Shown: piece by piece, positions 1-64,000 of the stretch
Numbering within the stretch: the stretch's first letter is position 1
How the letters are laid out: each line of letters begins with the position of its first letter
Assembly: GCA_023251435.1 (NCBI GenBank)
Contig: JAHEYU010000003.1
Coordinates: forward strand, 87,089-151,088
DNA: 64,000 nucleotides
Origin: Bacteroidota bacterium
GTDB taxonomy: Bacteria > Bacteroidota > Bacteroidia > Bacteroidales > Prolixibacteraceae
Reading direction: 5' to 3'
The notes under the pieces: generated by a model
Databases searched by the model: none
Told to the model about the DNA's origin: nothing
The model's input: only the letters and a program-made list of their open reading frames with translations
Program-made: the position numbers and the translations under genes

Positions 1-132
1 AAAAACACAGGAGCAGGAGCTTCCGCAGAAAAAAGAGTGAGCTGGTCGCATCAGTTAAGCGATACAGAAGCAGCGGCCTATACTCTTGAAAATATTCTGG
101 GAGAATGGGTCAAAAAATACAGTGTTCAGTGA
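1..132 (+). CDS. Pectinesterase-like protein, C-terminal end (5' partial)
   Basis: Frame 1 is open from the first base to the TGA at 130-132 and gives the last 43 residues of a protein that starts outside the window. The tail (SWSHQLSDTEAAAYTLENIL) resembles the C-terminal end of bacterial CE8 pectinesterases, where a Trp-rich strand is followed by a short acidic helix. The next genes are a polygalacturonase and an acetylesterase, so a pectin methylesterase fits well. No catalytic residue is visible in this part, so the call rests on remembered tail similarity plus context. The gene is missing from the ORF track because it has no start in the window. Confidence 0.55.
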   Translation, partial: KNTGAGASAEKRVSWSHQLSDTEAAAYTLENILGEWVKKYSVQ

Positions 133-148
133 TCAGTCGCAACAAAAG

Positions 149-208
149 TTGTTACGAGTTGCTGGTTCCGAGTTAAACCCGCATCTCGTAACCCGAAACT
201 CGAAACAA
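149..208 (+). repeat. Leader hairpin element, site 1 (upstream of GH28)
   Basis: This is a self-complementary stretch made of GTTACGAG/CTCGTAAC arms (151-158 and 185-192) and runs of the words ACCCG and GAAAC. It carries the core AACCCGCATCTCGTAAC at 176-192, which ends 32 nt before the GH28 start codon. Near-identical cores lie upstream of galM, galT and the UroD-like gene, always on the coding strand. Confidence 0.75.
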
Positions 209-224
209 TTAAAAACTAAAAGAT

Positions 225-1916
225 ATGAACTTACTAAAATCAACATTCACGCTGTTTACAGCAATTCTGTTTTCAGCCTGTGCTATTTCGCAGCCTGCAG
301 CCCTAAAACAACAAACTGAAGATTTGTACAAAGGAATAGAGTTTCAAATGCCCCGTGTTCAGGAACCGGTTATTCCGGCCAATTCGGTTTCAATTACCGA
401 TTTTGGTGCGCAAAGCGGTGGACAGGTGCATTGTACACAGGCATTTGCCGATGCAATTGCTGCCGTCTCGAAAAAAGGCGGTGGCCGGGTGATTATTCCC
501 CGCGGTACATGGTTAACAGGGCCAATTACCCTGAAGAGTAACATCGAACTGTTCACCGAAACCGGCGCAGTGGTGGTATTCAGCACCAATAAAGATTTGT
601 ATCCGGTGGTTGAAACCAATTTTGAAGGATTCAACACTTTCCGCTGCACTTCGCCAATCAATGGCCGTAATCTTGAAAATATTGCTCTTACCGGAACAGG
701 TATTTTTGACGGTTCAGGTGAAGTTTGGCGTGCTGTTAAAAAGGAAAAACTGACTGAATCGCAGTGGAAGAAACTGATTGCTTCGGGTGGTTTGGTGAGC
801 GAAAACGGGAAAATCTGGTATCCTTCGGAGCAATTCAGGGCAGGTGAAAAAATCGCGGAAATGAATGTGGTACGTTCACTAAAAACAAAAGCGGAGTTCG
901 AGCAGATTCGGGATTTTCTTCGTCCGGTGATGGTCAGCCTTATTTCGTGTAAAAAAGTGCTGATTGATGGACCGACATTTCAGAATTCTCCGGCCTGGAA
1001 CATTCATCCGCTGATGTGCGAAGATTTCACCATGCGAAATACGACCGTTCGCAATCCGTGGTTTTCGCAGAATGGTGACGGAATTGACATCGAATCGTGC
1101 AAGAACAGCATTATTCACGATTGCAGTTTCGACGTGGGCGACGATGCGATTTGCATTAAATCGGGCAAAGACAAAGATGGACGCGACCGCAAAATGCCCA
1201 ACGAAAACCTGATTGTAAAAAACTGCATTGTATATCATGGTCATGGTGGGGTAACTGTTGGCAGCGAAATGTCGAGTGGAGTGCGCAATTTACATGTTTC
1301 AAATTGTACGTTTATTGGGACCGATGTAGGTTTGCGCTTTAAAAGCAACCGCGGACGGGGTGGGGTAGTCGAGAATATTTTTATTTCAAATATAGAAATG
1401 ATGAATATTCCAACCCAGGCCATTTCCTTCAATCTGTATTACAGCGGAAGGTCGGTTTCCGAAGATCTTGAAGCAGGAGAAAATGGTGACGCTCCCAAAT
1501 TGTTGCCAGTTACCGAAGAAACTCCGCAGTTTAAAAATATTTTTATTCGCGATGTGAACTGCAAGGGTGCCATGACGGGAATATTCCTGCAAGGTTTGCC
1601 CGAAATGAAACTTGAAAATATTGAACTCACCAATATTCAGATGGAAGCCAACTATGGCCTTGTGTGCATAGACGCTGATCGGGTGAAAATCAAAAATCTG
1701 AAACTAAAAACCAAAAACTATCCGGTAATTGATCTTCAAAATAGTTCGAATGTTTCGGTTGACGGACTTGTTTCTTCGGAAGGATTACCGCTGATCAAAG
1801 TTTCAGGTTCGCAAACCGGTGCAACCCACCTGAAAAATGTTGGCATCACCCATCCTGAAACCCAATTGGTTGTAGGGAAAGAAGTTCCGAAGAATGTGGT
1901 TAAATTAGGAAAATAG
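225..1916 (+). CDS. GH28 polygalacturonase
   Basis: A 563-residue secreted glycoside hydrolase expected to cleave alpha-1,4 bonds of homogalacturonan or rhamnogalacturonan in the periplasm or at the cell surface. The N-terminus is a signal sequence with a Cys at residue 19 (FSAC), so it may be a lipoprotein. The body is a right-handed beta-helix with the GH28 signature blocks in order: NGDGIDIESC, DDAICIKSG, HGHGGVTVGSEM and RFKSNRGRGG. These hold the three catalytic Asp residues, the His and the basic residue of the family. It follows a pectinesterase tail and precedes a CE12-like esterase in a pectin cluster. The start at 225 is supported by the signal sequence; a hairpin element sits in the leader. 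Confidence 0.93.
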   Translation: MNLLKSTFTLFTAILFSACAISQPAALKQQTEDLYKGIEFQMPRVQEPVIPANSVSITDFGAQSGGQVHCTQAFADAIAAVSKKGGGRVIIPRGTWLTGPITLKSNIELFTETGAVVVFSTNKDLYPVVETNFEGFNTFRCTSPINGRNLENIALTGTGIFDGSGEVWRAVKKEKLTESQWKKLIASGGLVSENGKIWYPSEQFRAGEKIAEMNVVRSLKTKAEFEQIRDFLRPVMVSLISCKKVLIDGPTFQNSPAWNIHPLMCEDFTMRNTTVRNPWFSQNGDGIDIESCKNSIIHDCSFDVGDDAICIKSGKDKDGRDRKMPNENLIVKNCIVYHGHGGVTVGSEMSSGVRNLHVSNCTFIGTDVGLRFKSNRGRGGVVENIFISNIEMMNIPTQAISFNLYYSGRSVSEDLEAGENGDAPKLLPVTEETPQFKNIFIRDVNCKGAMTGIFLQGLPEMKLENIELTNIQMEANYGLVCIDADRVKIKNLKLKTKNYPVIDLQNSSNVSVDGLVSSEGLPLIKVSGSQTGATHLKNVGITHPETQLVVGKEVPKNVVKLGK

Positions 1917-1989
1917 GGCTTGATATTTCCACAATATTGTTGAAATAGAATATGTAGCTTCTTGGGGTGGTGTTTGATGTAGATTGGGG

Positions 1990-2124
1990 TTCAGCCCAGT
2001 ATGGGCGAAATATTTATAGCCCAGGGCAAACGACGAAGAAGTGTCGCCCTGGGTTGAAAATGGAAAAACGAATACCGTCCGGGCAAAATGGAATTCAAGG
2101 CATTAATCAGTTTTCGGACGGAAT
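1990..2124. repeat. Dispersed double-hairpin repeat, copy 1
   Basis: The region between GH28 and the esterase holds two small inverted repeats: GCCCAGTATGGGC, then CCCAGGGC paired with GCCCTGGG (about 2017-2055). Two similar words (GTCCGGGC, CGGACGG) follow. The 19-bp word TTCAGCCCAGTATGGGCGA at 1990-2008 recurs exactly at 57866-57884, and a related double hairpin occurs at 63228-63295. The overlapping 66-aa ORF (1967-2167) is repeat-derived and not counted as a gene. Confidence 0.7.
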
Positions 2125-2169
2125 GGAATCAACGCTAAAAATTTTAACAACATATATAGTGAATTGAGA

Positions 2170-2928
2170 ATGAATCAGGTATATAAAACAATTATTTGCT
2201 GCATCATTATTTTGACAGGAATGGCCAATATTGGTATTGCACAAAATACATCCGAAAACCGCATCACCATTTTTACCATCGGCGACTCCACAATGGCCAA
2301 TAAAAAAGCAGAGGTAGCTCCTGAAACCGGCTGGTGTCAGGTGTTTTCTGAATTTGTTAATTCATCGGTTGAAATTAAAAACCGGGCAATGAATGGCCGA
2401 AGCTCTAAAAGTTTTATTTCTGAAGGTCGCTGGAAAGCGGTGACTGATTCATTAAAAGCCGGCGATTACGTATTTATTCAGTTTGGGCACAACGACCAGA
2501 AAATTAAGGATTCGACACGCTATACCGAGCCTTTTACCACTTTCAGGAAAAACCTTGAGCGTTTTGTGCGCGAAACCCGCGAAAAAGGGGCCACTCCGAT
2601 TTTGTTTACACCCATCGTTCGCCGGAAATTCGAAAATGGGTTTTTGACCGATACACATGGCAATTATCCGGTAGCTGTTCGGCAACTGGCTGCCGAAATG
2701 AATGTTCCTTTGGTTGATTTACAGATGCTGACTGCCGGGGCAGTGACTGCTTTGGGTGACGAAGCCACTAAAAACATCTACCTGTGGACTCCTCCAACCG
2801 GCAAGTTTCCTGAAGGTCGCAAAGACGACACCCACTTGTCGGTTGAAGGTGCAAAGCTGGTGGCCAAACTGGCAGCACAACAGTTGATGCTGCTGGATAA
2901 TTCGCTGGGGAAACAAATTAAGAAGTAG
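2170..2928 (+). CDS. SGNH/GDSL (CE12-like) rhamnogalacturonan/pectin acetylesterase
   Basis: A 252-residue secreted esterase that would remove acetyl groups from pectic polysaccharide. After the signal sequence come block I GDSTMANK with the nucleophilic Ser, the block III GHND element, and the C-terminal DDTHLSVEGAKLVA with the catalytic Asp-x-x-His. This order is characteristic of CE12 SGNH hydrolases. The ORF track starts at a TTG at 2164. I use the ATG two codons later because it gives the same signal peptide with a standard start. It lies 250 bp after the GH28 gene and is probably part of the same pectin module, although a hairpin repeat separates them. Confidence 0.9.
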   Translation: MNQVYKTIICCIIILTGMANIGIAQNTSENRITIFTIGDSTMANKKAEVAPETGWCQVFSEFVNSSVEIKNRAMNGRSSKSFISEGRWKAVTDSLKAGDYVFIQFGHNDQKIKDSTRYTEPFTTFRKNLERFVRETREKGATPILFTPIVRRKFENGFLTDTHGNYPVAVRQLAAEMNVPLVDLQMLTAGAVTALGDEATKNIYLWTPPTGKFPEGRKDDTHLSVEGAKLVAKLAAQQLMLLDNSLGKQIKK

Positions 2929-2958
2929 GCAATTTAAACCGACCAGCCCATTCGGAAG

Positions 2959-3217
2959 AGAACAGTCTCCAGACCAATACCTATTGAAGATAAAATTGTA
3001 GAACCTTGAAATCAATCACGGAGAACCTTCCACAAAATGTAGAAGCCTAAACCCGAGTCAGTAGAACCTTCGGAAAAATGCGGAAGCTCCAACATGAGAC
3101 CGGGGAACCGTTCGCAAAATGCGGAAGCCTCAGCCGAAGTCAGTAGAACCTTCTGCAAAATGCACAAGCTCCAACCGGAGTCAGGTGAACCTTCTACAAA
3201 ATGCGAAAGCATCATGA
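2959..3217. repeat. 41-bp tandem repeat array (about six units)
   Basis: Units begin at 2959 (degraded), 3000 (22-bp partial), 3022, 3063, 3104, 3145 and 3186. From 3022 the spacing is exactly 41 bp. The unit reads about AGAACCTTCNGCAAAATGCG, then GAAGCCTCAACCGAGTCAGT. Each unit contains a short hairpin (CTTC-GC / GC-GAAG). Unit sequences differ by several substitutions. The 67-aa minus-strand ORF 3012-3215 is a by-product of this array. Confidence 0.88.
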
Positions 3218-3377
3218 TACAAACATAAATACCTGAAAAGATAGAAAAAAGACAGTCAATAATTTTTATTTGTAAACATAACTCCCTACTTTTAAAACCT
3301 TAAAAATGAATGGCAATAGTGGGTTGAAAGAACCTGGAATACAAAAAAAGTACGGTAAACTCGCTGCAATTCGCTAG

Positions 3378-4146
3378 TTATGCACAAACTTAAAAAGACA
3401 CAAAATATGACAGACTCGCCTAGCTTTTTCGGAGATCCAAAAGTGATCATTTCTCTTCTTGCTCTAATAATAGCTTCTATTAGCTTAATTTGGACATTTG
3501 CAAATCAATGGGAGCAGAATCGCAAATGGGACAATTTAAATGAAGGCAATCCAGAAATTAGGGAAATAAGACTTCTTAACTGGAAAGAATTATCAAAAGA
3601 GGAAGCTATGAATACTCCATGGGGTTATGATCCAACAATATATGGGAAAGGCGAAGCTTCTGATAGATTTGTTCTTCCTTATTATCTAACATTACGAGAT
3701 GCTGCCACAAATCTTCTTGTCCCAAACACAAATCCAGTGTTTACATTCCCAGAGATTGAATATGAATTAAAGAGAATTGATTTTAAAGGTAAAGTTGTAG
3801 TTTGTAGACTCTTTAAACCAAAGTTTGAAATTGAAAATATGGGAAAAACAGAGATTAAAGAATTATTAATTAATGTAGATGCAAAACTCCCCAATCAAGA
3901 ATGGAATAGAGCATTTTCTTCAAACGCCAAAATAAATCTCACTGGTTCACAGAAAAGTACTGTTACATTTAGTTTTGAAATACCTGTTGGAATAAGTTTA
4001 CCCGAACAAATAAGTTTTAAGGTGCATTTTACATATATGAACTACAAAAGCAAGACCACTGAAAAAATCATAGGTGCAAAATGGACAACAAATGATAATT
4101 TCTGGTCTTATGAAACAATCAATGAATAACAAAAGTCTGTGCATAA
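3378..4146. repeat. 9-bp inverted repeat bounding an orphan gene
   Basis: TTATGCACA at 3378-3386 and its perfect complement TGTGCATAA at 4138-4146 lie at the two ends of the 249-aa ORF, the first overlapping the upstream possible start codon. The gene and the repeat look like one inserted unit. No attC-like secondary structure or integrase was seen. Confidence 0.5.
3407..4129 (+). CDS. Membrane-anchored protein of unknown function
   Basis: I do not recognise this protein. From the ATG at 3407 it has 240 residues (249 from the ATG at 3380, which lies inside the inverted repeat). One hydrophobic helix (about residues 14-34, VIISLLALIIASISLIW) is followed by a basic turn and a soluble domain of about 190 residues. 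The second half is beta-rich (KVVVCRLFKPKFEIENMGKTEI, STVTFSFEIPVGISL), like a small Ig-like sandwich. It is AT-rich compared with the flanking glycan genes, which suggests transfer. It sits alone between a tandem repeat array and a decayed restriction gene. The likely location is inner membrane with the soluble part outside. Confidence 0.6.
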   Translation: MTDSPSFFGDPKVIISLLALIIASISLIWTFANQWEQNRKWDNLNEGNPEIREIRLLNWKELSKEEAMNTPWGYDPTIYGKGEASDRFVLPYYLTLRDAATNLLVPNTNPVFTFPEIEYELKRIDFKGKVVVCRLFKPKFEIENMGKTEIKELLINVDAKLPNQEWNRAFSSNAKINLTGSQKSTVTFSFEIPVGISLPEQISFKVHFTYMNYKSKTTEKIIGAKWTTNDNFWSYETINE

Positions 4147-4161
4147 TATATAGGACTTTAA

Positions 4162-4416
4162 GCGGTACGCAGCACCCAGCGTGAAGTCCCGATTGAACTA
4201 TTCATCCGCCACGGGAGGACATTCGCATGCAATGTCTATGGACTTATCAATGGGAGTTTGATCAGGGCAAAATTGAATTTGGACAAACTTCCAGACGTTG
4301 TAATCTATGATGCCAAAAGAAATTGGTTGTTTTTAGTTGAATCAGTTACTTCACACGGATCCGTTTCACCCAAAGCAATAAATTTAATGAAAGAGTATTA
4401 TGAAAGCAGAAAATAA
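4162..4416 (+). pseudogene. Remnant of BsuBI/PstI-type restriction endonuclease (C-terminal part)
   Basis: An open stretch of 84 codons preceded by an in-frame TAA (4159-4161) with no good start encodes [20 protein letters not shown] followed by [18 protein letters not shown]. This is the C-terminal nuclease pattern of the BsuBI/PstI type II restriction family (PD...LxLVEavtSHGpvspKR). The N-terminal domain and the companion methyltransferase are absent, so it is a fossil. The ORF track misses it because it has no ATG of sufficient length. It overlaps the start of the XRE gene by 17 bp. Confidence 0.6.
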
Positions 4417-4711
4417 CAGCAAAGACATTACGACCTGGTCTCAAATCAAGGATCAGGTTTACGGTGAAGAAGGGACAGAAAGACGTGACAATCTTGAGCG
4501 GGAAGCCGAATCTTTTAAAATTGGACTTCTGTTAAAAAAGGCAAGAGAATCTCGTCACATGACTCAAGAAGAATTAGGACAAATCATAGACAAGAAGAGA
4601 ACTTATATTTCCCGCGTTGAGAATGATGGTAGTAATATAACATTGAGTACGCTTTTTGACATTGTTGAAAAAGGACTTGGAGGAAAAGTTCGTATTTCAA
4701 TAGATGTCTAG
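4400..4711 (+). CDS. XRE-family helix-turn-helix regulator (HigA-like)
   Basis: A 103-residue DNA-binding protein. The first 40 residues are charged and probably helical. An HTH_3 domain follows at about 48-95 ([20 protein letters not shown], then [20 protein letters not shown]). This layout is common in HigA-type antitoxins and in controller proteins of restriction systems. There is no toxin gene beside it; instead the upstream neighbour is the decayed restriction endonuclease, whose end it overlaps. It could therefore be a surviving controller of that lost system or a solitary antitoxin. Expected to act in the cytoplasm on its own promoter. Confidence 0.75.
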
Positions 4712-4775
4712 CGTTGAGTGAATTACGCCCTGTAATACCAACTGCAATTTCAAATCAGTCTATATTTTTGGTCGA

Positions 4776-5288
4776 TTATCTTTTCTTATAAAACGAATAC
4801 CTTAAATTCAGAATCAGGGGAAATTCCTCGTATTTGTTTTTTACCTGCAATAGGTGATTCTGAACATTAAACTCTTTTACACCATATTGGTAGCCTAACT
4901 CAACAGCAAATCCTTTACGATTGATTCTTTTACTATACCATTCTTTCCCGATCAGTATTCCCGGAATGGGCAAGCTTGTTTTATCGGTTTCGCCGTAAAC
5001 ATTCACGAATTTCCATTTTCCAACCAATCCAAAATAAGTACGGTCGGTTCGGTTATACATGATGGCTTTTAAGTATTTAAACCCTATTTCCACATCGTTT
5101 GGTTTGAAATCACCCAATTCGGCGGCAATTCCACCAAAAACTTCGAATCCGGTAGTTTTCGAAATCCAAATCCGGGCAGTGGGCTTTACACTTAGCACCG
5201 AAAGTTCGCCTCCATAGCCAATCATTTTTTGTGCGAAAGAGCCTGTTCCTATTAAAAGCAGCAATATTAACAGAGATATTACACGCAT
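4776..5288 (-). CDS. Small outer-membrane beta-barrel-like protein
   Basis: A 170-residue protein with a clear signal peptide (LLILLLLIGTGSFAQ). Alternating hydrophobic/polar strands follow and the protein ends in an aromatic C-terminal strand (LILNLRYSFY), typical of small outer-membrane barrels. It begins 27 bp after the acyl-CoA ligase stop on the same strand, so the two are probably co-transcribed. No specific family was recognised. A role in fatty-acid or lipid passage is only a guess from the neighbour. Confidence 0.65.
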   Translation of the reverse strand: MRVISLLILLLLIGTGSFAQKMIGYGGELSVLSVKPTARIWISKTTGFEVFGGIAAELGDFKPNDVEIGFKYLKAIMYNRTDRTYFGLVGKWKFVNVYGETDKTSLPIPGILIGKEWYSKRINRKGFAVELGYQYGVKEFNVQNHLLQVKNKYEEFPLILNLRYSFYKKR

Positions 5289-5315
5289 AAGTTTTCTTTT
5301 AATTTTCGATTAAAA

Positions 5316-7226
5316 CTATTGGTTAACCCATTTCTTCAACGCATCCAAATTCTTTTGGTTAACGATGTTTTTTGCTTCAGGAGTATAAAGAAACTCAAGT
5401 TCGTTACCGAAATATTCGGTAATTTTTCCACGAACCATTTTCATTGTCGAGTTGAGCAGGTGATTTTGTTCGGTAAATGCTTCAGGCAAAACTGCAATGG
5501 TGGTGGGCAACCAGCGTTCGGGAAACGAATCGGCAAATTTTCCTCCGGCTTTGTAAGCATCCACTTCATGCTGAATAATTTTCAGGGCTTGGGTCAAAGC
5601 TTCGTCGGTACCGGGTTTATGGCCATGCTTTTCGAGTTCGCGGTTAATGGCGGGCATGTTGGGCACAATCATTCCTGAAGTATAGGCATTCTGGTTATTG
5701 TAGAGCATACATTGGTCAAAATAAGGCGACTGATCAACCAGCGCTTCTTCAATTCCTTCGGGACTGAACTTTTCGCCGTCGCTACCAATCAGCAGACTTT
5801 TGAAACGCCCGAGCACATACAGAAAACCGTCTTTATCCATGTAACCCATGTCGCCGGTAAAGAGCCAACCGTCTTTGATGGTCTCGGCCGTAGCTTTCGG
5901 ATTGTTCCAGTAACCTTTCATCACATTGTCGCCTTTTACCACAATTTCGCCCTTTTCTCCCACCGGAAGTTCAATCCCGTCGTTATCACAAATTTTCAGG
6001 TCCATGTATTTCACCAATCTTCCTGAAGATCCGAATTTGATGGCATGAAGCGCATTCGAGGAAATTACCGGCGAGGCTTCAGAAAGGCCATATCCCTGGC
6101 ACATTGGCATCCCGATGGCAAAGAAAAAGCGTTGCAACTCGATGTCGAGCAGCGCACCTCCACCAATAAAAAGTTCAAGTTTGCCGCCAAATCCTTCTCT
6201 GATTTTCGAGAATAGGATTTTGTCATAGATTTTCAGGAGCGGTTTGTAGATGGCATTGGCGCCTTTGCCGCGGTCCCAGCCAAAACCATTGTATTTGTAG
6301 GCAATTTTGAGCGCATGGTTGAACATTTTTTCTACAACCGGGCCTTTCTGCCGTATGTTCGATTCAATTCCTTTCCTGAAATTTTTGGCCAGTGCCGGAA
6401 CACTCATCATGATACTCGGCTGAATTTCCTTGATATTTTTGGGAATATTTTTCAGCGTTTCCATAGGAGTTTTCCCAATTTCGAGGGCTGCAATACTGGC
6501 TCCGTTGTACATGAGGCAATACAAACAGGCGGTGTGCGCAAAGGCGTGATCCCAGGGAAGCAATGCGAGCGTTTTCCAGTTTTCAGTAATGTCCATCAAC
6601 GTATTCGATTGCACCACGTTGGCCGCATAATTCAGTTGCGACAGCATAATTCCTTTCGGATCGGCTGTAGTGCCCGATGTGTATGAGATGTTGGCAATGT
6701 CGTCGGGCTGAATGTTCTTGTAAATCGCTTCGAACTCTGCCCGGTTTGTTTTCAGGTATTCGTCGCCCATTGCTAAAACCTCGTTGTACGAAATGTCTTT
6801 TTCGCCCGGGTTTTCTTTCCCATCCATGTAAATTACTCTTTCAAGATCGGGAAGATCGTTTCTTATTTCCTCCACTTTCGAAGCATGTCCCTTCGAAACA
6901 ACAATCATTTTACTTCCCGAATGCGCCAGCCTGAATTTCAGCTCGTTACCCGAATCGAGTTTCACCGACAGCGGGACGTTAATTCCACTGGCGTACAAAA
7001 TACCGAGTTCCGAAATGATCCAGGCATTACGGCCTTCCGAAATAAGACCAACGCGTTCGCCTTTTTTGAGCCCAAGCGCTAAAAGCCCGGCACCAAACCG
7101 GAACACCAAATCGTGTGTTTGACTGTAAGTTGTTCCCTCATATTTGCCGTTTTGTTTCTCCCACAGGTAGATGTTGTTAGGGAATTTGGCCACGCTGGTC
7201 TCAAAAAGTTCGATGATCGTTTTCAT
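5316..7226 (-). CDS. Long-chain acyl-CoA synthetase (AMP-forming)
   Basis: A 636-residue adenylate-forming enzyme that would activate fatty acids to acyl-CoA via acyl-AMP. The P-loop motif YTSGTTADPKGIMLS, the A5 motif GYGLSEASP, the A7-A8 region GWLFTGDMGYMDKDGFLYVLGRFK and the length match the FadD/long-chain ligase group of Bacteroidota. The hinge is followed by SDGEKFSPEGIEE. The A10 lysine is probably within the final 40 residues (NSTMKMVRGKITEYF). It is the first gene of a two-gene minus-strand unit with the outer-membrane protein. The leader region contains no obvious operator. Confidence 0.9.
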   Translation of the reverse strand: MKTIIELFETSVAKFPNNIYLWEKQNGKYEGTTYSQTHDLVFRFGAGLLALGLKKGERVGLISEGRNAWIISELGILYASGINVPLSVKLDSGNELKFRLAHSGSKMIVVSKGHASKVEEIRNDLPDLERVIYMDGKENPGEKDISYNEVLAMGDEYLKTNRAEFEAIYKNIQPDDIANISYTSGTTADPKGIMLSQLNYAANVVQSNTLMDITENWKTLALLPWDHAFAHTACLYCLMYNGASIAALEIGKTPMETLKNIPKNIKEIQPSIMMSVPALAKNFRKGIESNIRQKGPVVEKMFNHALKIAYKYNGFGWDRGKGANAIYKPLLKIYDKILFSKIREGFGGKLELFIGGGALLDIELQRFFFAIGMPMCQGYGLSEASPVISSNALHAIKFGSSGRLVKYMDLKICDNDGIELPVGEKGEIVVKGDNVMKGYWNNPKATAETIKDGWLFTGDMGYMDKDGFLYVLGRFKSLLIGSDGEKFSPEGIEEALVDQSPYFDQCMLYNNQNAYTSGMIVPNMPAINRELEKHGHKPGTDEALTQALKIIQHEVDAYKAGGKFADSFPERWLPTTIAVLPEAFTEQNHLLNSTMKMVRGKITEYFGNELEFLYTPEAKNIVNQKNLDALKKWVNQ

Positions 7227-7354
7227 ACTGTAATAATTTGTTTTTCAATGGTAGTATGGAACTCACATGTTGATGGAATTATTATCATTCACTTGGGTGT
7301 TGCAACATGTTCGTTTCATAGTTTTTTGAAGTTTTGTTAGTCGATGAAATTCAA

Positions 7355-7493
7355 AAACTGTTTAAAGTATTGAATTGAAGCCCAAAATCAAAAAAAATTA
7401 CCCCTGCCCTAAAGGGTGATTTTTTTAATTTTTCGGGCACCCTTTAGGGCAGGGGTAAGCCGAAAAATTAAAATGCACTAATTTAAACAGTTT
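7355..7493. mobile_element. MITE-like element with nested inverted repeats
   Basis: The outer arms AAACTGTTTAAA (7355-7366) and TTTAAACAGTTT (7482-7493) are exact complements. Inside them lies a second perfect 21-bp inverted repeat (7398-7418 and 7438-7458) beginning TTACCCCTGCCCTAAAGGGT. The element is 139 bp and has no coding capacity. A half copy with the same order of words occurs at 51076-51130. It lies between the acyl-CoA ligase leader and the galM terminator. Confidence 0.75.
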
Positions 7494-7528
7494 CTCAAAA
7501 GTACAAATTTTATTTTTCAGGCTTTCAC

Positions 7529-7553
7529 AAAAAAAAAGGGCCGAAGCCCTTTT
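7529..7553 (-). terminator. Rho-independent terminator of galM
   Basis: Read on the minus strand, a GGGCTTCGGCCC stem-loop with a UUCG tetraloop-like apex is followed by a run of nine T. It starts a few bases after the galM stop codon. Confidence 0.85.
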
Positions 7554-7555
7554 CA

Positions 7556-8602
7556 TTATTTTGTTCCGAATTTGTAGATCGTTTTTTCGAAGAATTTCTG
7601 TCCCGGAGCAAGCGTTACCGGCGCAAAATGAGGTTTGTTGATTGCATCCGGAAAATGCTGGGTTTCGAGTGCCACACCCGAGTAGCTGCCAAATTTTTTC
7701 TGTCCGTCAATTGTCAATTCAGGAATCCAGTAGCCGGTATAAAGCTGAATACCGGGTTGAGTAGTGTAAACTTCTACTTTCCTTCCTGAAGTTTCTTCGC
7801 TCAGGCAACCTGCATAAACCATTTTTCCTTCGTCATTGTCCAGAACAAAATTAAGGTCGTAACCATCTTCAAGTCCGGCAATGTCTTTACCGAGTTTTTT
7901 GCCCGTAAGGAAATCATTTACAGTTCCATCAACAGGAACAATTTCTCCGGTCGGAATACTTGCGATATTGGGTGTAAACGATTTTGCCGGCAATTGAAGT
8001 TCGTGATTTAAGATTTGTTCTTTTCCGCCTGTCAGGTTAAAATAGGTATGGTTGGTCAGATTTACAATTGTGGTCTGATCGGTTTCAGCACCGTACTCAA
8101 TGGCAAGTTCGTTGTTGTTATTTAAAGTGTAGGTGCAGATCACCTTTATATTTCCGGGATAGCCTTCCTCCATATCAGGACTCAGGTAACTCAGTTTAAC
8201 GCCAACAAATTCGGTTTCTTCAATTATTTCAGCAGAAAATAATCTGCGGTCGTATCCAACCAGTCCGCCATGCAAATGGTTGGGCCCGTTGTTAACTGCC
8301 AGCGAATAATTTTTTCCTTCAAGCGTGAATTTTCCATCAGCAATTCGGTTGCAAACACGACCGCATATACATCCAAAATAAGGATAGCTGCCTAAATATT
8401 CAGCACTTACGTAGTTTTCAAACTTTTCGAACCCACAGGCAATGCCGGCGATTTCTCCGTTTTTGTCCGGTGTTTCAATTGAGGTAATGATTGCTCCGTA
8501 GTTGGTGATTTTCACTGTCACCTGATTGTTGTTTGTCAGGGTAAATAATTCAACTTCAGATCCTTCGTTTGTTTTTCCGAAGAGTGATTTTGTGATTTTC
8601 AT
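7556..8602 (-). CDS. galM: Aldose 1-epimerase (galactose mutarotase)
   Basis: A 348-residue GalM-family mutarotase that interconverts alpha- and beta-galactose before phosphorylation. Family blocks seen are TNYGAIITSIETPDK, NGPNHLHGG, LTNHTYFNLTGG and the C-terminal GVALETQHFPDA with the catalytic Glu. The ORF track extends to 8710. I use the ATG at 8602 (MKITKSLFGK) because the upstream extension crosses the leader hairpin and has no family similarity. It lacks a signal peptide, so it is probably cytoplasmic. It diverges from the GntR gene and shares its operator region. Confidence 0.93.
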   Translation of the reverse strand: MKITKSLFGKTNEGSEVELFTLTNNNQVTVKITNYGAIITSIETPDKNGEIAGIACGFEKFENYVSAEYLGSYPYFGCICGRVCNRIADGKFTLEGKNYSLAVNNGPNHLHGGLVGYDRRLFSAEIIEETEFVGVKLSYLSPDMEEGYPGNIKVICTYTLNNNNELAIEYGAETDQTTIVNLTNHTYFNLTGGKEQILNHELQLPAKSFTPNIASIPTGEIVPVDGTVNDFLTGKKLGKDIAGLEDGYDLNFVLDNDEGKMVYAGCLSEETSGRKVEVYTTQPGIQLYTGYWIPELTIDGQKKFGSYSGVALETQHFPDAINKPHFAPVTLAPGQKFFEKTIYKFGTK

Positions 8603-8627
8603 GTTTAGATATTTTAGTTTTATAATA

Positions 8628-8699
8628 TGTTGCGCGATGCGGGTTACGAGCCGCGGGGTGCAGGCATAAACTCGTATTCCCGAAACCCGAAACCCGAAA
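8628..8699 (-). repeat. Leader hairpin element, site 2 (upstream of galM)
   Basis: Read on the galM strand, GGGTTTCGGGTTTCGGG and ACGAG arms lead to CTCGTAACCCGCATCGCGCAAC. The conserved core (complement of 8629-8645) ends 26 nt before the galM ATG. It has the same architecture and orientation relative to the gene as sites 1, 3 and 4. Confidence 0.75.
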
Positions 8700-8741
8700 T
8701 GCTTTTTCAACCGGCTTACAAATTTAATTTTTCTATTCAGA

Positions 8742-8757
8742 CTGGTAGGTACTGGTG
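8742..8757. promoter_or_regulatory. Candidate GntR operator, galM-gntR intergenic
   Basis: CTGGTAGGTACTGGTG contains two direct ACTGGT/CTGGT half-words. It matches the complement of the site at 9909-9924 in 15 of 16 positions. It lies just upstream of the likely gntR promoter and between the two divergent genes. Confidence 0.65.
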
Positions 8758-8762
8758 TGTAT

Positions 8763-8788
8763 TTTGTTGCAATTTATTTTTACTTTTG
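8763..8788 (+). promoter_or_regulatory. Candidate gntR promoter
   Basis: A TTTG at 8763-8766 and TACTTTTG at 8781-8788 fit the Bacteroidota -33/-7 pattern (TTG and TAnnTTTG), although the spacer is slightly short. It lies downstream of the ATG at 8755 and so argues for the GTG start at 8821. Confidence 0.4.
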
Positions 8789-8820
8789 AAATCTCTTTAT
8801 CCAACTTAAAATCAGAACGA

Positions 8821-9819
8821 GTGAAGAACATTCAGATTGATGATTCTTTAGGTGTGCCAAAGTACCGCCAAATAATTAACTCCATTTACTCGGCAATTTC
8901 GATAGGCGAACTAAAAATGGGGGATAAAATACCTTCGCTGAACCAAATTTGTGCTGAATTCGAGTTATCGCGTGATACGGTAATGGTGGCTTTTAACGAG
9001 CTGAAGGCCAAAGGGATTATTAATTCCATTCCCGGAAAAGGCTACTACATTAACAGTACCGAGATTAGCCTCGACCAGAAAATATTTGTGCTTTTTGACG
9101 AGCTCAACGCGTTTAAAGAAGATCTGTATACTTCGGTGCTGAATAGTCTGGATGCCAAATCGAGTGTCGATATCTACTTTCATCATTTTAATTATCAGGT
9201 ATTTAAAGATCTTATTTCGGAAAGTGCCGGCAAATACACTTCGTATGTAATTATGCCCGCCACCTTTGATTATTCGGCTGATATTATCGGAAAACTACCC
9301 AAAGACAAAGTTTATATTCTTGACCGCAAGAAAGATGATCTTTCAGATTATCCGGTTGTTTACCAGGATTTTGAGCAGGATGTTTACGATGCGCTGAATG
9401 ACGGTCTGGATTTGCTTCGGAAGTACAATAAGCTGATTATGATTTTCCCCGGAGGGAAAGAGCCTGAAGGACGAATGATTGGTTTTCAGCGGTTTTGCAA
9501 AGAGAAAGGCTTTCAATCTGAAATTATCAGGAACCTGGTAAATAAAGAAATGAAAAGCGGCGAGGCTTATTTTGTCCCTTCCGACCGCAATCTGGTTCGG
9601 CTGGTAAAGATGGCGGCTGAAAAAAATCTGCAACTGGGAGTCGATGCCGGGATTGTTTCGTTTAACGATACCATGCTGAAAGAAGTCGTTGCCGGTGGAA
9701 TTACCACCATTTCAACCGATTTTAATTTAATGGGGCAGACTTTGGCGCGGATGATTCAGGATAGAAGCACCGGTAAAATCAGAAACCAATCATCGCTGAT
9801 CAGGCGTAAATCGTTGTGA
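8821..9819 (+). CDS. GntR-family regulator with sugar-binding domain (galactose regulon)
   Basis: A 332-residue transcription factor: N-terminal winged helix (about 1-75; VPKYRQIINSIYSAI, PSLNQICAEFELSRDTVMVA) fused to a periplasmic-binding-protein-like effector domain. The layout is that of the AraR-type GntR branch. The ORF track starts at ATG 8755; I choose GTG 8821 because the upstream part carries the promoter and operator and the family normally begins just before the winged helix. It stands between galM and galT-galK, and a near-identical 16-bp site lies on each side of it. Galactose or a derivative is the inferred effector. Confidence 0.88.
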   Translation: MKNIQIDDSLGVPKYRQIINSIYSAISIGELKMGDKIPSLNQICAEFELSRDTVMVAFNELKAKGIINSIPGKGYYINSTEISLDQKIFVLFDELNAFKEDLYTSVLNSLDAKSSVDIYFHHFNYQVFKDLISESAGKYTSYVIMPATFDYSADIIGKLPKDKVYILDRKKDDLSDYPVVYQDFEQDVYDALNDGLDLLRKYNKLIMIFPGGKEPEGRMIGFQRFCKEKGFQSEIIRNLVNKEMKSGEAYFVPSDRNLVRLVKMAAEKNLQLGVDAGIVSFNDTMLKEVVAGGITTISTDFNLMGQTLARMIQDRSTGKIRNQSSLIRRKSL

Positions 9820-9908
9820 CCAATGAATTGAAAGTGTTGTTGGTACACGTGGTTATTGGAAAATTTTATCATGAGTCTAAAAATCTCCGAAAATTTTTTA
9901 TTTTTACC

Positions 9909-9924
9909 CACCGGTACCTACCAG
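9909..9924. promoter_or_regulatory. Candidate GntR operator, upstream of galT
   Basis: CACCGGTACCTACCAG is the reverse complement of the site at 8742-8757 with one mismatch. It lies 137 bp before the galT start, in the gap after gntR, consistent with control of galT-galK-permease. Confidence 0.65.
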
Positions 9925-9983
9925 TAAGAAGAGAAAAATTAATGTTTGTAACATTAACACTTGGGAAAAGGGAAATAAAGAGT

Positions 9984-10033
9984 GGTGAGTCGCAGTTTCA
10001 AGTCTGCCAACTCGAAACCCGCATCCCGCAACC
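9984..10033 (+). repeat. Leader hairpin element, site 3 (upstream of galT)
   Basis: GAGTCGCAGTTTCAAGT pairs imperfectly with the following arm, which contains the core AACCCGCATCCCGCAAC (10016-10032). The core ends 28 nt before the galT ATG and is identical to the core at site 4. Confidence 0.7.
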
Positions 10034-10060
10034 AATTAACAACCAGAAGAACTAAATAAA

Positions 10061-11113
10061 ATGAATAGTTTTAACATCGAAGATCATCCGCACAAGCGGT
10101 TAAATCCATTAACAGGCGACTGGATTTTAGTGTCGCCGCACAGGGCAAAGCGTCCCTGGCAAGGCCAGGTTGAGAAAACGGTTTCCGACGAACGTCCGAG
10201 CTACGACCCAACATGCTATTTATGCGCCGGAAACGAAAGGGCAGGAGGGAAGTACAATCCGCAGTACAAAGGAACTTTCGTATTTACGAACGATTTTAGC
10301 GCCTTATTAACAGATTCTCCGTTCGGAATTGTTGATGAGGGAAATCTTTTTCAGGCCAAAAGTGAAACCGGTATCTGTAAAGTAATTTGCTTCAGCGAAA
10401 ACCACAGTTTAACCATTCCTGAAATGGAAGTGGCAGATATTCGGAAAGTGGTTGACGTTTGGTGTGATGAATTTGCCGAACTGGCCAGCAACCCGATGAT
10501 AAACTATGTCCAGATTTTCGAAAACAAAGGAGCAATTATGGGCTGTTCAAACCCGCATCCGCACGGGCAAATCTGGTCATCGTCGTCGGTTCCTACTGAA
10601 CCTGAAAAGGAATCGAAAACCCAAAAGGAGTACTTCGAAAAACATGGAACTACACTGTTGGGCGATTACCTGAAAGCTGAACTCGCGAAAAAAGACCGCA
10701 TATTGGTTGAGAATGAGCATTTTGTTGCTTTGGTTCCTTATTGGGCGGTATGGCCGTTCGAAACCATGATCATCAGCAAACGTGCGGTTCAGAATATTAC
10801 CTTGTTAACCGATGACGAAAGAACCACTTTGGCTGATATTTACAAGAAGCTGACCGTAAAATATGACAACCTTTTTGAGGTATCGTTTGCATATTCAGCC
10901 GGTCTTCACCAGGCGCCAACCGATGGAAAAGATTATCCGGAGTGGCATTTGCACATGCACTTTTACCCGCCATTACTGCGTTCTGCTTCAGTAAAGAAAT
11001 TTATGGTGGGTTACGAAATGCTGGCAACCCCTCAGCGCGACATTACCGCCGAACAGGCAGCCCAGCGTTTGCGAGATCTGTCTGCGGTTCATTATAAATC
11101 GAATAGCAAATAA
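10061..11113 (+). CDS. galT: Galactose-1-phosphate uridylyltransferase
   Basis: A 350-residue Leloir-pathway enzyme that exchanges galactose-1-phosphate with UDP-glucose. The catalytic HPHGQ motif is at residues 166-170 ([10 protein letters not shown]). The zinc Cys pair is in [12 protein letters not shown] near residues 52-60, and the C-terminal [11 protein letters not shown] carries the second His cluster. The length fits class I GalT. It is followed 45 bp later by galK and then a permease, all on the same strand. The leader has a hairpin element and a candidate GntR site upstream. Confidence 0.95.
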
Positions 11114-11158
11114 CCAATATCCAATAATCAATATCGAATAATCAAAAAAAAACAACTT

Positions 11159-12448
11159 ATGGCAAAAATTAGCTCTTTAATCGAAAAGATTGCCAATGGA
11201 AAAAATCCATTGTTTCAGGAATTATACGGTGTTAACGAAGTGGTTCTGAAAGAACAGGCCGACCGTTATGCCGCTTTGATGAATGAATTTCAACAAGTTT
11301 ACGGAACCGATGATGTTTCCCTATTCAGTTCTCCGGGACGTACTGAAATTGGTGGAAACCACACCGATCACAACTACGGACGCGTACTGGCTGGCGCAGT
11401 AAACCTCGATAATATCGCGGTGGCCGCTTCAAACGGAACCAATGTTATTCGCATTCAGTCAGTTGGTTATCCTGAATTTCAGGTTGATCTTTCGGAGCTG
11501 GTAATCGATGAGAAACAATTCTATACCTCTTCGTCGCTGGTAAAAGGAATTTGTGCCCGGATGAAACAGTTGGGCTATGAAATTGGTGGTTTCGATGCTT
11601 GTATTGAAGGTCGCGTACCAAAAGGTTCAGGTTTAAGCTCTTCGGCATCATTCGAAGTGTTGATTGGCGCTATCATCAATCACCTGTTCAACGATGGCAA
11701 AATGAGCGCTGTCGAAAATGGAATCATCGGACAGTGGTCGGAAAACAATTACTTCGGAAAACCTTGTGGTTTAATGGACCAAACGGCTTGTTCTGTTGGT
11801 GGATTAATAACCATCGACTTCGAGGATCCATCAAAACCTATCGTGAAAGAAGTTGATTTCGACTTCGTTAAAACCGGATTTGCTTTGGTAATTACCGATG
11901 TCGGCGGCGGACACGACGATGCTGCATCGCAGGCTGAATACGCGTCACTTCCAACTGAAATGAAAGCTGTTGCTGCTGAACTGGGAGCTAAAGTTTTGAG
12001 AGAAGTAACTTTGGAGCAGATTGTAGATAAAATTCCTGAAATCCGTAAAGTTACCGGCGATCGTGCCATTCTTCGCGCCTACCATTTTCAGGGCGATAAC
12101 CAACGTGTAGTTGAACAAGTCGCTGCCCTCGAAAACAACGATTTTCAGTCTTTCCTGAAAATGGTGGTTGAATCGGGATACAGCTCATACATGTACAATC
12201 AGAATATTTTTGATGTTGTGCATAAAGACGAGCAGGTGGTTTCGCTGGCTTTGGCTTTAAGCGAAATGATTTTGAAAGGAAAAGGTGCATGGCGCGTTCA
12301 CGGAGGTGGATTTGGCGGAACCATTCAGGCATTTGTACCGCAGGATTTACTGGGCAGGTATGTGGAAACTCTTGAACATGTTTATGGTAAAGGAAGTTGC
12401 CACAAATTGTTTATCCGCGCCAAAGGATCGATAAAACTTGATTTGTAA
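11159..12448 (+). CDS. galK: Galactokinase
   Basis: A 429-residue GHMP kinase that phosphorylates galactose at C1. The galactokinase signature GRTEIGGNHTDH is at residues 60-71. The ATP loop GSGLSSSASFEV follows, and the third GHMP motif is in GAWRVHGGGFGGTIQAFV near residues 377-394. It is somewhat longer than the E. coli enzyme because of an N-terminal extension of about 40 residues. Cytoplasmic. It lies between galT and the MFS permease, forming a plain galactose uptake and activation operon. Confidence 0.95.
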   Translation: MAKISSLIEKIANGKNPLFQELYGVNEVVLKEQADRYAALMNEFQQVYGTDDVSLFSSPGRTEIGGNHTDHNYGRVLAGAVNLDNIAVAASNGTNVIRIQSVGYPEFQVDLSELVIDEKQFYTSSSLVKGICARMKQLGYEIGGFDACIEGRVPKGSGLSSSASFEVLIGAIINHLFNDGKMSAVENGIIGQWSENNYFGKPCGLMDQTACSVGGLITIDFEDPSKPIVKEVDFDFVKTGFALVITDVGGGHDDAASQAEYASLPTEMKAVAAELGAKVLREVTLEQIVDKIPEIRKVTGDRAILRAYHFQGDNQRVVEQVAALENNDFQSFLKMVVESGYSSYMYNQNIFDVVHKDEQVVSLALALSEMILKGKGAWRVHGGGFGGTIQAFVPQDLLGRYVETLEHVYGKGSCHKLFIRAKGSIKLDL

Positions 12449-12541
12449 ATGCATTTTATTTTTCGCACTTTCGGGAGTTCAAACCAAAATGAACAACACA
12501 AACATTAACTAAATAATTTAACAATCTAATTACCTCAAATT

Positions 12542-13831
12542 ATGACACAAAACAAAAAGAGTTATGCATTGCCTATTGCAATGATGTTTGCACTTTTCTT
12601 TATGATTGCCTTTGTAACCGGGCTTCCGGCTCCGTTTGGTGTTATCGTGAAGAATCAGTTCGGCGCATCCGACTTTATGTCGACACTTGGTTTTTTTGCC
12701 AATTTTATTGCTTATGCTTTCATGGGTATCCCAGCAGGGATGTTACTCGAACGCATTGGCTATAAGAAAACCGCCTTACTTGCTGTGGGAGTAGGTTTTA
12801 CAGGAGTTGGAGTTCAATATTTGTCGGGCGTGGCCGGAAGTTTTAACGTTTATTTGGCCGGTGCCTTCATTTCTGGTTTTTCAATGTGTATGCTGAATAC
12901 AGTTGTTAACCCGATGTTAAACACTCTTGGAGGTGGTGGAAAAAAAGGAAATCAGCTTATACAGACCGGAGGATCGTTAAACTCAGTTGCAGCTACCATC
13001 GTACCTGTTCTTGTAGGTTATCTGATGGGGGCAAATGCTCTTGAACGTACGATTGAAAAGGCAAATCCTGCGCTGTTTATTGCAATGGGTATTTTTGCAA
13101 TCGTTTTTGTTGTTCTTTTCATCATGGATATCCCTGAACCACGTTTAATTGGTAAAGTGAAAATCAAATACGAACACAGCCCGCTTTCATTCCGTCACTT
13201 TATTTTCGGTGCGATTGCTATTTTTATGTATGTGGGTATCGAAATCGGAATTCCTCATTTCGCCAATCTTTTTATGACTTCAAGCGCTGAAAAAGGTGGC
13301 TTGGCAATTGATCCTACCATCGCAGGTTTTGTTGTCGGTACGTATTGGTTCCTGATGATGATCGGACGATTGTTTGGTGCTGGTTTGGGCGCAAAATTTT
13401 CTAGTAAGGCCATGTTGACTGTAGTTTCAGCAATGGGTTTGGTATTTGTTTTATTAGCTATTTTATTGCCTGTTACAACTACTGTGAGTATGCCGGTATT
13501 CCGCTCTGATATTTCGTTCGGATTAGCTGAAGTTCCAATTGGTATTATGTTCCTCATTTTCTGTGGATTGTGTACTTCAGTAATGTGGGGCGGTATCTTT
13601 AACCTTGCAGTTGAAGGACTTGGAAAATATACTGAAGCTGCTTCAGGTATCTTTATGGTAATGGTTTGTGGTGGTGGTATTCTCCCACTTATTCAGGGTC
13701 AGGTAGCCGATCTAACTTCGTACACTTCAAGTTACTGGGTTATTTTCCTTGCATTATCTTATATGATGTTTTATGCTTTAATTGGTAGCAAAAACGTAAA
13801 TAAAGATATTCCGGTTGAAGTGACTGCTTAA
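12542..13831 (+). CDS. MFS sugar permease (glucose/galactose/fucose permease type)
   Basis: A 429-residue inner-membrane carrier with about twelve hydrophobic helices. It carries the MFS loop GMLLERIGYKKTALLAVG between helices 2 and 3 and the second-half segment GRLFGAGLGAKFSSKAML. It resembles the sugar-H+ symporters of the FucP/GluP group seen in Bacteroidota. As third gene after galT and galK, 93 bp downstream, its likely substrate is galactose. It is followed by a strong terminator that closes the operon. Confidence 0.85.
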   Translation: MTQNKKSYALPIAMMFALFFMIAFVTGLPAPFGVIVKNQFGASDFMSTLGFFANFIAYAFMGIPAGMLLERIGYKKTALLAVGVGFTGVGVQYLSGVAGSFNVYLAGAFISGFSMCMLNTVVNPMLNTLGGGGKKGNQLIQTGGSLNSVAATIVPVLVGYLMGANALERTIEKANPALFIAMGIFAIVFVVLFIMDIPEPRLIGKVKIKYEHSPLSFRHFIFGAIAIFMYVGIEIGIPHFANLFMTSSAEKGGLAIDPTIAGFVVGTYWFLMMIGRLFGAGLGAKFSSKAMLTVVSAMGLVFVLLAILLPVTTTVSMPVFRSDISFGLAEVPIGIMFLIFCGLCTSVMWGGIFNLAVEGLGKYTEAASGIFMVMVCGGGILPLIQGQVADLTSYTSSYWVIFLALSYMMFYALIGSKNVNKDIPVEVTA

Positions 13832-13876
13832 ATGATTTAATACAGCAGCTTAATTTTATAGCTATTTGTAATATTA

Positions 13877-13911
13877 ATGGCAGAAGGGATTTCTCTTCTG
13901 CCATTTTTATT
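13877..13911 (+). terminator. Terminator of the galactose operon
   Basis: The perfect 10-bp arms ATGGCAGAAG and CTTCTGCCAT are separated by 8 nt and followed by TTTTTATTT. It lies 46 bp after the permease stop codon. Confidence 0.85.
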
Positions 13912-14122
13912 TGGATCAAATCATTCATTCACTTTTGTTATACCACGCAATTATAAATTATACCAATTGTATTTATATTTTAGTCCAAAGCCATACTGCT
14001 ATAATGCCGATGAATAGAAAAGCAAAGGCTAATCGAGTGAGCGAAGATTGGACTAATACATTTCTTCAATCGGTATTAGCTTGAATTTTATCAAAAAGTG
14101 TTTTCCAGCAGAAAACTGTCTT

Positions 14123-14150
14123 TTGTACACTTTTACGTATAAAGGTACAA
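14123..14150. promoter_or_regulatory. 28-bp palindrome, candidate Nudix-regulator operator
   Basis: The arms TTGTACACTTTT and ATAAAGGTACAA meet at a central ACGT; 13 of 16 positions match when the halves are folded. It ends 43 bp before the Nudix-regulator start, and the following TATACTTTTATACTTTAG could hold the -7 box. Between the galactose terminator and this site (13912-14122) I see nothing else. Confidence 0.6.
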
Positions 14151-14193
14151 TATACTTTTATACTTTAGCCGATATTATTTTCCCGATTACTAT

Positions 14194-14874
14194 ATGGAAT
14201 TGTATAAAATACATCCGCAGCATTACGTTGCAGTCGATTGTGTGATACTAGGTTATCAGGATGAAGAAATTAAACTTTTGCTTTATCCGCGAAGCTTTGA
14301 GCCATACAAAGGCAAATGGTCGCTGTTGGGTGGTTTTGTTCAGGAAAATGAATCGGCAGATGAAGCGGCTGCCCGTATTTTGAAGCAAACAACCGGTCTG
14401 GAACAGATTTTTTTGGAGCAGGTTGCTTCATTTTCCGAACCCAATCGTGATCCTGAAGCCAGAGTAATTAGTCTGGCATATTATGCCTTAATCCGGATTG
14501 ATTTGCACGATGAGGAAAAAGTGAAGGAAAATGGTGCGTACTGGGTATCTGTCAATAAATTACCGAATTTGATTTTCGACCATCAGCAAATGTTTGAAAA
14601 AGCACTGGTTAAACTTCAGCAAAAAGCCGGATACAGTCTTTGCGGAAGTGAGTTGTTGCCTGAAATGTTTACCCTGATACATTTACGAAAATTGTATGAG
14701 GCTATATTTCAAAGAGAGTTTGATCCGGGAAATTTCAGGAAAAAGATATTGTCGCTTGGGGTACTCGAAAAACTGAATGAGAAAGATGCTTCGGAATCAA
14801 GAAAGGGAGCATTTTATTACAAAGTCAAAAGCAATATTGGTGAAATAGATGCTAATCGGATTGTGAAATTTTAA
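14194..14874 (+). CDS. Nudix-domain transcriptional regulator (NrtR/AraR type)
   Basis: A 226-residue protein with an N-terminal Nudix fold (about 1-140) and a C-terminal winged helix (about 150-226). The Nudix box region reads GGFVQENESADEAAARILKQ. It lacks the complete GX5EX7REUXEEXGU catalytic set, since EXXEE is replaced by LKQTTGL, so it is probably a sensor and not a hydrolase. This matches the Nudix-type sugar regulators of Bacteroides, of which the arabinose regulator AraR is the known example. It precedes an SSS transporter by 27 bp and has a palindrome upstream. The effector is likely a sugar or sugar phosphate, possibly arabinose or galactose. Confidence 0.85.
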   Translation: MELYKIHPQHYVAVDCVILGYQDEEIKLLLYPRSFEPYKGKWSLLGGFVQENESADEAAARILKQTTGLEQIFLEQVASFSEPNRDPEARVISLAYYALIRIDLHDEEKVKENGAYWVSVNKLPNLIFDHQQMFEKALVKLQQKAGYSLCGSELLPEMFTLIHLRKLYEAIFQREFDPGNFRKKILSLGVLEKLNEKDASESRKGAFYYKVKSNIGEIDANRIVKF

Positions 14875-14901
14875 ATTATTATAAATCTAATCTATAAAAC
14901 T

Positions 14902-16647
14902 ATGAATTGGAACTCACATGAATTTATTTGGCTCGACTGGGCAATTATGACAGTCGGGATTTTGGCTATAGCCTGGGCTGTATGGCGTTCGGTACAAAAA
15001 GACAAACGTTTGCAGAAGGGTGCCGATAGTGAAGACTACCTGTTCGGTAAAGGGGAGCCCTGGTATATCATTGGTGCGGCTATATTTGCTGCAAACATCG
15101 GTTCGGAACACCTTGTAGGGCTTGCGGGCACAGGTGCAAAGGCTGGTGTTGGTATGGCACACTGGGAGATGCAAGGCTGGATGATACTCATTCTGGGTTG
15201 GCTTTTTGTGCCGTTCTATCAATTGATGAATATTAAGTTGGGGAAAATCATCACAATGCCCGACTTTCTCAAAAATCGCTACACACCCGCTACGGGTTCA
15301 TGGCTGTCCATCATCACACTTATAGCTTATGTATTGACCAAAGTGAGCGTAACCGCGTTTACCGGTGGTATCTTCATGGAGAGCCTTCTTGGCTTGCCTT
15401 TCTGGTACGGGGCTATCGGTTTGATTGTCTTAACGGGTATCTTTACCGTTTTGGGTGGTATGAAAGGCGTGATGACACTGTCAGCCATTCAAACGCCTAT
15501 ACTTATCATTGGTTCATTCCTTGTTCTTTTCCTGGGATTGTCAGCGCTGGGAGATGGCAGTATTGCTAACGGTTGGACTGCAATGATTGACTATTCTAAA
15601 ACGCTAAACGTAGGTGCAGACGGTGTTGCTTATGGTACAAATCACATGTTCCATCTGGAGACTGGCGACCCGTTTTATGACGAGTATCCTGGGTTCTGGG
15701 TATTTCTTGGCGCTTCCATTATTGGCTTTTGGTATTGGGCTACCGACCAACACATCGTTCAACGTGTGCTCGGACAACGAAAAGGCGAGTCGAGCGACGT
15801 AGTAATGATGCGTGCCCGCAGAGGTACTATAGCTGCAGGTTATTTCAAATTGTTGCCTGTATTTATGTTCCTGATACCCGGTATGGTAGCCGCTGCATTG
15901 GCAGCACGTCCTGAAAGCGGATTTACTTTGGACAACCCTGATACTGCCTTTGGCTCAATGGTTAAGTTTGTATTGCCCGCCGGTGTGAAAGGTATTGTTA
16001 CCATTGGCTTTATATCCGCATTGGTTGCTTCTTTGGCGGCATTTTTCAACTCTTGCGCTACTCTTTATACCGAAGACTTTTATAAGCCAATGTTCAAAGG
16101 CAAAACCGAAGCCAGATACGTTTTGGTAGGTCGTATTGCAACAATTGTTGTAGTGGTTCTTGGAATTGTATGGATACCGGTTATGATGAGTCTTGGCAGC
16201 CTTTACAGCTATCTGCAAGGCATTCAATCGCTGCTCGCACCTGCAATGGTGGCCGTATTCGTAATGGGTATATTTTCCAAAAAAATTACGCCTAAAGCAG
16301 GTGAATTTGGATTAATTGTAGGCTTTCTTATTGGTATGGCACGCTTACTGACCAACATCTTTACAAATACAGGTAAAGACGTAATGACTGGCTGGTATTG
16401 GGAATCCACCACCTGGTTTTGGCATACCAACTGGCTTATCTTTGAGATATGGCTTCTAGCCTTTATCATGTTATTTATGGTTGCAGTATCATTCTTTACT
16501 AAAAAACCAACCGCTCAACAGATTGAGTTTATCACCTTCACCGGCGACTACAAAACCCTTATCAGGAATAGTTGGAACAAGTGGGATGTTATCGCTTCAT
16601 TGGGTGTAGTTTTAGCTTGTGTTCTTTTCTATGTATACTTTTGGTAA
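14902..16647 (+). CDS. SSS-family sodium/sugar symporter
   Basis: A 581-residue SGLT-like transporter with about 14 hydrophobic helices. Signature segments include FAANIGSEHLVGLAGTGAKAG, WYWATDQHIVQRVLGQR and AALAASLAAFFNS-type helix (SALVASLAAFFNSCATLYTEDFY), all typical of Na+/glucose or galactose cotransporters. It is the second gene of a regulator-transporter pair. In Bacteroides the same pairing serves arabinose, but no araBAD genes are present here, and the galactose operon lies directly upstream. The substrate is therefore open between arabinose and galactose. Confidence 0.88.
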   Translation: MNWNSHEFIWLDWAIMTVGILAIAWAVWRSVQKDKRLQKGADSEDYLFGKGEPWYIIGAAIFAANIGSEHLVGLAGTGAKAGVGMAHWEMQGWMILILGWLFVPFYQLMNIKLGKIITMPDFLKNRYTPATGSWLSIITLIAYVLTKVSVTAFTGGIFMESLLGLPFWYGAIGLIVLTGIFTVLGGMKGVMTLSAIQTPILIIGSFLVLFLGLSALGDGSIANGWTAMIDYSKTLNVGADGVAYGTNHMFHLETGDPFYDEYPGFWVFLGASIIGFWYWATDQHIVQRVLGQRKGESSDVVMMRARRGTIAAGYFKLLPVFMFLIPGMVAAALAARPESGFTLDNPDTAFGSMVKFVLPAGVKGIVTIGFISALVASLAAFFNSCATLYTEDFYKPMFKGKTEARYVLVGRIATIVVVVLGIVWIPVMMSLGSLYSYLQGIQSLLAPAMVAVFVMGIFSKKITPKAGEFGLIVGFLIGMARLLTNIFTNTGKDVMTGWYWESTTWFWHTNWLIFEIWLLAFIMLFMVAVSFFTKKPTAQQIEFITFTGDYKTLIRNSWNKWDVIASLGVVLACVLFYVYFW

Positions 16648-16700
16648 GAACCAGAATAAGTTTCTGCCAGGCTTGAAACATATTTCATAAAAAATTCTTT

Positions 16701-16736
16701 AAATTGCCCGAATAAACCATTCGGGCAATTTTTTTA
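16701..16736 (+). terminator. Terminator after the SSS transporter
   Basis: AAATTGCCCGAAT and ATTCGGGCAATTT form 13-bp arms around a short loop, followed by T7. The following phosphoesterase starts at its very end (16736). Confidence 0.85.
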
Positions 16737-17659
16737 TGTACGATATTATTGGTGATGTTCATGGTCATGCCGATCAGCTAAAAAGCCTGTTGAAAAATAT
16801 GGGTTATAAGCTTACCGGTGATTTCTATTCGCATCAGAACCGCAAAGCTGTATTTGTTGGCGATTTCATTAATCGTGGTCCAAAAATCAGGGAAACTATT
16901 CTCATAATCCGAAAGATGGTTGAGAAGGGTTCGGCTTATGCCATATTGGGAAATCATGAAATGTACGCAGTTTTGTATTATCTGCGCGATATTGAAGGTA
17001 AATATTATAAAAAGCGAATACCAAAGTACCAGCTGCAGATAAATCAAACGCTCAGCGAATTTGTTCCACACAAAGAAGAATTAAAAAGTCACTTAAAATG
17101 GTTGCGAACCTTACCAATGTTTCTCGATTTTGGCGATATCAGGGTTATTCATGCTTGTTGGGATGATAAAAATATTAAACTTATCAAAGAGGCGATTACT
17201 GAACCAAAACTTTCTAAAACCATTTTGCGCGAAATTGCCCTGAACGAAACCAGATTTTCTGAAAGCTTTTGGGAATCCTGTAAAGGTGTCGATTTTCAGC
17301 TACCCAAAGACTTACTTGTTTTTGATGATGAAGGACGCCCACACCGTTCATTTCGGATGAAATGGTGGGCCAATCCGGAGGGAATGACTTTCAACGAAAT
17401 TTCACTTGAGAGTCGGTTTGCACTTCCGGCCTATACCATACCCAATGAGATTATTCAAAAAAGGAATCCCTATCCCCCAAATGATCCGATTGTTTTCTTC
17501 GGACATTACTGCTTAAATCAGTGTTGCGGTATTTTGACTGAAAATCTTTGTTGCGTTGATTCATGCGTTACCCGTACCGGTAAATTACTGGCATACAGGT
17601 GGGATGGTGAAAAAAAATTGAAAAAAGATAATTTTATTCTTTCAGATTCTGCAGATTAA
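16736..17659 (+). CDS. Calcineurin-like metallophosphoesterase
   Basis: A 307-residue cytoplasmic phosphatase of the PPP/ApaH-like group. All metal-ligand motifs are seen in order: GDVHGH (6-11), GDFINRGP, GNHE, a central His (IHACWDD) and GHYCL near the end. Such proteins hydrolyse phosphoserine, diadenosine tetraphosphate or RNA cap-like ends; the exact substrate cannot be read from sequence. The ATG directly abuts the T-tract of the preceding terminator, so the transcript must begin within or very near that hairpin or be read through. Confidence 0.85.
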   Translation: MYDIIGDVHGHADQLKSLLKNMGYKLTGDFYSHQNRKAVFVGDFINRGPKIRETILIIRKMVEKGSAYAILGNHEMYAVLYYLRDIEGKYYKKRIPKYQLQINQTLSEFVPHKEELKSHLKWLRTLPMFLDFGDIRVIHACWDDKNIKLIKEAITEPKLSKTILREIALNETRFSESFWESCKGVDFQLPKDLLVFDDEGRPHRSFRMKWWANPEGMTFNEISLESRFALPAYTIPNEIIQKRNPYPPNDPIVFFGHYCLNQCCGILTENLCCVDSCVTRTGKLLAYRWDGEKKLKKDNFILSDSAD

Positions 17660-17870
17660 GTGTTTGATATTTAGTAGAATATGAGGTTTTTAAAATACAC
17701 TTTTTAAACTTTAATTATTTTAATTTGACCTATTGCGGGGATAAAAAGAAAGGCTATATTTGCAAAGCCTTTTGAGAAACGGATTTCAGGAGGTTTGTTC
17801 TTTAAAAGTGCTGTAAATTTTGAAAAAACAACCTGATTTTTATTCGATCGGGTTAATTCGAAAATACTCT

Positions 17871-17944
17871 GGTGCGGTAGTTCAGTCGGTTAGAATATCG
17901 GCCTGTCACGCCGAGGGTCGCGGGTTCGAGTCCCGTCCGCACCG
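17871..17944 (+). tRNA. tRNA-Asp (GTC), copy 1
   Basis: The acceptor arms GGTGCGG and CCGCACC pair perfectly. The D-arm, anticodon stem-loop with GTC (GCCTGTCACGC) and T-arm CGGGTTCGAGTCCCG are complete, with G as discriminator. 74 nt; CCA is not encoded. Confidence 0.97.
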
Positions 17945-17987
17945 CCCTCTCAAAATTTACAATACTAGATCAAAAATACTGAAAATT

Positions 17988-18061
17988 GGTGCGGTAGTTC
18001 AGTCGGTTAGAATATCGGCCTGTCACGCCGAGGGTCGCGGGTTCGAGTCCCGTCCGCACCG
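17988..18061 (+). tRNA. tRNA-Asp (GTC), copy 2
   Basis: Identical in sequence to copy 1, 43 bp downstream, and followed directly by a terminator. The two are probably one transcript. Confidence 0.97.
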
Positions 18062-18062
18062 C

Positions 18063-18089
18063 AAAAAGGGAGATTTATCTCCCTTTTTT
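18063..18089 (+). terminator. Terminator of the tRNA-Asp pair
   Basis: AAAAAGGGAG and CTCCCTTTTTT form a stem around ATTTAT with a T6 tail, starting 2 nt after the second tRNA. Confidence 0.85.
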
Positions 18090-18093
18090 CATT

Positions 18094-18369
18094 ATGGAAT
18101 ACTTCGTTTATATTATTGAATCAGAGCAATCAGGTATTTTTTATAAAGGATACACTTCATATCCTTTATTGCGACTTGAAGAACATAACCGGGGACAGAG
18201 TCGGTACACCTCGGGCAAAGGTCCTTTGAATATGGTTTATCTCGAAAAAATGACAGATAAGAGAGCTGCCTTAATAAGGGAAAAACAATTAAAAAGAGTC
18301 AATGGCAATTATATCAGAAGGCTCATTATTTCGGATTTAAATATTATGGGTCAATTCATTTCTTCATAG
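18094..18369 (+). CDS. GIY-YIG nuclease domain protein
   Basis: A 91-residue single-domain protein of the UPF0213/YhbQ-like GIY-YIG group. It shows FVYIIESE with YKGYTSYPLLRLEEHN (the GIY..YIG equivalent is VYI..YKG, with Arg in LLRLEEHN) and YTSGKGPLNMVYLE with ALIREKQLK. These small proteins are very common in Bacteroidota, often beside tRNA genes, and can be mobile. Its molecular role is unknown; DNA nicking or structure-specific cleavage is the family expectation. It lies between the intact tRNA-Asp pair and a rearranged tRNA-Asp copy. Confidence 0.85.
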   Translation: MEYFVYIIESEQSGIFYKGYTSYPLLRLEEHNRGQSRYTSGKGPLNMVYLEKMTDKRAALIREKQLKRVNGNYIRRLIISDLNIMGQFISS

Positions 18370-18408
18370 AGTACCAATTTTAACTATTTTTTGCTGAACT
18401 CAGATTTG

Positions 18409-18473
18409 TCGGTTAGAATATCGGCCTGTCATCTCGCTTTGAGGCGAGACGGGTTCGAGTCCCGTCCGCACCG
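18409..18473 (+). pseudogene. Rearranged tRNA-Asp fragment
   Basis: The segment 18409-18431 is identical to the D-loop-to-anticodon part of the intact tRNA-Asp genes, and 18449-18473 to their T-arm and acceptor 3' half. In between, the 12 bp CGCCGAGGGTCG of the real gene are replaced by an 18-bp self-complementary word TCTCGCTTTGAGGCGAGA. The 5' acceptor strand is absent, so it cannot fold into a tRNA. It looks like the duplicated att end of an integrated element. Confidence 0.75.
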
Positions 18474-18485
18474 CCTTTAATAACT

Positions 18486-18513
18486 AAAGTCCTTGAAATT
18501 CAAGGACTTTTTT
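18486..18513 (+). terminator. Terminator after the tRNA fragment
   Basis: AAAGTCCTTGAA and TTCAAGGACTTT form a tight stem followed by a T-run, 12 bp after the fragment. Confidence 0.75.
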
Positions 18514-18570
18514 ATTTGGTGTAAAACGTAGTGTAAAACCAAATGGGTTGTGGTGTAAAATATTTCCTAT

Positions 18571-18873
18571 TCAACTACTTCGGAAATCCTGTTCCTTTTG
18601 AAATCTTCGGTGTTCAGTAAACCATGTTTGATTGACATTTTTTTTTGTCTTAATGATGGTTTTGTTTGAATAATCTACAATTTTACTAACGTCCCGTATC
18701 GTTAAAACCTTCTTCAAATTTTTGATAATCCTTTGTGTCAGGTCTTTGTTTAGAAAATCTTTTTCATTTTCGTTTGTACCTTCAGGTCTTCCTAATTTTC
18801 CACCCCTTTGAACATAGACCAAACGACCTGTCATGGTTAGTTCTTTAATGTTTTCCAACTCCATTTCGTACAT
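18571..18873 (-). pseudogene. Serine recombinase (resolvase/invertase), C-terminal fragment
   Basis: The 100-residue ORF carries the linker word GKLGRPEGTNENEKDFLNK and a following HTH-like stretch (VLTIRDVSKIVDYSNKTIIK). These are typical for the DNA-binding tail of Bacteroidota serine recombinases of the Hin/Tn3 resolvase type. The catalytic N-terminal domain with the serine nucleophile is absent: just upstream on this strand the sequence changes to a SusC fragment. It is therefore a remnant of an integrated element. Words similar to integrase-gene ends (GTGTAAAACGTAGTGTAAAACC) lie next to it at about 18520. Confidence 0.65.
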
Positions 18874-18887
18874 TACAGACGGAAATG

Positions 18888-19295
18888 GTAGTTATTCGAT
18901 TTCCAATTTTTCCTGAAAATTCGACATTGCTGTTTTCGTTTGTGGGGATGAAGGCACAGGAGATTTCTACAGGTGGAAAGACTACGATTGATGTTAGGCT
19001 TGTTGGAGATGCCATTGGAATTGATGAGGTCGTGGCAGTTGGTTATGGGACGCAACAGAAAGGGAATTTATCAGGAGCTGTGGCCTCTATTAGTGGTGAT
19101 TTAATGGCAAAACGCCCTGTAACTAACCCTGCTGCCATGATTCAAGGTTTAGCTCCAGGGGTTCGTGTCGTTCAAGGATTAGGACAACCAGGTAATGAAG
19201 CAATCACCATTCGTGTTCGTGGACAATGCACTTTTTCATCTGCTGGTTCCGATCCGTTAATTCTGGTCAATGGAGATTCGGTGTTTGGTTCCTGA
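18888..19295 (+). pseudogene. SusC/TonB-dependent receptor fragment (plug region)
   Basis: Reads LLFSFVGMKAQEI, then VDEVVAVGYGTQ-like IGIDEVVAVGYGTQQKGNLS and a plug segment with APGVRVVQGLGQPGNEA and LILVNGDSVFG. This is the carboxypeptidase-like domain end plus TonB plug of SusC proteins. The signal region and the entire beta-barrel are missing, and the frame ends at TGA 19293-19295. The left end meets the recombinase remnant and the right end a fucosidase-like remnant, so it is a broken piece and not a working receptor. Confidence 0.8.
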
Positions 19296-19301
19296 CCATG
19301 T

Positions 19302-19556
19302 GAGGCAAAAAGCGACAACTGGGGATTTATCACCTGCAAAAAGCAGGGAGCGAATAAGAATCGGTTGTATTTCAACATTGTCAATTGGCCTGAAAACCTT
19401 GAGCTGGTAGTAAAAGGAATCGATCGGGTACCAGAGAAAGTCTATTTGCTTGAAACCGGACAACAACTTGATTTTATCCCTTATCCCGAAATGGAATGAC
19501 CATCTGGTTACTGAACAATCCAATTGATCCAAATTTGACGCTGGCGGTCGTTGAAT
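19302..19556 (+). pseudogene. GH29 alpha-L-fucosidase C-terminal remnant (frameshifted)
   Basis: Translation gives SDNWGFITCKKQGANKNRLY, then FNIVNWPENLELVVKGIDRV, ending at a TGA near 19499. A second frame continues with MTIWLLNNPIDPNLTLAVVE. The pattern W-G-x-x-T-x-K...LYxxVxxWPxxxxL is shared with the C-terminal beta-sandwich of the GH29 proteins further down this window. It is a decayed fragment; whether it came from the same gene as the N-terminal piece at 22835 cannot be told. The following 425 bp (19557-19981) show nothing else. Confidence 0.5.
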
Positions 19557-19981
19557 GATATGATTTTAAAATGATGATAGAATGAATTTCTTAACCCTCA
19601 TTGCGGTTATTCATCCATAACAAGCTGACAGTGTGGTTTTATTCTTAAAAGTTTCGTCAGTATGCCACACGAATTATTTTCGGGGCATTGGGATTTGTCT
19701 ATATTTTAATTTGGTGCAAATTATACCAAATGCAATTCTCAATAAATCAACTCCGGCATCCTCATCATCAATTCCGTTTCGTTGAAATTTTACATCAGAG
19801 GTTGCGAATCAATGTTTCCCATGTTGAAAATAAGTTTTAGGAGCGAATTCCCCGATTGATATTACAAGGAGTAAAAAGTACAAAAGTTGTTGAGAAAGAT
19901 ATTCAACTGGACAGTTTTTTTTATTCCGATAATTTTTCAGGAATATATTTTACTTTTAGACCAAATAAATTATCAAAACCA

Positions 19982-20620
19982 ATGAAAACTATTCTTATTA
20001 CCGTGCTTGTGTTTTTGGCAGTTTCTGGCTTTGCTCAAAAAAAACAATCGTTATTTAATGGCAAAAACCTGAAAGGCTGGACAATTTATGTGAATGATCC
20101 GAAAATAGCTCCTGAAAATTACTTCTACGTGAAAGATGGGGTGATTGAAACGATCGGTGTACCGGTGGGTTATATGCGTACGAAAAAGGAATATTCCAAT
20201 TACCGCTTGCATGTAGAATGGCGTTATCCTGAAAATCCAACCAATAGTGGAATCATGGTACACACAAACGGCCCCGACAAGATTTGGGTAAGCCATTATC
20301 AGGCGCAATTGAAACATGAAAATGCCGGCGATTTTATTGTGCATGGAGTGGGAGAGAAAGCTACTATTCGCGATAGCGTTTATGTTTCGACGGATACAGT
20401 AAAACCAGTTGTTCCCAAATTACTCCCTTCGAACGAAAATCCTGCCGGAGAATGGAATAGCTACGATATTACCTGCAAAGGAACTACGGTTGAAGTAAAA
20501 GTAAACGGATTACTTCAAAATACCGCCACCAATTGCTCGTTGACTAAAGGTGGAATTAGCTTACAGGCTGAAGGTTCCAAAATCCAATTCCGAAATTTGT
20601 GGATCGAAAAGATAAAATAG
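19982..20620 (+). CDS. DUF1080 (3-keto-disaccharide hydrolase-like) secreted protein
   Basis: A 212-residue protein with a signal peptide (ITVLVFLAVSGFAQ) and a concanavalin-like jelly roll of the DUF1080 family. Visible words are SLFNGKNLKGWTIYV, YRLHVEWRYPENPTNSGIMV and GEWNSYDITCKGTTVEVKVNG. Members are periplasmic and some hydrolyse 3-keto-glycosides. The ORF track starts at 19856, but the ATG at 19982 begins the signal peptide and the upstream part lies in non-coding sequence. It stands alone between pseudogenes, so it is either a survivor of a former locus or separately expressed. Confidence 0.85.
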   Translation: MKTILITVLVFLAVSGFAQKKQSLFNGKNLKGWTIYVNDPKIAPENYFYVKDGVIETIGVPVGYMRTKKEYSNYRLHVEWRYPENPTNSGIMVHTNGPDKIWVSHYQAQLKHENAGDFIVHGVGEKATIRDSVYVSTDTVKPVVPKLLPSNENPAGEWNSYDITCKGTTVEVKVNGLLQNTATNCSLTKGGISLQAEGSKIQFRNLWIEKIK

Positions 20621-20783
20621 AGCAGAGTTTAGTAGTTAATTTTTTGTGGAATAAATTGTTGTAGGTTAAATTGTTAGGTGCTATCCAATCATTCATACAT
20701 CCACCAATTTAACCATTCAATATTTTTTAATATAATAATAAGTGCCATAAAAAATGCAAATTAAAGAGAAACGACCATTGCTA

Positions 20784-20813
20784 TTAGGATATGCCCAAAA
20801 ATTTGCAGTCGCT
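20784..20813. repeat. 30-bp direct repeat, copy 1
   Basis: TTAGGATATGCCCAAAAATT begins a 30-bp word that recurs at 21029-21058 with one mismatch. The gap 20621-21160 otherwise holds no gene I can support. Confidence 0.7.
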
Positions 20814-21028
20814 TTTAACCCCTAGTAATCGGGGCAATCATCACCTTATACCATGGGATTTATAATCTTAAACAACATAAATAGTTGATCGGAAATTTAG
20901 TTTTACCCCTTTACCTTTAAGGACAAGGGAGGCAGGGCCAACCCACATTTTGATCGTCAAGTATTTTCCGGCAATCAAATAGTTCATCTTCTCATTTTGC
21001 GGGTTTAATTTTTACAGCACCTTGCTCC

Positions 21029-21058
21029 TTAGGATATGCCCAAAAATTAGCAGTCGCT
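21029..21058. repeat. 30-bp direct repeat, copy 2
   Basis: Second copy, 245 bp after the first (29/30 identical), followed by GTGACGTTATAAATCGTCA, a short inverted word. It lies 103 bp from the end of the ATPase gene. Confidence 0.7.
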
Positions 21059-21160
21059 GGTGACGTTATAAATCGTCAATTTTTACCGGCAAGTGTACGG
21101 GCAGTTTCAATGGATTATATGCGACCAGTAAGGAAACCTGAAATTTTAATTCTTGAAGAA

Positions 21161-22414
21161 TTAAACCCCAAGCGAGGCAAGTGAAATAACATTTATACCG
21201 TCAGCTCGTGTGTAACTTATTCCTGTACCTGTTATGATATTCAAAGATTGAGGTGCCTGTGTTTTTGTTGTATCAATTACAGCGGCAAATTTAGTTAGAT
21301 TGGCGGCGGCGACGTCAATTTGCCCCGTTCCGAGTTTTATTTCAAAGGCAGCATATTCGCCGGAATATTTTTGTACGATTACATCTACTTCGAGACTTGA
21401 AGAATCGCGGTAGTGATACACTTTTGCATCATTTGCCTGCGCATACACGCGAAGCTCGTGTGTGGCAAGCGACTCAAAAAGAAAGCCAGTGAATTTCAGG
21501 TCGGAAAGTAATGATTTTTTATTTGCGCCGAGTGCAGCTACGGCAAGCGAAACATCTGTGAAATGACGTTTGGGAGCTTTTCTGAGCAGAGCAGAAGAAC
21601 GTAAATGTGTATTCCATGCGGGCTGATTTTCAATAATCATAAGACGTTCGAGCGCATCGAGATAATCGTAGATCGTCGGGCGTGAAACGGTGACACTGTC
21701 TTTTTCAAAAATGTCGGTTTCTATCGAAACAGTTTCGACGGTTGTGGCGGTATTTCTTGCCAGCGACCGAAGCAAATTAAGTACTTTTGCATGGTTGCGT
21801 TTCACATTTGAAACACGGCTCATATCTGCTTCGGCAAGCAAATCAATATATGCACGGTTTATGTCAGTAGCCTGTGTAATACTTTTATTTATCAAACCGG
21901 GGAAACCACCGGTTATAATTTTCTCAATAATAAATTCCAAATCAGTTGCTTCATCGTAAATATCAACCCTACCACCTTCCAAAAGTGCTTTCAAACTGAT
22001 TTTTCCTGACGAATGTCCTAATTCCTGCCAACTCATCGTGCGCATATCGAGTGTGGTAAACCTCCCTGCACCGGAGTGTTTCTTTGCGGTTTCGTCAGGA
22101 TTTGCCGATCCGGTAAGAATGAATTGTGCAGGTAAAGCACGTTTGTCGACTTCATGGCGGATAAGATTCCAGAGTTTGGGCTGTTCCTGCCATTCGTCTA
22201 TCAGGCGTGGCGGGTTACCAAGCAAAAGGCGGTTTGGTGAGGTGTCCATCAGCAGGGGTACCTGCGGGTCGGTATCAACCTCCAAAATACTTTTTGCAAA
22301 TTGTTTTGCAGATTCTGTTTTTCCACATGCTTTGGCACCACGAATCAGCACAGCTCCTGCCGCCTGTAATTTGCGCTGAAGTTCTGTATCGGTTATTCGA
22401 TTTACATATGCCAT
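21161..22414 (-). CDS. AAA ATPase with DUF4143 domain
   Basis: A 417-residue protein: an AAA_14 ATPase domain (about 1-180) with Walker A GAKACGKT at 26-33 and a Walker B-like LIDEWQEQPKLW. A DUF4143 nuclease-like domain follows (about 200-370), with DVIVQKYSGEYAAFEIKLG matching the PD-(D/E)xK-type pattern. The physiological role of this family is poorly known; members are frequent in mobile regions. Here it stands among pseudogenes and the AbiE pair, consistent with an accessory island. The upstream gap 22415-22834 shows no gene. Confidence 0.88.
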   Translation of the reverse strand: MAYVNRITDTELQRKLQAAGAVLIRGAKACGKTESAKQFAKSILEVDTDPQVPLLMDTSPNRLLLGNPPRLIDEWQEQPKLWNLIRHEVDKRALPAQFILTGSANPDETAKKHSGAGRFTTLDMRTMSWQELGHSSGKISLKALLEGGRVDIYDEATDLEFIIEKIITGGFPGLINKSITQATDINRAYIDLLAEADMSRVSNVKRNHAKVLNLLRSLARNTATTVETVSIETDIFEKDSVTVSRPTIYDYLDALERLMIIENQPAWNTHLRSSALLRKAPKRHFTDVSLAVAALGANKKSLLSDLKFTGFLFESLATHELRVYAQANDAKVYHYRDSSSLEVDVIVQKYSGEYAAFEIKLGTGQIDVAAANLTKFAAVIDTTKTQAPQSLNIITGTGISYTRADGINVISLASLGV

Positions 22415-22834
22415 AATCAGTTAGTAATTAAGAAATGAAATCAACTTTTCTGCAAAGATAAAGAATTCATATTACAAATAGATAGGATATAAATTTACAG
22501 ATTATGTGATACATATTTTACAGATTATTAATTCTTTGTTTTATTAAATTGCAACAATACCGAAAGTCGGGTTGGTTTTCTGCACTGTCAAAAAGGTGTC
22601 GTGTTTAGAACGGGGGATATACTTTCTTCTTTTGCGGCAATAACAAGTTACCTTGCATGTCTGTTAATGGCTCCTAAATAAAACCAGAATTTGGCAAATA
22701 GCTTAATTCTGCAATGAATCAACTGATTTGTTCAATTCTAAATAGATTAGATTGAATACTTTAGTAAACGAAAAATTGGGTTTATCTGTTTTTTTTTTAG
22801 AATATAAAGTGATAAAAAATAAACCAATATAGAA

Positions 22835-23389
22835 ATGAATATCAGAAGATTAACGATAGTGTTTGTGCTGATCGCGGCAAATGTTTTTAATGGTTTTTCG
22901 CAAACGAAACCGATGAACGAAATGTGGGGAGAAACATCAGTTTCAGTCGATGCCTTAAAAGCTGGTCGCGGAAAACTGTTTGATGAAGGAAATTTTGGCA
23001 TGTTCATCCATTGGGGATTGTTTTCGAATTTGGGGGGTAAATGGCAGGGAAAAACGTACTACGGAATCGGTGAATGGATCATGAACAAAAATATGGCCGG
23101 TATTCCGGTGAATGCCTATAAAGAGGTCGCCAAAGAATTCAACCCCTCAAAGTTTGATGCCAAAGCCATTGCACAACTGGCCAAAGATGCCGGTATGAAA
23201 TACATCATTATCACGAGCAAGCATCACGAAGGATTTGCCATGTTTCATTCCAAAGCTGATTCGTTCAACATCGTCGATGCGACTCCTTATGCCCGCGACC
23301 CGATGAAAGAATTGTCGGCAACATGCCGCGAACTGGGTGATCCGGAAACCTCCAGTCTTGAATCCATTCACATTTATCCGATCAATTAA
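22835..23389 (+). pseudogene. GH29 alpha-L-fucosidase, N-terminal fragment
   Basis: The first about 168 residues match the other GH29 proteins here: signal peptide (VFVLIAANVFNGFSQ), FGMFIHWGLF, ITSKHHEGFAMF and DPMKELSATCRELG. After that the frame runs into an unrelated tail (DPETSSLESIHIYPIN) and stops at 184 residues. The catalytic nucleophile segment of the family (LWxD) is missing, so it is inactive as a fucosidase. The AbiE operon begins about 100 bp after the break, which suggests insertion or deletion at this point. Confidence 0.8.
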
Positions 23390-23413
23390 AGCATCTTTAG
23401 AGGAGAATATAAT

Positions 23414-23468
23414 AGCTGATTTTGCATATTTAGTTGAATTTATATCGTTTTTATATGCAAAAATAGCT
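23414..23468. promoter_or_regulatory. Inverted repeat upstream of abiE, candidate AbiEi operator
   Basis: AGCTGATTTTGCATAT (23414-23429) and ATATGCAAAAATAGCT (23453-23468) are complementary in 14 of 16 positions with a 23-bp spacer. The site lies 24 bp before the antitoxin start. AbiEi antitoxins are known to bind inverted repeats in their own promoter. Confidence 0.6.
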
Positions 23469-23475
23469 ACATTTG
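23468..23475 (+). promoter_or_regulatory. Candidate -7 box of the abiE operon
   Basis: TACATTTG matches TAnnTTTG and abuts the right arm of the inverted repeat, so a bound repressor would cover it. The start codon follows 17 bp later. Confidence 0.45.
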
Positions 23476-23492
23476 GGGAGTAATTGTGAATT

Positions 23493-24125
23493 ATGGCAGA
23501 ACAACAAAGAACATATAGTAATATTCCGATGGAAATTTCGGTGCTTAGGGAAGGCGTTGCCGATTACCGCGCACAAAATAACAGAATAAGCAATATGGAA
23601 CGTTCCGGCGAACTGATTCGCATACGAAGAGGATTGTATGTAGCCGACCCACGATTAAGCAACCAGGAGATTTCGCGCGAATTAATTGCCAATAATTTGT
23701 ATGGGCCATCGTATGTGTCTTTTGAGAGTGCACTCTCTTACCACGGGCTTATTCCCGAGAGGGTAAATGCTGTAAGTTCGGCCACAATCAGAAGGGCTAA
23801 AAGCTACACTACTCCTTTGGGTTTATTCGAATTTGTTACTGTTCCCCGCGATTATTTTCATATAGGAATAGAGCAGATCATTGTTGAAAATCAATACGCA
23901 TTCCTGATAGCCTCGCCCGAAAAGGCGATTTGTGATTTAATTATAACTACTTCAGGATTAAGGTTCCAATCGGTGAAGGCTGCACGTGAATACCTGCTTT
24001 ACGACATGAGAATAAGCATAGACGAACATGAAAACTGGGATGACGAAATATTTGCACAATGCTCGGAACACAGCAGAAAGAGGCGGGAAATTAATTTTTT
24101 AAGAAAGGTTATCCAAAATGGCTGA
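23493..24125 (+). CDS. AbiEi-type antitoxin/transcriptional repressor
   Basis: A 210-residue protein of the AbiEi group of type IV toxin-antitoxin systems. The N-terminal winged helix (about 10-55; MEISVLREGVADYRAQ, GELIRIRRGLYVADP) is followed by a domain with YVSFESALSYHGLIPE and SPEKAICDLI that is characteristic of this family. It is expected to repress the operon and neutralise the partner nucleotidyltransferase without direct contact. Its stop overlaps the toxin start by 8 bp. The inverted repeat upstream is the likely operator. Confidence 0.85.
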   Translation: MAEQQRTYSNIPMEISVLREGVADYRAQNNRISNMERSGELIRIRRGLYVADPRLSNQEISRELIANNLYGPSYVSFESALSYHGLIPERVNAVSSATIRRAKSYTTPLGLFEFVTVPRDYFHIGIEQIIVENQYAFLIASPEKAICDLIITTSGLRFQSVKAAREYLLYDMRISIDEHENWDDEIFAQCSEHSRKRREINFLRKVIQNG

Positions 24126-24957
24126 TATTTTCAATCAAATGTTGTTGAGGTACAACATAAAAACAAATGAAGACAGGCAAAATGCGGTACACGAGGTAAT
24201 GCAGCAAATTTGTCTGGCAGGATTAAACAGGGCGGGTTTTTTCGACAAGGCTGCTTTTTATGGTGGCACTTGTTTACGTATATTTTATGGCCTGCGCCGT
24301 TTTTCGGAAGACATGGACTTTTCGCTGACAGAAATCGATGACAAATTCAATTTGGAGAACTATTTCGATGCCATCACAAATGAATTTACTTTACTGGGAC
24401 GCGAGGTTCAGATTCGGAAAAAGGAGAAAAGTCAGGACACGCAAATAGAATCTGCATTTTTGAAAGACAATACAGATATTGTAAATATCCGGTTTCAAAC
24501 CGACCCTTCTGTGAAAATTAAAATTGAAGTGGACAAAGTTCCTCCCTTAAAATTCAACACCGAGCATAAACTTCTGCTTTTGCCTTTTTCGTTTATGACC
24601 CGATGTTTTACCTTGCCCGGTCTTTTTGCAGGAAAAATACATGCTTTAATGTTCCGCAAATGGCGCAACCGCGTAAAGGGTCGCGACTGGTACGATTTTG
24701 AGTGGTATATACGAAACAATGTACAACTGGATTTTAACCATTTTAAAGAAAGGGCTATCCAAAGCGAAGGAATTGAATTTGAGGATTTAACACCCGAACG
24801 ATTCAAACAATTATTGAAAGAAAAAATCAATTCCACTAATATTGAAATGGTAAAAGCCGATGTTCGTAGGTTTGTTATAAACCCTCATGAGCTGGATATT
24901 TGGTCCGCAAACTATTTCCTGCAAATCACTGATATGATGAGGATTGAGTCTCAATAA
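24118..24957 (+). CDS. AbiEii-type nucleotidyltransferase toxin
   Basis: A 279-residue DUF1814-family nucleotidyltransferase. The GG (49-50) of FYGGTCLRIF and the SEDMDF at 63-68 form the GSX10DXD-like catalytic motif. KIHALMFRKWRNRVKGRDWYD gives the conserved Lys and RDWYDF motif of the AbiEii/Toxin_PAF group. The known activity of relatives is transfer of nucleotides to tRNA ends, which stops growth and can block phage. It overlaps the antitoxin by 8 bp and lies 17 bp before the GH106 gene, so it separates a broken fucosidase from an intact rhamnosidase. Confidence 0.87.
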   Translation: MADIFNQMLLRYNIKTNEDRQNAVHEVMQQICLAGLNRAGFFDKAAFYGGTCLRIFYGLRRFSEDMDFSLTEIDDKFNLENYFDAITNEFTLLGREVQIRKKEKSQDTQIESAFLKDNTDIVNIRFQTDPSVKIKIEVDKVPPLKFNTEHKLLLLPFSFMTRCFTLPGLFAGKIHALMFRKWRNRVKGRDWYDFEWYIRNNVQLDFNHFKERAIQSEGIEFEDLTPERFKQLLKEKINSTNIEMVKADVRRFVINPHELDIWSANYFLQITDMMRIESQ

Positions 24958-24973
24958 TCTATAATTTAACAAC

Positions 24974-27955
24974 ATGAATACCCATACTTCTTTTTTTATT
25001 TTACTTTTTTGCATTGCACTGTTTTCAAATTTTGGCTGTAAACAGCAGGAATCATTATCTTCAAATAATCTCGAATCCCGTTTTCTGAATCCGCCAGCTT
25101 CGGTTAAACCTTACGTGTGGTGGCATTGGATGGGTTCCAACTTTTCGAAGGAAGGAATTACCAAAGATTTGGAGGCCATGAAAGCTCAAGGGATTGGCGG
25201 CGCAACCATTTTCAATTTGAGTTCAGCAGTTCAGGAGTCACACGCCCCAACGCTGAATAATCCCTGGCCGGAGCAGACTTATCGCAGTCCGGCATACTGG
25301 GAAGCCATTCGGTTTGCAGCTTCAGAGGCGCAACGGCTGGGCCTTGAAATTGGGTTGCACAACACGGTTGGCTATTCAACAACCGGTGGCCCGTGGATTG
25401 ACGAGGAGCACAGCATGCAGCGTCTGGTTTGGAGTGACACGATAATTTCAGGAGGAGCAGAACTTAGCCTGAAGTTAAAAGCTCCAAAGTTGATTGCTGA
25501 CGAAGGCTGGGGAAAAACCGGAAGAACAATTTCATTTTATAAGGACATCGTTGTGCTGGCAGTTCCTGCTGAAAAAAAGCAGATTGCGACCGCTGAAGTG
25601 CTGAATCTGACCTCGTACTATGATGCCGGGAACGGATTGAAATGGAGTGTCCCTTCCGGAAACTGGATCATTTACCGTATTGGTCATGCCTCCACCGGAA
25701 GGCCGCCACATCCGGTTCCCGATGATGTTTTGGGAAAAGTGCTGGAAGCTGATAAAATGAGCACCGAGCAAAGTGCATTTCATTGGAAATCGGTGCTCGA
25801 TCCGTTCAAGGAGTATTTGGGCGAATACATGGGCACGTCGTTTAAACACATGTTGATAGATAGTTACGAAGCTGGAAATCAGAACTGGACGCCGGAATTT
25901 CGTGAAGAATTTATCAAACGCAAAGGATACGATCCGATTCCCTGGTTGGCAACTTTTTGTCTGACCACAGGAACAGAAAAAGACAACAAAGACCGACGGA
26001 TCGTTGGAAACGAAGATCAGACGGCACGTTTCGACTGGGATTACCGCGATGTGATCGATCAGTTATTTTACGAAAATGGCTGGAACATTGGCAAGAAAAT
26101 GCTGAAGGATGCCCAGCTCGATCTTCAGTTTGAACCTTATGGAGGACCGTTCAATACGCCGCAGGGAGTGGCCCTGGCCGATCTTCCGATGGCCGAATTC
26201 TGGACTGCCGGAAGCGGTGGAATTGATGCAGTTGTTCCGGCTGCAGCAAGGGCTTCAGGAAAAACGGTGGTTGGCGCCGAAGCGTTTACCGGACGTCCCG
26301 AAGTGAGCCAGTTTACCGAAGATCCGGCGTTCCTGAAATCATCAGCCGACAGAGTTTTTGCGCAGGGAATCAACCGCATGATTTTGCACCACTGGGTTCA
26401 CCAACCTTTTGACGATCGTTATCAACCCGGAATGGGAATGGGCTGGTGGGGAACACATTTTGGCCGTAACCAAACGTGGTTCGAGCCGGGAAAAGCATTT
26501 TTTACTTACATGGCGCGCTGCCAGGCTATGCTTCAGTATGGCGAACAACCAGCCGATTATTTGTGCGTGGATAAATTACAGGGATTTGCTGATTTGATCT
26601 CATCAACCGATTTTGTCAGGCAAAATATTACGGTTGAAAATGGGAAACTTCGAATGCCATCAGGAAGAATCTATCCTTTTATCGTTTTCAGCGACAGCAT
26701 CATGCAGCCCGAAACAGCCAATAAAATCAAAGAACTGGTTGCTGCCGGAGCCATGGTTGTTTCACCAAAACCTGTCAAATCACCCAGTCTGAAAAATTAT
26801 CCTGAATGTGATTCAGAACTAAATAAAATTGCTGATGAAGTCTGGGGAAACGGCTCTTTGAACAGATATAAAAAGGGATTCGTTTTCACCAAATTGGAAG
26901 ATGCTGTTCAGAAATCGGGTATAACTGCTGATTTTCAGGTAGAAAAAGCGATCACTCCCAACGATATAAAATTAGCTCACCGTACTTCTCCGGAAGCCGA
27001 TATTTATTTTGTGTCTAATCAGTCGGAAAAAGCGCAGGCGATTGCGGTTTCATTCCGGATTTCAGGAAAGCAACCCGAATTGTGGCAGGCCGAAAGCGGC
27101 AGCATTTCCAATGCACCGGTTTGGAACGACAAAGATGGCAGAACAACGGTCAGCCTGAATCTGAAAGGCATTCAATCGGTATTTGTGGTTTTCCGAAAAG
27201 TTGCTTCAAAGGCCGATCATCTGGTCTCTGTTACTGCAAAAGATTCGGATACCAACTGGAATATTCTCACGAATAAAAATAGATCGCCCGTTTTGAGGGC
27301 TTCCGAAGCCGTTTCTGTCGCGCTTGTTTACGCTTCAGGAAAACAAAAAACGATGGAGGTCAAACCGAATGCTCCGGTTGAATTGTCCGGCTCGTGGAAA
27401 GTGGCCTTTGCTCCAAAAACCGATCAGCAATTTGAACTGGAATTCCCGGAATTGATTGATTTCAGCCAGCACAGCAATAAGTCGGTTAATTATTTCGCCG
27501 GAACAGCGACTTACCGCAAAAAAATAGCAATGGATGCAGCTTCTATAAAAGAGCGAACGATTCTCGATTTGGGTGAAATGAACGACATTGCTGAAGTTCA
27601 TGTAAACGGGAAAAGTGCAGGTGTACTTTGGTATCCTCCCTATCGGGCAGACATTACCGAACTGCTTGTTGCAGGCGAAAATAATCTGGAAATTCTCGTC
27701 ACAACCAACTGGGCCAACCGCCTGATTGGCGATGAACAGGAACCTGCCGATTTCGAGTGGGGCAAAGACCGAGGCGAAAAAATGGGTCGCGCCATGCTGG
27801 CTTATCCGGAATGGTTTGTCAAAAACCAGCCTCGTCCTTCGCAGGGCCGAAAAACCTTCTCCATTTGGTATTATTACCGAAATGATAGTCCGCTAAAACC
27901 TGCAGGTTTGGTGGGGCCTGTGCGATTGGTAACGGAGTCGGAAGCTGAATTGTAG
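24974..27955 (+). CDS. GH106 alpha-L-rhamnosidase-like lipoprotein
   Basis: A 993-residue secreted enzyme with a signal peptide ending in FGC (Cys near 22), a probable lipoprotein. The opening PYVWWHWMGSNFSKEGITKD followed by LEAMKAQGIGGATIF is the GH106 start, and the C-terminal part (RTILDLGEMNDIAEVHVNGK) is a GH2-like sugar-binding fold. GH106 enzymes remove L-rhamnose from rhamnogalacturonan side chains and flavonoids. It converges on the AraC gene with only 7 bp between. Its original promoter region may have been replaced by the AbiE insertion. Confidence 0.88.
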   Translation: MNTHTSFFILLFCIALFSNFGCKQQESLSSNNLESRFLNPPASVKPYVWWHWMGSNFSKEGITKDLEAMKAQGIGGATIFNLSSAVQESHAPTLNNPWPEQTYRSPAYWEAIRFAASEAQRLGLEIGLHNTVGYSTTGGPWIDEEHSMQRLVWSDTIISGGAELSLKLKAPKLIADEGWGKTGRTISFYKDIVVLAVPAEKKQIATAEVLNLTSYYDAGNGLKWSVPSGNWIIYRIGHASTGRPPHPVPDDVLGKVLEADKMSTEQSAFHWKSVLDPFKEYLGEYMGTSFKHMLIDSYEAGNQNWTPEFREEFIKRKGYDPIPWLATFCLTTGTEKDNKDRRIVGNEDQTARFDWDYRDVIDQLFYENGWNIGKKMLKDAQLDLQFEPYGGPFNTPQGVALADLPMAEFWTAGSGGIDAVVPAAARASGKTVVGAEAFTGRPEVSQFTEDPAFLKSSADRVFAQGINRMILHHWVHQPFDDRYQPGMGMGWWGTHFGRNQTWFEPGKAFFTYMARCQAMLQYGEQPADYLCVDKLQGFADLISSTDFVRQNITVENGKLRMPSGRIYPFIVFSDSIMQPETANKIKELVAAGAMVVSPKPVKSPSLKNYPECDSELNKIADEVWGNGSLNRYKKGFVFTKLEDAVQKSGITADFQVEKAITPNDIKLAHRTSPEADIYFVSNQSEKAQAIAVSFRISGKQPELWQAESGSISNAPVWNDKDGRTTVSLNLKGIQSVFVVFRKVASKADHLVSVTAKDSDTNWNILTNKNRSPVLRASEAVSVALVYASGKQKTMEVKPNAPVELSGSWKVAFAPKTDQQFELEFPELIDFSQHSNKSVNYFAGTATYRKKIAMDAASIKERTILDLGEMNDIAEVHVNGKSAGVLWYPPYRADITELLVAGENNLEILVTTNWANRLIGDEQEPADFEWGKDRGEKMGRAMLAYPEWFVKNQPRPSQGRKTFSIWYYYRNDSPLKPAGLVGPVRLVTESEAEL

Positions 27956-27962
27956 TTACATT

Positions 27963-28823
27963 TTACCCCCTTTGTTTCCGGTATTTTTCAGGAGTATAAG
28001 TGGTGATTTTTTTGAAGATGCGCGAAAAGTAGGAAGCGCTCCGGAATCCGGTTTCCTCAATGATTTCCTTTTGTCCCATTTCGGTTGTAAGGAGCAGAAA
28101 TTGGGCTCTTTCAATCCGTTTTCGGATAATGTAATCGCAGGGAGCCATCCCGGTAATTGATTTAAATACCCTCGAAAAATGGTCTTTCGAGAAGCAGGCC
28201 ATGTCGGCAAGTTCGTTAACGCAAATGTCGCGCCCCAAATTATTTTGGATGTGGAGCAGGATTGGCTGAATGTTGTATTTTAATATACTTGTCATAACCT
28301 GACTTTTACAAGGCTCCAGAAAACGGGAAAACAACTGTTTTATGATTCCAGTCGTTTCAAGATAATGACCGGCAGATGTGTAAACTACCTTTTTATTCAG
28401 CCACAATTTAGTTTGATATACATTTGGATGATGATGAGGAAGTTGTAGGTCAGGATTGATTTGAACCAGTCGTTGAAACAATTTGCTGTCGAGCTCATTC
28501 GCATCAACTTTATTCATGATAGAATAGAGACTGTATGGGCTCAAGCCATTGGGCTGGTCGATACTGAGATGGATGTAGTAGTGAGTTAATCCGGCTCCAA
28601 AATTATAGGTGCATGATGTAAAACTTGGAATCAAATAGAGATTCCCAGCTTCAAGAGGTATTTTTTGATTTCCAATAATCAGCGAACCATTTCCTTCCGT
28701 AATCAGGTATATCCGGGTAAAAGGACTGATGATATCCTGATAATCTGAATCGGAGTTAAAGCTCAAAAATGCAGTATTTCGGAGATGAAAGGTTAGCGAT
28801 TCGCTGATTTGTTCAGAATACAT
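27963..28823 (-). CDS. AraC-family transcriptional regulator
   Basis: A 286-residue regulator: N-terminal cupin-like sensor (about 1-160; TRIYLITEGNGSLIIG, PLEAGNLYLIPS) and C-terminal double HTH (about 185-286; VNELADMACFSKDHFSRVFK, GFRSASYFSRIFKKITTYTP). It diverges from the rhaT-like gene with a 207-bp gap, so it likely controls that operon, with a deoxyhexose as effector. The layout resembles RhaS/RhaR, but the sensor is too divergent to name. Confidence 0.87.
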   Translation of the reverse strand: MYSEQISESLTFHLRNTAFLSFNSDSDYQDIISPFTRIYLITEGNGSLIIGNQKIPLEAGNLYLIPSFTSCTYNFGAGLTHYYIHLSIDQPNGLSPYSLYSIMNKVDANELDSKLFQRLVQINPDLQLPHHHPNVYQTKLWLNKKVVYTSAGHYLETTGIIKQLFSRFLEPCKSQVMTSILKYNIQPILLHIQNNLGRDICVNELADMACFSKDHFSRVFKSITGMAPCDYIIRKRIERAQFLLLTTEMGQKEIIEETGFRSASYFSRIFKKITTYTPEKYRKQRG

Positions 28824-28947
28824 GGGCTTTTAAATGAATAGTATAACTCTAAAATTCTCAAATGTAGGAAAAAAGCAGACAGGTTCAAATCTCGTAATAG
28901 TGCAATAATTTGCCTGAAATGTTCAAGTTATAGTTATTCCGATTAGG

Positions 28948-28955
28948 TAAGTTTG
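28948..28955 (+). promoter_or_regulatory. Candidate -7 box of the rhaT operon
   Basis: TAAGTTTG matches TAnnTTTG and lies 75 bp before the transporter start, in the gap facing the AraC gene. No clear -33 word was seen at the usual distance. Confidence 0.35.
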
Positions 28956-29030
28956 TATGAGTATTCTAATCAATTTTACCGGAATACAAAAATAAGACTA
29001 AAAAAACCTATCATCTAAACCAGTAAGCTT

Positions 29031-30065
29031 ATGAATGCAAGTGTTTTGCTTGGCATTTTGATTATCGCCATTGGCGCGTTTTCCTCGGGCAGTTTCAGCA
29101 TTCCGTTTGATAAAGTAACCAAATGGAAATGGGAAAATTCGTGGCTAACTTTTAGCTTTTTTGCCTATCTCGTTGTACCATTGATTATTTGCCTGATTGT
29201 TGCCCCCAATTTTATAGCCATATACCAAACAATTCCATCGGGTAACTTGTGGCTTATTTTTATTCTGGGCGCGGTTTATGGCCTGGCGAACCTAACATTT
29301 GGATTATCGTTGCGTTACTTAGGTGTTGCTCTGGGCTTCTGCATTTCCCTGGGTTTAATGATGGTCATCGGAACCCTTTTGCCACCCATGATCGATGGTC
29401 GGATGAGCAGGATGTTTGAAGGAAACGGCGGTATTTTGCTTATTTCCGGACTTGTAATCTCGTGTATCGGTATTGGTATCACTGCTTATGCAGGTATTTT
29501 AAAAAGCCGCAAGCTCGAAAGCCTGAAAGGAGTGAAAGCCAACGCCGATTTCAATTTGCGCAAAGGACTTTTCGCTGCATTGTTTGTAGGCGTTACCGGT
29601 TCGTCGATGTCGCTTGGTTTTGAACAGGGCCGAATGATTGCCGAAGAGACTGTAAAAGCAGGCACCCCCGAACTGTTTGCCAAATGTCCTGTGTTTGTGC
29701 TCTTTTTTGCTGGGTCGCTGCTTTCGACCCTGATCTGGTGTATCTACCTGGGTATCAAAAACAACTCGTTGGGCGATTATTACAGAGGCGAATCAAAAAC
29801 ACTGATAACCAATTATTCCATGTGTGCTCTTGCCAGCTTTTTGTGGTTTATCAACTATATTTTCTACGGAATGGGAACCAGCAAACTGGGCGAATTTTCT
29901 TTTGTAGCGTGGGGAATTTTGATGTCGCTTACCATTGTCTGCGCAACAGTATGGGGATTTTTCCGCGGCGAATGGAAAGGGATTGAATTTAAAATCAAAC
30001 GACTGGTATGGTTAGGATTGGCGGTGCTGATTACAGCATCGTTTCTGATTGGCATTAGCGGATAG
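29031..30065 (+). CDS. RhaT-like L-rhamnose (deoxyhexose)-proton symporter
   Basis: A 344-residue inner-membrane protein with ten hydrophobic helices and the RhaT family words GAFSSGSFSIPFDKVTKW, GAVYGLANLTFGLSLRYLG and YAGILKSRKLES. RhaT carries L-rhamnose with H+ in enterobacteria. Here the downstream genes are fucosidases and a mutarotase, so the substrate could be L-rhamnose or L-fucose. It is the first gene of a likely operon through the mutarotase at 35339, with AraC facing it. Confidence 0.85.
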   Translation: MNASVLLGILIIAIGAFSSGSFSIPFDKVTKWKWENSWLTFSFFAYLVVPLIICLIVAPNFIAIYQTIPSGNLWLIFILGAVYGLANLTFGLSLRYLGVALGFCISLGLMMVIGTLLPPMIDGRMSRMFEGNGGILLISGLVISCIGIGITAYAGILKSRKLESLKGVKANADFNLRKGLFAALFVGVTGSSMSLGFEQGRMIAEETVKAGTPELFAKCPVFVLFFAGSLLSTLIWCIYLGIKNNSLGDYYRGESKTLITNYSMCALASFLWFINYIFYGMGTSKLGEFSFVAWGILMSLTIVCATVWGFFRGEWKGIEFKIKRLVWLGLAVLITASFLIGISG

Positions 30066-30072
30066 GAATAAA

Positions 30073-30131
30073 TGGGTTACGTGTTCCGGGTTTCGTGTTT
30101 GTTTTAAACCCGTAACCCGCATCCCGCAACA
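30073..30131 (+). repeat. Leader hairpin element, site 4 (upstream of UroD-like gene)
   Basis: GGGTTACGTGTTCCGGGTTT pairs with AAACCCGTAACCC. The core AACCCGCATCCCGCAAC (30114-30130) is identical to site 3 and ends 31 nt before the next start codon. Confidence 0.75.
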
Positions 30132-30161
30132 ATTTTAATCTGAAACTTTAAACTAATTTAT

Positions 30162-31409
30162 ATGACTTCAAGAGAACGAATTTTGATGGCCATCAATCAC
30201 AAGGAACCAGACCGTGTTCCAATTGATTTAAGCGCTACTCCAAGTTCAGGAATTTCGGCTATTGCCTATGGCAATTTGGTGAAACACATTGGCCGGCCCG
30301 AATTGTCGGTTCAGATTTACGATGTGGTTCAGCAATTGGCTCAACCCGATATGTCGGTGTTGGATTTGTTTGGTGTCGATGTGCTGGATATTGGTCGCAC
30401 GTTTAACGATCAGCCTTCGGATTGGAGTCCGGTGACGATGGCCAACGGGGGCGCCGCCTTTTACCCCAAATGGTTTCAGCCAACCCGAATGTCTGATGGG
30501 TCTTATCAAACTTACGACAGCGATGGCAAACGCATGCTTTCCCGAATGCCAATCGGAGCAACTTTCTTCGATCAGACTTATTTTCCATACGTAGATGGTT
30601 TCCCTGATTCGTACGAAAATCTGGATGCTGAAATGGGTCGGATCATGTGGGCACGCGATGCACACAGCCCCTGGGATCATGCCGGAGAATCAGATTTCTG
30701 GCAAAAACTTCGCGAAAATACACTAAAGTTAAGGCAAACCACAGACAAGGCGCTACTGGTGGTTTGTGGCTGCAACCTGTTTGAATGGGGAACTTTTCTT
30801 CGCCGGATGGACAATTTCCTGATGGACCTGATGTGCGATCCTGACAATGTGGAGAAACTGCTCGATCAATTGATGATCCGCCACTTGGCTACGCTCGAAA
30901 AGGTGTGTAATGCCGTGGGCGATATTGTCGATATTATCCGTTTTGGCGACGATCTGGGCATGAGTTCCGGCCCTTTTATGGATGTGGATACCTACAAAAC
31001 CTTGTTTAAACCGCGACATAAAATGCTGTGCGACTATGTGAAATCACACAGTAAAATGCACACGTATATCCATTCATGTGGCTCCATTTCGTTGCTCATG
31101 CCCGATTTGATTGAGGCTGGTATCGAGATATTTAACCCAGTGCAGACCAATTCCTGGAACATGGCTCCCGACTTCCTGAAAAAGGAATTTGGGCAGGATT
31201 GTACCTTCTGGGGAGGAGGAATCGAGACAGTTGGAACCTTGAATGTGGGTACACCTCAGCAGATTCGCGATCAGGTTTTCGAACGTTTGGAGATTTTCTC
31301 TAAGGGTGGCGGATTTGTATTCAATACAGTGCACAACATTCTGCCCGATGTTCCTCCGGAAAATATTGTTGCGATGTACGATGCGGTAAAGGAATTCAAT
31401 AAAAGATAG
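30162..31409 (+). CDS. Uroporphyrinogen decarboxylase-like (UroD/MtaA superfamily) protein
   Basis: A 415-residue TIM-barrel protein starting TSRERILMAINHKEPDRVPI, the hallmark opening of the UroD/corrinoid-methyltransferase superfamily. True HemE has about 340-350 residues and different active-site words; here the zinc-like His-x-Cys element appears as HSCGSISLLMPDLIEAG. This group occurs in many glycan and plant-compound loci of Bacteroidota and may act in methyl transfer, for example on O-methyl sugars, but the reaction is unknown. It sits inside the rhaT-GH29 operon. Confidence 0.8.
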   Translation: MTSRERILMAINHKEPDRVPIDLSATPSSGISAIAYGNLVKHIGRPELSVQIYDVVQQLAQPDMSVLDLFGVDVLDIGRTFNDQPSDWSPVTMANGGAAFYPKWFQPTRMSDGSYQTYDSDGKRMLSRMPIGATFFDQTYFPYVDGFPDSYENLDAEMGRIMWARDAHSPWDHAGESDFWQKLRENTLKLRQTTDKALLVVCGCNLFEWGTFLRRMDNFLMDLMCDPDNVEKLLDQLMIRHLATLEKVCNAVGDIVDIIRFGDDLGMSSGPFMDVDTYKTLFKPRHKMLCDYVKSHSKMHTYIHSCGSISLLMPDLIEAGIEIFNPVQTNSWNMAPDFLKKEFGQDCTFWGGGIETVGTLNVGTPQQIRDQVFERLEIFSKGGGFVFNTVHNILPDVPPENIVAMYDAVKEFNKR

Positions 31410-31472
31410 AATAGAATGAAACGAGCCATCCCAATTAATCGGGACACAAGAGACTGATTATTGGCGAGTTCC

Positions 31473-31502
31473 ATGTGGCAAATAAAAAACAAATTATAAA
31501 CA
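31473..31502 (+). repeat. 30-bp dispersed repeat, copy 1
   Basis: ATGTGGCAAATAAAAAACAA is the start of a 30-bp word that recurs at 48607-48636 with two mismatches. It ends at the ribosome-binding region of the GH29 gene at 31504. Confidence 0.6.
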
Positions 31503-31503
31503 C

Positions 31504-33237
31504 ATGAAAAAAATAATTTCACTTTTGCTTTTTCTTTTCATCATTTCAGGTGTTTCAGGCCAAAACAGGCAAACAAATACTGACTATCTGAAATGGTGGC
31601 AGGATGCCCGCTTCGGTATGTTCATCCACTGGGGGCCGGTTACCCGTTTTGGCGGCGAAATCAGCTGGACTCGCGAAGGTTATGGAAAAGCCAAATACGA
31701 TTCGCTCTACAAAGGTTTCAATCCTGTAAAATTTAATCCTGAAGAATGGGTGGCTTTGGCTCAAAAAGCCGGAATGAAATACATTGTTTTTACCGCCAAA
31801 CACCACGATGGTTTTTGCGAATGGAATACCAAAACAACCAGTTACAACATCATGAAAACGCCTTTTGGACGTGATGTTTGCAAAGAACTGGCCGATGCTG
31901 CCCATAAAGCGGAAATGCCCATTTGCTGGTATTTTTCGCCTGCCGACTGGAAAGATCCGGATTGCCGTAACCCAAAAACCAATGATGTATTTGCCAAACG
32001 CGTACTGGAGCAAGTTCGTGAATTGTTGACTAATTATGGAAAAATCGGCATACTATGGATTGATTATGAAGGTTCGCCAAGCCCGGTAAAACCTAAGGAA
32101 ATATATGAACTGGCAAAGAAACTGCAGCCCGGAATCATTGTAAACAACCGGCTGGATGTTTTTCATACCGACGAATCTCATGCTTTTGTTGGTCCATACG
32201 GTGATTATGCTACTCCTGAAGGTTTTGTGGCCGGTTATGGTGCAATTCCATGGGAAACCTGCACCAATCTGGGGCATCAGTGGGCGTGGAGACCCAAAGA
32301 TACACCGCGTCCAATAAGCGAAGCGGCCACCACTTTGTTGCGTTGCGTAGGTGGCAATGGCAATTTACTGCTGAATGTTGGTCCCGATAGTTTAGGCCAG
32401 ATTCCGGCAGTCTTTCAGGAACGGTTAATGGAGTTGGGCGGATGGCTGAAACTGCATGGAAAATCTGTTTACAATACCAAAGGTGGTCCTTATACTCCAA
32501 CCAACGATTACCTGTGTACTTTCTCCGGAAAAACCATGTACCTGAATATTCTGGCCATGAAAGGCGATACTTTGACATTGCCGGCATTGCCTGCAAAAAT
32601 TCAAAAAGCCAATCTGGTCAGCGGGAAAGATGTTCGATTTATTCAGAATAAGGAGAGCTTAAAGCTGATTATTCCACAAGCTGATCGGGAAAAAATCTCC
32701 ACATTAATCACGATAACGACCAACAAGTCATTGAAAGAACTGGCTTTGATTTATCCGTTTTCTACTTCAGGATCATTGGCATACAATTGCAAGTCAAGTG
32801 CATCCGGTTCTATTGGTCAGTTTTTACACGATCCAAAAGCAGCATTCGACGATAATCCAAAAACTCACTGGAAACCCGGAAGAAAAGCGGATGCCGATTT
32901 TGATTTGTGGTATGGGAAATTGTTGAATTACCGGAGCGAAGAAGTCAAGGCTCTTTTCGAAAATACTGGCTGGCTGGAAGCTGATATGGGCAAACCTCAA
33001 ACCGTTAAAAGTATTTCAGTAAGCGAACATATTTTCCTGAATTCAGAAATTAAAGGTTTTGAAATTCAGGCTGAAAAAGGTGGTAAATGGCTCACCATTG
33101 CCAGCGGGACAAAAATGGGAGAGTGGAAACAAAATATTACTCCTGTAACTGCACGGAAATTCAGGATTGTCATTCTGGATAAACAAGGTTTTTCCGGGAT
33201 AAAGGAATTCCAATTGTTTGCCAATAATCTAAACTAA
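31504..33237 (+). CDS. GH29 alpha-L-fucosidase with C-terminal F5/8-type domain (A)
   Basis: A 577-residue secreted enzyme. Signal peptide LLFLFIISGVSGQ; GH29 barrel with FGMFIHWGPV, FTAKHHDGFCEW and GILWIDYEGSP, where the Asp after LWI is the expected nucleophile. The last about 135 residues form a galactose-binding-like F5/8 type C domain (DDNPKTHWKPGRKADADFDL ... FRIVILDKQGFSGIKEFQLF). It releases alpha-L-fucose, or possibly a related sugar, from glycan ends in the periplasm. It follows the UroD-like gene and is 28 bp before a second GH29 gene. Confidence 0.9.
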   Translation: MKKIISLLLFLFIISGVSGQNRQTNTDYLKWWQDARFGMFIHWGPVTRFGGEISWTREGYGKAKYDSLYKGFNPVKFNPEEWVALAQKAGMKYIVFTAKHHDGFCEWNTKTTSYNIMKTPFGRDVCKELADAAHKAEMPICWYFSPADWKDPDCRNPKTNDVFAKRVLEQVRELLTNYGKIGILWIDYEGSPSPVKPKEIYELAKKLQPGIIVNNRLDVFHTDESHAFVGPYGDYATPEGFVAGYGAIPWETCTNLGHQWAWRPKDTPRPISEAATTLLRCVGGNGNLLLNVGPDSLGQIPAVFQERLMELGGWLKLHGKSVYNTKGGPYTPTNDYLCTFSGKTMYLNILAMKGDTLTLPALPAKIQKANLVSGKDVRFIQNKESLKLIIPQADREKISTLITITTNKSLKELALIYPFSTSGSLAYNCKSSASGSIGQFLHDPKAAFDDNPKTHWKPGRKADADFDLWYGKLLNYRSEEVKALFENTGWLEADMGKPQTVKSISVSEHIFLNSEIKGFEIQAEKGGKWLTIASGTKMGEWKQNITPVTARKFRIVILDKQGFSGIKEFQLFANNLN

Positions 33238-33265
33238 ATCAGTAATAACCTAAACAAAAAACGAG

Positions 33266-34957
33266 ATGAAGAAGAATATAAGTATCGTTGTGTTGATTTT
33301 CCTTTTGCTGTCAGGTTGGTCAACAAAATCATTTTCGCAAAAGGCTGTTGCAGAAAAGAAACCGATTGGCAACGAAAAGAAGATTGAAGAGTGGAAAGAC
33401 GCCCGATTCGGGATGTTTATTCATTGGGGACCGGTAACGCTAAAAGGTACAGAAATAGGCTGGTCGCGTGGCCGGGAAATTCCGGTGGAGGAATACGACA
33501 ATTTGTATAAACAGTTCGATGCCAAAAATTTTAATGCCGATGATTGGGTAAGCGTAGCCAAAGCTGCCGGTATGAAATACATTATCCTGACGACCAAGCA
33601 CCATGATGGTTTTTGTCTCTGGAATACCCGCCAGACTGAATACAACATCATGAACTCTCCACTCAAACGCGATGTGGTGAAAGAGTTGGCCGAAACTTGT
33701 AAAAAGCAGGGCATTCAATTCGGCACCTATTATTCAACCTGTGATTGGCATCATCCCGATTTTCCGCTGACAAGTCCGGGTGGCAGTGTAACCCGCGAAA
33801 AAAGCGATCTGGAAGCCTATACAACCTACCTGAAAAAGCAGGTCGCTGAACTTCTGCTTAACTACGGGCCGCTTTACGTCCTTTGGTTTGATGTTCCCCA
33901 GAAATTTGATGCCGTCCGCGGACAAGGAGTAATTGACTTTGCGCATCAGATTCAGCCAGATATAATCATCAACAACAGAACCGGTGCGAAAGGTGATTTT
34001 GATACTCCGGAACAGCGTGTTGGCGGATTTCAGAACACCCATCCGTGGGAAACCTGCATGACCATTGCCGACCAGTGGGCATGGAAGCCCAATGACAAAG
34101 TGAAATCACTGGAGCAGTGTTTACAGACTTTGGTACGCTCAGCCGGAGGCGATGGCAACCTGTTGTTTAATGTTGGTCCCATGGCTGACGGACGAATTGA
34201 ACCGCTTCAGATTGAAAGACTGAAAGAGATGGGGCAATGGCTTCAGAAGTATGGATACACCATTTACGAAACCCGTGGTGGCCCGTTCAAACCTGCTGAC
34301 TGGGGTGTAAGCACCCGGAAAGATAATTCTATTTATCTGCATATCCTGAAATGGATTGGAACAACTCCAAAAATTACAATTCCTGATCTGGGAATGGAAA
34401 TCAATAGTTGCAGACTGGCTCATGGTGGAAAAGTAAAGTTGACGAAGCTGGATAAAGCTTACACCATCGAATTTTCCGGAGAGGAATTGCAGCCCGTCAA
34501 TACCATCATCGAACTTGAATTTTCAGGCAACGTGATGAACATTGAGCCACTTGAAATAAGTTCAAATTCACTTTCCTATATGAAGCCACTGACTGCTTCT
34601 TCGAATCTTAAAGGTCACTGGGGAAATCATCAGTGGGTTGAATTAAGTGCAGTTACCAATGGCGATTGGTCTGGTTCATTCTGGGAACCGGAAGCAAAAG
34701 ATTTAAAGCCTTGGGTTGAAATTGATTTACTTAAACCTGAAAAAATATCTCAGGCAATTCTTTACGAAAGAGGAATGGCTGTTAAAGCTTTTGAAATTCA
34801 GGCCCTGGTTGGCAACAAATGGAAAACCCTGGCGAAAGGTAAAACCATAGGGAGCAAAGCGGTTATTAAACTTCCGAAAACCACTGCTCAAAAGGTACGT
34901 CTTGTACTGAAAGAATTCAGCCAGACTCCCGGTATTTATGAGGTAGTGTTGTTGTAG
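33266..34957 (+). CDS. GH29 alpha-L-fucosidase with C-terminal F5/8-like domain (B)
   Basis: A 563-residue secreted paralogue of the preceding gene. Signal peptide (VLIFLLLSGWSTKSFSQ), FGMFIHWGPVTLKG, LTTKHHDGFCLWN and YVLWFDVPQKFD with the nucleophile Asp are present. The C-terminal 140 residues again look like a galactose-binding domain (WSGSFWEPEAKDLKPWVEID). Tandem GH29 genes usually differ in linkage specificity. It is followed by the mutarotase gene 58 bp later in the same operon. Confidence 0.9.
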   Translation: MKKNISIVVLIFLLLSGWSTKSFSQKAVAEKKPIGNEKKIEEWKDARFGMFIHWGPVTLKGTEIGWSRGREIPVEEYDNLYKQFDAKNFNADDWVSVAKAAGMKYIILTTKHHDGFCLWNTRQTEYNIMNSPLKRDVVKELAETCKKQGIQFGTYYSTCDWHHPDFPLTSPGGSVTREKSDLEAYTTYLKKQVAELLLNYGPLYVLWFDVPQKFDAVRGQGVIDFAHQIQPDIIINNRTGAKGDFDTPEQRVGGFQNTHPWETCMTIADQWAWKPNDKVKSLEQCLQTLVRSAGGDGNLLFNVGPMADGRIEPLQIERLKEMGQWLQKYGYTIYETRGGPFKPADWGVSTRKDNSIYLHILKWIGTTPKITIPDLGMEINSCRLAHGGKVKLTKLDKAYTIEFSGEELQPVNTIIELEFSGNVMNIEPLEISSNSLSYMKPLTASSNLKGHWGNHQWVELSAVTNGDWSGSFWEPEAKDLKPWVEIDLLKPEKISQAILYERGMAVKAFEIQALVGNKWKTLAKGKTIGSKAVIKLPKTTAQKVRLVLKEFSQTPGIYEVVLL

Positions 34958-35015
34958 TAACTGATGATATGATTGAATAGTAAATAGTAAATCAGTAAAT
35001 TGTAAATTTAGCAAG

Positions 35016-35339
35016 ATGAAACGATTCGGACAAATCATAGGAGTTGATCCACAGAATTTCGAGAAGTATAAAGCTTATCATGCAGCAGTCTGGCCTGAAA
35101 TTTTAGAAATGATTACAGCCTGTAATATCTCCAACTATTCGATCTTTCACAGAGATAGTCTGTTGTTTGCCTACTTCGAATATACCGGTGACGATTTTAC
35201 AGGCGATATGGCGAAAATGGCTGCCGACCCCAAAACCCAGGAATGGTGGGATATTATGATGCCGATGCAGCGACCTGTTGATAATCGCTCAGAAGGAGAG
35301 TGGTGGGCCAATATGGAAGAAGTTTTTCATCTCGATTAA
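35016..35339 (+). CDS. L-rhamnose/L-fucose mutarotase (COG3254 type)
   Basis: A 107-residue single-domain protein of the dimeric alpha-beta fold mutarotase family: MKRFGQIIGVDPQNFEKYKA, HAAVWPEIL, YSIFHRDSLLFAYFEY and PVDNRSEGEWWANMEEVF. Family members (RhaM and relatives) convert the anomers of 6-deoxyhexoses before the isomerase step. No signal peptide, so cytoplasmic. As the last gene of the rhaT-UroD-GH29-GH29 operon it supports uptake and use of a deoxyhexose released by the fucosidases. Whether fucose or rhamnose is preferred cannot be read from sequence. Confidence 0.87.
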   Translation: MKRFGQIIGVDPQNFEKYKAYHAAVWPEILEMITACNISNYSIFHRDSLLFAYFEYTGDDFTGDMAKMAADPKTQEWWDIMMPMQRPVDNRSEGEWWANMEEVFHLD

Positions 35340-35355
35340 AATAACCTACTTTTAT

Positions 35356-35398
35356 GGAAACGTTTCCGAAAATGAAATCATTTCCGAAAACGTTTCCG
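35356..35398. promoter_or_regulatory. 43-bp imperfect palindrome, candidate operator of the GH29-GH2 cluster
   Basis: GGAAACGTTTCCGAAAATGA and TCATTTCCGAAAACGTTTCC match in 18 of 20 positions when folded. The left arm itself holds the perfect 12-bp palindrome GGAAACGTTTCC. It lies 76 bp before the third GH29 gene. The AAACGTTT word recalls LacI-type sites. It may separate this transcription unit from the mutarotase operon. Confidence 0.55.
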
Positions 35399-35473
35399 GT
35401 AATTAATCGTTTGAATTGGAATTCAAACAGATATTTCTAACACTATATTTACCCAAAGACTAAAACTAAACCA

Positions 35474-37168
35474 ATGAAAAAACTACTTCTGATTTGCCTT
35501 GCCGCCTTATTTGTTACAGCAGCAATGGCGCAAAACGGCGATGGCTCGGCCGCTTCAAAGCAAAATGATCCGAAAATGCAATGGTGGAAAGATGCCAAAT
35601 TCGGCATGTTTATCCACTGGGGAATTTACTCCGTACCTTCCGGAAAATGGGGCGACAAAACCACGTATGGCGAATGGATCATGCACACAGCAAAAATTCC
35701 AAGGGCTGAATATTCGGCCTTGGCACAAAAGTTTAATCCAACTCAGTTTAATGCTGACGAATGGGTGAAACTGGCCAAAGATGCCGGTCAAAAATACATT
35801 GTAATCACCTCGAAACACCATGACGGTTTTGCTATGTTTGGGTCAAAAGCCGATCCTTACAACATTGTGGATGCCACTCCTTTCAAGCGCGACATTCTGA
35901 AAGAATTGGCTGATGCCTGCCGTAAACAGGGCATGAAACTCGGTTTCTATTATTCGCAGGCGCAGGACTGGTATCATCCGGGTGGAGCTGTTTCCGGTAA
36001 TGTGGAATGGGACGAAACACACAAAGGTGATATGAATAAGTACATCGATGAAATTGCAGTTCCGCAGGTAAAGGAAATTCTATCCAATTATGGCGATGTG
36101 GCTGTGCTTTGGTGGGATACCCCAACCAACATGACCAAAGAAATGACCATTAAATTGGCTAACCTGACCAAAGCTTATCCCAATCTGATTACAAACAATC
36201 GTTTGGGTGCCGATATGGGTGGTGATTTGGAAACTCCGGAACAGTTTGTCCCGGCAACCGGATTCCCTGGCCGCAACTGGGAAGTTTGCATGACCATGAA
36301 CGGTCATTGGGGCTACAATGCCTACGACGACCGTTGGAAAAGCACCACCGATTTGCTGCAAAAGCTGATTGACATTGTAAGTAAAGGCGGAAACTTTCTG
36401 CTGAACGTAGGCCCGAATCAATATGGAATTATTCCTGAAGTGTGTCAGCAAAACCTGCGTGAAATGGGCGACTGGCTGAAACTGAACGGCGAAGCCATTT
36501 ATGGAACACAGGCCAGTCCTTTCCCATATCTTTCGTGGGGGCGTGCAACCCGGAAAGGCCAGAAATTGTATTTGCACGTGTTCGATTGGCCCAAAGACGG
36601 CAAACTGGCCGTGCCTTTTTCCAATACAATTACCAAAGCTTATTTGCTGGCCGATGCCAAAACCAATCTGAAAGTCACATCCGGAAAAGAAAACTCAACG
36701 ATTCAACTTCCTTCTTATGCGCCCGATAAAATTGCATCGGTTGTTGCCGTTGAGTTCGAAGGAAAACCAACCGTTCAAGCTATTCCTTCGCAGGGCGCAA
36801 AAGTGAGTGCAAGTTCAACAGGCGAAGGCAGCCAGACTGGCTTTGCAACCGATGGCGATCCAAAAAACAAATGGCAGGCTGCCAAAGGCGAAAAATCGGG
36901 TACACTCGAAATTGATCTGGGAAACCCTGCAGCTATTCAATGTTTGTCGGTGGTTGAACCCTGGCATCCGTGGAGCGGAATTCGTCAAAAACATGAATTG
37001 TTCTACCAGAAAGGCAACGAATGGAAATCTGTTTTAACTACTGAAACCGATGGAACAGGGCTGACCAAAAGCTTCGCACCGATAACAGCTCAAAAGTTCA
37101 AACTGGTGATTGGAAATGAAAAAGAAGCTCCGGCGGTGAATGAGTTGATTTTGTTCCGCGCCGAATAA
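35474..37168 (+). CDS. GH29 alpha-L-fucosidase with C-terminal F5/8-like domain (C)
   Basis: A 564-residue secreted fucosidase with signal peptide (LLICLAALFVTAAMAQ), FGMFIHWGIYSVPSGKWGDK, TSKHHDGFAMFGSK and AVLWWDTPTNM (nucleophile Asp). The last 130 residues are again a carbohydrate-binding-like sandwich (FATDGDPKNKWQAAKGEKSG). It is closer to the broken copy at 22835 in its loop GKWGDKTTYGEWIM (compare GKWQGKTYYGIGEWIM) than to genes A and B. It opens the second glycan cluster, after a palindromic operator candidate. Confidence 0.9.
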   Translation: MKKLLLICLAALFVTAAMAQNGDGSAASKQNDPKMQWWKDAKFGMFIHWGIYSVPSGKWGDKTTYGEWIMHTAKIPRAEYSALAQKFNPTQFNADEWVKLAKDAGQKYIVITSKHHDGFAMFGSKADPYNIVDATPFKRDILKELADACRKQGMKLGFYYSQAQDWYHPGGAVSGNVEWDETHKGDMNKYIDEIAVPQVKEILSNYGDVAVLWWDTPTNMTKEMTIKLANLTKAYPNLITNNRLGADMGGDLETPEQFVPATGFPGRNWEVCMTMNGHWGYNAYDDRWKSTTDLLQKLIDIVSKGGNFLLNVGPNQYGIIPEVCQQNLREMGDWLKLNGEAIYGTQASPFPYLSWGRATRKGQKLYLHVFDWPKDGKLAVPFSNTITKAYLLADAKTNLKVTSGKENSTIQLPSYAPDKIASVVAVEFEGKPTVQAIPSQGAKVSASSTGEGSQTGFATDGDPKNKWQAAKGEKSGTLEIDLGNPAAIQCLSVVEPWHPWSGIRQKHELFYQKGNEWKSVLTTETDGTGLTKSFAPITAQKFKLVIGNEKEAPAVNELILFRAE

Positions 37169-37187
37169 TATATTAGCTAACTGAACC

Positions 37188-37439
37188 ATGAAACAACCCA
37201 ACCTGATTGGCATTTACGACCAACGCAGCTTGAAACTATCGCACAATTCGAAAGAAGTGGTAACTTTCGCCATTGAGGTGGAACCAATTGGACACGGCCC
37301 GTGGATGATTTACCAAACATTTACCGTTAAACCTGGTGATAATTTTGACTATTTCTTCCCCGAAAGCTTCCAATCGCGCTGGATACGGTTCGCGACTGAT
37401 AAAGATTGTGGGGCAACAGCCTGGCTGAAATACGAATAA
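37188..37439 (+). CDS. Small protein resembling an orphan beta-sandwich domain
   Basis: An 83-residue protein without a signal peptide: KLSHNSKEVVTFAIEVEPIG and FPESFQSRWIRFATDKDCGA. Similar segments form the last domain of some larger Bacteroidota carbohydrate proteins, so this may be a detached domain. Its first 25 nt around the start (37184-37208) match those of the GH127-type gene at 40706-40730 in 24 positions. It starts 19 bp after the GH29 stop and is 36 bp before the GH2 gene, within the operon. The role is unknown. Confidence 0.65.
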   Translation: MKQPNLIGIYDQRSLKLSHNSKEVVTFAIEVEPIGHGPWMIYQTFTVKPGDNFDYFFPESFQSRWIRFATDKDCGATAWLKYE

Positions 37440-37475
37440 CTCATGACCTGTTTCTAAACCAACACTTGCCGTTAG

Positions 37476-40400
37476 ATGAAGTACATTTTTTTGATTTTAT
37501 TTGGGTTCGCCGCTGGGTTCAGCTTTTCTCAGACACCTTCTGAAATTCAGGATGCGAACGTGATCGGGATTAATAAGCTTCCGGCGCGGACAGCGTTCTG
37601 GCCTTCGCCCAGTTTGGACGAAGCCAAAAAATCGGATTACGATCATTCCGTCTGGGTAAAATCGCTCAACGGAGAATGGAATTTTCACTGGTCTCCCGAC
37701 CCACAGTCGCGACCGGTGGAGTTTTACAGACCTGAATATGTTCGTCAGGGCTGGGCGACTATCGATGTACCTTCAACCATCGAACGGCAGGGATTTGGTA
37801 CTCCGCTCTATACCAATTCAACCTATCCGTTCAAAGTCAATCCGCCTTTTGTAATGGACGAACCTGATCCGAAGTACACCACTTTTGCACAGCGCAATCC
37901 GGTTGGTTCGTATTGCCGGAATTTTACCGTTCCCGAAAACTGGAAAGGCAAACGGATCATCCTTCATCTGGCAGGTTCCAGCTCCGGAACTTTCGTGTGG
38001 GTGAACGGAAAAAAAGTGGGATATTCGCAGGATTCGCGCCTTCCGGCAGAATTTAACCTGACAGATTTTTTGGTGCCCGGAGAGAATTTTCTGGCCATCG
38101 AAACCTATAAATATTGCGATGGTTCTTATCTTGAAGATCAGGACTACTGGCGCTTCAGTGGCATTTTTCGCGATGTTTTTATCCGGGCAGTTCCCCAGGC
38201 AACGCTTTGGGATGTTTATGCCCAGCCACTTCTGAATCTGGAAAAGAAGCAGGGAAGCATTGCTTTGCATTATACTTCGGCCAATTTCTCCGGAAAAGCT
38301 GAATCGGGATTTTCGATGGAGGTTTCTTTAACTGCCCCTTCCGGCGAAAAAGTGGGAAGAAAAAAAATATTTCCGATCGAAACTTTTGCTCCCGGATTTG
38401 GCGGAGAAATCACTCTTCCGGAGATGGATTTGGGCCAGGTGCATTTGTGGTACGACGAAAAACCGCTTCAATACACCGTTTTGGTGGAACTGAAGCAGAA
38501 AAGCAGGGTGGTGGAAGCTTATAAATTACCGGTAGCTTTCCGCAAAATAGAAGTTGTCGGGAATACGATGCTGCTGAATGGCCAAAAATTCAAAGTCAGG
38601 GGTGTCAACCGGCACGAGTTTTCGCCCGATCAGGGTTGGACTGTTTCGCGCGAAGAAATGATCCGCGATCTGGAACTGATGAAGCAGGCCAATGTCAATT
38701 TTGTACGAAATGCGCATTATCCAACTGATCCGAGGTGGTACGAACTGTGCGACCAATACGGCATGATGGTGATGGACGAAGCCAATGTGGAATCGCACGG
38801 ACTGAGCTACCACAAGCGGGTGCTTCCGGGTGATCAGCCTGAATGGACTGCTGCCTGTGTTGACCGCATGAAACGGATGGTTATCCGCGACAGGCAATTC
38901 CCTTGTGTGCTGATGTGGTCGCTCGGGAACGAAGCCGGATATGGAAATGCGTTCCTCGAAATGCGCAAGGCAACCCATGCCAGTGATCCGGAAACGCGTC
39001 TGATTCAATATGCTGATATGAATGCGGCTGCTGACATGGATAGCCAAACCTATCCAACGATCGAATGGATTAAACAACATTTACAAGGCAAAGCGACGCG
39101 GAAAGGTGAACGCGGTGAATCGACCAACGAGGAACAACACGGCAAATACCCCTCGGGGAAGCCATTTCTGCTGAACGAATATTGCCATTCGATGGGAAAC
39201 AGTCTCGGGAATTTCAACGATTACTGGGACCTTTTTTACCAGAACGACATACTTGCCGGTGGTTTCACCTGGGACTGGGTGGATCAGTCGCTTTATAAAA
39301 ATCAGAAAAATCCGTCAGATGGTTTTGTGTATGGTGGTGATTTTGGCGAATTCCCCAACGATAAAAACTTTTCAATCAACGGATTGATTGGGTCTGACCG
39401 AATTCCCCATCCGCATTATTATGAGATGCAAAAGGTACATCAGCCGGTTTCATTCAAGCTCATCAGCAAAAATCCAATCGTGATTGAGCTTACCAACCGG
39501 CAAATGGTTACCAACCTGAATGAATACGATTTGAGTTACAAACTCATTGCTGACGGGCATCCGGTTTCGTCCGGATTCCTGAATGCAGCAGACATTGCTC
39601 CGCTCAGCCAAAATCAAATTACTTTGCCTGAAAATATAGCTTTCGATTCGTCGAAAGAATGTTTTTTAACCCTTGCCCTTTCGTTGAAAGAAGATCGCAT
39701 CTGGGCAAAGAAAGGTCATGTATTTGCCTGGGAACAGTTCCGGCTGACTGACACACCCAAGAATGATGCTGAGCTTTCAAATCAGTCGTTTCCCAGACCT
39801 GAGAAAATTGAAACTACTGATTTTATCCTGATCAAAGGGAGAAATTTCGCTCTTAAAATCGACAAATCGACCGGATTGATTTCGGAATATCTGTTCGATG
39901 GAAAACCCGTTATTCAGAATAAAGTGCGGTTTAATTTCTGGCGGGCAATGACCGACAATGACATCGGCTGGAAAGTGAATCAAAAAATGAAAGCCTGGGA
40001 AAACGAAGCCAGTCAATATCAGTTGAAAGCCTTGACGGTGGAGGCTGATAGCGAAAATGAGATCGTTTTGAAAAGCAGTTATGTTTTTGCAAATACAAAT
40101 TCGACAGCCGAAATCCTGCAAACGATTTACCCAGATGGGAGCATCCGGATCGGTTTTAAAATGGATATTCCGGAGAAAGCACCTCGTGTACCTCGCGTCG
40201 GGCTTCAGTTCGAACTGAACAGAAACCTTCAGCAAATTGATTGGTATGGACGAGGGCCACATGAAAACTACCTCGACCGCAAAACGGGCGCTGCGGTTGG
40301 AATTTACCAGTCAACTGTTGAGAAGTTTGCAACACCATACATCCGACCGCAGGAAAATGCCAACCGTTGCGATGTCCGCTGGATTCGGTTTAGCAATGAT

Positions 40401-40652
40401 AAGATGCAACAGGTTCAGTTTACTGCTGAAAAAGGTAGTTCCTTCTCTGCGAGTGCCTGGCCTTATACACAACAAACGTTGAAATCGGCTACACACGATT
40501 TTGAATTGACGTCCGGACTAAATACCTTTGTAAACATCGACTGTGCCCAGATGGGTGTGGGTGGCGATAATTCGTGGGGACTGCCCGTACTGGAACAATA
40601 TCAGCTTAAACCAGGGAAATACCAATATACTTTTTTAATTCAGGCTAAATAA
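37476..40652 (+). CDS. GH2 beta-galactosidase (LacZ-like)
   Basis: A 1058-residue enzyme with a signal peptide (FLILFGFAAGFSFSQ) and the full five-domain LacZ layout: sugar-binding domain, Ig-like domain, TIM barrel, second Ig-like domain and C-terminal beta-sandwich. Catalytic segments are MWSLGNEAGYGNAF (acid/base Glu) and LLNEYCHSMGNSLGNF (nucleophile Glu). The C-terminal word YGRGPHENYLDRKTGA is typical. It would release beta-galactose from arabinogalactan or rhamnogalacturonan side chains, feeding the galactose regulon at 7.5-13.9 kb. Confidence 0.93.
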   Translation: MKYIFLILFGFAAGFSFSQTPSEIQDANVIGINKLPARTAFWPSPSLDEAKKSDYDHSVWVKSLNGEWNFHWSPDPQSRPVEFYRPEYVRQGWATIDVPSTIERQGFGTPLYTNSTYPFKVNPPFVMDEPDPKYTTFAQRNPVGSYCRNFTVPENWKGKRIILHLAGSSSGTFVWVNGKKVGYSQDSRLPAEFNLTDFLVPGENFLAIETYKYCDGSYLEDQDYWRFSGIFRDVFIRAVPQATLWDVYAQPLLNLEKKQGSIALHYTSANFSGKAESGFSMEVSLTAPSGEKVGRKKIFPIETFAPGFGGEITLPEMDLGQVHLWYDEKPLQYTVLVELKQKSRVVEAYKLPVAFRKIEVVGNTMLLNGQKFKVRGVNRHEFSPDQGWTVSREEMIRDLELMKQANVNFVRNAHYPTDPRWYELCDQYGMMVMDEANVESHGLSYHKRVLPGDQPEWTAACVDRMKRMVIRDRQFPCVLMWSLGNEAGYGNAFLEMRKATHASDPETRLIQYADMNAAADMDSQTYPTIEWIKQHLQGKATRKGERGESTNEEQHGKYPSGKPFLLNEYCHSMGNSLGNFNDYWDLFYQNDILAGGFTWDWVDQSLYKNQKNPSDGFVYGGDFGEFPNDKNFSINGLIGSDRIPHPHYYEMQKVHQPVSFKLISKNPIVIELTNRQMVTNLNEYDLSYKLIADGHPVSSGFLNAADIAPLSQNQITLPENIAFDSSKECFLTLALSLKEDRIWAKKGHVFAWEQFRLTDTPKNDAELSNQSFPRPEKIETTDFILIKGRNFALKIDKSTGLISEYLFDGKPVIQNKVRFNFWRAMTDNDIGWKVNQKMKAWENEASQYQLKALTVEADSENEIVLKSSYVFANTNSTAEILQTIYPDGSIRIGFKMDIPEKAPRVPRVGLQFELNRNLQQIDWYGRGPHENYLDRKTGAAVGIYQSTVEKFATPYIRPQENANRCDVRWIRFSNDKMQQVQFTAEKGSSFSASAWPYTQQTLKSATHDFELTSGLNTFVNIDCAQMGVGGDNSWGLPVLEQYQLKPGKYQYTFLIQAK

Positions 40653-40709
40653 ATCAAGTATGCCAACCAAATTTTGCCAAAGACTGGAAAATTGATAATT
40701 AAATAAACC

Positions 40710-42602
40710 ATGAAACAAACCAACCTGATTATTTGCATCCTGACGGTATTGGTAATTTTAAATTCAGCTCAAAACTTCGCACAAAATCCTGAAGTTCCGG
40801 AAAATCAAATTTTCAAAACTATCTCCGGGGCGATAAAAGTTTTACCTTTTTCTCCATCGGAGGTCGTGTTGAATCCATCATGGATCAAACAGCGTGAAGC
40901 TTTAAACACAAACTACCTGCATCAGCTTGATCCGGAGCGTTTGTTGCATAATTTCAGGGTGAATGCCGGGTTGCCGTCTTCAGCAAAACCACTGGAAGGG
41001 TGGGAGAGTCCGGAATGCGGTTTGCGTGGCCATTTTGTAGGGCATTACCTTTCGGCTTGCGCCACACTGATTGCGAAAGACGGAGACGCTTTATTGAGCA
41101 AAAACATCAGTTATATGATTGATGAATTGGCCGTGTGCCAGCAAAAAATGGGAGGCAAGTATTTAAGCGCATTTCCTGAATCGGAGTTCGAAACATTGGA
41201 GAAAAAGTATGGTGGAGTATGGGCGCCTTACTACACTTTTCACAAGATTATGCAGGGTTTGCTCGATGTTTACACGCTCACCGGAAACAAAAATGCGTAT
41301 CGGATTTTGCTGAACATGACTGATTATGTGGAGGGCCGCATGTCAAAACTTCCGGAGGCCGAAATTGAAAAAATTCTGTATTCGGCAGAAGCCAATCCGA
41401 CCAATGAAGCCGGTGGAATGAACGAAGTTTTGCACAACCTGTTTGCGGTTTCCAAAGATACGAAACACCTGAAGCTGGCCACTGTTTTCGACCGGAAATG
41501 GTTCAGCCAGCCGCTTGCAGATGGAAAAAATATTTTATCGGGATTGCATTCGAACACCCATATTGTGTTGGTGCATGGTTATGCCCGACGATTTGAAAAT
41601 ACGCATGAAACGGATTACCGGAAGGCCACCGAAAACTTTTGGGACATGCTTGTCCATCATCATGCTTATGTGAACGGTTCGAGCAGTGGCCCACGACCAA
41701 TTTCAACTACGCCAACCTCACGCATTGCCGAGCATTGGGGACATGCAGACCATTTAAGTGCCACACTCTCTGGCGAAATTGCAGAATCGTGTGTAACGCA
41801 CAATACCCAGAAATTAACGGCCAACCTTTTTTGCTGGACAGCTGACCCTGAATATGCCGATGCTTATCTGAACACCTTTTACAATGCGGTGCTGCCAATA
41901 CAAAACAAGGAAAATGGAGCAGTGGTTTATCACCTTCCATTGGGTTCGCCACGGACAAAAAACTACCTGAAAGAAAATGATTATAAATGCTGCAACGGTT
42001 CCGGCATCGAGGCTTTTGCCCACCTGAATTCGAACATTTATTTTCACAATCAGAATAACTTATGGGTCAATCTGTTCATTCCTTCAGAAGTAAACTGGAA
42101 AGAGAAAGGGATTAAGCTCGAACAAACTACTGATTTTCCTGAAGAGCCCAAAACCCAAATTAAAATTTCAGCCGAAAAGCCAACGCCATTTGCATTGAAG
42201 CTTCTAATTCCATCCTGGGCGAATGCACAAACGCTGGTTTTAGTGAACGGGCAACCAATGAAAACCAAAATCAAACCGGCTTCATTTGTAACCATCGACC
42301 GGATTTGGAAAGAGGGCGACACGGTTGAGCTTCAGTTCGACTACCAATTTCACCTGAAATCCATGCCCGACAATGAAAATGTAATTGTCTTGTTTTACGG
42401 TCCTGTTTTACTGGCTTTTGAAACCGACAAGGAGTTGATTTTGAAAGGAAATTCCGAAGAAATTCTGCACTCAATTAGTAAACAGCCAAACGAATTTTCT
42501 TTTAACCTGAAAAACAACGGAACAGACTACAAGCTTGTTCCATTTTACCAAATAACCAAAACTTCTTATGGGGTTTATGCCACCATTCGGAATGAATATT
42601 GA
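40710..42602 (+). CDS. GH127/GH146-type beta-L-arabinofuranosidase (first copy)
   Basis: A 630-residue secreted enzyme (signal VLVILNSAQNFAQN) of the DUF1680 group. The Zn-site Glu-x-Cys (EIAESCVTHNTQ) and the Cys-Cys pair YKCCNGSGIEAF, where one Cys is the nucleophile, are conserved. GHFVGHYLSACA marks the alpha-barrel start. It cleaves L-arabinofuranose residues from pectic side chains or glycoproteins. It is 58 bp after GH2 and 7 bp before the GH74-like gene, so translation is probably coupled. Confidence 0.88.
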   Translation: MKQTNLIICILTVLVILNSAQNFAQNPEVPENQIFKTISGAIKVLPFSPSEVVLNPSWIKQREALNTNYLHQLDPERLLHNFRVNAGLPSSAKPLEGWESPECGLRGHFVGHYLSACATLIAKDGDALLSKNISYMIDELAVCQQKMGGKYLSAFPESEFETLEKKYGGVWAPYYTFHKIMQGLLDVYTLTGNKNAYRILLNMTDYVEGRMSKLPEAEIEKILYSAEANPTNEAGGMNEVLHNLFAVSKDTKHLKLATVFDRKWFSQPLADGKNILSGLHSNTHIVLVHGYARRFENTHETDYRKATENFWDMLVHHHAYVNGSSSGPRPISTTPTSRIAEHWGHADHLSATLSGEIAESCVTHNTQKLTANLFCWTADPEYADAYLNTFYNAVLPIQNKENGAVVYHLPLGSPRTKNYLKENDYKCCNGSGIEAFAHLNSNIYFHNQNNLWVNLFIPSEVNWKEKGIKLEQTTDFPEEPKTQIKISAEKPTPFALKLLIPSWANAQTLVLVNGQPMKTKIKPASFVTIDRIWKEGDTVELQFDYQFHLKSMPDNENVIVLFYGPVLLAFETDKELILKGNSEEILHSISKQPNEFSFNLKNNGTDYKLVPFYQITKTSYGVYATIRNEY

Positions 42603-42608
42603 TATCCT

Positions 42609-44954
42609 ATGAAGAACCCGATTTATTACCTGATTATTTTATCCTGCCTGTTGTATATTCCATTCCTGACCAATGCTCAAAGTTTCGGCTATGTGACCAT
42701 TGGCGGCGGAGGGTACGTAACTTCGGTTGTTGGATGTCCGGCTGAGAAAGATCTTTTTTACGCCAAAACCGATGTGGGCGGAATCTTTCGCTGGCAGGAA
42801 GCCTCATCGAGCTGGAAACCTTTGTTTGGCTGGGTGGCCAACAACCAGACCTCGTATTTGGGAGCCGAAGCATTGGCCATTGATCCGCAATCGCCCAACA
42901 AAGTTTATGTGCTGGCCGGAACTTCCTATTGGGATGGCGGTAAGTCTGCCATTTTGCGTTCCGACGATTATGGCGAAACCTGGAAAGTTACCGATGTAAC
43001 CAATCAGTTTAAAGCTCATGGAAATGGCCCCGACCGGCAGAAAGGTGAATCTCTCGCCGTTGATCCCAATCTAGGAAATATTCTTTTTTGCGGCACCCGT
43101 TACAACAATGGCTTATTTAAAAGTACCGATTCGGGTGTCAGTTGGCAAAAAGTTAGCGCCTTAAATGTTACCGATGCCAGCATCAGTTTTGTCGTTTTCG
43201 ATCCGTCTACAGGAACCAAAGGAAATGCCTCACAAACCATTTATGTCGGTGTATTTCGCGAGGGTGCGAATAATTTGTACGTCAGTAAAGACGGCGGATT
43301 AACCTGGAATCCAATTGGTGGCCATTCTGCCGGAAAGCCACAGCGCTGCGTCATTTCAGCCGACCGGTATTTGTATGTAACTTATGCAGGAACTGCCGGA
43401 GCTGTTAAGAAGTATCTGATTGATGATGGAACCTGGACTGATTGCACGCCTGGAATGGTTACAAACCGCGGGTATAGTGGCATTGATGTGGATAAAAATT
43501 CTCCGGCAAAAATTGTGGCGTCAACATATAGTTGGTGGAATAACGAACAGCAGTGGGGTTGGGGCGATGCCATTTTTTACAGCGAAGATGGCGGTAAAAC
43601 CTGGAAAGAGAAAGTGCATAAAAACAATGGAACAATGAATAGCAATGGTAATTCATGGATTCGTGGTGCTGTACACTGGGCTGGCTGTGTAACTTTTAAT
43701 CCTCAGAAACCGGGCTGGGTTTTCGTGGTATCGGGCAATGGTGTTTTTGCAACCGAAAATATTGCAGCCACAAAACCAGTTTGGAATTTTATGTCTAAAG
43801 GTTTGGAAGAAACGGTGTTGCTCGACCTGATCAGTATTCCGGGTGGACCTCTGATTTCGGCAGTCGGCGATCAGGGCGGCTTTGTGCATACCGACATAAA
43901 TCAGGCTCCCCAGTCTCAAATCAATCAATCGTCTGGGTTTGCATTTGCCGGCTTGAAACCAACCACCATTGCCCGCGTTGCTACCGATTTGTATTTAAGC
44001 GAGAACAACGCTGTTACATGGACTAAGCTGCCTGCTACTCCGGATGCCATGACCAAAGGGAAAGTGGCAGTTTCTGCTGATGGAAAAACCATCATCTGGA
44101 AATCGACTTTGAACAGTCTGGAAAAATGCTGGTACACCAATAACAAAGGCGTAAACTGGACGGCTTGTACCGGAGTTAATTTTAGTTTTATCCCGATGGC
44201 TGATCCTGTAAATCCACTGAAATTTTACGCTTATAACCGATCTGAAGGCTACTTGTATGTGAGTGATGACGGAGGAATCAGTTTCCTGAAGGCTGGTTTT
44301 GCCGGGACAAACGGAAATGCCCGGATTGCTACCTGGCATGGAAAAGAAGGACACATCTGGATTGCAATGGGAGGTGGTGGAATCAAATATTCTTCCGATT
44401 CAGGAAAATCGTTTCAAACTGTTTCGGTGAATTTGGCTGAAGTTGTTACTGTTGGCAAGGAAATGCCGGGCACCGATGTTCCAACTATTTTCATTTATGG
44501 CCGGTCGAAAAGCACGGATGTGATTGGAGTTTACCGGTCAACAGACTGGGGCAAGACCTGGGTTCGGGCTGACGATAATCAGCACCAACATGGGGCACTG
44601 GCCAATGCCGGAATGATTGAGGCCGACCGCAATATTTACGGTCGGGTTTACAGAAGCACTGCCGGAATGGGTATTCCATACATGGATGCACCCATTCCAA
44701 CTGCCATTCAAACACACATTCAAAGCGCCGAAGTGGTATTGTTCCCTAATCCGTTCACATCTGCAATTACGTTGCAGGCGGGCAAATCAAAGATCGAATT
44801 GGTTCAGGTATATAATCTCAACGGTTCACTTCTGAATAACATTTTGCCCGATCAGCAAACGATTCGGTTTGGCGATGATTTGAAAACGGGTATGTATCTG
44901 GTTAAAGTTTCAGGAGAGAATGCTATTGGAGTGCATAAGATATTGAAACAGTAA
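42609..44954 (+). CDS. GH74-like beta-propeller hydrolase with T9SS sorting domain
   Basis: A 781-residue secreted protein with BNR/Asp-box repeats (LRSDDYGETWKV, YVSKDGGLTWNP, YSEDGGKTWKEK, YRSTDWGKTWVR) in two propeller halves. The GH74-like opening is GGGGYVTSVVGCP with AKTDVGGIFRWQ (catalytic Asp). The last 75 residues (VVLFPNPFTSAITLQ, YNLNGSLLN, GMYLVKV) are a type A T9SS C-terminal domain. It is therefore exported to the cell surface by T9SS. Substrate is likely xyloglucan-like or another plant glucan. It is the only member of the cluster with this tail. Confidence 0.88.
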   Translation: MKNPIYYLIILSCLLYIPFLTNAQSFGYVTIGGGGYVTSVVGCPAEKDLFYAKTDVGGIFRWQEASSSWKPLFGWVANNQTSYLGAEALAIDPQSPNKVYVLAGTSYWDGGKSAILRSDDYGETWKVTDVTNQFKAHGNGPDRQKGESLAVDPNLGNILFCGTRYNNGLFKSTDSGVSWQKVSALNVTDASISFVVFDPSTGTKGNASQTIYVGVFREGANNLYVSKDGGLTWNPIGGHSAGKPQRCVISADRYLYVTYAGTAGAVKKYLIDDGTWTDCTPGMVTNRGYSGIDVDKNSPAKIVASTYSWWNNEQQWGWGDAIFYSEDGGKTWKEKVHKNNGTMNSNGNSWIRGAVHWAGCVTFNPQKPGWVFVVSGNGVFATENIAATKPVWNFMSKGLEETVLLDLISIPGGPLISAVGDQGGFVHTDINQAPQSQINQSSGFAFAGLKPTTIARVATDLYLSENNAVTWTKLPATPDAMTKGKVAVSADGKTIIWKSTLNSLEKCWYTNNKGVNWTACTGVNFSFIPMADPVNPLKFYAYNRSEGYLYVSDDGGISFLKAGFAGTNGNARIATWHGKEGHIWIAMGGGGIKYSSDSGKSFQTVSVNLAEVVTVGKEMPGTDVPTIFIYGRSKSTDVIGVYRSTDWGKTWVRADDNQHQHGALANAGMIEADRNIYGRVYRSTAGMGIPYMDAPIPTAIQTHIQSAEVVLFPNPFTSAITLQAGKSKIELVQVYNLNGSLLNNILPDQQTIRFGDDLKTGMYLVKVSGENAIGVHKILKQ

Positions 44955-45184
44955 TACCATTCGAGTCTGGAATGATTAAATGATATTGTCTGAACTGTTT
45001 TTCCACGTCAACCGTCAGTTTATTATCCGGAAAAGATATGTGAAAAATGCAGAACTCTATTTTAACAACCAATTGGTTGTGCATCTGACTATAAAAACTC
45101 CTGAAAAAATAGTGATCAGCAGGGAGAAGGCTAGTGCTTTTATATATTGGTTGATTGGACGATAAAATTGATTTTTTTTTCAGA

Positions 45185-47494
45185 ATGTATATGAAACTAT
45201 TGAAATTTAGTCTTGTCTTGCTGTTTCTAGTTGTTCATATTTCGATGAGCGGCCAGCCAGTAGAAGTAAACTTAAAAGCGATACCTTTTTCTTTGCATGA
45301 TGTTCGCTTAACGGATGGACCATTAAAAAAAGCTCAACAGTTAAACGAAAAGTGGCTTCAGGAAATAGATCCTGACCGTTTACTAAATGGCTACAGGACT
45401 GAAGCCGGATTAAAACCCAAAGGTCCTAAATACGGGGGGTGGGAATCCGGAGGATTATCGGGGCATTCGCTTGGCCATTACCTTTCGGCCCTTTCGTTGA
45501 TGTACGCTTCGACAGAAAATAAGCTTTACAAAGAACGGGTAATCTATATTTGTTCAGAGTTGTCGATGTGTCAGAAAGCCAATGGGAATGGATTTACAGC
45601 TGGATTTCCGAATGCCAATCAGATTATGGAACAGATTGCCAAGGGTGAAATCAAATCCTCCGGGTTTGACCTGAATGGTTCGTGGGTTCCTTATTACAAT
45701 TTGCATAAACTATTTGCCGGACTGATTGATGCAACCAACTTGACTCAAACTGAAGAAGCAAAATCGGTTTTGTTGGATTTGGCCGAATGGTTTTACAAAT
45801 TGCATAGACCATTGACCGACGAACAAATTCAGCAGATTTTACTTTGTGAACACGGCGGAATGAATGAAGTTCTGGCTGATGTTTATGCGATTACCGGGGA
45901 TCAAAAATTCCTCGAACTTTCATTCCGCTTCAATCATAAAGTGATATTAGATCCATTGGCTGAGGGACGGGATGAATTGGTTGGGAAACATGCCAATACG
46001 CAAATTCCGAAGGTGGTGGGGACAGCCAAACAATACTTGCTGACCGGAAATGACAAAAGCTTCAGAACTGCTTCCTACTTTTTTGATCAGGTTACTCATC
46101 AGCACACCTACTGTATCGGGGGCAACAGTTCTGACGAATATTTTGGTGAACCAGGGCATCTTGAAAACCGCATCACAGCCAGCACTTGTGAAACTTGTAA
46201 TAGCTATAACATGTTGAAGCTTGATAAAATGCTGTTTATGAATAATCCATCGGTTGAGCTGGCTGACTTTTATGAAACCACGCTATTCAATCACATTTAC
46301 GCTTCGCAAAACCCTGAAACCGGCATGGTGCTTTACTTTTCGCCTTTAATGACCAAATCAAAAAAGAGTGACAACAAAGGATTTAGCTCAAAGTTTGATT
46401 CGTTTTGGTGTTGTGTGGGTAGTGGATTAGAAAATCATAGTAAATATGGAGAGGCCGTATATTTTAAAACTTCAGATAACGATTTGATTATAAATCTTTT
46501 TATCGGTAGTGAACTAAACTGGGCTGAAAGAAATCTAAAATTAACCCAAACTACTTCGTTTCCTGAAGAGGGTAAAACAAGTTTTATCCTGAAGTTGGAT
46601 AAACCACAGAAATTTGCAATTCGTCTTCGGGTACCGACCTGGACATCATCCGATTATTTGGTTTCACTGAATGGGAAAGCTATGCAATACGACGTTAAAC
46701 CCGGAAATTATCTGGTAATCGATCATAAATGGAAAAACGGTGATCGCATTGATTATTCGTTTTCAATGCCCATTACAACCAAAGAAATTCCGGGCAACAG
46801 CAAACTTAAAGCCTTTCTGTATGGACCTATTGTTTTGTCGGCCAGCCTGAAGACAGGCGATCGTGAAGTGTTGGTCAGTAATGGTGAACCAGGTAAACAG
46901 GTTGTTCAGATTTCAAAAAATCCACTGCGGTTTCAATTGAATAATAGTGGTGATGCCGGAGTTTTGGAGTTGATGCCTTACTTTGAGAATCAGGGTGTGC
47001 AAGCTGTTTATTTCGAATCGTTTACACCTGATGAATGGAAAAGTTCAAAGGATGATTGGTTACTAAAAAAAGACAAGGATCAATATCTGGCTAAAAGTAC
47101 AATCGACCACATGCGATTTGGCGAAATGCAGCCTGAAAGAGATCATCAGTTTGACGGAGAAAAAGCAATAATCGGAGAGCGACTGGGTAAAAAAATCAGG
47201 GAGACAAGTGCAAACGGATGGATTGAATTTAATATGTCAGTCAAACCCGACGAAGGTCAATTGTTAATGGCATCGTTCTATGGCAATGTTGGTTCACGTT
47301 CTTTCTCAATTTATGTAGACGGAAAATACCTGACTACTGAAATAATACACTGGATGGGCAACCGCTTTGTGGATAAAAGCTATCCAATTCCGGTTGATAT
47401 GACCAAGGGAAAAGAGGTTGTTAGAATTCGGTTTCAGGCAAAAGATGACGGCATGGTTCCACCTGTTACAGAGGTAAGGATAATGAGAGAATAA
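45185..47494 (+). CDS. GH127-type beta-L-arabinofuranosidase (second copy)
   Basis: A 769-residue secreted protein of the DUF1680 family with a C-terminal extra beta domain. Key words: GGWESGGLSGHSLGHYLSAL, CETCNSYNMLKLDK (Glu and Cys ligands) and SFWCCVGSGLENHSKYG (Cys-Cys, nucleophile). The ORF track begins at 45155; I use ATG 45185, which starts the hydrophobic signal (LVLLFLVVHISMSGQ). An alternative ATG is 45191. It differs from the first copy in length and motif details, so another linkage is likely. The 61-aa ORF before it (44980-45165) was not accepted. Confidence 0.88.
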   Translation: MYMKLLKFSLVLLFLVVHISMSGQPVEVNLKAIPFSLHDVRLTDGPLKKAQQLNEKWLQEIDPDRLLNGYRTEAGLKPKGPKYGGWESGGLSGHSLGHYLSALSLMYASTENKLYKERVIYICSELSMCQKANGNGFTAGFPNANQIMEQIAKGEIKSSGFDLNGSWVPYYNLHKLFAGLIDATNLTQTEEAKSVLLDLAEWFYKLHRPLTDEQIQQILLCEHGGMNEVLADVYAITGDQKFLELSFRFNHKVILDPLAEGRDELVGKHANTQIPKVVGTAKQYLLTGNDKSFRTASYFFDQVTHQHTYCIGGNSSDEYFGEPGHLENRITASTCETCNSYNMLKLDKMLFMNNPSVELADFYETTLFNHIYASQNPETGMVLYFSPLMTKSKKSDNKGFSSKFDSFWCCVGSGLENHSKYGEAVYFKTSDNDLIINLFIGSELNWAERNLKLTQTTSFPEEGKTSFILKLDKPQKFAIRLRVPTWTSSDYLVSLNGKAMQYDVKPGNYLVIDHKWKNGDRIDYSFSMPITTKEIPGNSKLKAFLYGPIVLSASLKTGDREVLVSNGEPGKQVVQISKNPLRFQLNNSGDAGVLELMPYFENQGVQAVYFESFTPDEWKSSKDDWLLKKDKDQYLAKSTIDHMRFGEMQPERDHQFDGEKAIIGERLGKKIRETSANGWIEFNMSVKPDEGQLLMASFYGNVGSRSFSIYVDGKYLTTEIIHWMGNRFVDKSYPIPVDMTKGKEVVRIRFQAKDDGMVPPVTEVRIMRE

Positions 47495-47548
47495 ATTAAA
47501 ACACAATATGGCAAAGAACCTTAAATAGATAACTAAATACACCAACGT

Positions 47549-48547
47549 ATGAAAAAACTCATTATCCTTTTGTTACTCCTCGTTACAGAAATAATTTCTT
47601 CGGAAGCACAGACCCCAAAAATGATGTTCGGCGATACTTCCCGCAAAGGCGTTCCTTTTTCCAAAGATCCCCATGTGATCCGTTTTAAAGGCCGTTTCCT
47701 GATGTATTATTCGGTTCCGGGTTACACCGATCAGGCGGGAGTCGTGCATGGCTGGGGAGTTGGAATTGCCGAAAGCAAAGACCTCGTGAACTGGACCCGG
47801 ATGGGCGAAGTGAATGCCGATGCCCAGGCTACTTATGAAGCCAAAGGTTTTTGTGCGCCATGTGCGCTTGTGGTAAAAAATAAGGTGCACCTGTTTTACC
47901 AAACCTACGGAAATGGAACCAAGGATGCTATTTGCCATGCCTGGTCAAGCGACGGTATCAGCTTTACCCGAAACAAAACCAACCCGATTTTTAGTCCCGA
48001 CGGCGATTGGAATTGTGGCCGTGCAATTGATGCAGAAGTTATTCCCTTTAAAGGCAAGTACTATCTTTATTACGCCACGCGCGATCCGAACTATAAAATA
48101 CAATTGCAGGGAGTTGCCGTTGCTTCGGGAAAAACCAATTTCGATAAGCAAGACTGGACGAACCTCTCGAAAGATGCACCCATGCTAAAACCTGAATTAC
48201 CGTGGGAACGCGATTGCATTGAAGGCGCATCCATCATCAATAAAAATGGAGAACTTATCATGTTTTATGCCGGAGCCTATAACAATGCTCCGCAACAAAT
48301 TGGTGTCGCTAAAAGTTCCGACGGAGTCAATTGGACGCGACTGTTTGACCAGCCTTTTCTAGCCAATGGAAAGCCCGGCGAATGGAATTCAAGTGAGTCG
48401 GGCCATCCACACATTTTTGCCAATCCCAAAGGTGACGATTACTTGTTCTTTCAGGGAAATAACGACAACGGGAAAACCTGGTTTCTCTCGAATGTGAAAA
48501 TCAGTTGGAAAAATGGGAAACCTGAAGCGAACATGCCGCTGAATTAA
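47549..48547 (+). CDS. GH43/GH117-like five-bladed propeller glycosidase
   Basis: A 332-residue secreted protein (signal IILLLLLVTEIISSEAQ) with the repeated FKGRFLMYYS, NKVHLFYQTYGN, FKGKYYLYYATRD and NGELIMFYAGAY blades of the clan-F propeller fold. The DPHVIRFKG start and ERDCIEGASIINK give candidate catalytic Asp and Glu residues. Members act on arabinose- or galactose-containing chains. It is the last gene of the large glycan cluster, starting 54 bp after the GH127 stop. Confidence 0.8.
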   Translation: MKKLIILLLLLVTEIISSEAQTPKMMFGDTSRKGVPFSKDPHVIRFKGRFLMYYSVPGYTDQAGVVHGWGVGIAESKDLVNWTRMGEVNADAQATYEAKGFCAPCALVVKNKVHLFYQTYGNGTKDAICHAWSSDGISFTRNKTNPIFSPDGDWNCGRAIDAEVIPFKGKYYLYYATRDPNYKIQLQGVAVASGKTNFDKQDWTNLSKDAPMLKPELPWERDCIEGASIINKNGELIMFYAGAYNNAPQQIGVAKSSDGVNWTRLFDQPFLANGKPGEWNSSESGHPHIFANPKGDDYLFFQGNNDNGKTWFLSNVKISWKNGKPEANMPLN

Positions 48548-48606
48548 TTTCAATGGAGGCAGCAAAAAAAGAAGATGAAAATCATCCCGATAAATCGAAA
48601 CAGGCT

Positions 48607-48636
48607 ATGTGGTAAATAAAAAACAGATTATAAACA
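48607..48636 (+). repeat. 30-bp dispersed repeat, copy 2
   Basis: ATGTGGTAAATAAAAAACAG begins a word matching 31473-31502 with two mismatches. It lies just before the REP-like hairpin. Confidence 0.6.
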
Positions 48637-48646
48637 GATTAAAAAT

Positions 48647-48701
48647 AACCACATAGACACATAGAAAATAAAAACTATGTTTTCTATGTGCCTATGTGGT
48701 T
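48647..48701. repeat. REP-like hairpin beside a RAYT remnant
   Basis: Arms AACCACATAGACACATAGAA (48647 onward, 22 bp) and TTTTCTATGTGCCTATGTGG (48680-48701, 22 bp) match in 21 of 22 positions with an 11-bp loop. It is a single large hairpin of the kind spread by RAYT transposases. Confidence 0.75.
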
Positions 48702-48957
48702 TAAAATTCAAATAGATGAAAATATTGTTCGAATTGAGAACTTCATTGCATGTGAGTTCCATCCGAATGCTCAAATAATCAACAAATTAATACCCATATA
48801 TTCGGATGAAATTCCAACCTATTTCCCTTTCGTTAAATTGAGCGAATTTGTTGTGATGCCCAATCATGATGTTCAACTTGGGCGTCTATACCAGATACCG
48901 GTTCTGTGTGAATTTGAATGCCGTATGTTTTTCCTTGTTTCTCCGAATATGTCTTAA
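48688..48957 (+). pseudogene. RAYT (REP-associated tyrosine transposase) remnant
   Basis: The 89-residue ORF contains NAQIINKLIPIYSDEIPTYF and SEFVVMPNH, the approach to the HUH motif of RAYT/Y1 transposases (normally VVMPNHVHG). After the first His the frame departs from the family (DVQLGRLY). The second His of HUH and the catalytic Tyr domain are missing. It overlaps the right arm of the hairpin and is a decayed copy. The 48958-49092 gap shows nothing further. Confidence 0.65.
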
Positions 48958-49092
48958 TTTTGCAGGGCTAACGCTGATTTGTAATCACCGTTTTATTAAC
49001 TGTGGATTTTAAAATTCACCAAAACACATCAAAATAAAAAGCAAGTCCGTGGGCGATCAGGAGGCGTCCCCAGACTAAAAAAGACACTACAA

Positions 49093-49962
49093 ATGAGTAG
49101 CATACTGATTACTGGAGCAACAGGAAATTTAGGATTAGAAGTGATTCGATTTCTAGACAAGGTAGACTCTTCAAATAGGATATTTGCTGGTGTTCGAAAT
49201 TTAGAGAAAGCAAAAAATGCTTTTAAAGACTATCCAAAACTGGATTACGTTCATTTCGATTTTGAGGATTTTGATACGTTTGATAATGCATTGGCCGGTA
49301 TTGACCGTATTTTTCTGTTGCGACCTCCACATATTTCTGACATAGACAGGTATTTTAGACCTTTATTTACAACGATCAAAAAGAATAACATAAATGAGAT
49401 TGTTTTTTTATCGGTTCAAGGCGCTGAAAAGAGCAAAGTGATACCCCACAATAAGATTGAGCGTTTGATTATTGAATCAGGATTTGACTCTGTTTTCATC
49501 AGACCAAGTTATTTCATGCAAAATTTAACAACTACTTTAATCGGTGATATAAAAACAAAGCGAGAGATTATTTTACCATCAGGAAAAGCAAAATTCAACT
49601 GGATTGACATTGAAAATATTGGAGAGGTAGCAGCAATTTTACTTGACAGATTCGATGAATTTAAAAATCAAGCATTCGAAATAACCGGGTTGGAAAATGA
49701 AAATTTTGAAAAAGTAGTTTCATTGATAAACAATTCAATAGAAAATCCGATTAGATACATGAATGTGAATCCGTTCAAATTCTTTTGGATTAAAAAACAG
49801 GAAGGAATGGTAAATGGAATGATTGTTATAATGATTTTGCTCCACTTTTTACCAAGGTTTCAGAAAGAACCACGGATTTCCGATTTTTACGAACGATTAA
49901 CCGGGAAAAAACCAACAGACTTAAAAGCATTTATTGAAAGAGAAAGCACTAAATTTGAGTAG
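49093..49962 (+). CDS. NmrA-like NAD(P)-binding protein
   Basis: A 289-residue Rossmann-fold protein. The nucleotide-binding GATGNLGLEV at 7-16, the GVRNLEKAKNAF second strand and ENIGEVAAILL near the middle fit the atypical SDR/NmrA family, whose members are NAD(P) sensors or quinone-type oxidoreductases. It is AT-rich relative to the glycan genes and lies next to RAYT debris, suggesting recent arrival. It is followed 33 bp later by the DUF4256 gene. Confidence 0.85.
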   Translation: MSSILITGATGNLGLEVIRFLDKVDSSNRIFAGVRNLEKAKNAFKDYPKLDYVHFDFEDFDTFDNALAGIDRIFLLRPPHISDIDRYFRPLFTTIKKNNINEIVFLSVQGAEKSKVIPHNKIERLIIESGFDSVFIRPSYFMQNLTTTLIGDIKTKREIILPSGKAKFNWIDIENIGEVAAILLDRFDEFKNQAFEITGLENENFEKVVSLINNSIENPIRYMNVNPFKFFWIKKQEGMVNGMIVIMILLHFLPRFQKEPRISDFYERLTGKKPTDLKAFIERESTKFE

Positions 49963-49995
49963 AAATAATTACTAAACAAATCAGAATAACACTTT

Positions 49996-50571
49996 ATGAC
50001 GATGGAAAATAGAAAAGATTTGTTAGCCGGACAAGGTGAAGAACTACTCAAAATTTTAAAAGTCCGATTTGAAAAAAACATGAGCCGCCATAAAGATATT
50101 GATTGGACCAATGTACAAGCCAGGCTGAACTCCGAGACCTCGGGTGATAAACTTTGGTCGCTCAATGAGATGGAGCAAACCGGCGGCGAACCGGATGTGG
50201 TTGGGTATGACGACAAGACATGCGAATACATTTTTTATGATTGTTCGGCTGAAAGTCCCAAAGACCGGAGAAGTATTTGCTACGATTTGGAAGCACTGGA
50301 ATCGAGGAAAGAACATAAACCGAAAAGCAGCGCTGTTGGTATGGCTTTCGAAATGGGCATTGAGTTATTAACCGAGGAACAATACCGGGATTTGCAGCAA
50401 CTTGGAAATTTCGATACGAAAACATCGAGCTGGGTGAAAACACCTAAGGAGATCAGAAAACTAGGCGGCGCTCTCTTTTGCGATCGGCGTTACAACCAGG
50501 TTTTTGTATATCACAATGGCGCTGAATCGTACTATTCAGCAAGGGCATTTCGCGGCTCGCTAAGAGTGTGA
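49996..50571 (+). CDS. DUF4256 family protein
   Basis: A 191-residue cytoplasmic protein with the DUF4256 words LLKILKVRFEKNMSRH, EMEQTGGEPDVVGYD, EYIFYDCSAESPKDRRSICYD and the C-terminal RYNQVFVYHNGAESYYSARA. Function is unknown; members are common singletons in Bacteroidota and Firmicutes. It shares the strand and spacing of the NmrA-like gene. An ATG two codons later (50002) is an equally good start. Confidence 0.8.
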   Translation: MTMENRKDLLAGQGEELLKILKVRFEKNMSRHKDIDWTNVQARLNSETSGDKLWSLNEMEQTGGEPDVVGYDDKTCEYIFYDCSAESPKDRRSICYDLEALESRKEHKPKSSAVGMAFEMGIELLTEEQYRDLQQLGNFDTKTSSWVKTPKEIRKLGGALFCDRRYNQVFVYHNGAESYYSARAFRGSLRV

Positions 50572-50660
50572 GTTACGGATAAGATGATTCCATAAAATTA
50601 ACTCTGCGTTCTACTCTCAAAGAATTCCTGAAAATTCAGTAAAATATAGGAGAAAGAATT

Positions 50661-50954
50661 ATGAATGACAAATCAAATGTTTGGAAAATAATTAGTTGGG
50701 TGTTTGGTATAGTTGCTTTTGCAATCGGCGTAGTGAATACATTCTGGGGCAACGACTCAGTTTTCGGAATTTTTATAATTCTACTTTCTTTCGCTTATTT
50801 TCTTCCGGTGAATGTCATTATCAAGAAAATAACCGGTTTTTCAATTCCGGGAATGGGAATATTAAAAATCATTCTGGGAGTTTTTATCATCTGGGCGGCA
50901 TTAGGCGTAGGTGAATTGTTCTATAAAATAGAACTGATGATGTTGGATTTTTAA
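50661..50954 (+). CDS. Small inner-membrane protein, unknown
   Basis: A 97-residue protein with three hydrophobic helices (about 9-27, 33-50, 63-85) and no recognised domain. It starts behind AGGAGAA-like RBS (50650-50656). It is the third of an AT-rich group following the RAYT remnant. The gap after it (50955-51242) holds the half MITE and no gene. Confidence 0.65.
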   Translation: MNDKSNVWKIISWVFGIVAFAIGVVNTFWGNDSVFGIFIILLSFAYFLPVNVIIKKITGFSIPGMGILKIILGVFIIWAALGVGELFYKIELMMLDF

Positions 50955-51075
50955 ATTTTGAAGCTTCACGAAGTTTTTACGGTGATCTGGACTTTTCAGG
51001 AAAATATTGTGTATCACAATTTGTTGTAACGGTTGAAAGAACATTTAGAAACCAACCGATAAGTTAATTGAACTG

Positions 51076-51130
51076 AAAGGGCAGGGGTAAATTTTTAGAT
51101 TTTGGGCGTCAATTTAAAATTTAAACAGTT
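51076..51130. mobile_element. Half copy of the MITE-like element
   Basis: AAAGGGCAGGGGTAA, then GATTTTGGGCGTCAAT and TTTAAACAGTT reproduce, in inverted orientation, the left half of the element at 7355-7493. The inner inverted repeat is incomplete, so this is one arm only. Confidence 0.65.
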
Positions 51131-51242
51131 CATAAATTTTTGTTATTTCTGTGTGACAGCATCCCCAAAAGCAAAAGCTTTCTCATTTTATAGTATAATT
51201 TAGGCCGACCAGAAATCGAACCCAAAATTTATAATAAAATTG

Positions 51243-52505
51243 ATGCAAAGCCGAATATTATTCCTCTTGCTCATATTCGTAATCTTCCTGTTTCAATCCG
51301 TTGTTGCGAAGAACACTAAGCTCGACAGCCTCGAAAATTGTTTGAAAATCTACCAATCCAATGATACACTAAAAGAAAATTTACTTCGTGAAATTGAGCA
51401 GGAACAGCAAAACAAGGATACAATGCAGCGCTCGATTTTATTTTTACTGATTGCTGGTATTGTTTTGGTATCAATTTTTACGGTTTATATATTCGGGTCG
51501 TCCCAGATTAAACACAGAACCAACCTTATTCTCGCAAAGCAGAAAAAGGAGATTGAAGAATTAAATGAAGAATATCTGGCTATTAATGAAGAATTGATGA
51601 CTACAAATGAAGCTTTGGCGGAAGCGAAAAAGAAAGTGGAAGAGAGTGAAGAGAGATTAAAGCTTTTGATCAAAAACTCCAATGACATCCTGGTTTTGGT
51701 GAATGAAAAGGGAGAACAGTTTTTCATCAGCGATGCGGCTAAAAATCTGTCAGGTTTTAGCGTAGAGGAATTATTGGGTTCTGTTGAAGATGTAATTTTC
51801 CCGGATGACTTGGAGATTGTGCAACGTCATTGGGAACGGGTATTGGCCAATAAAGATGTTGCAGATTGTATTCAGTACCGGCACAAACACAAGGAAAAGG
51901 GCTATGTTTGGTTTGAGGCAGTAGCCCAGAATTTTCTTGATCATCCGGCAATAAAATCGGTTGTAGCCAATATTCGGGATATTACCGAACGTAAAAATGT
52001 AGAACTTGCACTTCAGGAAAGCGAAGCAGTAAAAGCAAAATTGCTGACCAACGAAATTGATCGGATAAACCGCAAGCTTGAAACAAATCAGAGATCGATG
52101 ACGGCAGCCACCTTAAAACTGATTCAAAATTCGGAGCGAGATGCCCAAACCATCGATCGTTTATTGGAAATTGAGGAATATACCTCTCCTGAAGGGAAAC
52201 AAAAAATAAAAGCGCTGATCTTTGATAACAAACGAATTTCGTATGATTCGAACTGGGAGGAGTTTGAAATTTTATTCGAAAAAGTACACCGTTCTTTCTA
52301 CGAAAAACTGAACACACAATTTCCGACTCTTACCGCCAACGAAAGAAAACTTTGTGCTTTCCTGAAACTGAACATGAGCAATAAAGACATTGCGAAAATT
52401 ACGTTTCAATCGGACGATGCCTTGAAAAAAGCCCGTTTGCGCCTGCGCCAAAAACTTGAACTGAACAGGGAAACTAATTTGACAGCCTTTTTGCAGAATA
52501 TTTAG
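51243..52505 (+). CDS. Membrane-anchored PAS sensor with LuxR-type HTH
   Basis: A 420-residue regulator. The first 22 residues form a signal/anchor, a transmembrane helix follows at about 63-83 (SILFLLIAGIVLVSIFTVYIF), then a coiled coil (95-140), a PAS domain (about 140-255; NSNDILVLVNEKGEQFFISD) and an HTH at 355-420 (LTANERKLCAFLKLNMSNKD). This is a one-component layout common in Bacteroidota. Start moved from the TTG at 51240 to the ATG at 51243. It faces an outer-membrane protein gene in the same direction, 213 bp upstream. Confidence 0.85.
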   Translation: MQSRILFLLLIFVIFLFQSVVAKNTKLDSLENCLKIYQSNDTLKENLLREIEQEQQNKDTMQRSILFLLIAGIVLVSIFTVYIFGSSQIKHRTNLILAKQKKEIEELNEEYLAINEELMTTNEALAEAKKKVEESEERLKLLIKNSNDILVLVNEKGEQFFISDAAKNLSGFSVEELLGSVEDVIFPDDLEIVQRHWERVLANKDVADCIQYRHKHKEKGYVWFEAVAQNFLDHPAIKSVVANIRDITERKNVELALQESEAVKAKLLTNEIDRINRKLETNQRSMTAATLKLIQNSERDAQTIDRLLEIEEYTSPEGKQKIKALIFDNKRISYDSNWEEFEILFEKVHRSFYEKLNTQFPTLTANERKLCAFLKLNMSNKDIAKITFQSDDALKKARLRLRQKLELNRETNLTAFLQNI

Positions 52506-52618
52506 TGTTGTTGTTATTTTGTTGAATTTCTGTATTTTATGATCTTGTGAGGAATTTCTTTTTCTAATTGTCCACTTTTTGTCTCCCTGTAATTTTACCC
52601 CTTTTCCCGTAAGGCGTT

Positions 52619-52626
52619 TAGCTTTG
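52619..52626 (+). promoter_or_regulatory. Candidate -7 box of the outer-membrane protein gene
   Basis: TAGCTTTG matches TAnnTTTG 92 bp before the start codon. A -33 partner at standard spacing is not clear. Confidence 0.35.
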
Positions 52627-52718
52627 CGGCATCAAATTCTGATTCATCTGCTAAGAGGTTAGGTCATAGAAAATAGCATTACGAATTAGATTTCAAACCC
52701 AAAAAATCAAAACAAAAG

Positions 52719-53258
52719 ATGAGAAAATTAGCTTTAATTATTGCTGCTGTTGCATGTTTTTCGGTGAGTTCAAATGCTCAGGATATGTTCGTAAAAGGAA
52801 CTCAGTTATTCAAACTGGGTGTTGGCGTTAACAGTAACGGAACACCATTGGACATTTCGTATGAAAAGGGTATTCAGGATGATTTCCTGGGAGTTGACGG
52901 CCTTGTTTTAGGTCTTGGCGGAAATCTGGGTTATTATGGCTACAAAGAGGATTTTACAAATCTGGCAGGTAGTTTTTCCTGGAAATATACCAATATCATA
53001 GTAGGAGCACGTGCTTTGGTTCATTATCCGCTCATCGATAAATTGGATACCTATACAGGTGTAATGCTGGGCTACAATGTTGCCAGTGCAAAGTATGAAG
53101 GACCCAATGCCGGTTCTATTGCTTCACCATCGGTTGGTGGTATTGTGTTTGGCGGATTAGTTGGCGCTCGCTATGAGTTTAGCCAATCATTGGGTGCATA
53201 TATCGAAGCTGGTTTTGGTATCTCAAACGTAAGCCTTGGTATCGCATATAAATTTTAA
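52719..53258 (+). CDS. Outer-membrane beta-barrel protein
   Basis: A 179-residue protein with signal peptide (LALIIAAVACFSVSSNAQ), glycine-rich amphipathic strands (GVDGLVLGLGGNLGYYGYK, GGIVFGGLVGARYEFSQSLG) and an aromatic C-terminus (GIAYKF). It belongs to the OmpW/OmpA-barrel-like small proteins of Bacteroidota; the precise role is unknown. A double terminator follows. Confidence 0.8.
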   Translation: MRKLALIIAAVACFSVSSNAQDMFVKGTQLFKLGVGVNSNGTPLDISYEKGIQDDFLGVDGLVLGLGGNLGYYGYKEDFTNLAGSFSWKYTNIIVGARALVHYPLIDKLDTYTGVMLGYNVASAKYEGPNAGSIASPSVGGIVFGGLVGARYEFSQSLGAYIEAGFGISNVSLGIAYKF

Positions 53259-53294
53259 TCCATCCCCATTCTATAATTAAATGCAATGCAATTC

Positions 53295-53329
53295 ATGCAG
53301 TGGGCGCAAATGCTTGCTGCATTTTTTTA
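53295..53329 (+). terminator. Terminator of the outer-membrane protein gene
   Basis: ATGCAG and CTGCAT arms with an internal GC-rich loop, followed by T7. Confidence 0.7.
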
Positions 53330-53330
53330 A

Positions 53331-53371
53331 TACAAAAGCCGGAAGCAAATGAATGTTTCCGGCTTTTTGTA
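53331..53371. terminator. Bidirectional terminator between OMP gene and murQ
   Basis: AAAAGCCGGAA and TTCCGGCTTTTT form a strong stem with A-tract on one side and T-tract on the other, so it can serve both converging genes. Confidence 0.8.
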
Positions 53372-53391
53372 TGTTATGTGTTTGATTGATT

Positions 53392-54201
53392 TTAATTTTC
53401 AGCCTCCAGAACCGCATTTACGGATCCGTGCAACAGTAGCAACCGTTTGGCTTTTATTTCGTTGTATCCTAGTTCTGCCATAATCATGCGGGTTCCGCGG
53501 TTAATCAGCTTTTGGTTGGTCAATTGCATGTTCACCATTTTGTTGCCTTTTACACGACCCAGTTTAATCATCAGCGAAGTGGTAATCATGTTCAGGATTA
53601 ACTTTTGCGAAGTGCCCGATTTCATGCGTGTGCTTCCAGTCAGAAATTCCGGGCCAACAATGGCTTCAATCGGAATTTCCACGCTTTGCGCCAGGATACT
53701 GCCATTGTTGTTCACGATGCAGCCGGTCAGGAGTCCTTCGGTACGGGCTTTCTTAACTGCGCCAATCACGTAAGGCGTTCTTCCCGAAGCGGCAATTCCA
53801 ACAATGGTATCCAGTTTGTTAACCTGGTATTTTTCGAGGTCTTTCCAACCCTGTTCTTCGTCGTCTTCGGCCATTTCCACCGCTTTGCGAATGGCACGGT
53901 CGCCACCGGCAATCAGACCAATCACCAAATCATGGCCAACACCAAAGGTGGGAGGGATTTCCGAAGCGTCCAATATTCCGAGTCGTCCGCTGGTTCCGGC
54001 GCCCATGTAGAATAGCCGTCCGCCCTTTTTCATGCGCTGATAAATCTGTTCTACCAGTTTTTCAATCTGGGGGATTGCTTCGTGTACTGCCGGCAATACT
54101 TTTTTGTCTTCTTCGTGAATGCTTAATAAAAGCTCTTTTACCGATTTTTTTTCCAGATCATTGTATAATGAATCGGATTCGGTGGTACTTTCTGTTGTCA
54201 T
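53392..54201 (-). CDS. murQ: N-acetylmuramic acid 6-phosphate etherase
   Basis: A 269-residue cytoplasmic enzyme that removes the lactyl ether from MurNAc-6-phosphate. SIS-fold words are GGRLFYMGAGTSGRLGILDA, SEIPPTFG, AASGRTPYVIGA and GPEFLTGSTRMKSGTSQKLI; the active-site Glu of SEIPPTFG is present. It is about 30 residues shorter than the E. coli enzyme at the C-terminal end. It lies 96 bp after the kinase gene on the same strand, forming a phosphorylation-etherase pair for amino-sugar recycling. Confidence 0.92.
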   Translation of the reverse strand: MTTESTTESDSLYNDLEKKSVKELLLSIHEEDKKVLPAVHEAIPQIEKLVEQIYQRMKKGGRLFYMGAGTSGRLGILDASEIPPTFGVGHDLVIGLIAGGDRAIRKAVEMAEDDEEQGWKDLEKYQVNKLDTIVGIAASGRTPYVIGAVKKARTEGLLTGCIVNNNGSILAQSVEIPIEAIVGPEFLTGSTRMKSGTSQKLILNMITTSLMIKLGRVKGNKMVNMQLTNQKLINRGTRMIMAELGYNEIKAKRLLLLHGSVNAVLEAEN

Positions 54202-54220
54202 ACTGTTTGTGTTTTTGTAT

Positions 54221-54294
54221 CAACGTTTCGGGTTGCGTGTTACAGGTTTCGGGGATTTTTGTGTCCCGAAACCCCATATCCCGAAACTCGCAAT
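54221..54294 (-). repeat. Leader hairpin element, variant site 5 (upstream of murQ)
   Basis: On the murQ strand, GCGAGTTTCGGG...GGGTTTCGGGACAC is followed by the complementary CCCCGAAACCTGTAACACGC and AACCCGAAAC. It uses the same vocabulary and position as sites 1-4 but lacks the exact core. It ends about 20 nt before the murQ ATG. Confidence 0.6.
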
Positions 54295-54297
54295 ATT

Positions 54298-55140
54298 TTA
54301 TATTTCCACTTTGTAATATCTTTCCAATCCGTCAATCGGATCTTTAATAATCGTTGTTTTGTCGAACCCATAATAACTGGCTGTGTTGTTCAGAATCTGG
54401 CTGAAATAATAAGCCACCGAACCAATAAACCCAATCGGGTAACTGGTATAATTCGGAATATGACTGACATTCCGCTCAAAGAATTCCATGAAATTGTGCT
54501 GAACAAATTCCTGACAATAAGAAGAATTTCTGTGTTCCGACAAAAATGGGATAAACTGCGCCAGAAACTGATTGGGTTTTTCGCTGCGATAGACACGGTT
54601 TAAAGCCTCTTCACGCGTCAGATTATAGCGTTTGGCAAAATCCTCACGTAAATGCAGCGGCATTACTTCTTTAAAATAGTCGCCCAATAGTTTGCGTCCC
54701 ATTACTGCGCCACTACCTTCGTCGCCCAAAATAAATCCAAGTGGCGAAACTCCGCCGGTAATTTCCTTTCCGTCGTACAGGCAAACGTTCGATCCGGTGC
54801 CTAAAATACAGGCAATTCCAGGTTTGCTACCGAACAAAGCACGGGCTGCTCCCAAAACATCGCTGTAAGTTTCGATATAAGCATTTGGGTACATTCTGTT
54901 TAAAGCCCTTTTTATGATGTCGCCTTTTTCAGCATTGATAATGCCGGTTCCATAAAAATATATTTCCTGAATGTTTGTGCCGGTTTCAGGTAATAACGAG
55001 CTTGTCAGTTCCTGAAATATTTCTTCTTCAGTGCGAAAAAATGGGTTTAATCCGTGAGTTTTGATGTCTTTTGTTTTTCCCGGAGCTTCAATCAGTTTCC
55101 AGGCTGTTTTGGTCGATCCGCTATCTGCAATTAATTTCAT
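54298..55140 (-). CDS. BadF/BadG-type sugar kinase (GlcNAc/MurNAc kinase)
   Basis: A 280-residue ASKHA-fold kinase. The phosphate-1 motif MKLIADSGSTKTAWKL at the start and GIACILGTGSNVCLYDGKEI in the middle mark the BadF/N-acetylglucosamine kinase group, as does GFILGDEGSGAVMGRKLLGD. Adjacent MurQ implies that MurNAc, or GlcNAc, is the substrate, as in the murTKQ arrangement of Tannerella. It is transcribed first, before murQ. The divergent gap to the GH9 gene (251 bp) should hold both promoters. Confidence 0.87.
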   Translation of the reverse strand: MKLIADSGSTKTAWKLIEAPGKTKDIKTHGLNPFFRTEEEIFQELTSSLLPETGTNIQEIYFYGTGIINAEKGDIIKRALNRMYPNAYIETYSDVLGAARALFGSKPGIACILGTGSNVCLYDGKEITGGVSPLGFILGDEGSGAVMGRKLLGDYFKEVMPLHLREDFAKRYNLTREEALNRVYRSEKPNQFLAQFIPFLSEHRNSSYCQEFVQHNFMEFFERNVSHIPNYTSYPIGFIGSVAYYFSQILNNTASYYGFDKTTIIKDPIDGLERYYKVEI

Positions 55141-55317
55141 TGAGGGTCTGATTTCTAATTTAACGGTGTAAATATAAGGAATTAGATTCTAAAATAAATG
55201 TATCATATAACATGTATTACCAATATTTGTAAAATTCATTTAATACACTATTTTTGGTTCGTGTTTTGAATGACGCCTGAAGGTAAATATTTCTGTTTCG
55301 GAAGTATCTCTGATCAA

Positions 55318-55348
55318 TTGATTTATATCTTTATTGGACGTAACTTTA
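55318..55348 (+). promoter_or_regulatory. Candidate promoter of the GH9 fusion gene
   Basis: TTG at 55318-55320 and TAACTTTA at 55341-55348 with a 20-bp spacer fit the Bacteroidota promoter pattern. The ATG follows 43 bp later. Confidence 0.45.
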
Positions 55349-55391
55349 TTTTCTGATTTTCTGAATCTAAACCTGAAAAACTGATATCGCG

Positions 55392-57848
55392 ATGAAAAAA
55401 CTTTTCCTGATTGGTATGATTTGTCTGATTTCTTTGGGGATTTCCGCTTCGGGAGTTATCCGGATCAATCAACTCGGTTATTTGCCAAATTCAGTGAAGG
55501 TTGCAGTTTTTATTTCTGATCAGAACGACGAACCTGCAAGCTTTCAGTTGATTGAAACACTTTCAGGAAAGATGGTTTTTGAAGGTAAAACGGAAGCTGC
55601 TGATGCGTCTGTTTGGGGACAAAAAAGTGCTTTCAGGCTGAATTTTAGCGCCTTCAGTAAGTCGGGCGGATATTTTCTGAAAGCCGAAAATGCAGTTTCA
55701 CCTTCTTTTCGGATTGATGCTGATGTATATAAAGGTACAGCCGATTTTATCCTGAATTACATGCGCCAGCAGCGTTGCGGTTTCAATCCATACCTGAATG
55801 ATTCCTGTCACCTCCACGACGGAATTATAGTCGATCATCCGACCCGCACCGGAGAGCGTATTGATGTGACAGGTGGCTGGCACGACGCATCTGATTATCT
55901 GCAATATACTACCACTTCAGCCAATGCAACTTACCAGTTGTTGTTTGCTTATCAGGAGAATCCAACCGCTTTTGGCGATCAATTTCAGGCCAACGGAAAG
56001 CCCGGAAGTAACGGAATTCCCGATATTCTTGACGAAGCCCGCTGGGGACTGGAATGGCTGATGAAAATGAATCCGGCAAAGAATGAAATGTACAACCAGA
56101 TTGCCGACGATCGCGACCATGTTGGACTCCGTCTGCCAAATAAAGACAAAGCACAGTATGGATTGGGGCCACTGTTTCGTCCGGTATATTTTGTAACCGG
56201 AAAATCGCAGGGATTGGGCAAGCACAAAAACCGCTCTACCGGAGTTTCGTCAACTGCCGCCAAATTCTCTTCTTCTTTTGCATTGGGAGCATCCATTTTC
56301 AAAAATGTTGATCCGAAATTTGCCGCTCAAATGCTCGAAAAGTCGCACGAAGCCTGGGATTTTGCAAAATCAGATTTGGGAAATTTCCAGACAGCCTGCA
56401 TGGTTTCTCCCTATTTTTATGAAGAAGATAACTACGTGGATGATATGGAACTGGCGGCTGCAACGATGATTCCGCTCGACAAACAGACTGATTTTCAGAA
56501 AGAAGCCAAATATTGGGGCGAACTGGAACCTGTAACTCCCTGGATGGAACTGAACCGTGGTCGTCATTACCAGTTTTATCCGTTTGTGAATCTGGGACAT
56601 GCATTGCTGGCACGATCCAATGAACCTGCAATCGCCAAACAATTTGCCGGATTGATGAAACAAGGGCTCGACCAATTGAAGAAATATGCGGGAAATGATC
56701 CTTTCCTGATTGGCGTTCCGTTTATCTGGTGCTCTAATAATCTGGTAGTTGCCGCCGCAACGCAGGCGAAATTATACCGCAAAATAACCAGAGACAACAG
56801 TTACGAAGAAATGGAAGCTGCGCTCACCGACTGGCTTTTGGGCTGCAATCCGTGGGGAACTTCGATGATTTGCGGACTTCCGGCTGGCGGCGATTATCCT
56901 GCAATACCACATTCGTCGCTCACTTATATCCTGAAAGAAACCACCACAGGCGGACTGGTCGATGGTCCGGTTTATTCGCATATTTACAAAAGCCTGATCG
57001 GTATTACTTTGCACGAAGCCGACGAATATGCTGAATTTCAAAACGGAAGGGCAGTCTATCACGACGACATGGGCGACTATTCGACCAACGAACCAACGAT
57101 GGATGGAACGGCCAGTTTGAGTTATTTGCTTTCGTCGCTCGAAGCAGAGGCAGATAAGCCAGTTGTTATTGATAATCAGGGTGTTGTGGTCAGAATGAAT
57201 CCGGAAGAGAAGAAAGTTTACCTTATTTTTTCGGCACACGAATATGCCGAAGGTGGAAAAGTGATTGCTCAAACGCTGAAAAAGAACAAGGCAAAAGCTT
57301 CATTTTTCTTTACCGGAACTTTTTATAACCATCCTGAAAATAAATCACTTATTCAGGATTTGATTGCCAGTGGACATTATTTAGGAGCGCATTCCGACGC
57401 CCATTTGTTGTATGCCGACTGGACGAAACGCGATTCCACACTGGTTACTCAGCAACAGTTTGCGGACGACCTTAAAGCCAACTATCAAAAGATGACCGGT
57501 TTCGGAATTTCTCCTGAAAAGGCTTCCGTATTTTTGCCTCCGTACGAATGGTACAATGCCGAAAGTGTGGATTGGAGCCGCCAGATGGGATTAAAAGTGA
57601 TTAATTTTACTCCCGGAATCCGCTCTAATGCCGATTACACAACGCCGGACATGAAAAATTACCGTCCGTCGGAAACCATCATGAATGACATCAAAGATTT
57701 TGAGAAGAAAGATCCGAACGGGCTGAATGGCTGCATCATGCTGATTCATTTGGGAACAGCCCCTGAACGTACCGATAAGTTTTACAACCGTCTGAACGAC
57801 TTGCTGACTTTTTTAAAACGGAAGGGTTATGTGACAGAACGATTTTAG
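55392..57848 (+). CDS. GH9 glycosidase fused to a polysaccharide deacetylase-like domain
   Basis: An 818-residue secreted protein. After the signal peptide (LIGMICLISLGISASG) come a CelD-type Ig domain (about 20-110; VIRINQLGYLPNSVKVAVFI), a GH9 (alpha/alpha)6 barrel (about 130-590; VTGGWHDASDYLQY with the base Asp, STNEPTMDGTASLSYLL with the acid Glu) and a C-terminal NodB-like domain (about 615-815; SHYLGAHSDAHLLY-type, FLPPYEWYN, GCIMLIHLG). The usual TFDDG of CE4 is replaced by IFSAHEYAEGG. Expected role: cleavage and possibly deacetylation of an amino-sugar or beta-glucan in the periplasm. Neighbours are MurNAc-type genes. Confidence 0.85.
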   Translation: MKKLFLIGMICLISLGISASGVIRINQLGYLPNSVKVAVFISDQNDEPASFQLIETLSGKMVFEGKTEAADASVWGQKSAFRLNFSAFSKSGGYFLKAENAVSPSFRIDADVYKGTADFILNYMRQQRCGFNPYLNDSCHLHDGIIVDHPTRTGERIDVTGGWHDASDYLQYTTTSANATYQLLFAYQENPTAFGDQFQANGKPGSNGIPDILDEARWGLEWLMKMNPAKNEMYNQIADDRDHVGLRLPNKDKAQYGLGPLFRPVYFVTGKSQGLGKHKNRSTGVSSTAAKFSSSFALGASIFKNVDPKFAAQMLEKSHEAWDFAKSDLGNFQTACMVSPYFYEEDNYVDDMELAAATMIPLDKQTDFQKEAKYWGELEPVTPWMELNRGRHYQFYPFVNLGHALLARSNEPAIAKQFAGLMKQGLDQLKKYAGNDPFLIGVPFIWCSNNLVVAAATQAKLYRKITRDNSYEEMEAALTDWLLGCNPWGTSMICGLPAGGDYPAIPHSSLTYILKETTTGGLVDGPVYSHIYKSLIGITLHEADEYAEFQNGRAVYHDDMGDYSTNEPTMDGTASLSYLLSSLEAEADKPVVIDNQGVVVRMNPEEKKVYLIFSAHEYAEGGKVIAQTLKKNKAKASFFFTGTFYNHPENKSLIQDLIASGHYLGAHSDAHLLYADWTKRDSTLVTQQQFADDLKANYQKMTGFGISPEKASVFLPPYEWYNAESVDWSRQMGLKVINFTPGIRSNADYTTPDMKNYRPSETIMNDIKDFEKKDPNGLNGCIMLIHLGTAPERTDKFYNRLNDLLTFLKRKGYVTERF

Positions 57849-57865
57849 AAGGTGAGTGCTTTGTG

Positions 57866-57901
57866 TTCAGCCCAGTATGGGCGATCCGCCAATTGGCGGA
57901 T
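57866..57901. repeat. Dispersed hairpin repeat, copy 2, plus perfect palindrome
   Basis: TTCAGCCCAGTATGGGCGA (57866-57884) is identical to 1990-2008. Directly after it comes the perfect 18-bp palindrome ATCCGCCAATTGGCGGAT (57884-57901). Confidence 0.75.
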
Positions 57902-57965
57902 GGAAGCATGAACTGGGAAAAGATGTTTTTGAAAGATAAAGATTTGAGACAAAAGAGTGTTTAAA

Positions 57966-58541
57966 ACCTTATTTTTTTAAGGTAACCTTAGTAGAAAGTA
58001 ATGAAATATGTAGTCAAACCTTATTACCTAATTTAATGAAAGTTGAGTATAATAACTTGTACACACATTTTGTGTTCACCACATTGCACCGATTGCCTTT
58101 GATTGCGGCGCAACATCGTGAAAGGATTGAGAAATACATGACAGGAATTGTAAAAAACAATGATAGTCATCTGTATGCGATTTATGCAAATCCTGAACAT
58201 GTACATTTTCTTGTCTCAAGATCACAAAAAATTTCGGAAGAAAGTTTGGCCACTTTGGTTGCTGACAGTTCAGAACGATTTATTAATGAGAATAAACTGT
58301 GTCAGGGAAAATTTAAATGGCAGGAAACGTGTTCCGCATTTTCAGTATCAAAAGGAGATGTGGATAAAGTTTGTAATTACATTCTGAACCAGCCGGAACA
58401 TCATAAAAAAGTCACATTTATGGAAGAGTACGAGATTTTTTTGAAATTTTATCAAAAGACGATTCGGCCTCAATAAGTTAATAAGGTTAGAAAACCTGGA
58501 AAGCTGACTTTCTACTAAGGTGGCCAAATAGAAAATAAGGT
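57966..58541 (+). mobile_element. RAYT/IS200-like element with 34-bp inverted ends
   Basis: The left end (57966-57999) and the complement of the right end (58507-58541) share ACCTTATTTT at the outside and ACCTTAGTAGAAAGT at the inside, with a variable middle. They bracket a single Y1 transposase gene. Each end also folds internally (ACCTT/AAGGT words). The unit is 576 bp. No target duplication was recognised. Confidence 0.72.
58036..58476 (+). CDS. Y1/IS200-type transposase (RAYT-like)
   Basis: A 146-residue HUH-type single-strand transposase: YTHFVFTTLHRLPLI at the start, the HUH motif as NPEHVHFLVSRSQ near residue 57, and the catalytic Tyr in VCNYILNQPEHHKK near 117. Full-length for the family. 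Flanked by 34-bp inverted ends that are more like REP doublets than IS200 subterminal hairpins. It acts on single-stranded DNA in the cytoplasm. It appears intact. Confidence 0.9.
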   Translation: MKVEYNNLYTHFVFTTLHRLPLIAAQHRERIEKYMTGIVKNNDSHLYAIYANPEHVHFLVSRSQKISEESLATLVADSSERFINENKLCQGKFKWQETCSAFSVSKGDVDKVCNYILNQPEHHKKVTFMEEYEIFLKFYQKTIRPQ

Positions 58542-58624
58542 AAAAAAATACAAATGGTGATTGACCTTAGTTACGAATTAAGAGAATATTGAGAAGAAAA
58601 TAATTGATTGAATCTATACCATTT

Positions 58625-60106
58625 ATGATCACATTGAATCGATATTTTTTGTCATACCAATTTGTAAAAGCGATCAGATTATTGCTTTTTGGAGGTATTT
58701 ATCTTTTGCTTTTGGGGTCCTGCAAAACTCCTCCGGAAAAGCCGTTCGATTTTTCAGGAATTGAAAAACTGGTGTATTCCGGTGAACTGAAAAAGGCAGA
58801 ATTGCTGGTAGATTCAATCAAGGCAACAGGCACTTTGAGCGAGACCAATTTGTATAAACTCGATTCGATGGTTGATATTGGTAATCGCATCAGAATCGAT
58901 TTTGTGCGGACAGAAGCAGAAGTAAAAATACAACTCTCAAAATATTTTCCGGATTTGGATTCTGGCCTTTTAAATAAATGGGAAACTAAGCAAAAATTGG
59001 AAATGCGCCAGATCGACGGAGAGAAACGCTATTTCAAAAATGCAGTCGCCAACTTATTTCGACTTGATGATGAAGCCCGAAAATACAAAGAGAAGGTAGA
59101 TGGCTTTCAGGTCGATTCGCTCGATCTGTTTCTGTTGGAACACACGCAAAAAATCATTTCTGAAACCAAGGTTTCAGGTGAAACAGTACTGCCGGTGCGA
59201 ATGAAATTGACTTATTTAATTGATGTTGATGCAAATGCTGTTCCCGATGGGAAAATGATCCGCTGCTGGATGCCCTTTCCGAGGGAAAGAAATGCACGGC
59301 AGAATAATATCCGTCTGATTGGTTCTGACCCTGAAGAAGTGAAAATTGCCGGCAATGAGCATCTTCAACGATCGGTATATATGGAAAAACGTGCTCAAAA
59401 AGATATGCCAACCATATTCAGGATTGAATTTGAAGTAGAAACTTCGGCCCAGTATTTTGATTTGAATCCGTCAGATATTAAACCGTACGATATTGAAAGT
59501 TCAATTTATAAAGAATATACAATTGAGCGGGCTCCGCAGATTGTTTTTGCCCCGAAAATAGAAAATCTGGCCAATCAGATTCTTGCTGGCGAAACCAATC
59601 CGCTAAACAAGGTTCAGAAAATATACAATTGGATCAGCGATTCTGTGCGCTGGGCCAGTGCGCTCGAATACAGCATCATGCCCGATATTCCCGGTTATGT
59701 GATGGAAACCCGTCATGGCGATTGCGGCATGCAGACCCTGCTTTTTATGACTTTGGTGCGCTCAAAGGGCATTCCGGCGAAATGGCAAAGCGGTTGGATG
59801 TTGCATCCGGGTGAAGTAAATTTACACGACTGGTGCGAAGTGTATTTCGAAGGCGTCGGCTGGGTTCCGGTCGATCAGTCGTTTGGTTTGCAGGATAGCC
59901 CGGATGAGAAAATCCGAAATTTCTATCGTTCAGGAATAGATTCGTACCGCCTGATTGTGAACGATGATTATGGATGGAAATTATTTCCGGAGAAAAAATA
60001 TCCGCGAAGCGAACCGTACGATTTTCAGCGCGGCGAACTGGAGTGGGAGGGAGGAAACCTCTATTTTGACAAGTGGAGCTGGGACATGGAAGTGGAATAC
60101 AAATGA
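58625..60106 (+). CDS. Transglutaminase-like lipoprotein
   Basis: A 493-residue periplasmic lipoprotein (lipobox LGSCKTPPEK). The C-terminal transglutaminase-like domain has the Cys in METRHGDCGMQTLL, the His in LHDWCEVYF and the Asp in PVDQSFG, a complete papain-like triad. The N-terminal half is helical and then beta-rich. It could cut or handle peptide parts of cell-wall fragments. The start was moved from TTG 58604 to ATG 58625, which begins a standard signal. It precedes the SSS transporter by 241 bp containing a variant hairpin. Confidence 0.85.
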   Translation: MITLNRYFLSYQFVKAIRLLLFGGIYLLLLGSCKTPPEKPFDFSGIEKLVYSGELKKAELLVDSIKATGTLSETNLYKLDSMVDIGNRIRIDFVRTEAEVKIQLSKYFPDLDSGLLNKWETKQKLEMRQIDGEKRYFKNAVANLFRLDDEARKYKEKVDGFQVDSLDLFLLEHTQKIISETKVSGETVLPVRMKLTYLIDVDANAVPDGKMIRCWMPFPRERNARQNNIRLIGSDPEEVKIAGNEHLQRSVYMEKRAQKDMPTIFRIEFEVETSAQYFDLNPSDIKPYDIESSIYKEYTIERAPQIVFAPKIENLANQILAGETNPLNKVQKIYNWISDSVRWASALEYSIMPDIPGYVMETRHGDCGMQTLLFMTLVRSKGIPAKWQSGWMLHPGEVNLHDWCEVYFEGVGWVPVDQSFGLQDSPDEKIRNFYRSGIDSYRLIVNDDYGWKLFPEKKYPRSEPYDFQRGELEWEGGNLYFDKWSWDMEVEYK

Positions 60107-60336
60107 GTTCCAGGTTTCAGGTTCAAAGTTCCAGGTTGAAAAAGAGCTTTGAATGAAGGATTCTGGTGAAAAGAGCTGCATCCTTTGCAGTTCCGCTTCA
60201 GCGAACGGATTTTGTTTAAAATTGAAAAAGAAAAATTTGTATGCGACAAGAGTTCATTAAATAGAAAACATAAATTAAAAATCGAAAAGGCTTTCGACAA
60301 CGGGCAAACTTGAAACTTGGAACCTGAAACTTTGAA
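60103..60336 (+). repeat. Leader repeat pair, variant site 6 (upstream of SSS symporter)
   Basis: The words GGTTTCAGGTTCAAAGTTCC (60114-60133) and ACTTGGAACCTGAAACTTTG (60314-60333) are roughly complementary and about 180 bp apart. The downstream arm ends 12 nt before the symporter ATG. It has the style of the other leader elements but lacks their core. Confidence 0.5.
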
Positions 60337-60347
60337 CTAATATAGAG

Positions 60348-61820
60348 ATGAGCATAACCATTGTATTTTTTGTCATTCTGACTTTTTTCGGCATGTTGAT
60401 GGCGGTTTCATATTTCACCTCGAAAAATGTGACCAGCGAGACTTTTTTTACCGGAAACCGTACCTCTCCCTGGTACCTGGTGGCTTTTGCCATGATCGGG
60501 ACAACCATTTCAGGAGTAACATTTATTTCGGTTCCGGGCGAAGTTGGTAATTCCGGCTGGACTTATCTTCAGTTTTTACTTGGGAATTTCGTTGGTTACT
60601 GGATTGTTGCTCTGGTACTTGTTCCGCTTTATTATAAATTGCAGTTGGTTTCCATTTATACATACCTCGATCAGCGTTTTGGCGTTCGATCCTATAAAAC
60701 CGGTTCGTTCTTTTTCCTGGTTTCGCAAACCATCGGAGCTTCGTTTCGCATGTATCTGGTTGCCGGTGTGCTGCAAATCGCTTTCTTCGACGCTGTTGGA
60801 ATCCCTTTCTGGGCAACGGTCATGTTCACCATTTTTATGATTTGGGTTTATACCTTTCGCGCCGGAATTAAAACCGTGGTATGGACCGATTCGCTGCAAA
60901 CATTGTTTATACTTGGTTCAGTCGGACTGACGATTGTGATTATTTCATCGCAATTGAACATGAGCATGGGTGAGATGGTGAAATCCATTGAGCAGCATCC
61001 GTACAGCGACATGTTCGACTGGGACTGGCGTTCGAAAACCAACTTTTTTAAGCAGTTTTTTGCCGGACTTGGAATCGTAATTGTGATGAATGGCTTGGAC
61101 CAAAATATGATGCAGAAAAGTTTGACCTGCAAAAACAGGAAGGACGCGCAGAAAAATATTTACTGGTTTAGTTTTGCCTTCATCATTGCCAACCTGCTTT
61201 TCCTTTGCCTGGGAGTGATGCTTTATATTTTTGCACAACAGAAAGGCATTGCCCTTCCAACCAAAACCGACGATTTGTTTCCGATGCTTGCTTTGCAGCA
61301 TTTTGGCCTGATCACCGGAATACTGTTTTTGCTGGGCATTGTTTCTGCTGCCTATTCGAGTGCTGACTCGGCGCTGACTGCCCTGACCACAGCTTTTTGC
61401 ATCGACTTCCTGAATGTCGATCCGAAAAATCCGGACAGCAAACCGAAACGCTTCAAAGTGCACATTGCCTTTTCTATACTCATGTTTTTGGTGATACTTC
61501 TATTCTGGTTTATCAACAACGACAGTGTGGTCACAGCAGTTTTTAAAGTGGCAGGATACACGTACGGGCCGCTGCTGGGACTTTTTGCTTTCGGAATCCT
61601 GACAAAAAAGCAGATTCACGACCGGTACGTTCCCATCCTAGGATTGCTTTCACCTGTAATTACTTATATCATCAATATTAATTCAGAAGCATGGTTCGGT
61701 GGCTACAAATTCGGTTTCGAATTGTTGCTCCTGAACGGCTTAATCATGTTCACCGGACTACTCATTTTAACCAAAAAATCAAACCATGATAAAAACAACA
61801 CAACGTTACCTCGCGCTTGA
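60348..61820 (+). CDS. SSS-family sodium/solute symporter
   Basis: A 490-residue inner-membrane transporter with about 13 hydrophobic helices and SSS words SGVTFISVPGEVGNSGWTYLQF, GLDQNMMQKSLTCKN and SAAYSSADSALTALTTAFC. In Bacteroidota such carriers near MurQ and BadF kinases probably import amino sugars or muropeptide fragments. Its 3' end overlaps the next gene by 35 bp, so the two are translationally coupled. Confidence 0.88.
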   Translation: MSITIVFFVILTFFGMLMAVSYFTSKNVTSETFFTGNRTSPWYLVAFAMIGTTISGVTFISVPGEVGNSGWTYLQFLLGNFVGYWIVALVLVPLYYKLQLVSIYTYLDQRFGVRSYKTGSFFFLVSQTIGASFRMYLVAGVLQIAFFDAVGIPFWATVMFTIFMIWVYTFRAGIKTVVWTDSLQTLFILGSVGLTIVIISSQLNMSMGEMVKSIEQHPYSDMFDWDWRSKTNFFKQFFAGLGIVIVMNGLDQNMMQKSLTCKNRKDAQKNIYWFSFAFIIANLLFLCLGVMLYIFAQQKGIALPTKTDDLFPMLALQHFGLITGILFLLGIVSAAYSSADSALTALTTAFCIDFLNVDPKNPDSKPKRFKVHIAFSILMFLVILLFWFINNDSVVTAVFKVAGYTYGPLLGLFAFGILTKKQIHDRYVPILGLLSPVITYIININSEAWFGGYKFGFELLLLNGLIMFTGLLILTKKSNHDKNNTTLPRA

Positions 61821-62898
61821 CGTATTGCGCGGCATGACCGTCGCCCTGATGATTTTAGTGAACACTCCCGGAAGTTGGGCACATATTTATGCCCCGCTGA
61901 AACACGCGGCCTGGCACGGATGCACACCAACCGATCTGGTTTTTCCGTTCTTTCTTTTTGTGGTCGGGGTTTCCATGTTTTTCTCGTTTTCAAAATACAA
62001 CAACTCATTAAATACCGAATCGCTCCTGAAAATCGGCAAACGAACTCTGCTCATTTTTGCCATTGGTTTATTCCTGAACTCGTTTCCGCAGTGGGCAACC
62101 GATTATTCCAAACTGCGCATTCTGGGCGTGTTGCAGCGGATCGCACTTGCCTACGGTATTGGCGCTGTGATTGTGTTGGCTTCTCCCCGGAAATATCTTC
62201 CATACATCGGAGGCACCATTCTTTTGTTTTACTGGGGACTGATGTACTATTTCGGAGGTGCAGAGCAGTTTTCGCTTGAAGGAAATGCCACCATTCCATT
62301 CGATACAGCTGTTTTGGGTGCGGATCATCTTTACAAAGGCTTCGGAATTCCATTCGATCCGGAAGGATTGTTGAGCACCATTCCGGCGATTGTAACCGTA
62401 ATTATTGGCTATTTGATTGGTTCTGTGGTAAAAGACACCGAAAAGAAATCGGTACCGAAAAAACTGGTTCTGTTTGGCGCTGCAGCCATCGTTGCAGGTT
62501 TGATCTGGGGATTGGTTTTCCCGATCAACAAACCCATCTGGACCAGTTCGTATGTGCTTTACACCGCTGGTTGGGCTTGTTTGGTTTTATCATTGCTCAT
62601 CTGGGTAATCGACCTGAAAGGCTATTCGAAATGGACCTCGTTTTTTGTCGTTTTCGGCATGAACCCGCTGTTCATTTTTGCCCTCTCCGGATTGTGGGCT
62701 AAAATCTTTGGGCGATTGATTCATTTTACCGATCCTGATGGAAAAGTAATAAGTGGATCAGCCAAACTGTACCGCGATGTTTTTCTGCCAATGGCTGGCG
62801 AATTGAATGGTTCGTTGTTGTTTGCCATTTCGCATGTGCTGGTTTTCTGGCTGATCGGCTATGTGTTGTACAAAAAGAAGATTTTTATAAAAGTATAA
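61786..62898 (+). CDS. DUF5009/COG4299 membrane protein (MurT- or NagX-like)
   Basis: A 370-residue integral membrane protein of the heparan-alpha-glucosaminide N-acetyltransferase-like superfamily. It opens with RYLALDVLRGMTVALMILVN, followed by WHGCTPTDLVFPFFLFVVG and ending with about ten helices. Family members are proposed acetyltransferases. In Tannerella forsythia I recall a related protein (MurT) as the MurNAc importer beside MurK and MurQ. With the kinase and MurQ nearby, a transport or acetylation role in MurNAc/GlcNAc salvage is the best inference. It overlaps the symporter by 35 bp. Confidence 0.8.
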   Translation: MIKTTQRYLALDVLRGMTVALMILVNTPGSWAHIYAPLKHAAWHGCTPTDLVFPFFLFVVGVSMFFSFSKYNNSLNTESLLKIGKRTLLIFAIGLFLNSFPQWATDYSKLRILGVLQRIALAYGIGAVIVLASPRKYLPYIGGTILLFYWGLMYYFGGAEQFSLEGNATIPFDTAVLGADHLYKGFGIPFDPEGLLSTIPAIVTVIIGYLIGSVVKDTEKKSVPKKLVLFGAAAIVAGLIWGLVFPINKPIWTSSYVLYTAGWACLVLSLLIWVIDLKGYSKWTSFFVVFGMNPLFIFALSGLWAKIFGRLIHFTDPDGKVISGSAKLYRDVFLPMAGELNGSLLFAISHVLVFWLIGYVLYKKKIFIKV

Positions 62899-62989
62899 AA
62901 GCCCCCTTCTTATTATTTCTGGTTCGACTAGCTCACCAACCGGAGAAAGATTGGGCGTCGGTATTTGAACGACATCAAAAATAGTCAAA

Positions 62990-63060
62990 GTGCCTTTAGG
63001 CACGCAATATTTATAGAAACACATCGACAAGACAATTAACAGCGTGCCTTTAGGTATGCG
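62990..63060. repeat. CCTTTAGG-type dispersed palindromes
   Basis: GTGCCTTTAGGCAC (62990-63003) is a perfect palindrome followed by ACGCAATATTTATAG-like words. A related copy (GTGCCTTTAGGTATGCG) starts at 63044. Minus-strand ORF 62758-63081 is made of such repeats and GH-gene shadow and is not a gene. Confidence 0.7.
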
Positions 63061-63145
63061 ATACAAAATAAGATAATGCAATTAACTATTGAAAATCAAT
63101 ATCTGTTTGCCCAGTCTCGATAAGAGTTCGGCGAAAAGGCAGGTT

Positions 63146-63362
63146 TTGTCCCTAAAGGGACAACCGATTCTTTTTCTTGTCCTTTTTCCATAAATATTTC
63201 ATCCCTAAAGGGATCGCTGGAAATTTTCGCCCAGAAAGGGCATAATATAATAGCCCGGGGGTAGTGACGAAGGAACGCCGCCCCGGGTTCAGGAAGCGAC
63301 ATCGAAGCCGTTCGCGGTAAAAATTAATATGAGTAAAAGCCTTACTCCGGACGGAACAGAAA
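63146..63362. repeat. Dispersed hairpin repeat, copy 3 (CCCTAAAGGG and CCCGGGG words)
   Basis: TTGTCCCTAAAGGGACAA (63146-63163) and TCCCTAAAGGGA (63202-63213) are perfect palindromes. GCCCAGAAAGGGC and CCCGGGG...CCCCGGG then repeat the double-hairpin plan of 1990-2124. The 62899-63456 gap contains no gene I can support. Confidence 0.7.
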
Positions 63363-63456
63363 CATAAATGTTCAGAAACAAAAAACAATTATAATATTGA
63401 AAACGAATCAAATAAATAGAAATCCATTGAGCTTTTGGGACCCAATAAAATCCAAA

Positions 63457-64000
63457 ATGCTCATTCTGATTGTCATTCTTGGAATGGCTTCACAATCATG
63501 CCTTGTTCAATCCAAACGCCTTGTAAAAAAAGCCAACAAAGCCTCCATCGAATTTGCCCAAAAGGCTTCGGAAGGTTCGGTCTATAAATTTAGATTGGAT
63601 ACCGTTGTCGTTGATCAGCAGGCGAAAAAGGTAAACCTGAAAATGAAAGAAGGGTTTTCCTATTTTCCTTTTCGGCCCGAAAATACAAGCGAATATTACA
63701 ACTGGTACAAAGAATCACTCGGACGAAAATTCCGGACTTATTCCATTTCAATTGAGTCGATGGGAAAGGAAATCAGCGAGTTGATCCCAAATTATTACCG
63801 CGATCAAACGGTTGCTGTCGATGTTTCGCGTTTAAGCAAGCCTAATAAACCGAAATTGCCCATTGTGCGCAATATTTCAGGAGGGACGAATTTTACCGAA
63901 GGTTTGAGCAACCGCAACATCGCTTTGTGGCACAGTCACGGCTGGTATTACGAAAATACCCTCGACCGCTGGGAATGGCAGCGTGCGCGGGTTTTCCTCA
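63457..64000 (+). CDS. Probable cell-wall-associated lipoprotein (amidase/xanthan-lyase-like), 3' partial
   Basis: A reading frame open to the window end gives 181 residues (544 nt) and is absent from the ORF track because no stop is present. It begins with a lipobox signal (GMASQSCLVQSK). It then shows FSYFPFRPENTSEYYNWYKE and ends in the family word SNRNIALWHSHGWYYENTLD. That word is typical of a Bacteroidota group annotated as xanthan-lyase-like or N-acetylmuramoyl-L-alanine amidase proteins. A TTG at 63397 would add 20 residues and a basic n-region and is a possible true start. The neighbourhood of murQ and salvage genes fits a cell-wall role. Confidence 0.55.
   Translation, partial: MLILIVILGMASQSCLVQSKRLVKKANKASIEFAQKASEGSVYKFRLDTVVVDQQAKKVNLKMKEGFSYFPFRPENTSEYYNWYKESLGRKFRTYSISIESMGKEISELIPNYYRDQTVAVDVSRLSKPNKPKLPIVRNISGGTNFTEGLSNRNIALWHSHGWYYENTLDRWEWQRARVFL

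Follow-up and report, generated by a model that had tools for sequence, protein, structure and literature searches.

Small GIY-YIG nuclease genes and hairpin-bearing tRNA remnants in Bacteroidota: a candidate tRNA-anchored, homing-like cassette

Transfer RNA genes are classic targets of integration, and integrative elements and islands insert into them while restoring the 3′ end of the tRNA. Integrons recombine at attC sites, which carry R″ and R′ core sites in a cassette array beside a tyrosine integrase gene (intI). Bacterial genomes also hold short, dispersed, perfect hairpins with genome-specific arms, such as the Rickettsia palindromic elements. Among GIY-YIG nucleases, Slx1 acts with Slx4 on branched DNA in repair. 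A GIY-YIG enzyme that acts on tRNA genes was described in 2026 in T-even phages: SegB is a free-standing homing endonuclease that is encoded in a tRNA gene cluster and cuts inside tRNA genes (PMC13096335). A 718-bp unit of tRNA and nuclease is amplified in tandem by homologous recombination, with microhomology between the 5′ end of the tRNA and the 3′ end of segB (PMC13096335). This is a precedent for a GIY-YIG nuclease that cuts tRNA genes and amplifies a unit of tRNA and nuclease. Here, we describe a bacterial locus in which a small GIY-YIG gene lies between an intact tRNA gene and a damaged copy of it.

The tRNA-Asp locus and its relatives

The window, i.e. the whole stretch of DNA that we analysed, covers 64,000 nt of the genome of a Bacteroidota bacterium from the Prolixibacteraceae (assembly GCA_023251435.1, contig JAHEYU010000003.1, positions 87,089 to 151,088 of the forward strand). 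A first-pass annotation had reported a tRNA-Asp pair and a third, altered copy, and we confirmed this arrangement (Table 1). The two intact genes are identical at 76/76 nt, and in the third copy a middle segment of 12 nt, CGCCGAGGGTCG, is replaced by an 18-bp hairpin, TCTCGCTTTGAGGCGAGA. The flanks of the hairpin are exact, as had been claimed, with lengths of 24 and 26 nt instead of the reported 23 and 25. The annotation was also right that part of the tRNA was swapped and overstated the part as the anticodon arm: the third copy retains the 5′ anticodon stem together with most of the anticodon loop, and what it has lost runs from the end of this loop through the 3′ anticodon stem and variable region (standard positions 38-49). 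Neither ARAGORN nor Rfam calls a tRNA in the third copy. The hairpin occurs once in the window (0.03 occurrences expected at 3 mismatches), and the pattern TCTCGC-N(0-8)-GCGAGA is found once in a pattern search of the whole 5.7-Mb genome. This is the genome search that had been proposed as a check, and the palindrome is not part of another intact gene.

Table 1. Features of the tRNA-Asp locus, in coordinates of the window.
Feature	Position	Strand	Remarks
tRNA-Asp (GTC) copy 1	17870..17945	+	intact; 5′ flank common to single-tRNA relative G018
tRNA-Asp (GTC) copy 2	17987..18062	+	intact; within the added block
Terminator-like hairpin and T-run, AAAAAGGGAGATTTATCTCCCTTTTTTC	18063..18090	+	between tRNA 2 and the GIY-YIG gene; missing from G018 (direct read, alignment)
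Small GIY-YIG nuclease gene	18094..18369	+	91 aa, lone catalytic domain; PF01541
Third tRNA-Asp copy, whole	18408-18475	+	5′-truncated
Third copy, 5′ part, GTCGGTTAGAATATCGGCCTGTCA	18408..18431	+	D-loop to anticodon loop, 24 nt exact; lacks tRNA bases 1-14
Perfect hairpin, TCTCGCTTTGAGGCGAGA, 18 bp	18432..18449	+	stands for CGCCGAGGGTCG of the intact genes, tRNA positions 38-49
Third copy, 3′ part, CGGGTTCGAGTCCCGTCCGCACCGCC	18450..18475	+	T-arm and acceptor 3′ strand, 26 nt exact
Ancestral 3′-flank terminator of the locus	18486..18513	+	also 3′ of the sole tRNA-Asp in G018 and of tRNA 2 in G020

The annotation had overlooked an open reading frame (18094-18369) that separates the second tRNA from the third copy. 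The product of this frame matches the GIY-YIG family (PF01541, E = 6.6e-14, 52.4 bits versus a cut-off of 22.6) and has the catalytic Tyr/Tyr/Arg/Glu residues that define the superfamily. Positions Y6, Y17, G19, R27, H31 and E63 are invariant across 13 relatives. An AlphaFold model based on 13 relatives (mean pLDDT 90.9) has UPF0213 BH0048 and Slx1 as its nearest solved folds, with I-TevI more distant, and consists of a bare catalytic domain with no separate DNA-recognition domain. The gene evolves under purifying selection (dN/dS of 0.07-0.27 in the genus, pooled pN/pS of 0.18 in tandem arrays). We rejected a plasmid or phage origin of the nuclease: the search returned weak matches only, all below 42% identity, in one plasmid and four phage records.

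The same locus varies between related genomes, which we designate by our own handles. A genome of the same genus (G018) has one tRNA-Asp, whose 5′ flank is that of the first tRNA of the window and whose 3′ flank, including the terminator, is that of the third copy. Because the flanks of G018 match the outer ends of the locus, everything in between is an added block, which comprises the spacer, the second tRNA with its terminator, the nuclease gene and the damaged piece of tRNA. In G012, two tRNAs and a terminator precede the GIY-YIG gene, which is followed by a tRNA piece in which the T-loop CGAGTCCCG became TCCCGAAGGCTCGGGA, and then by the same terminator again. G003 and G017 have two tRNAs and a terminator, with neither GIY-YIG gene nor remnant. 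In G021, G001 and G019 the GIY-YIG gene is present, with D-loop hairpins in the upstream pieces and T-loop hairpins in the downstream ones. Overall, the block is present at the orthologous site in G000, G012, G021, G001 and G019, and absent from G018, G003, G006, G017 and others. Such a presence/absence polymorphism characterises free-standing homing endonucleases of the SegB kind. Hairpins and nuclease also co-occur: hairpin-bearing pieces are found at all six tRNA-Asp loci of relatives with the GIY-YIG gene (G026 included) and at 1/25 of those lacking it (Fisher exact test, p = 1e-5). A few hairpin-bearing pieces have no GIY-YIG gene nearby (G020 and two tRNA-Met loci of G019). The first-pass annotation had suggested the track of an element carrying its own hairpin, and the recurrence of the third copy, GIY-YIG gene and second terminator as something that relatives either have or lack fits this suggestion.

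Beyond 18.5 kb, to the right, the window gives the impression of a patchwork. Downstream of the tRNA-Asp locus, there is a 100-aa open reading frame on the minus strand (18571-18873) with no Pfam or NCBIfam match, which by eye resembles the C-terminal helix-turn-helix part of serine recombinases. It is followed by a truncated TonB receptor plug domain lacking the barrel (18885-19295), a truncated gene with the start of an alpha-L-fucosidase (22835-23389), and an AbiEi/AbiEii toxin-antitoxin-like gene pair (23493-24957; PF13338 marginal, PF08843 E = 5e-33).

Nuclease genes, tRNA remnants and hairpins across genomes

With the window protein as the only query and a single genome for each species, our search gave 14 loci in named genomes. 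tRNA sequence adjoins the gene in all of them: an intact tRNA in 11 (isotypes Asp, Met, Ala, Lys and Phe) and only pieces of tRNA-Ala in the remaining 3. These loci include Taibaiella lutea, Algoriphagus hitonicola, several Allomuricauda/Flagellimonas and two Patescibacteria (Liptonbacteria and Roizmanbacteria). The patescibacterial loci have a mirrored order: a 5′ piece of the tRNA, whose D-loop holds a hairpin, precedes the GIY-YIG gene, and the intact tRNA comes last. One of them has an additional anticodon-arm hairpin in the 5′ piece. This mirrored arrangement occurs at tRNA-Phe and tRNA-Lys (loci L050 and L051). The palindrome CCTGCCTGCCGGCAGGCAGG of L050 is identical to that at the tRNA-Arg loci of two Bacteroidota (L065 and L182).

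Profile searches revealed related GIY-YIG proteins in 72/149 genomes of the order and in 125/198 sampled genomes of the phylum, with up to 22 copies per genome and frequent tandem arrays with a period of about 320-380 bp. A tRNA gene on the same strand lies within 250 bp of 90 of the 139 GIY-YIG loci (85 upstream and 5 downstream) and one on the opposite strand in a single case, for a rough chance expectation of 0.3% per gene; these 139 loci are the top matches to a profile built in part from tRNA-adjacent members, and the percentages are not unbiased. When the distance is extended to 450 bp, 101 loci have a tRNA, a further partial copy of that tRNA is present in 98 of the 101, and 74 have a perfect hairpin (arms of at least 6 bp) within the remnant. 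The cassette can be described as an intact tRNA, a terminator, a lone GIY-YIG gene and a redundant partial copy of that tRNA, in which an arm or loop has given way to a GC-rich perfect hairpin. It is widespread in Bacteroidota, at many tRNA isotypes, and is seen in two Patescibacteria.

Other arrangements were observed along the way. In L179 (G121, minus orientation, 661-1022), five head-to-tail repeats of 77 bp lie upstream of an intact tRNA-Val; each is the 5′ part of the tRNA with the anticodon arm replaced by TCCCGACAYGTCGGGA, where the central base is C or T and the arms are identical and paired. A GIY-YIG gene of another type, encoding 109-120 aa, is flanked by REP-like palindromes (GTCATGCCGAACTTGTTTCGGCATC) in G000 (C25:8627-8854, L068) and G017 (C36, L067), in both cases away from any tRNA. 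This is possibly a second partnership between palindromes and GIY-YIG genes.

The tRNA isotype and the position of the hairpin both follow the lineage of the nuclease. On a tree of 93 proteins and only 83 columns, the isotype of the adjacent tRNA requires 30 changes against 66.0 in shuffled data (0/200 shuffles as low), although many forks are poorly supported, near-copies inflate the clustering, and the underlying profile includes tRNA-adjacent members. Clustering is seen for each of Asp, Gly, Arg, Ser, Ala, Val and Asn, and the window protein groups with tRNA-Asp-adjacent proteins of other families. The position of the hairpin requires 28 changes on the same tree against 39.0 (0/300), 7 against 10.0 among Asp loci only (0/500), and 28 against 31.9 when shuffled within isotypes (4/300). 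For example, all members of the subclade of the window (L047, L164, L173, L181 and L208) have the hairpin at 38-49, 38-54 or 41-49. The redundant tRNA piece is altered at this lineage-specific position and the neighbouring intact tRNA is unaltered. As an association between sequences, the nuclease gene adjoins its presumed target and its apparent specificity is inherited with the lineage, as for SegB-like enzymes.

Hairpins are far more frequent in the remnants than expected by chance. Out of 107 distinct remnant inserts of 12-30 nt, 77 are perfect hairpins with arms of at least 6 bp, whereas shuffled inserts give a mean of 1.9 and a maximum of 6. The hairpin replaces exactly the anticodon arm (27-43) in remnants of tRNA-Ala, Val, Met, Leu and Pro; in tRNA-Asp it can cover 38-49 or 41-49, which takes in the loop end, the 3′ anticodon stem and the variable region; and in other remnants it replaces part of the T-arm (50-57 as in L142, 56-64 as in L066) or the D-loop (12-18, 16-23). 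The segment replaced in the window is also swapped in L173 (TCCCCAAAGCATTGGGGA) and L181 (TCTCGTCACGAGTGACGAGA), while in L164 positions 38-54 of tRNA-Asp gave way to TCTCGCCCAAGGCGAGA. The third copy had been described as more than a simple duplicated tRNA end. This is borne out, and chance duplication of a tRNA end is rejected, by the exchange of the same segment for other hairpins in distant genera. Each of the seven hairpins in the position class of the window is fully paired over 7 base pairs; at pairs 3, 5, 6 and 7, both partners have changed. Hairpin sequences differ between lineages and pairing is preserved, i.e. there is compensatory change. One would expect decay of the hairpins if nothing required or produced pairing, and pairing is kept in all seven.

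A probable homing-like cassette and competing explanations

We think it probable that the locus carries a small selfish cassette whose downstream end is the third copy, and that this cassette is anchored at a tRNA gene and spread by a GIY-YIG nuclease in a homing-like manner. We infer the mobility of the cassette, the site cut by the nuclease and the role of the hairpin from the patterns above. The nuclease would make a homing-type cut in the cognate tRNA gene. Repair of the break from a copy bearing the cassette would use the conserved tRNA pieces as homology arms, and one intact tRNA would be rebuilt every time. The hairpin in the leftover piece, placed at the cut or recognition site, would remove or mask the target of the nuclease, and might also keep this piece from functioning as a tRNA or from undergoing recombination with the intact gene. 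Its sequence would be drawn from a genome-specific pool of palindromes, and its position would be set by the lineage of the cassette.

Some observations sit uneasily with this scheme. In classical homing, a cassette destroys its own site, and this logic holds only in part here, since the intact tRNA retains the presumed target. Masking of the site does not account for the requirement of a paired hairpin, because a plain substitution would destroy the site too. Our guess is that the enzyme may read structure, as tRNA arms and hairpins can both extrude; the modelled Slx1-like fold leaves this open. It also counts against the cassette that the nuclease is nearer to Slx1/UPF0213 than to I-TevI and lacks a DNA-recognition domain, that some hairpin pieces have no GIY-YIG gene, and that hairpins of the consensus type are dispersed away from tRNAs.

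The last two points are those expected if the hairpins were mobile palindromes, similar to REP or to Rickettsia palindromic elements, that are tolerated in redundant tRNA pieces, the GIY-YIG gene being a bystander or a separate tRNA-adjacent gene. Each genome has 10-53 palindromes of the form TCCCGA-N-TCGGGA and 0-3 of the reversed pattern, and the outer consensus T-C-C-C-G is common to 85 distinct hairpins. In G019, copies inside and outside tRNA pieces share TCCCGAG arms. One hairpin of this genome, TCCCGAGTACTCGGGA, lies inside a match to a cobalamin riboswitch (L097, G019:C13:39900-41100; hairpin at 534-549, match at 477-679, minus strand). Hence, palindromes of the TCCCGA type also sit in structured RNAs. 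Against this explanation, whole arms or loops are replaced at fixed boundaries (27-43, 38-49, 50-57), the position of the hairpin tracks the nuclease lineage, hairpins accompany the GIY-YIG gene at tRNA-Asp loci, and the hairpin of the window is unique in its own genome. We regard it as unlikely, if the most serious of the competitors. A high-copy REP/REPIN in the strict sense is rejected for the window, where TCTCGC..GCGAGA is single in a genome with 53 palindromes of the TCCCGA type.

The hairpin might instead work in RNA: the remnant would be co-transcribed with the mRNA of the nuclease or with the tRNA precursor, and the hairpin would block its folding as a tRNA or its mispairing with the real one. 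That the anticodon arm (27-43) is replaced exactly in remnants of tRNA-Ala, Val, Met and Leu, and that pairing is conserved, does suggest that structure matters, and every part of the cassette is co-directional with the tRNA. But the RNA fold of the window remnant is no better than that of shuffled sequences (z = -0.92), and the hairpin is incompletely formed in its predicted minimum-energy fold. Moreover, the 5′ acceptor strand is missing from most of the remnants that lie downstream of the gene, and terminators stand between the remnants and the intact tRNA. We consider a role in RNA rather improbable.

Least credible, and in our judgement very improbable, is an att site or scar left at tRNA-Asp by an integrative element with a tyrosine recombinase, the hairpin marking the crossover. 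The status of tRNA genes as integration targets and three GTGTAAAAC-like direct repeats just downstream, directly past the ancestral terminator (18518-18560), would speak for it, but the repeats are largely shared with G018 (the first two are found there), which has no third copy. No integrase was found in the open reading frames at 16736-20620 and 21161-22414, whose products are a phosphoesterase, the GIY-YIG protein, the 100-aa protein, the TonB plug fragment, a 3-keto-disaccharide hydrolase and an AAA/DUF4143 protein. In place of a recombinase, the linked gene is a GIY-YIG nuclease in successive lineages. The first-pass annotation had proposed recombination between two tRNA-like sites, which is contradicted by this lack of an integrase among the neighbours checked, by tRNA sequence on both sides of the hairpin, and by hairpins that differ per lineage and sit in the D, anticodon, variable or T region in relatives. 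Nor is there the uninterrupted direct repeat of the tRNA 3′ end that integrative elements leave: the 18-bp hairpin interrupts the repeat, which continues on both sides. An integron-like site, for which it had suggested a check, is not supported either: the palindrome occurs nowhere else in the genome, and the gene linked to it encodes a GIY-YIG nuclease. For attC proper, there is no integrase among the neighbouring genes checked and no match to an attC family at the Rfam gathering thresholds.

The tRNA-anchored cassette may have a wider reach. More tentatively, and here we lean slightly to doubt, it would represent a broad and as yet undescribed kind of minimal mobile element among Bacteroidota and Patescibacteria, in which a lone Slx1-like GIY-YIG nuclease recognises one tRNA gene, spreads with universally conserved tRNA sequence for homology arms, always rebuilds an intact tRNA and tags the leftovers with an interchangeable hairpin at a position set by the lineage. 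If so, a very common and so far unexplained small GIY-YIG gene would be the engine of a selfish element, and an account would be at hand for the dead tRNA pieces with hairpins that lie next to tRNA genes and are passed over by automatic annotation. It would also provide a compact natural system in which isotype specificity, target arm and masking by hairpins can be read from the sequence and put to the test, and would tie the story of the phage SegB, a GIY-YIG nuclease that amplifies tRNA genes, to bacterial chromosomes.

Comparison with known systems

It is possible that these cassettes are a categorically new class of element. Free-standing GIY-YIG genes near tRNAs are already known, and the new part is the hairpin-marked, isotype-specific tRNA remnant. 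We found no description of GIY-YIG genes with such remnants in the open-access literature searched. A term search of a 2006 survey of GIY-YIG proteins returned no mention of Bacteroidetes or of such a linkage to tRNA genes (PMC1564403), and the parts of the SegB account considered do not mention hairpin-substituted tRNA remnants (PMC13096335).

The elements that insert into tRNA genes resemble the cassette in keeping one intact tRNA, with a redundant tRNA piece at the far end. They differ from it in that the cassette has no integrase, its unit is of about 0.3-0.4 kb, remnant sequence flanks the hairpin on both sides, and a mirrored form with a 5′ piece exists. We know of no REP, REPIN or Rickettsia palindromic element with fixed positions in tRNA remnants that are set by the lineage of a neighbouring nuclease. 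The hairpins themselves are like REP/REPIN in being short, dispersed and perfect, with arm sequences specific to the genome (PMC3116915). UPF0213 and Slx1 are nearest to the GIY-YIG group described here in sequence and fold (1zg2, 1ywl and Slx1), but, unlike Slx1, the group consists of lone domains, is multi-copy and is linked to tRNA genes. Finally, the cassette shares with SegB a small free-standing GIY-YIG gene that adjoins tRNA genes (PMC13096335). Unlike SegB, it resides in bacterial genomes of the Bacteroidota and Patescibacteria, encodes a protein of only about 80-110 aa, is co-directional with one tRNA isotype per lineage, and is accompanied by tRNA remnants in which a hairpin was substituted.
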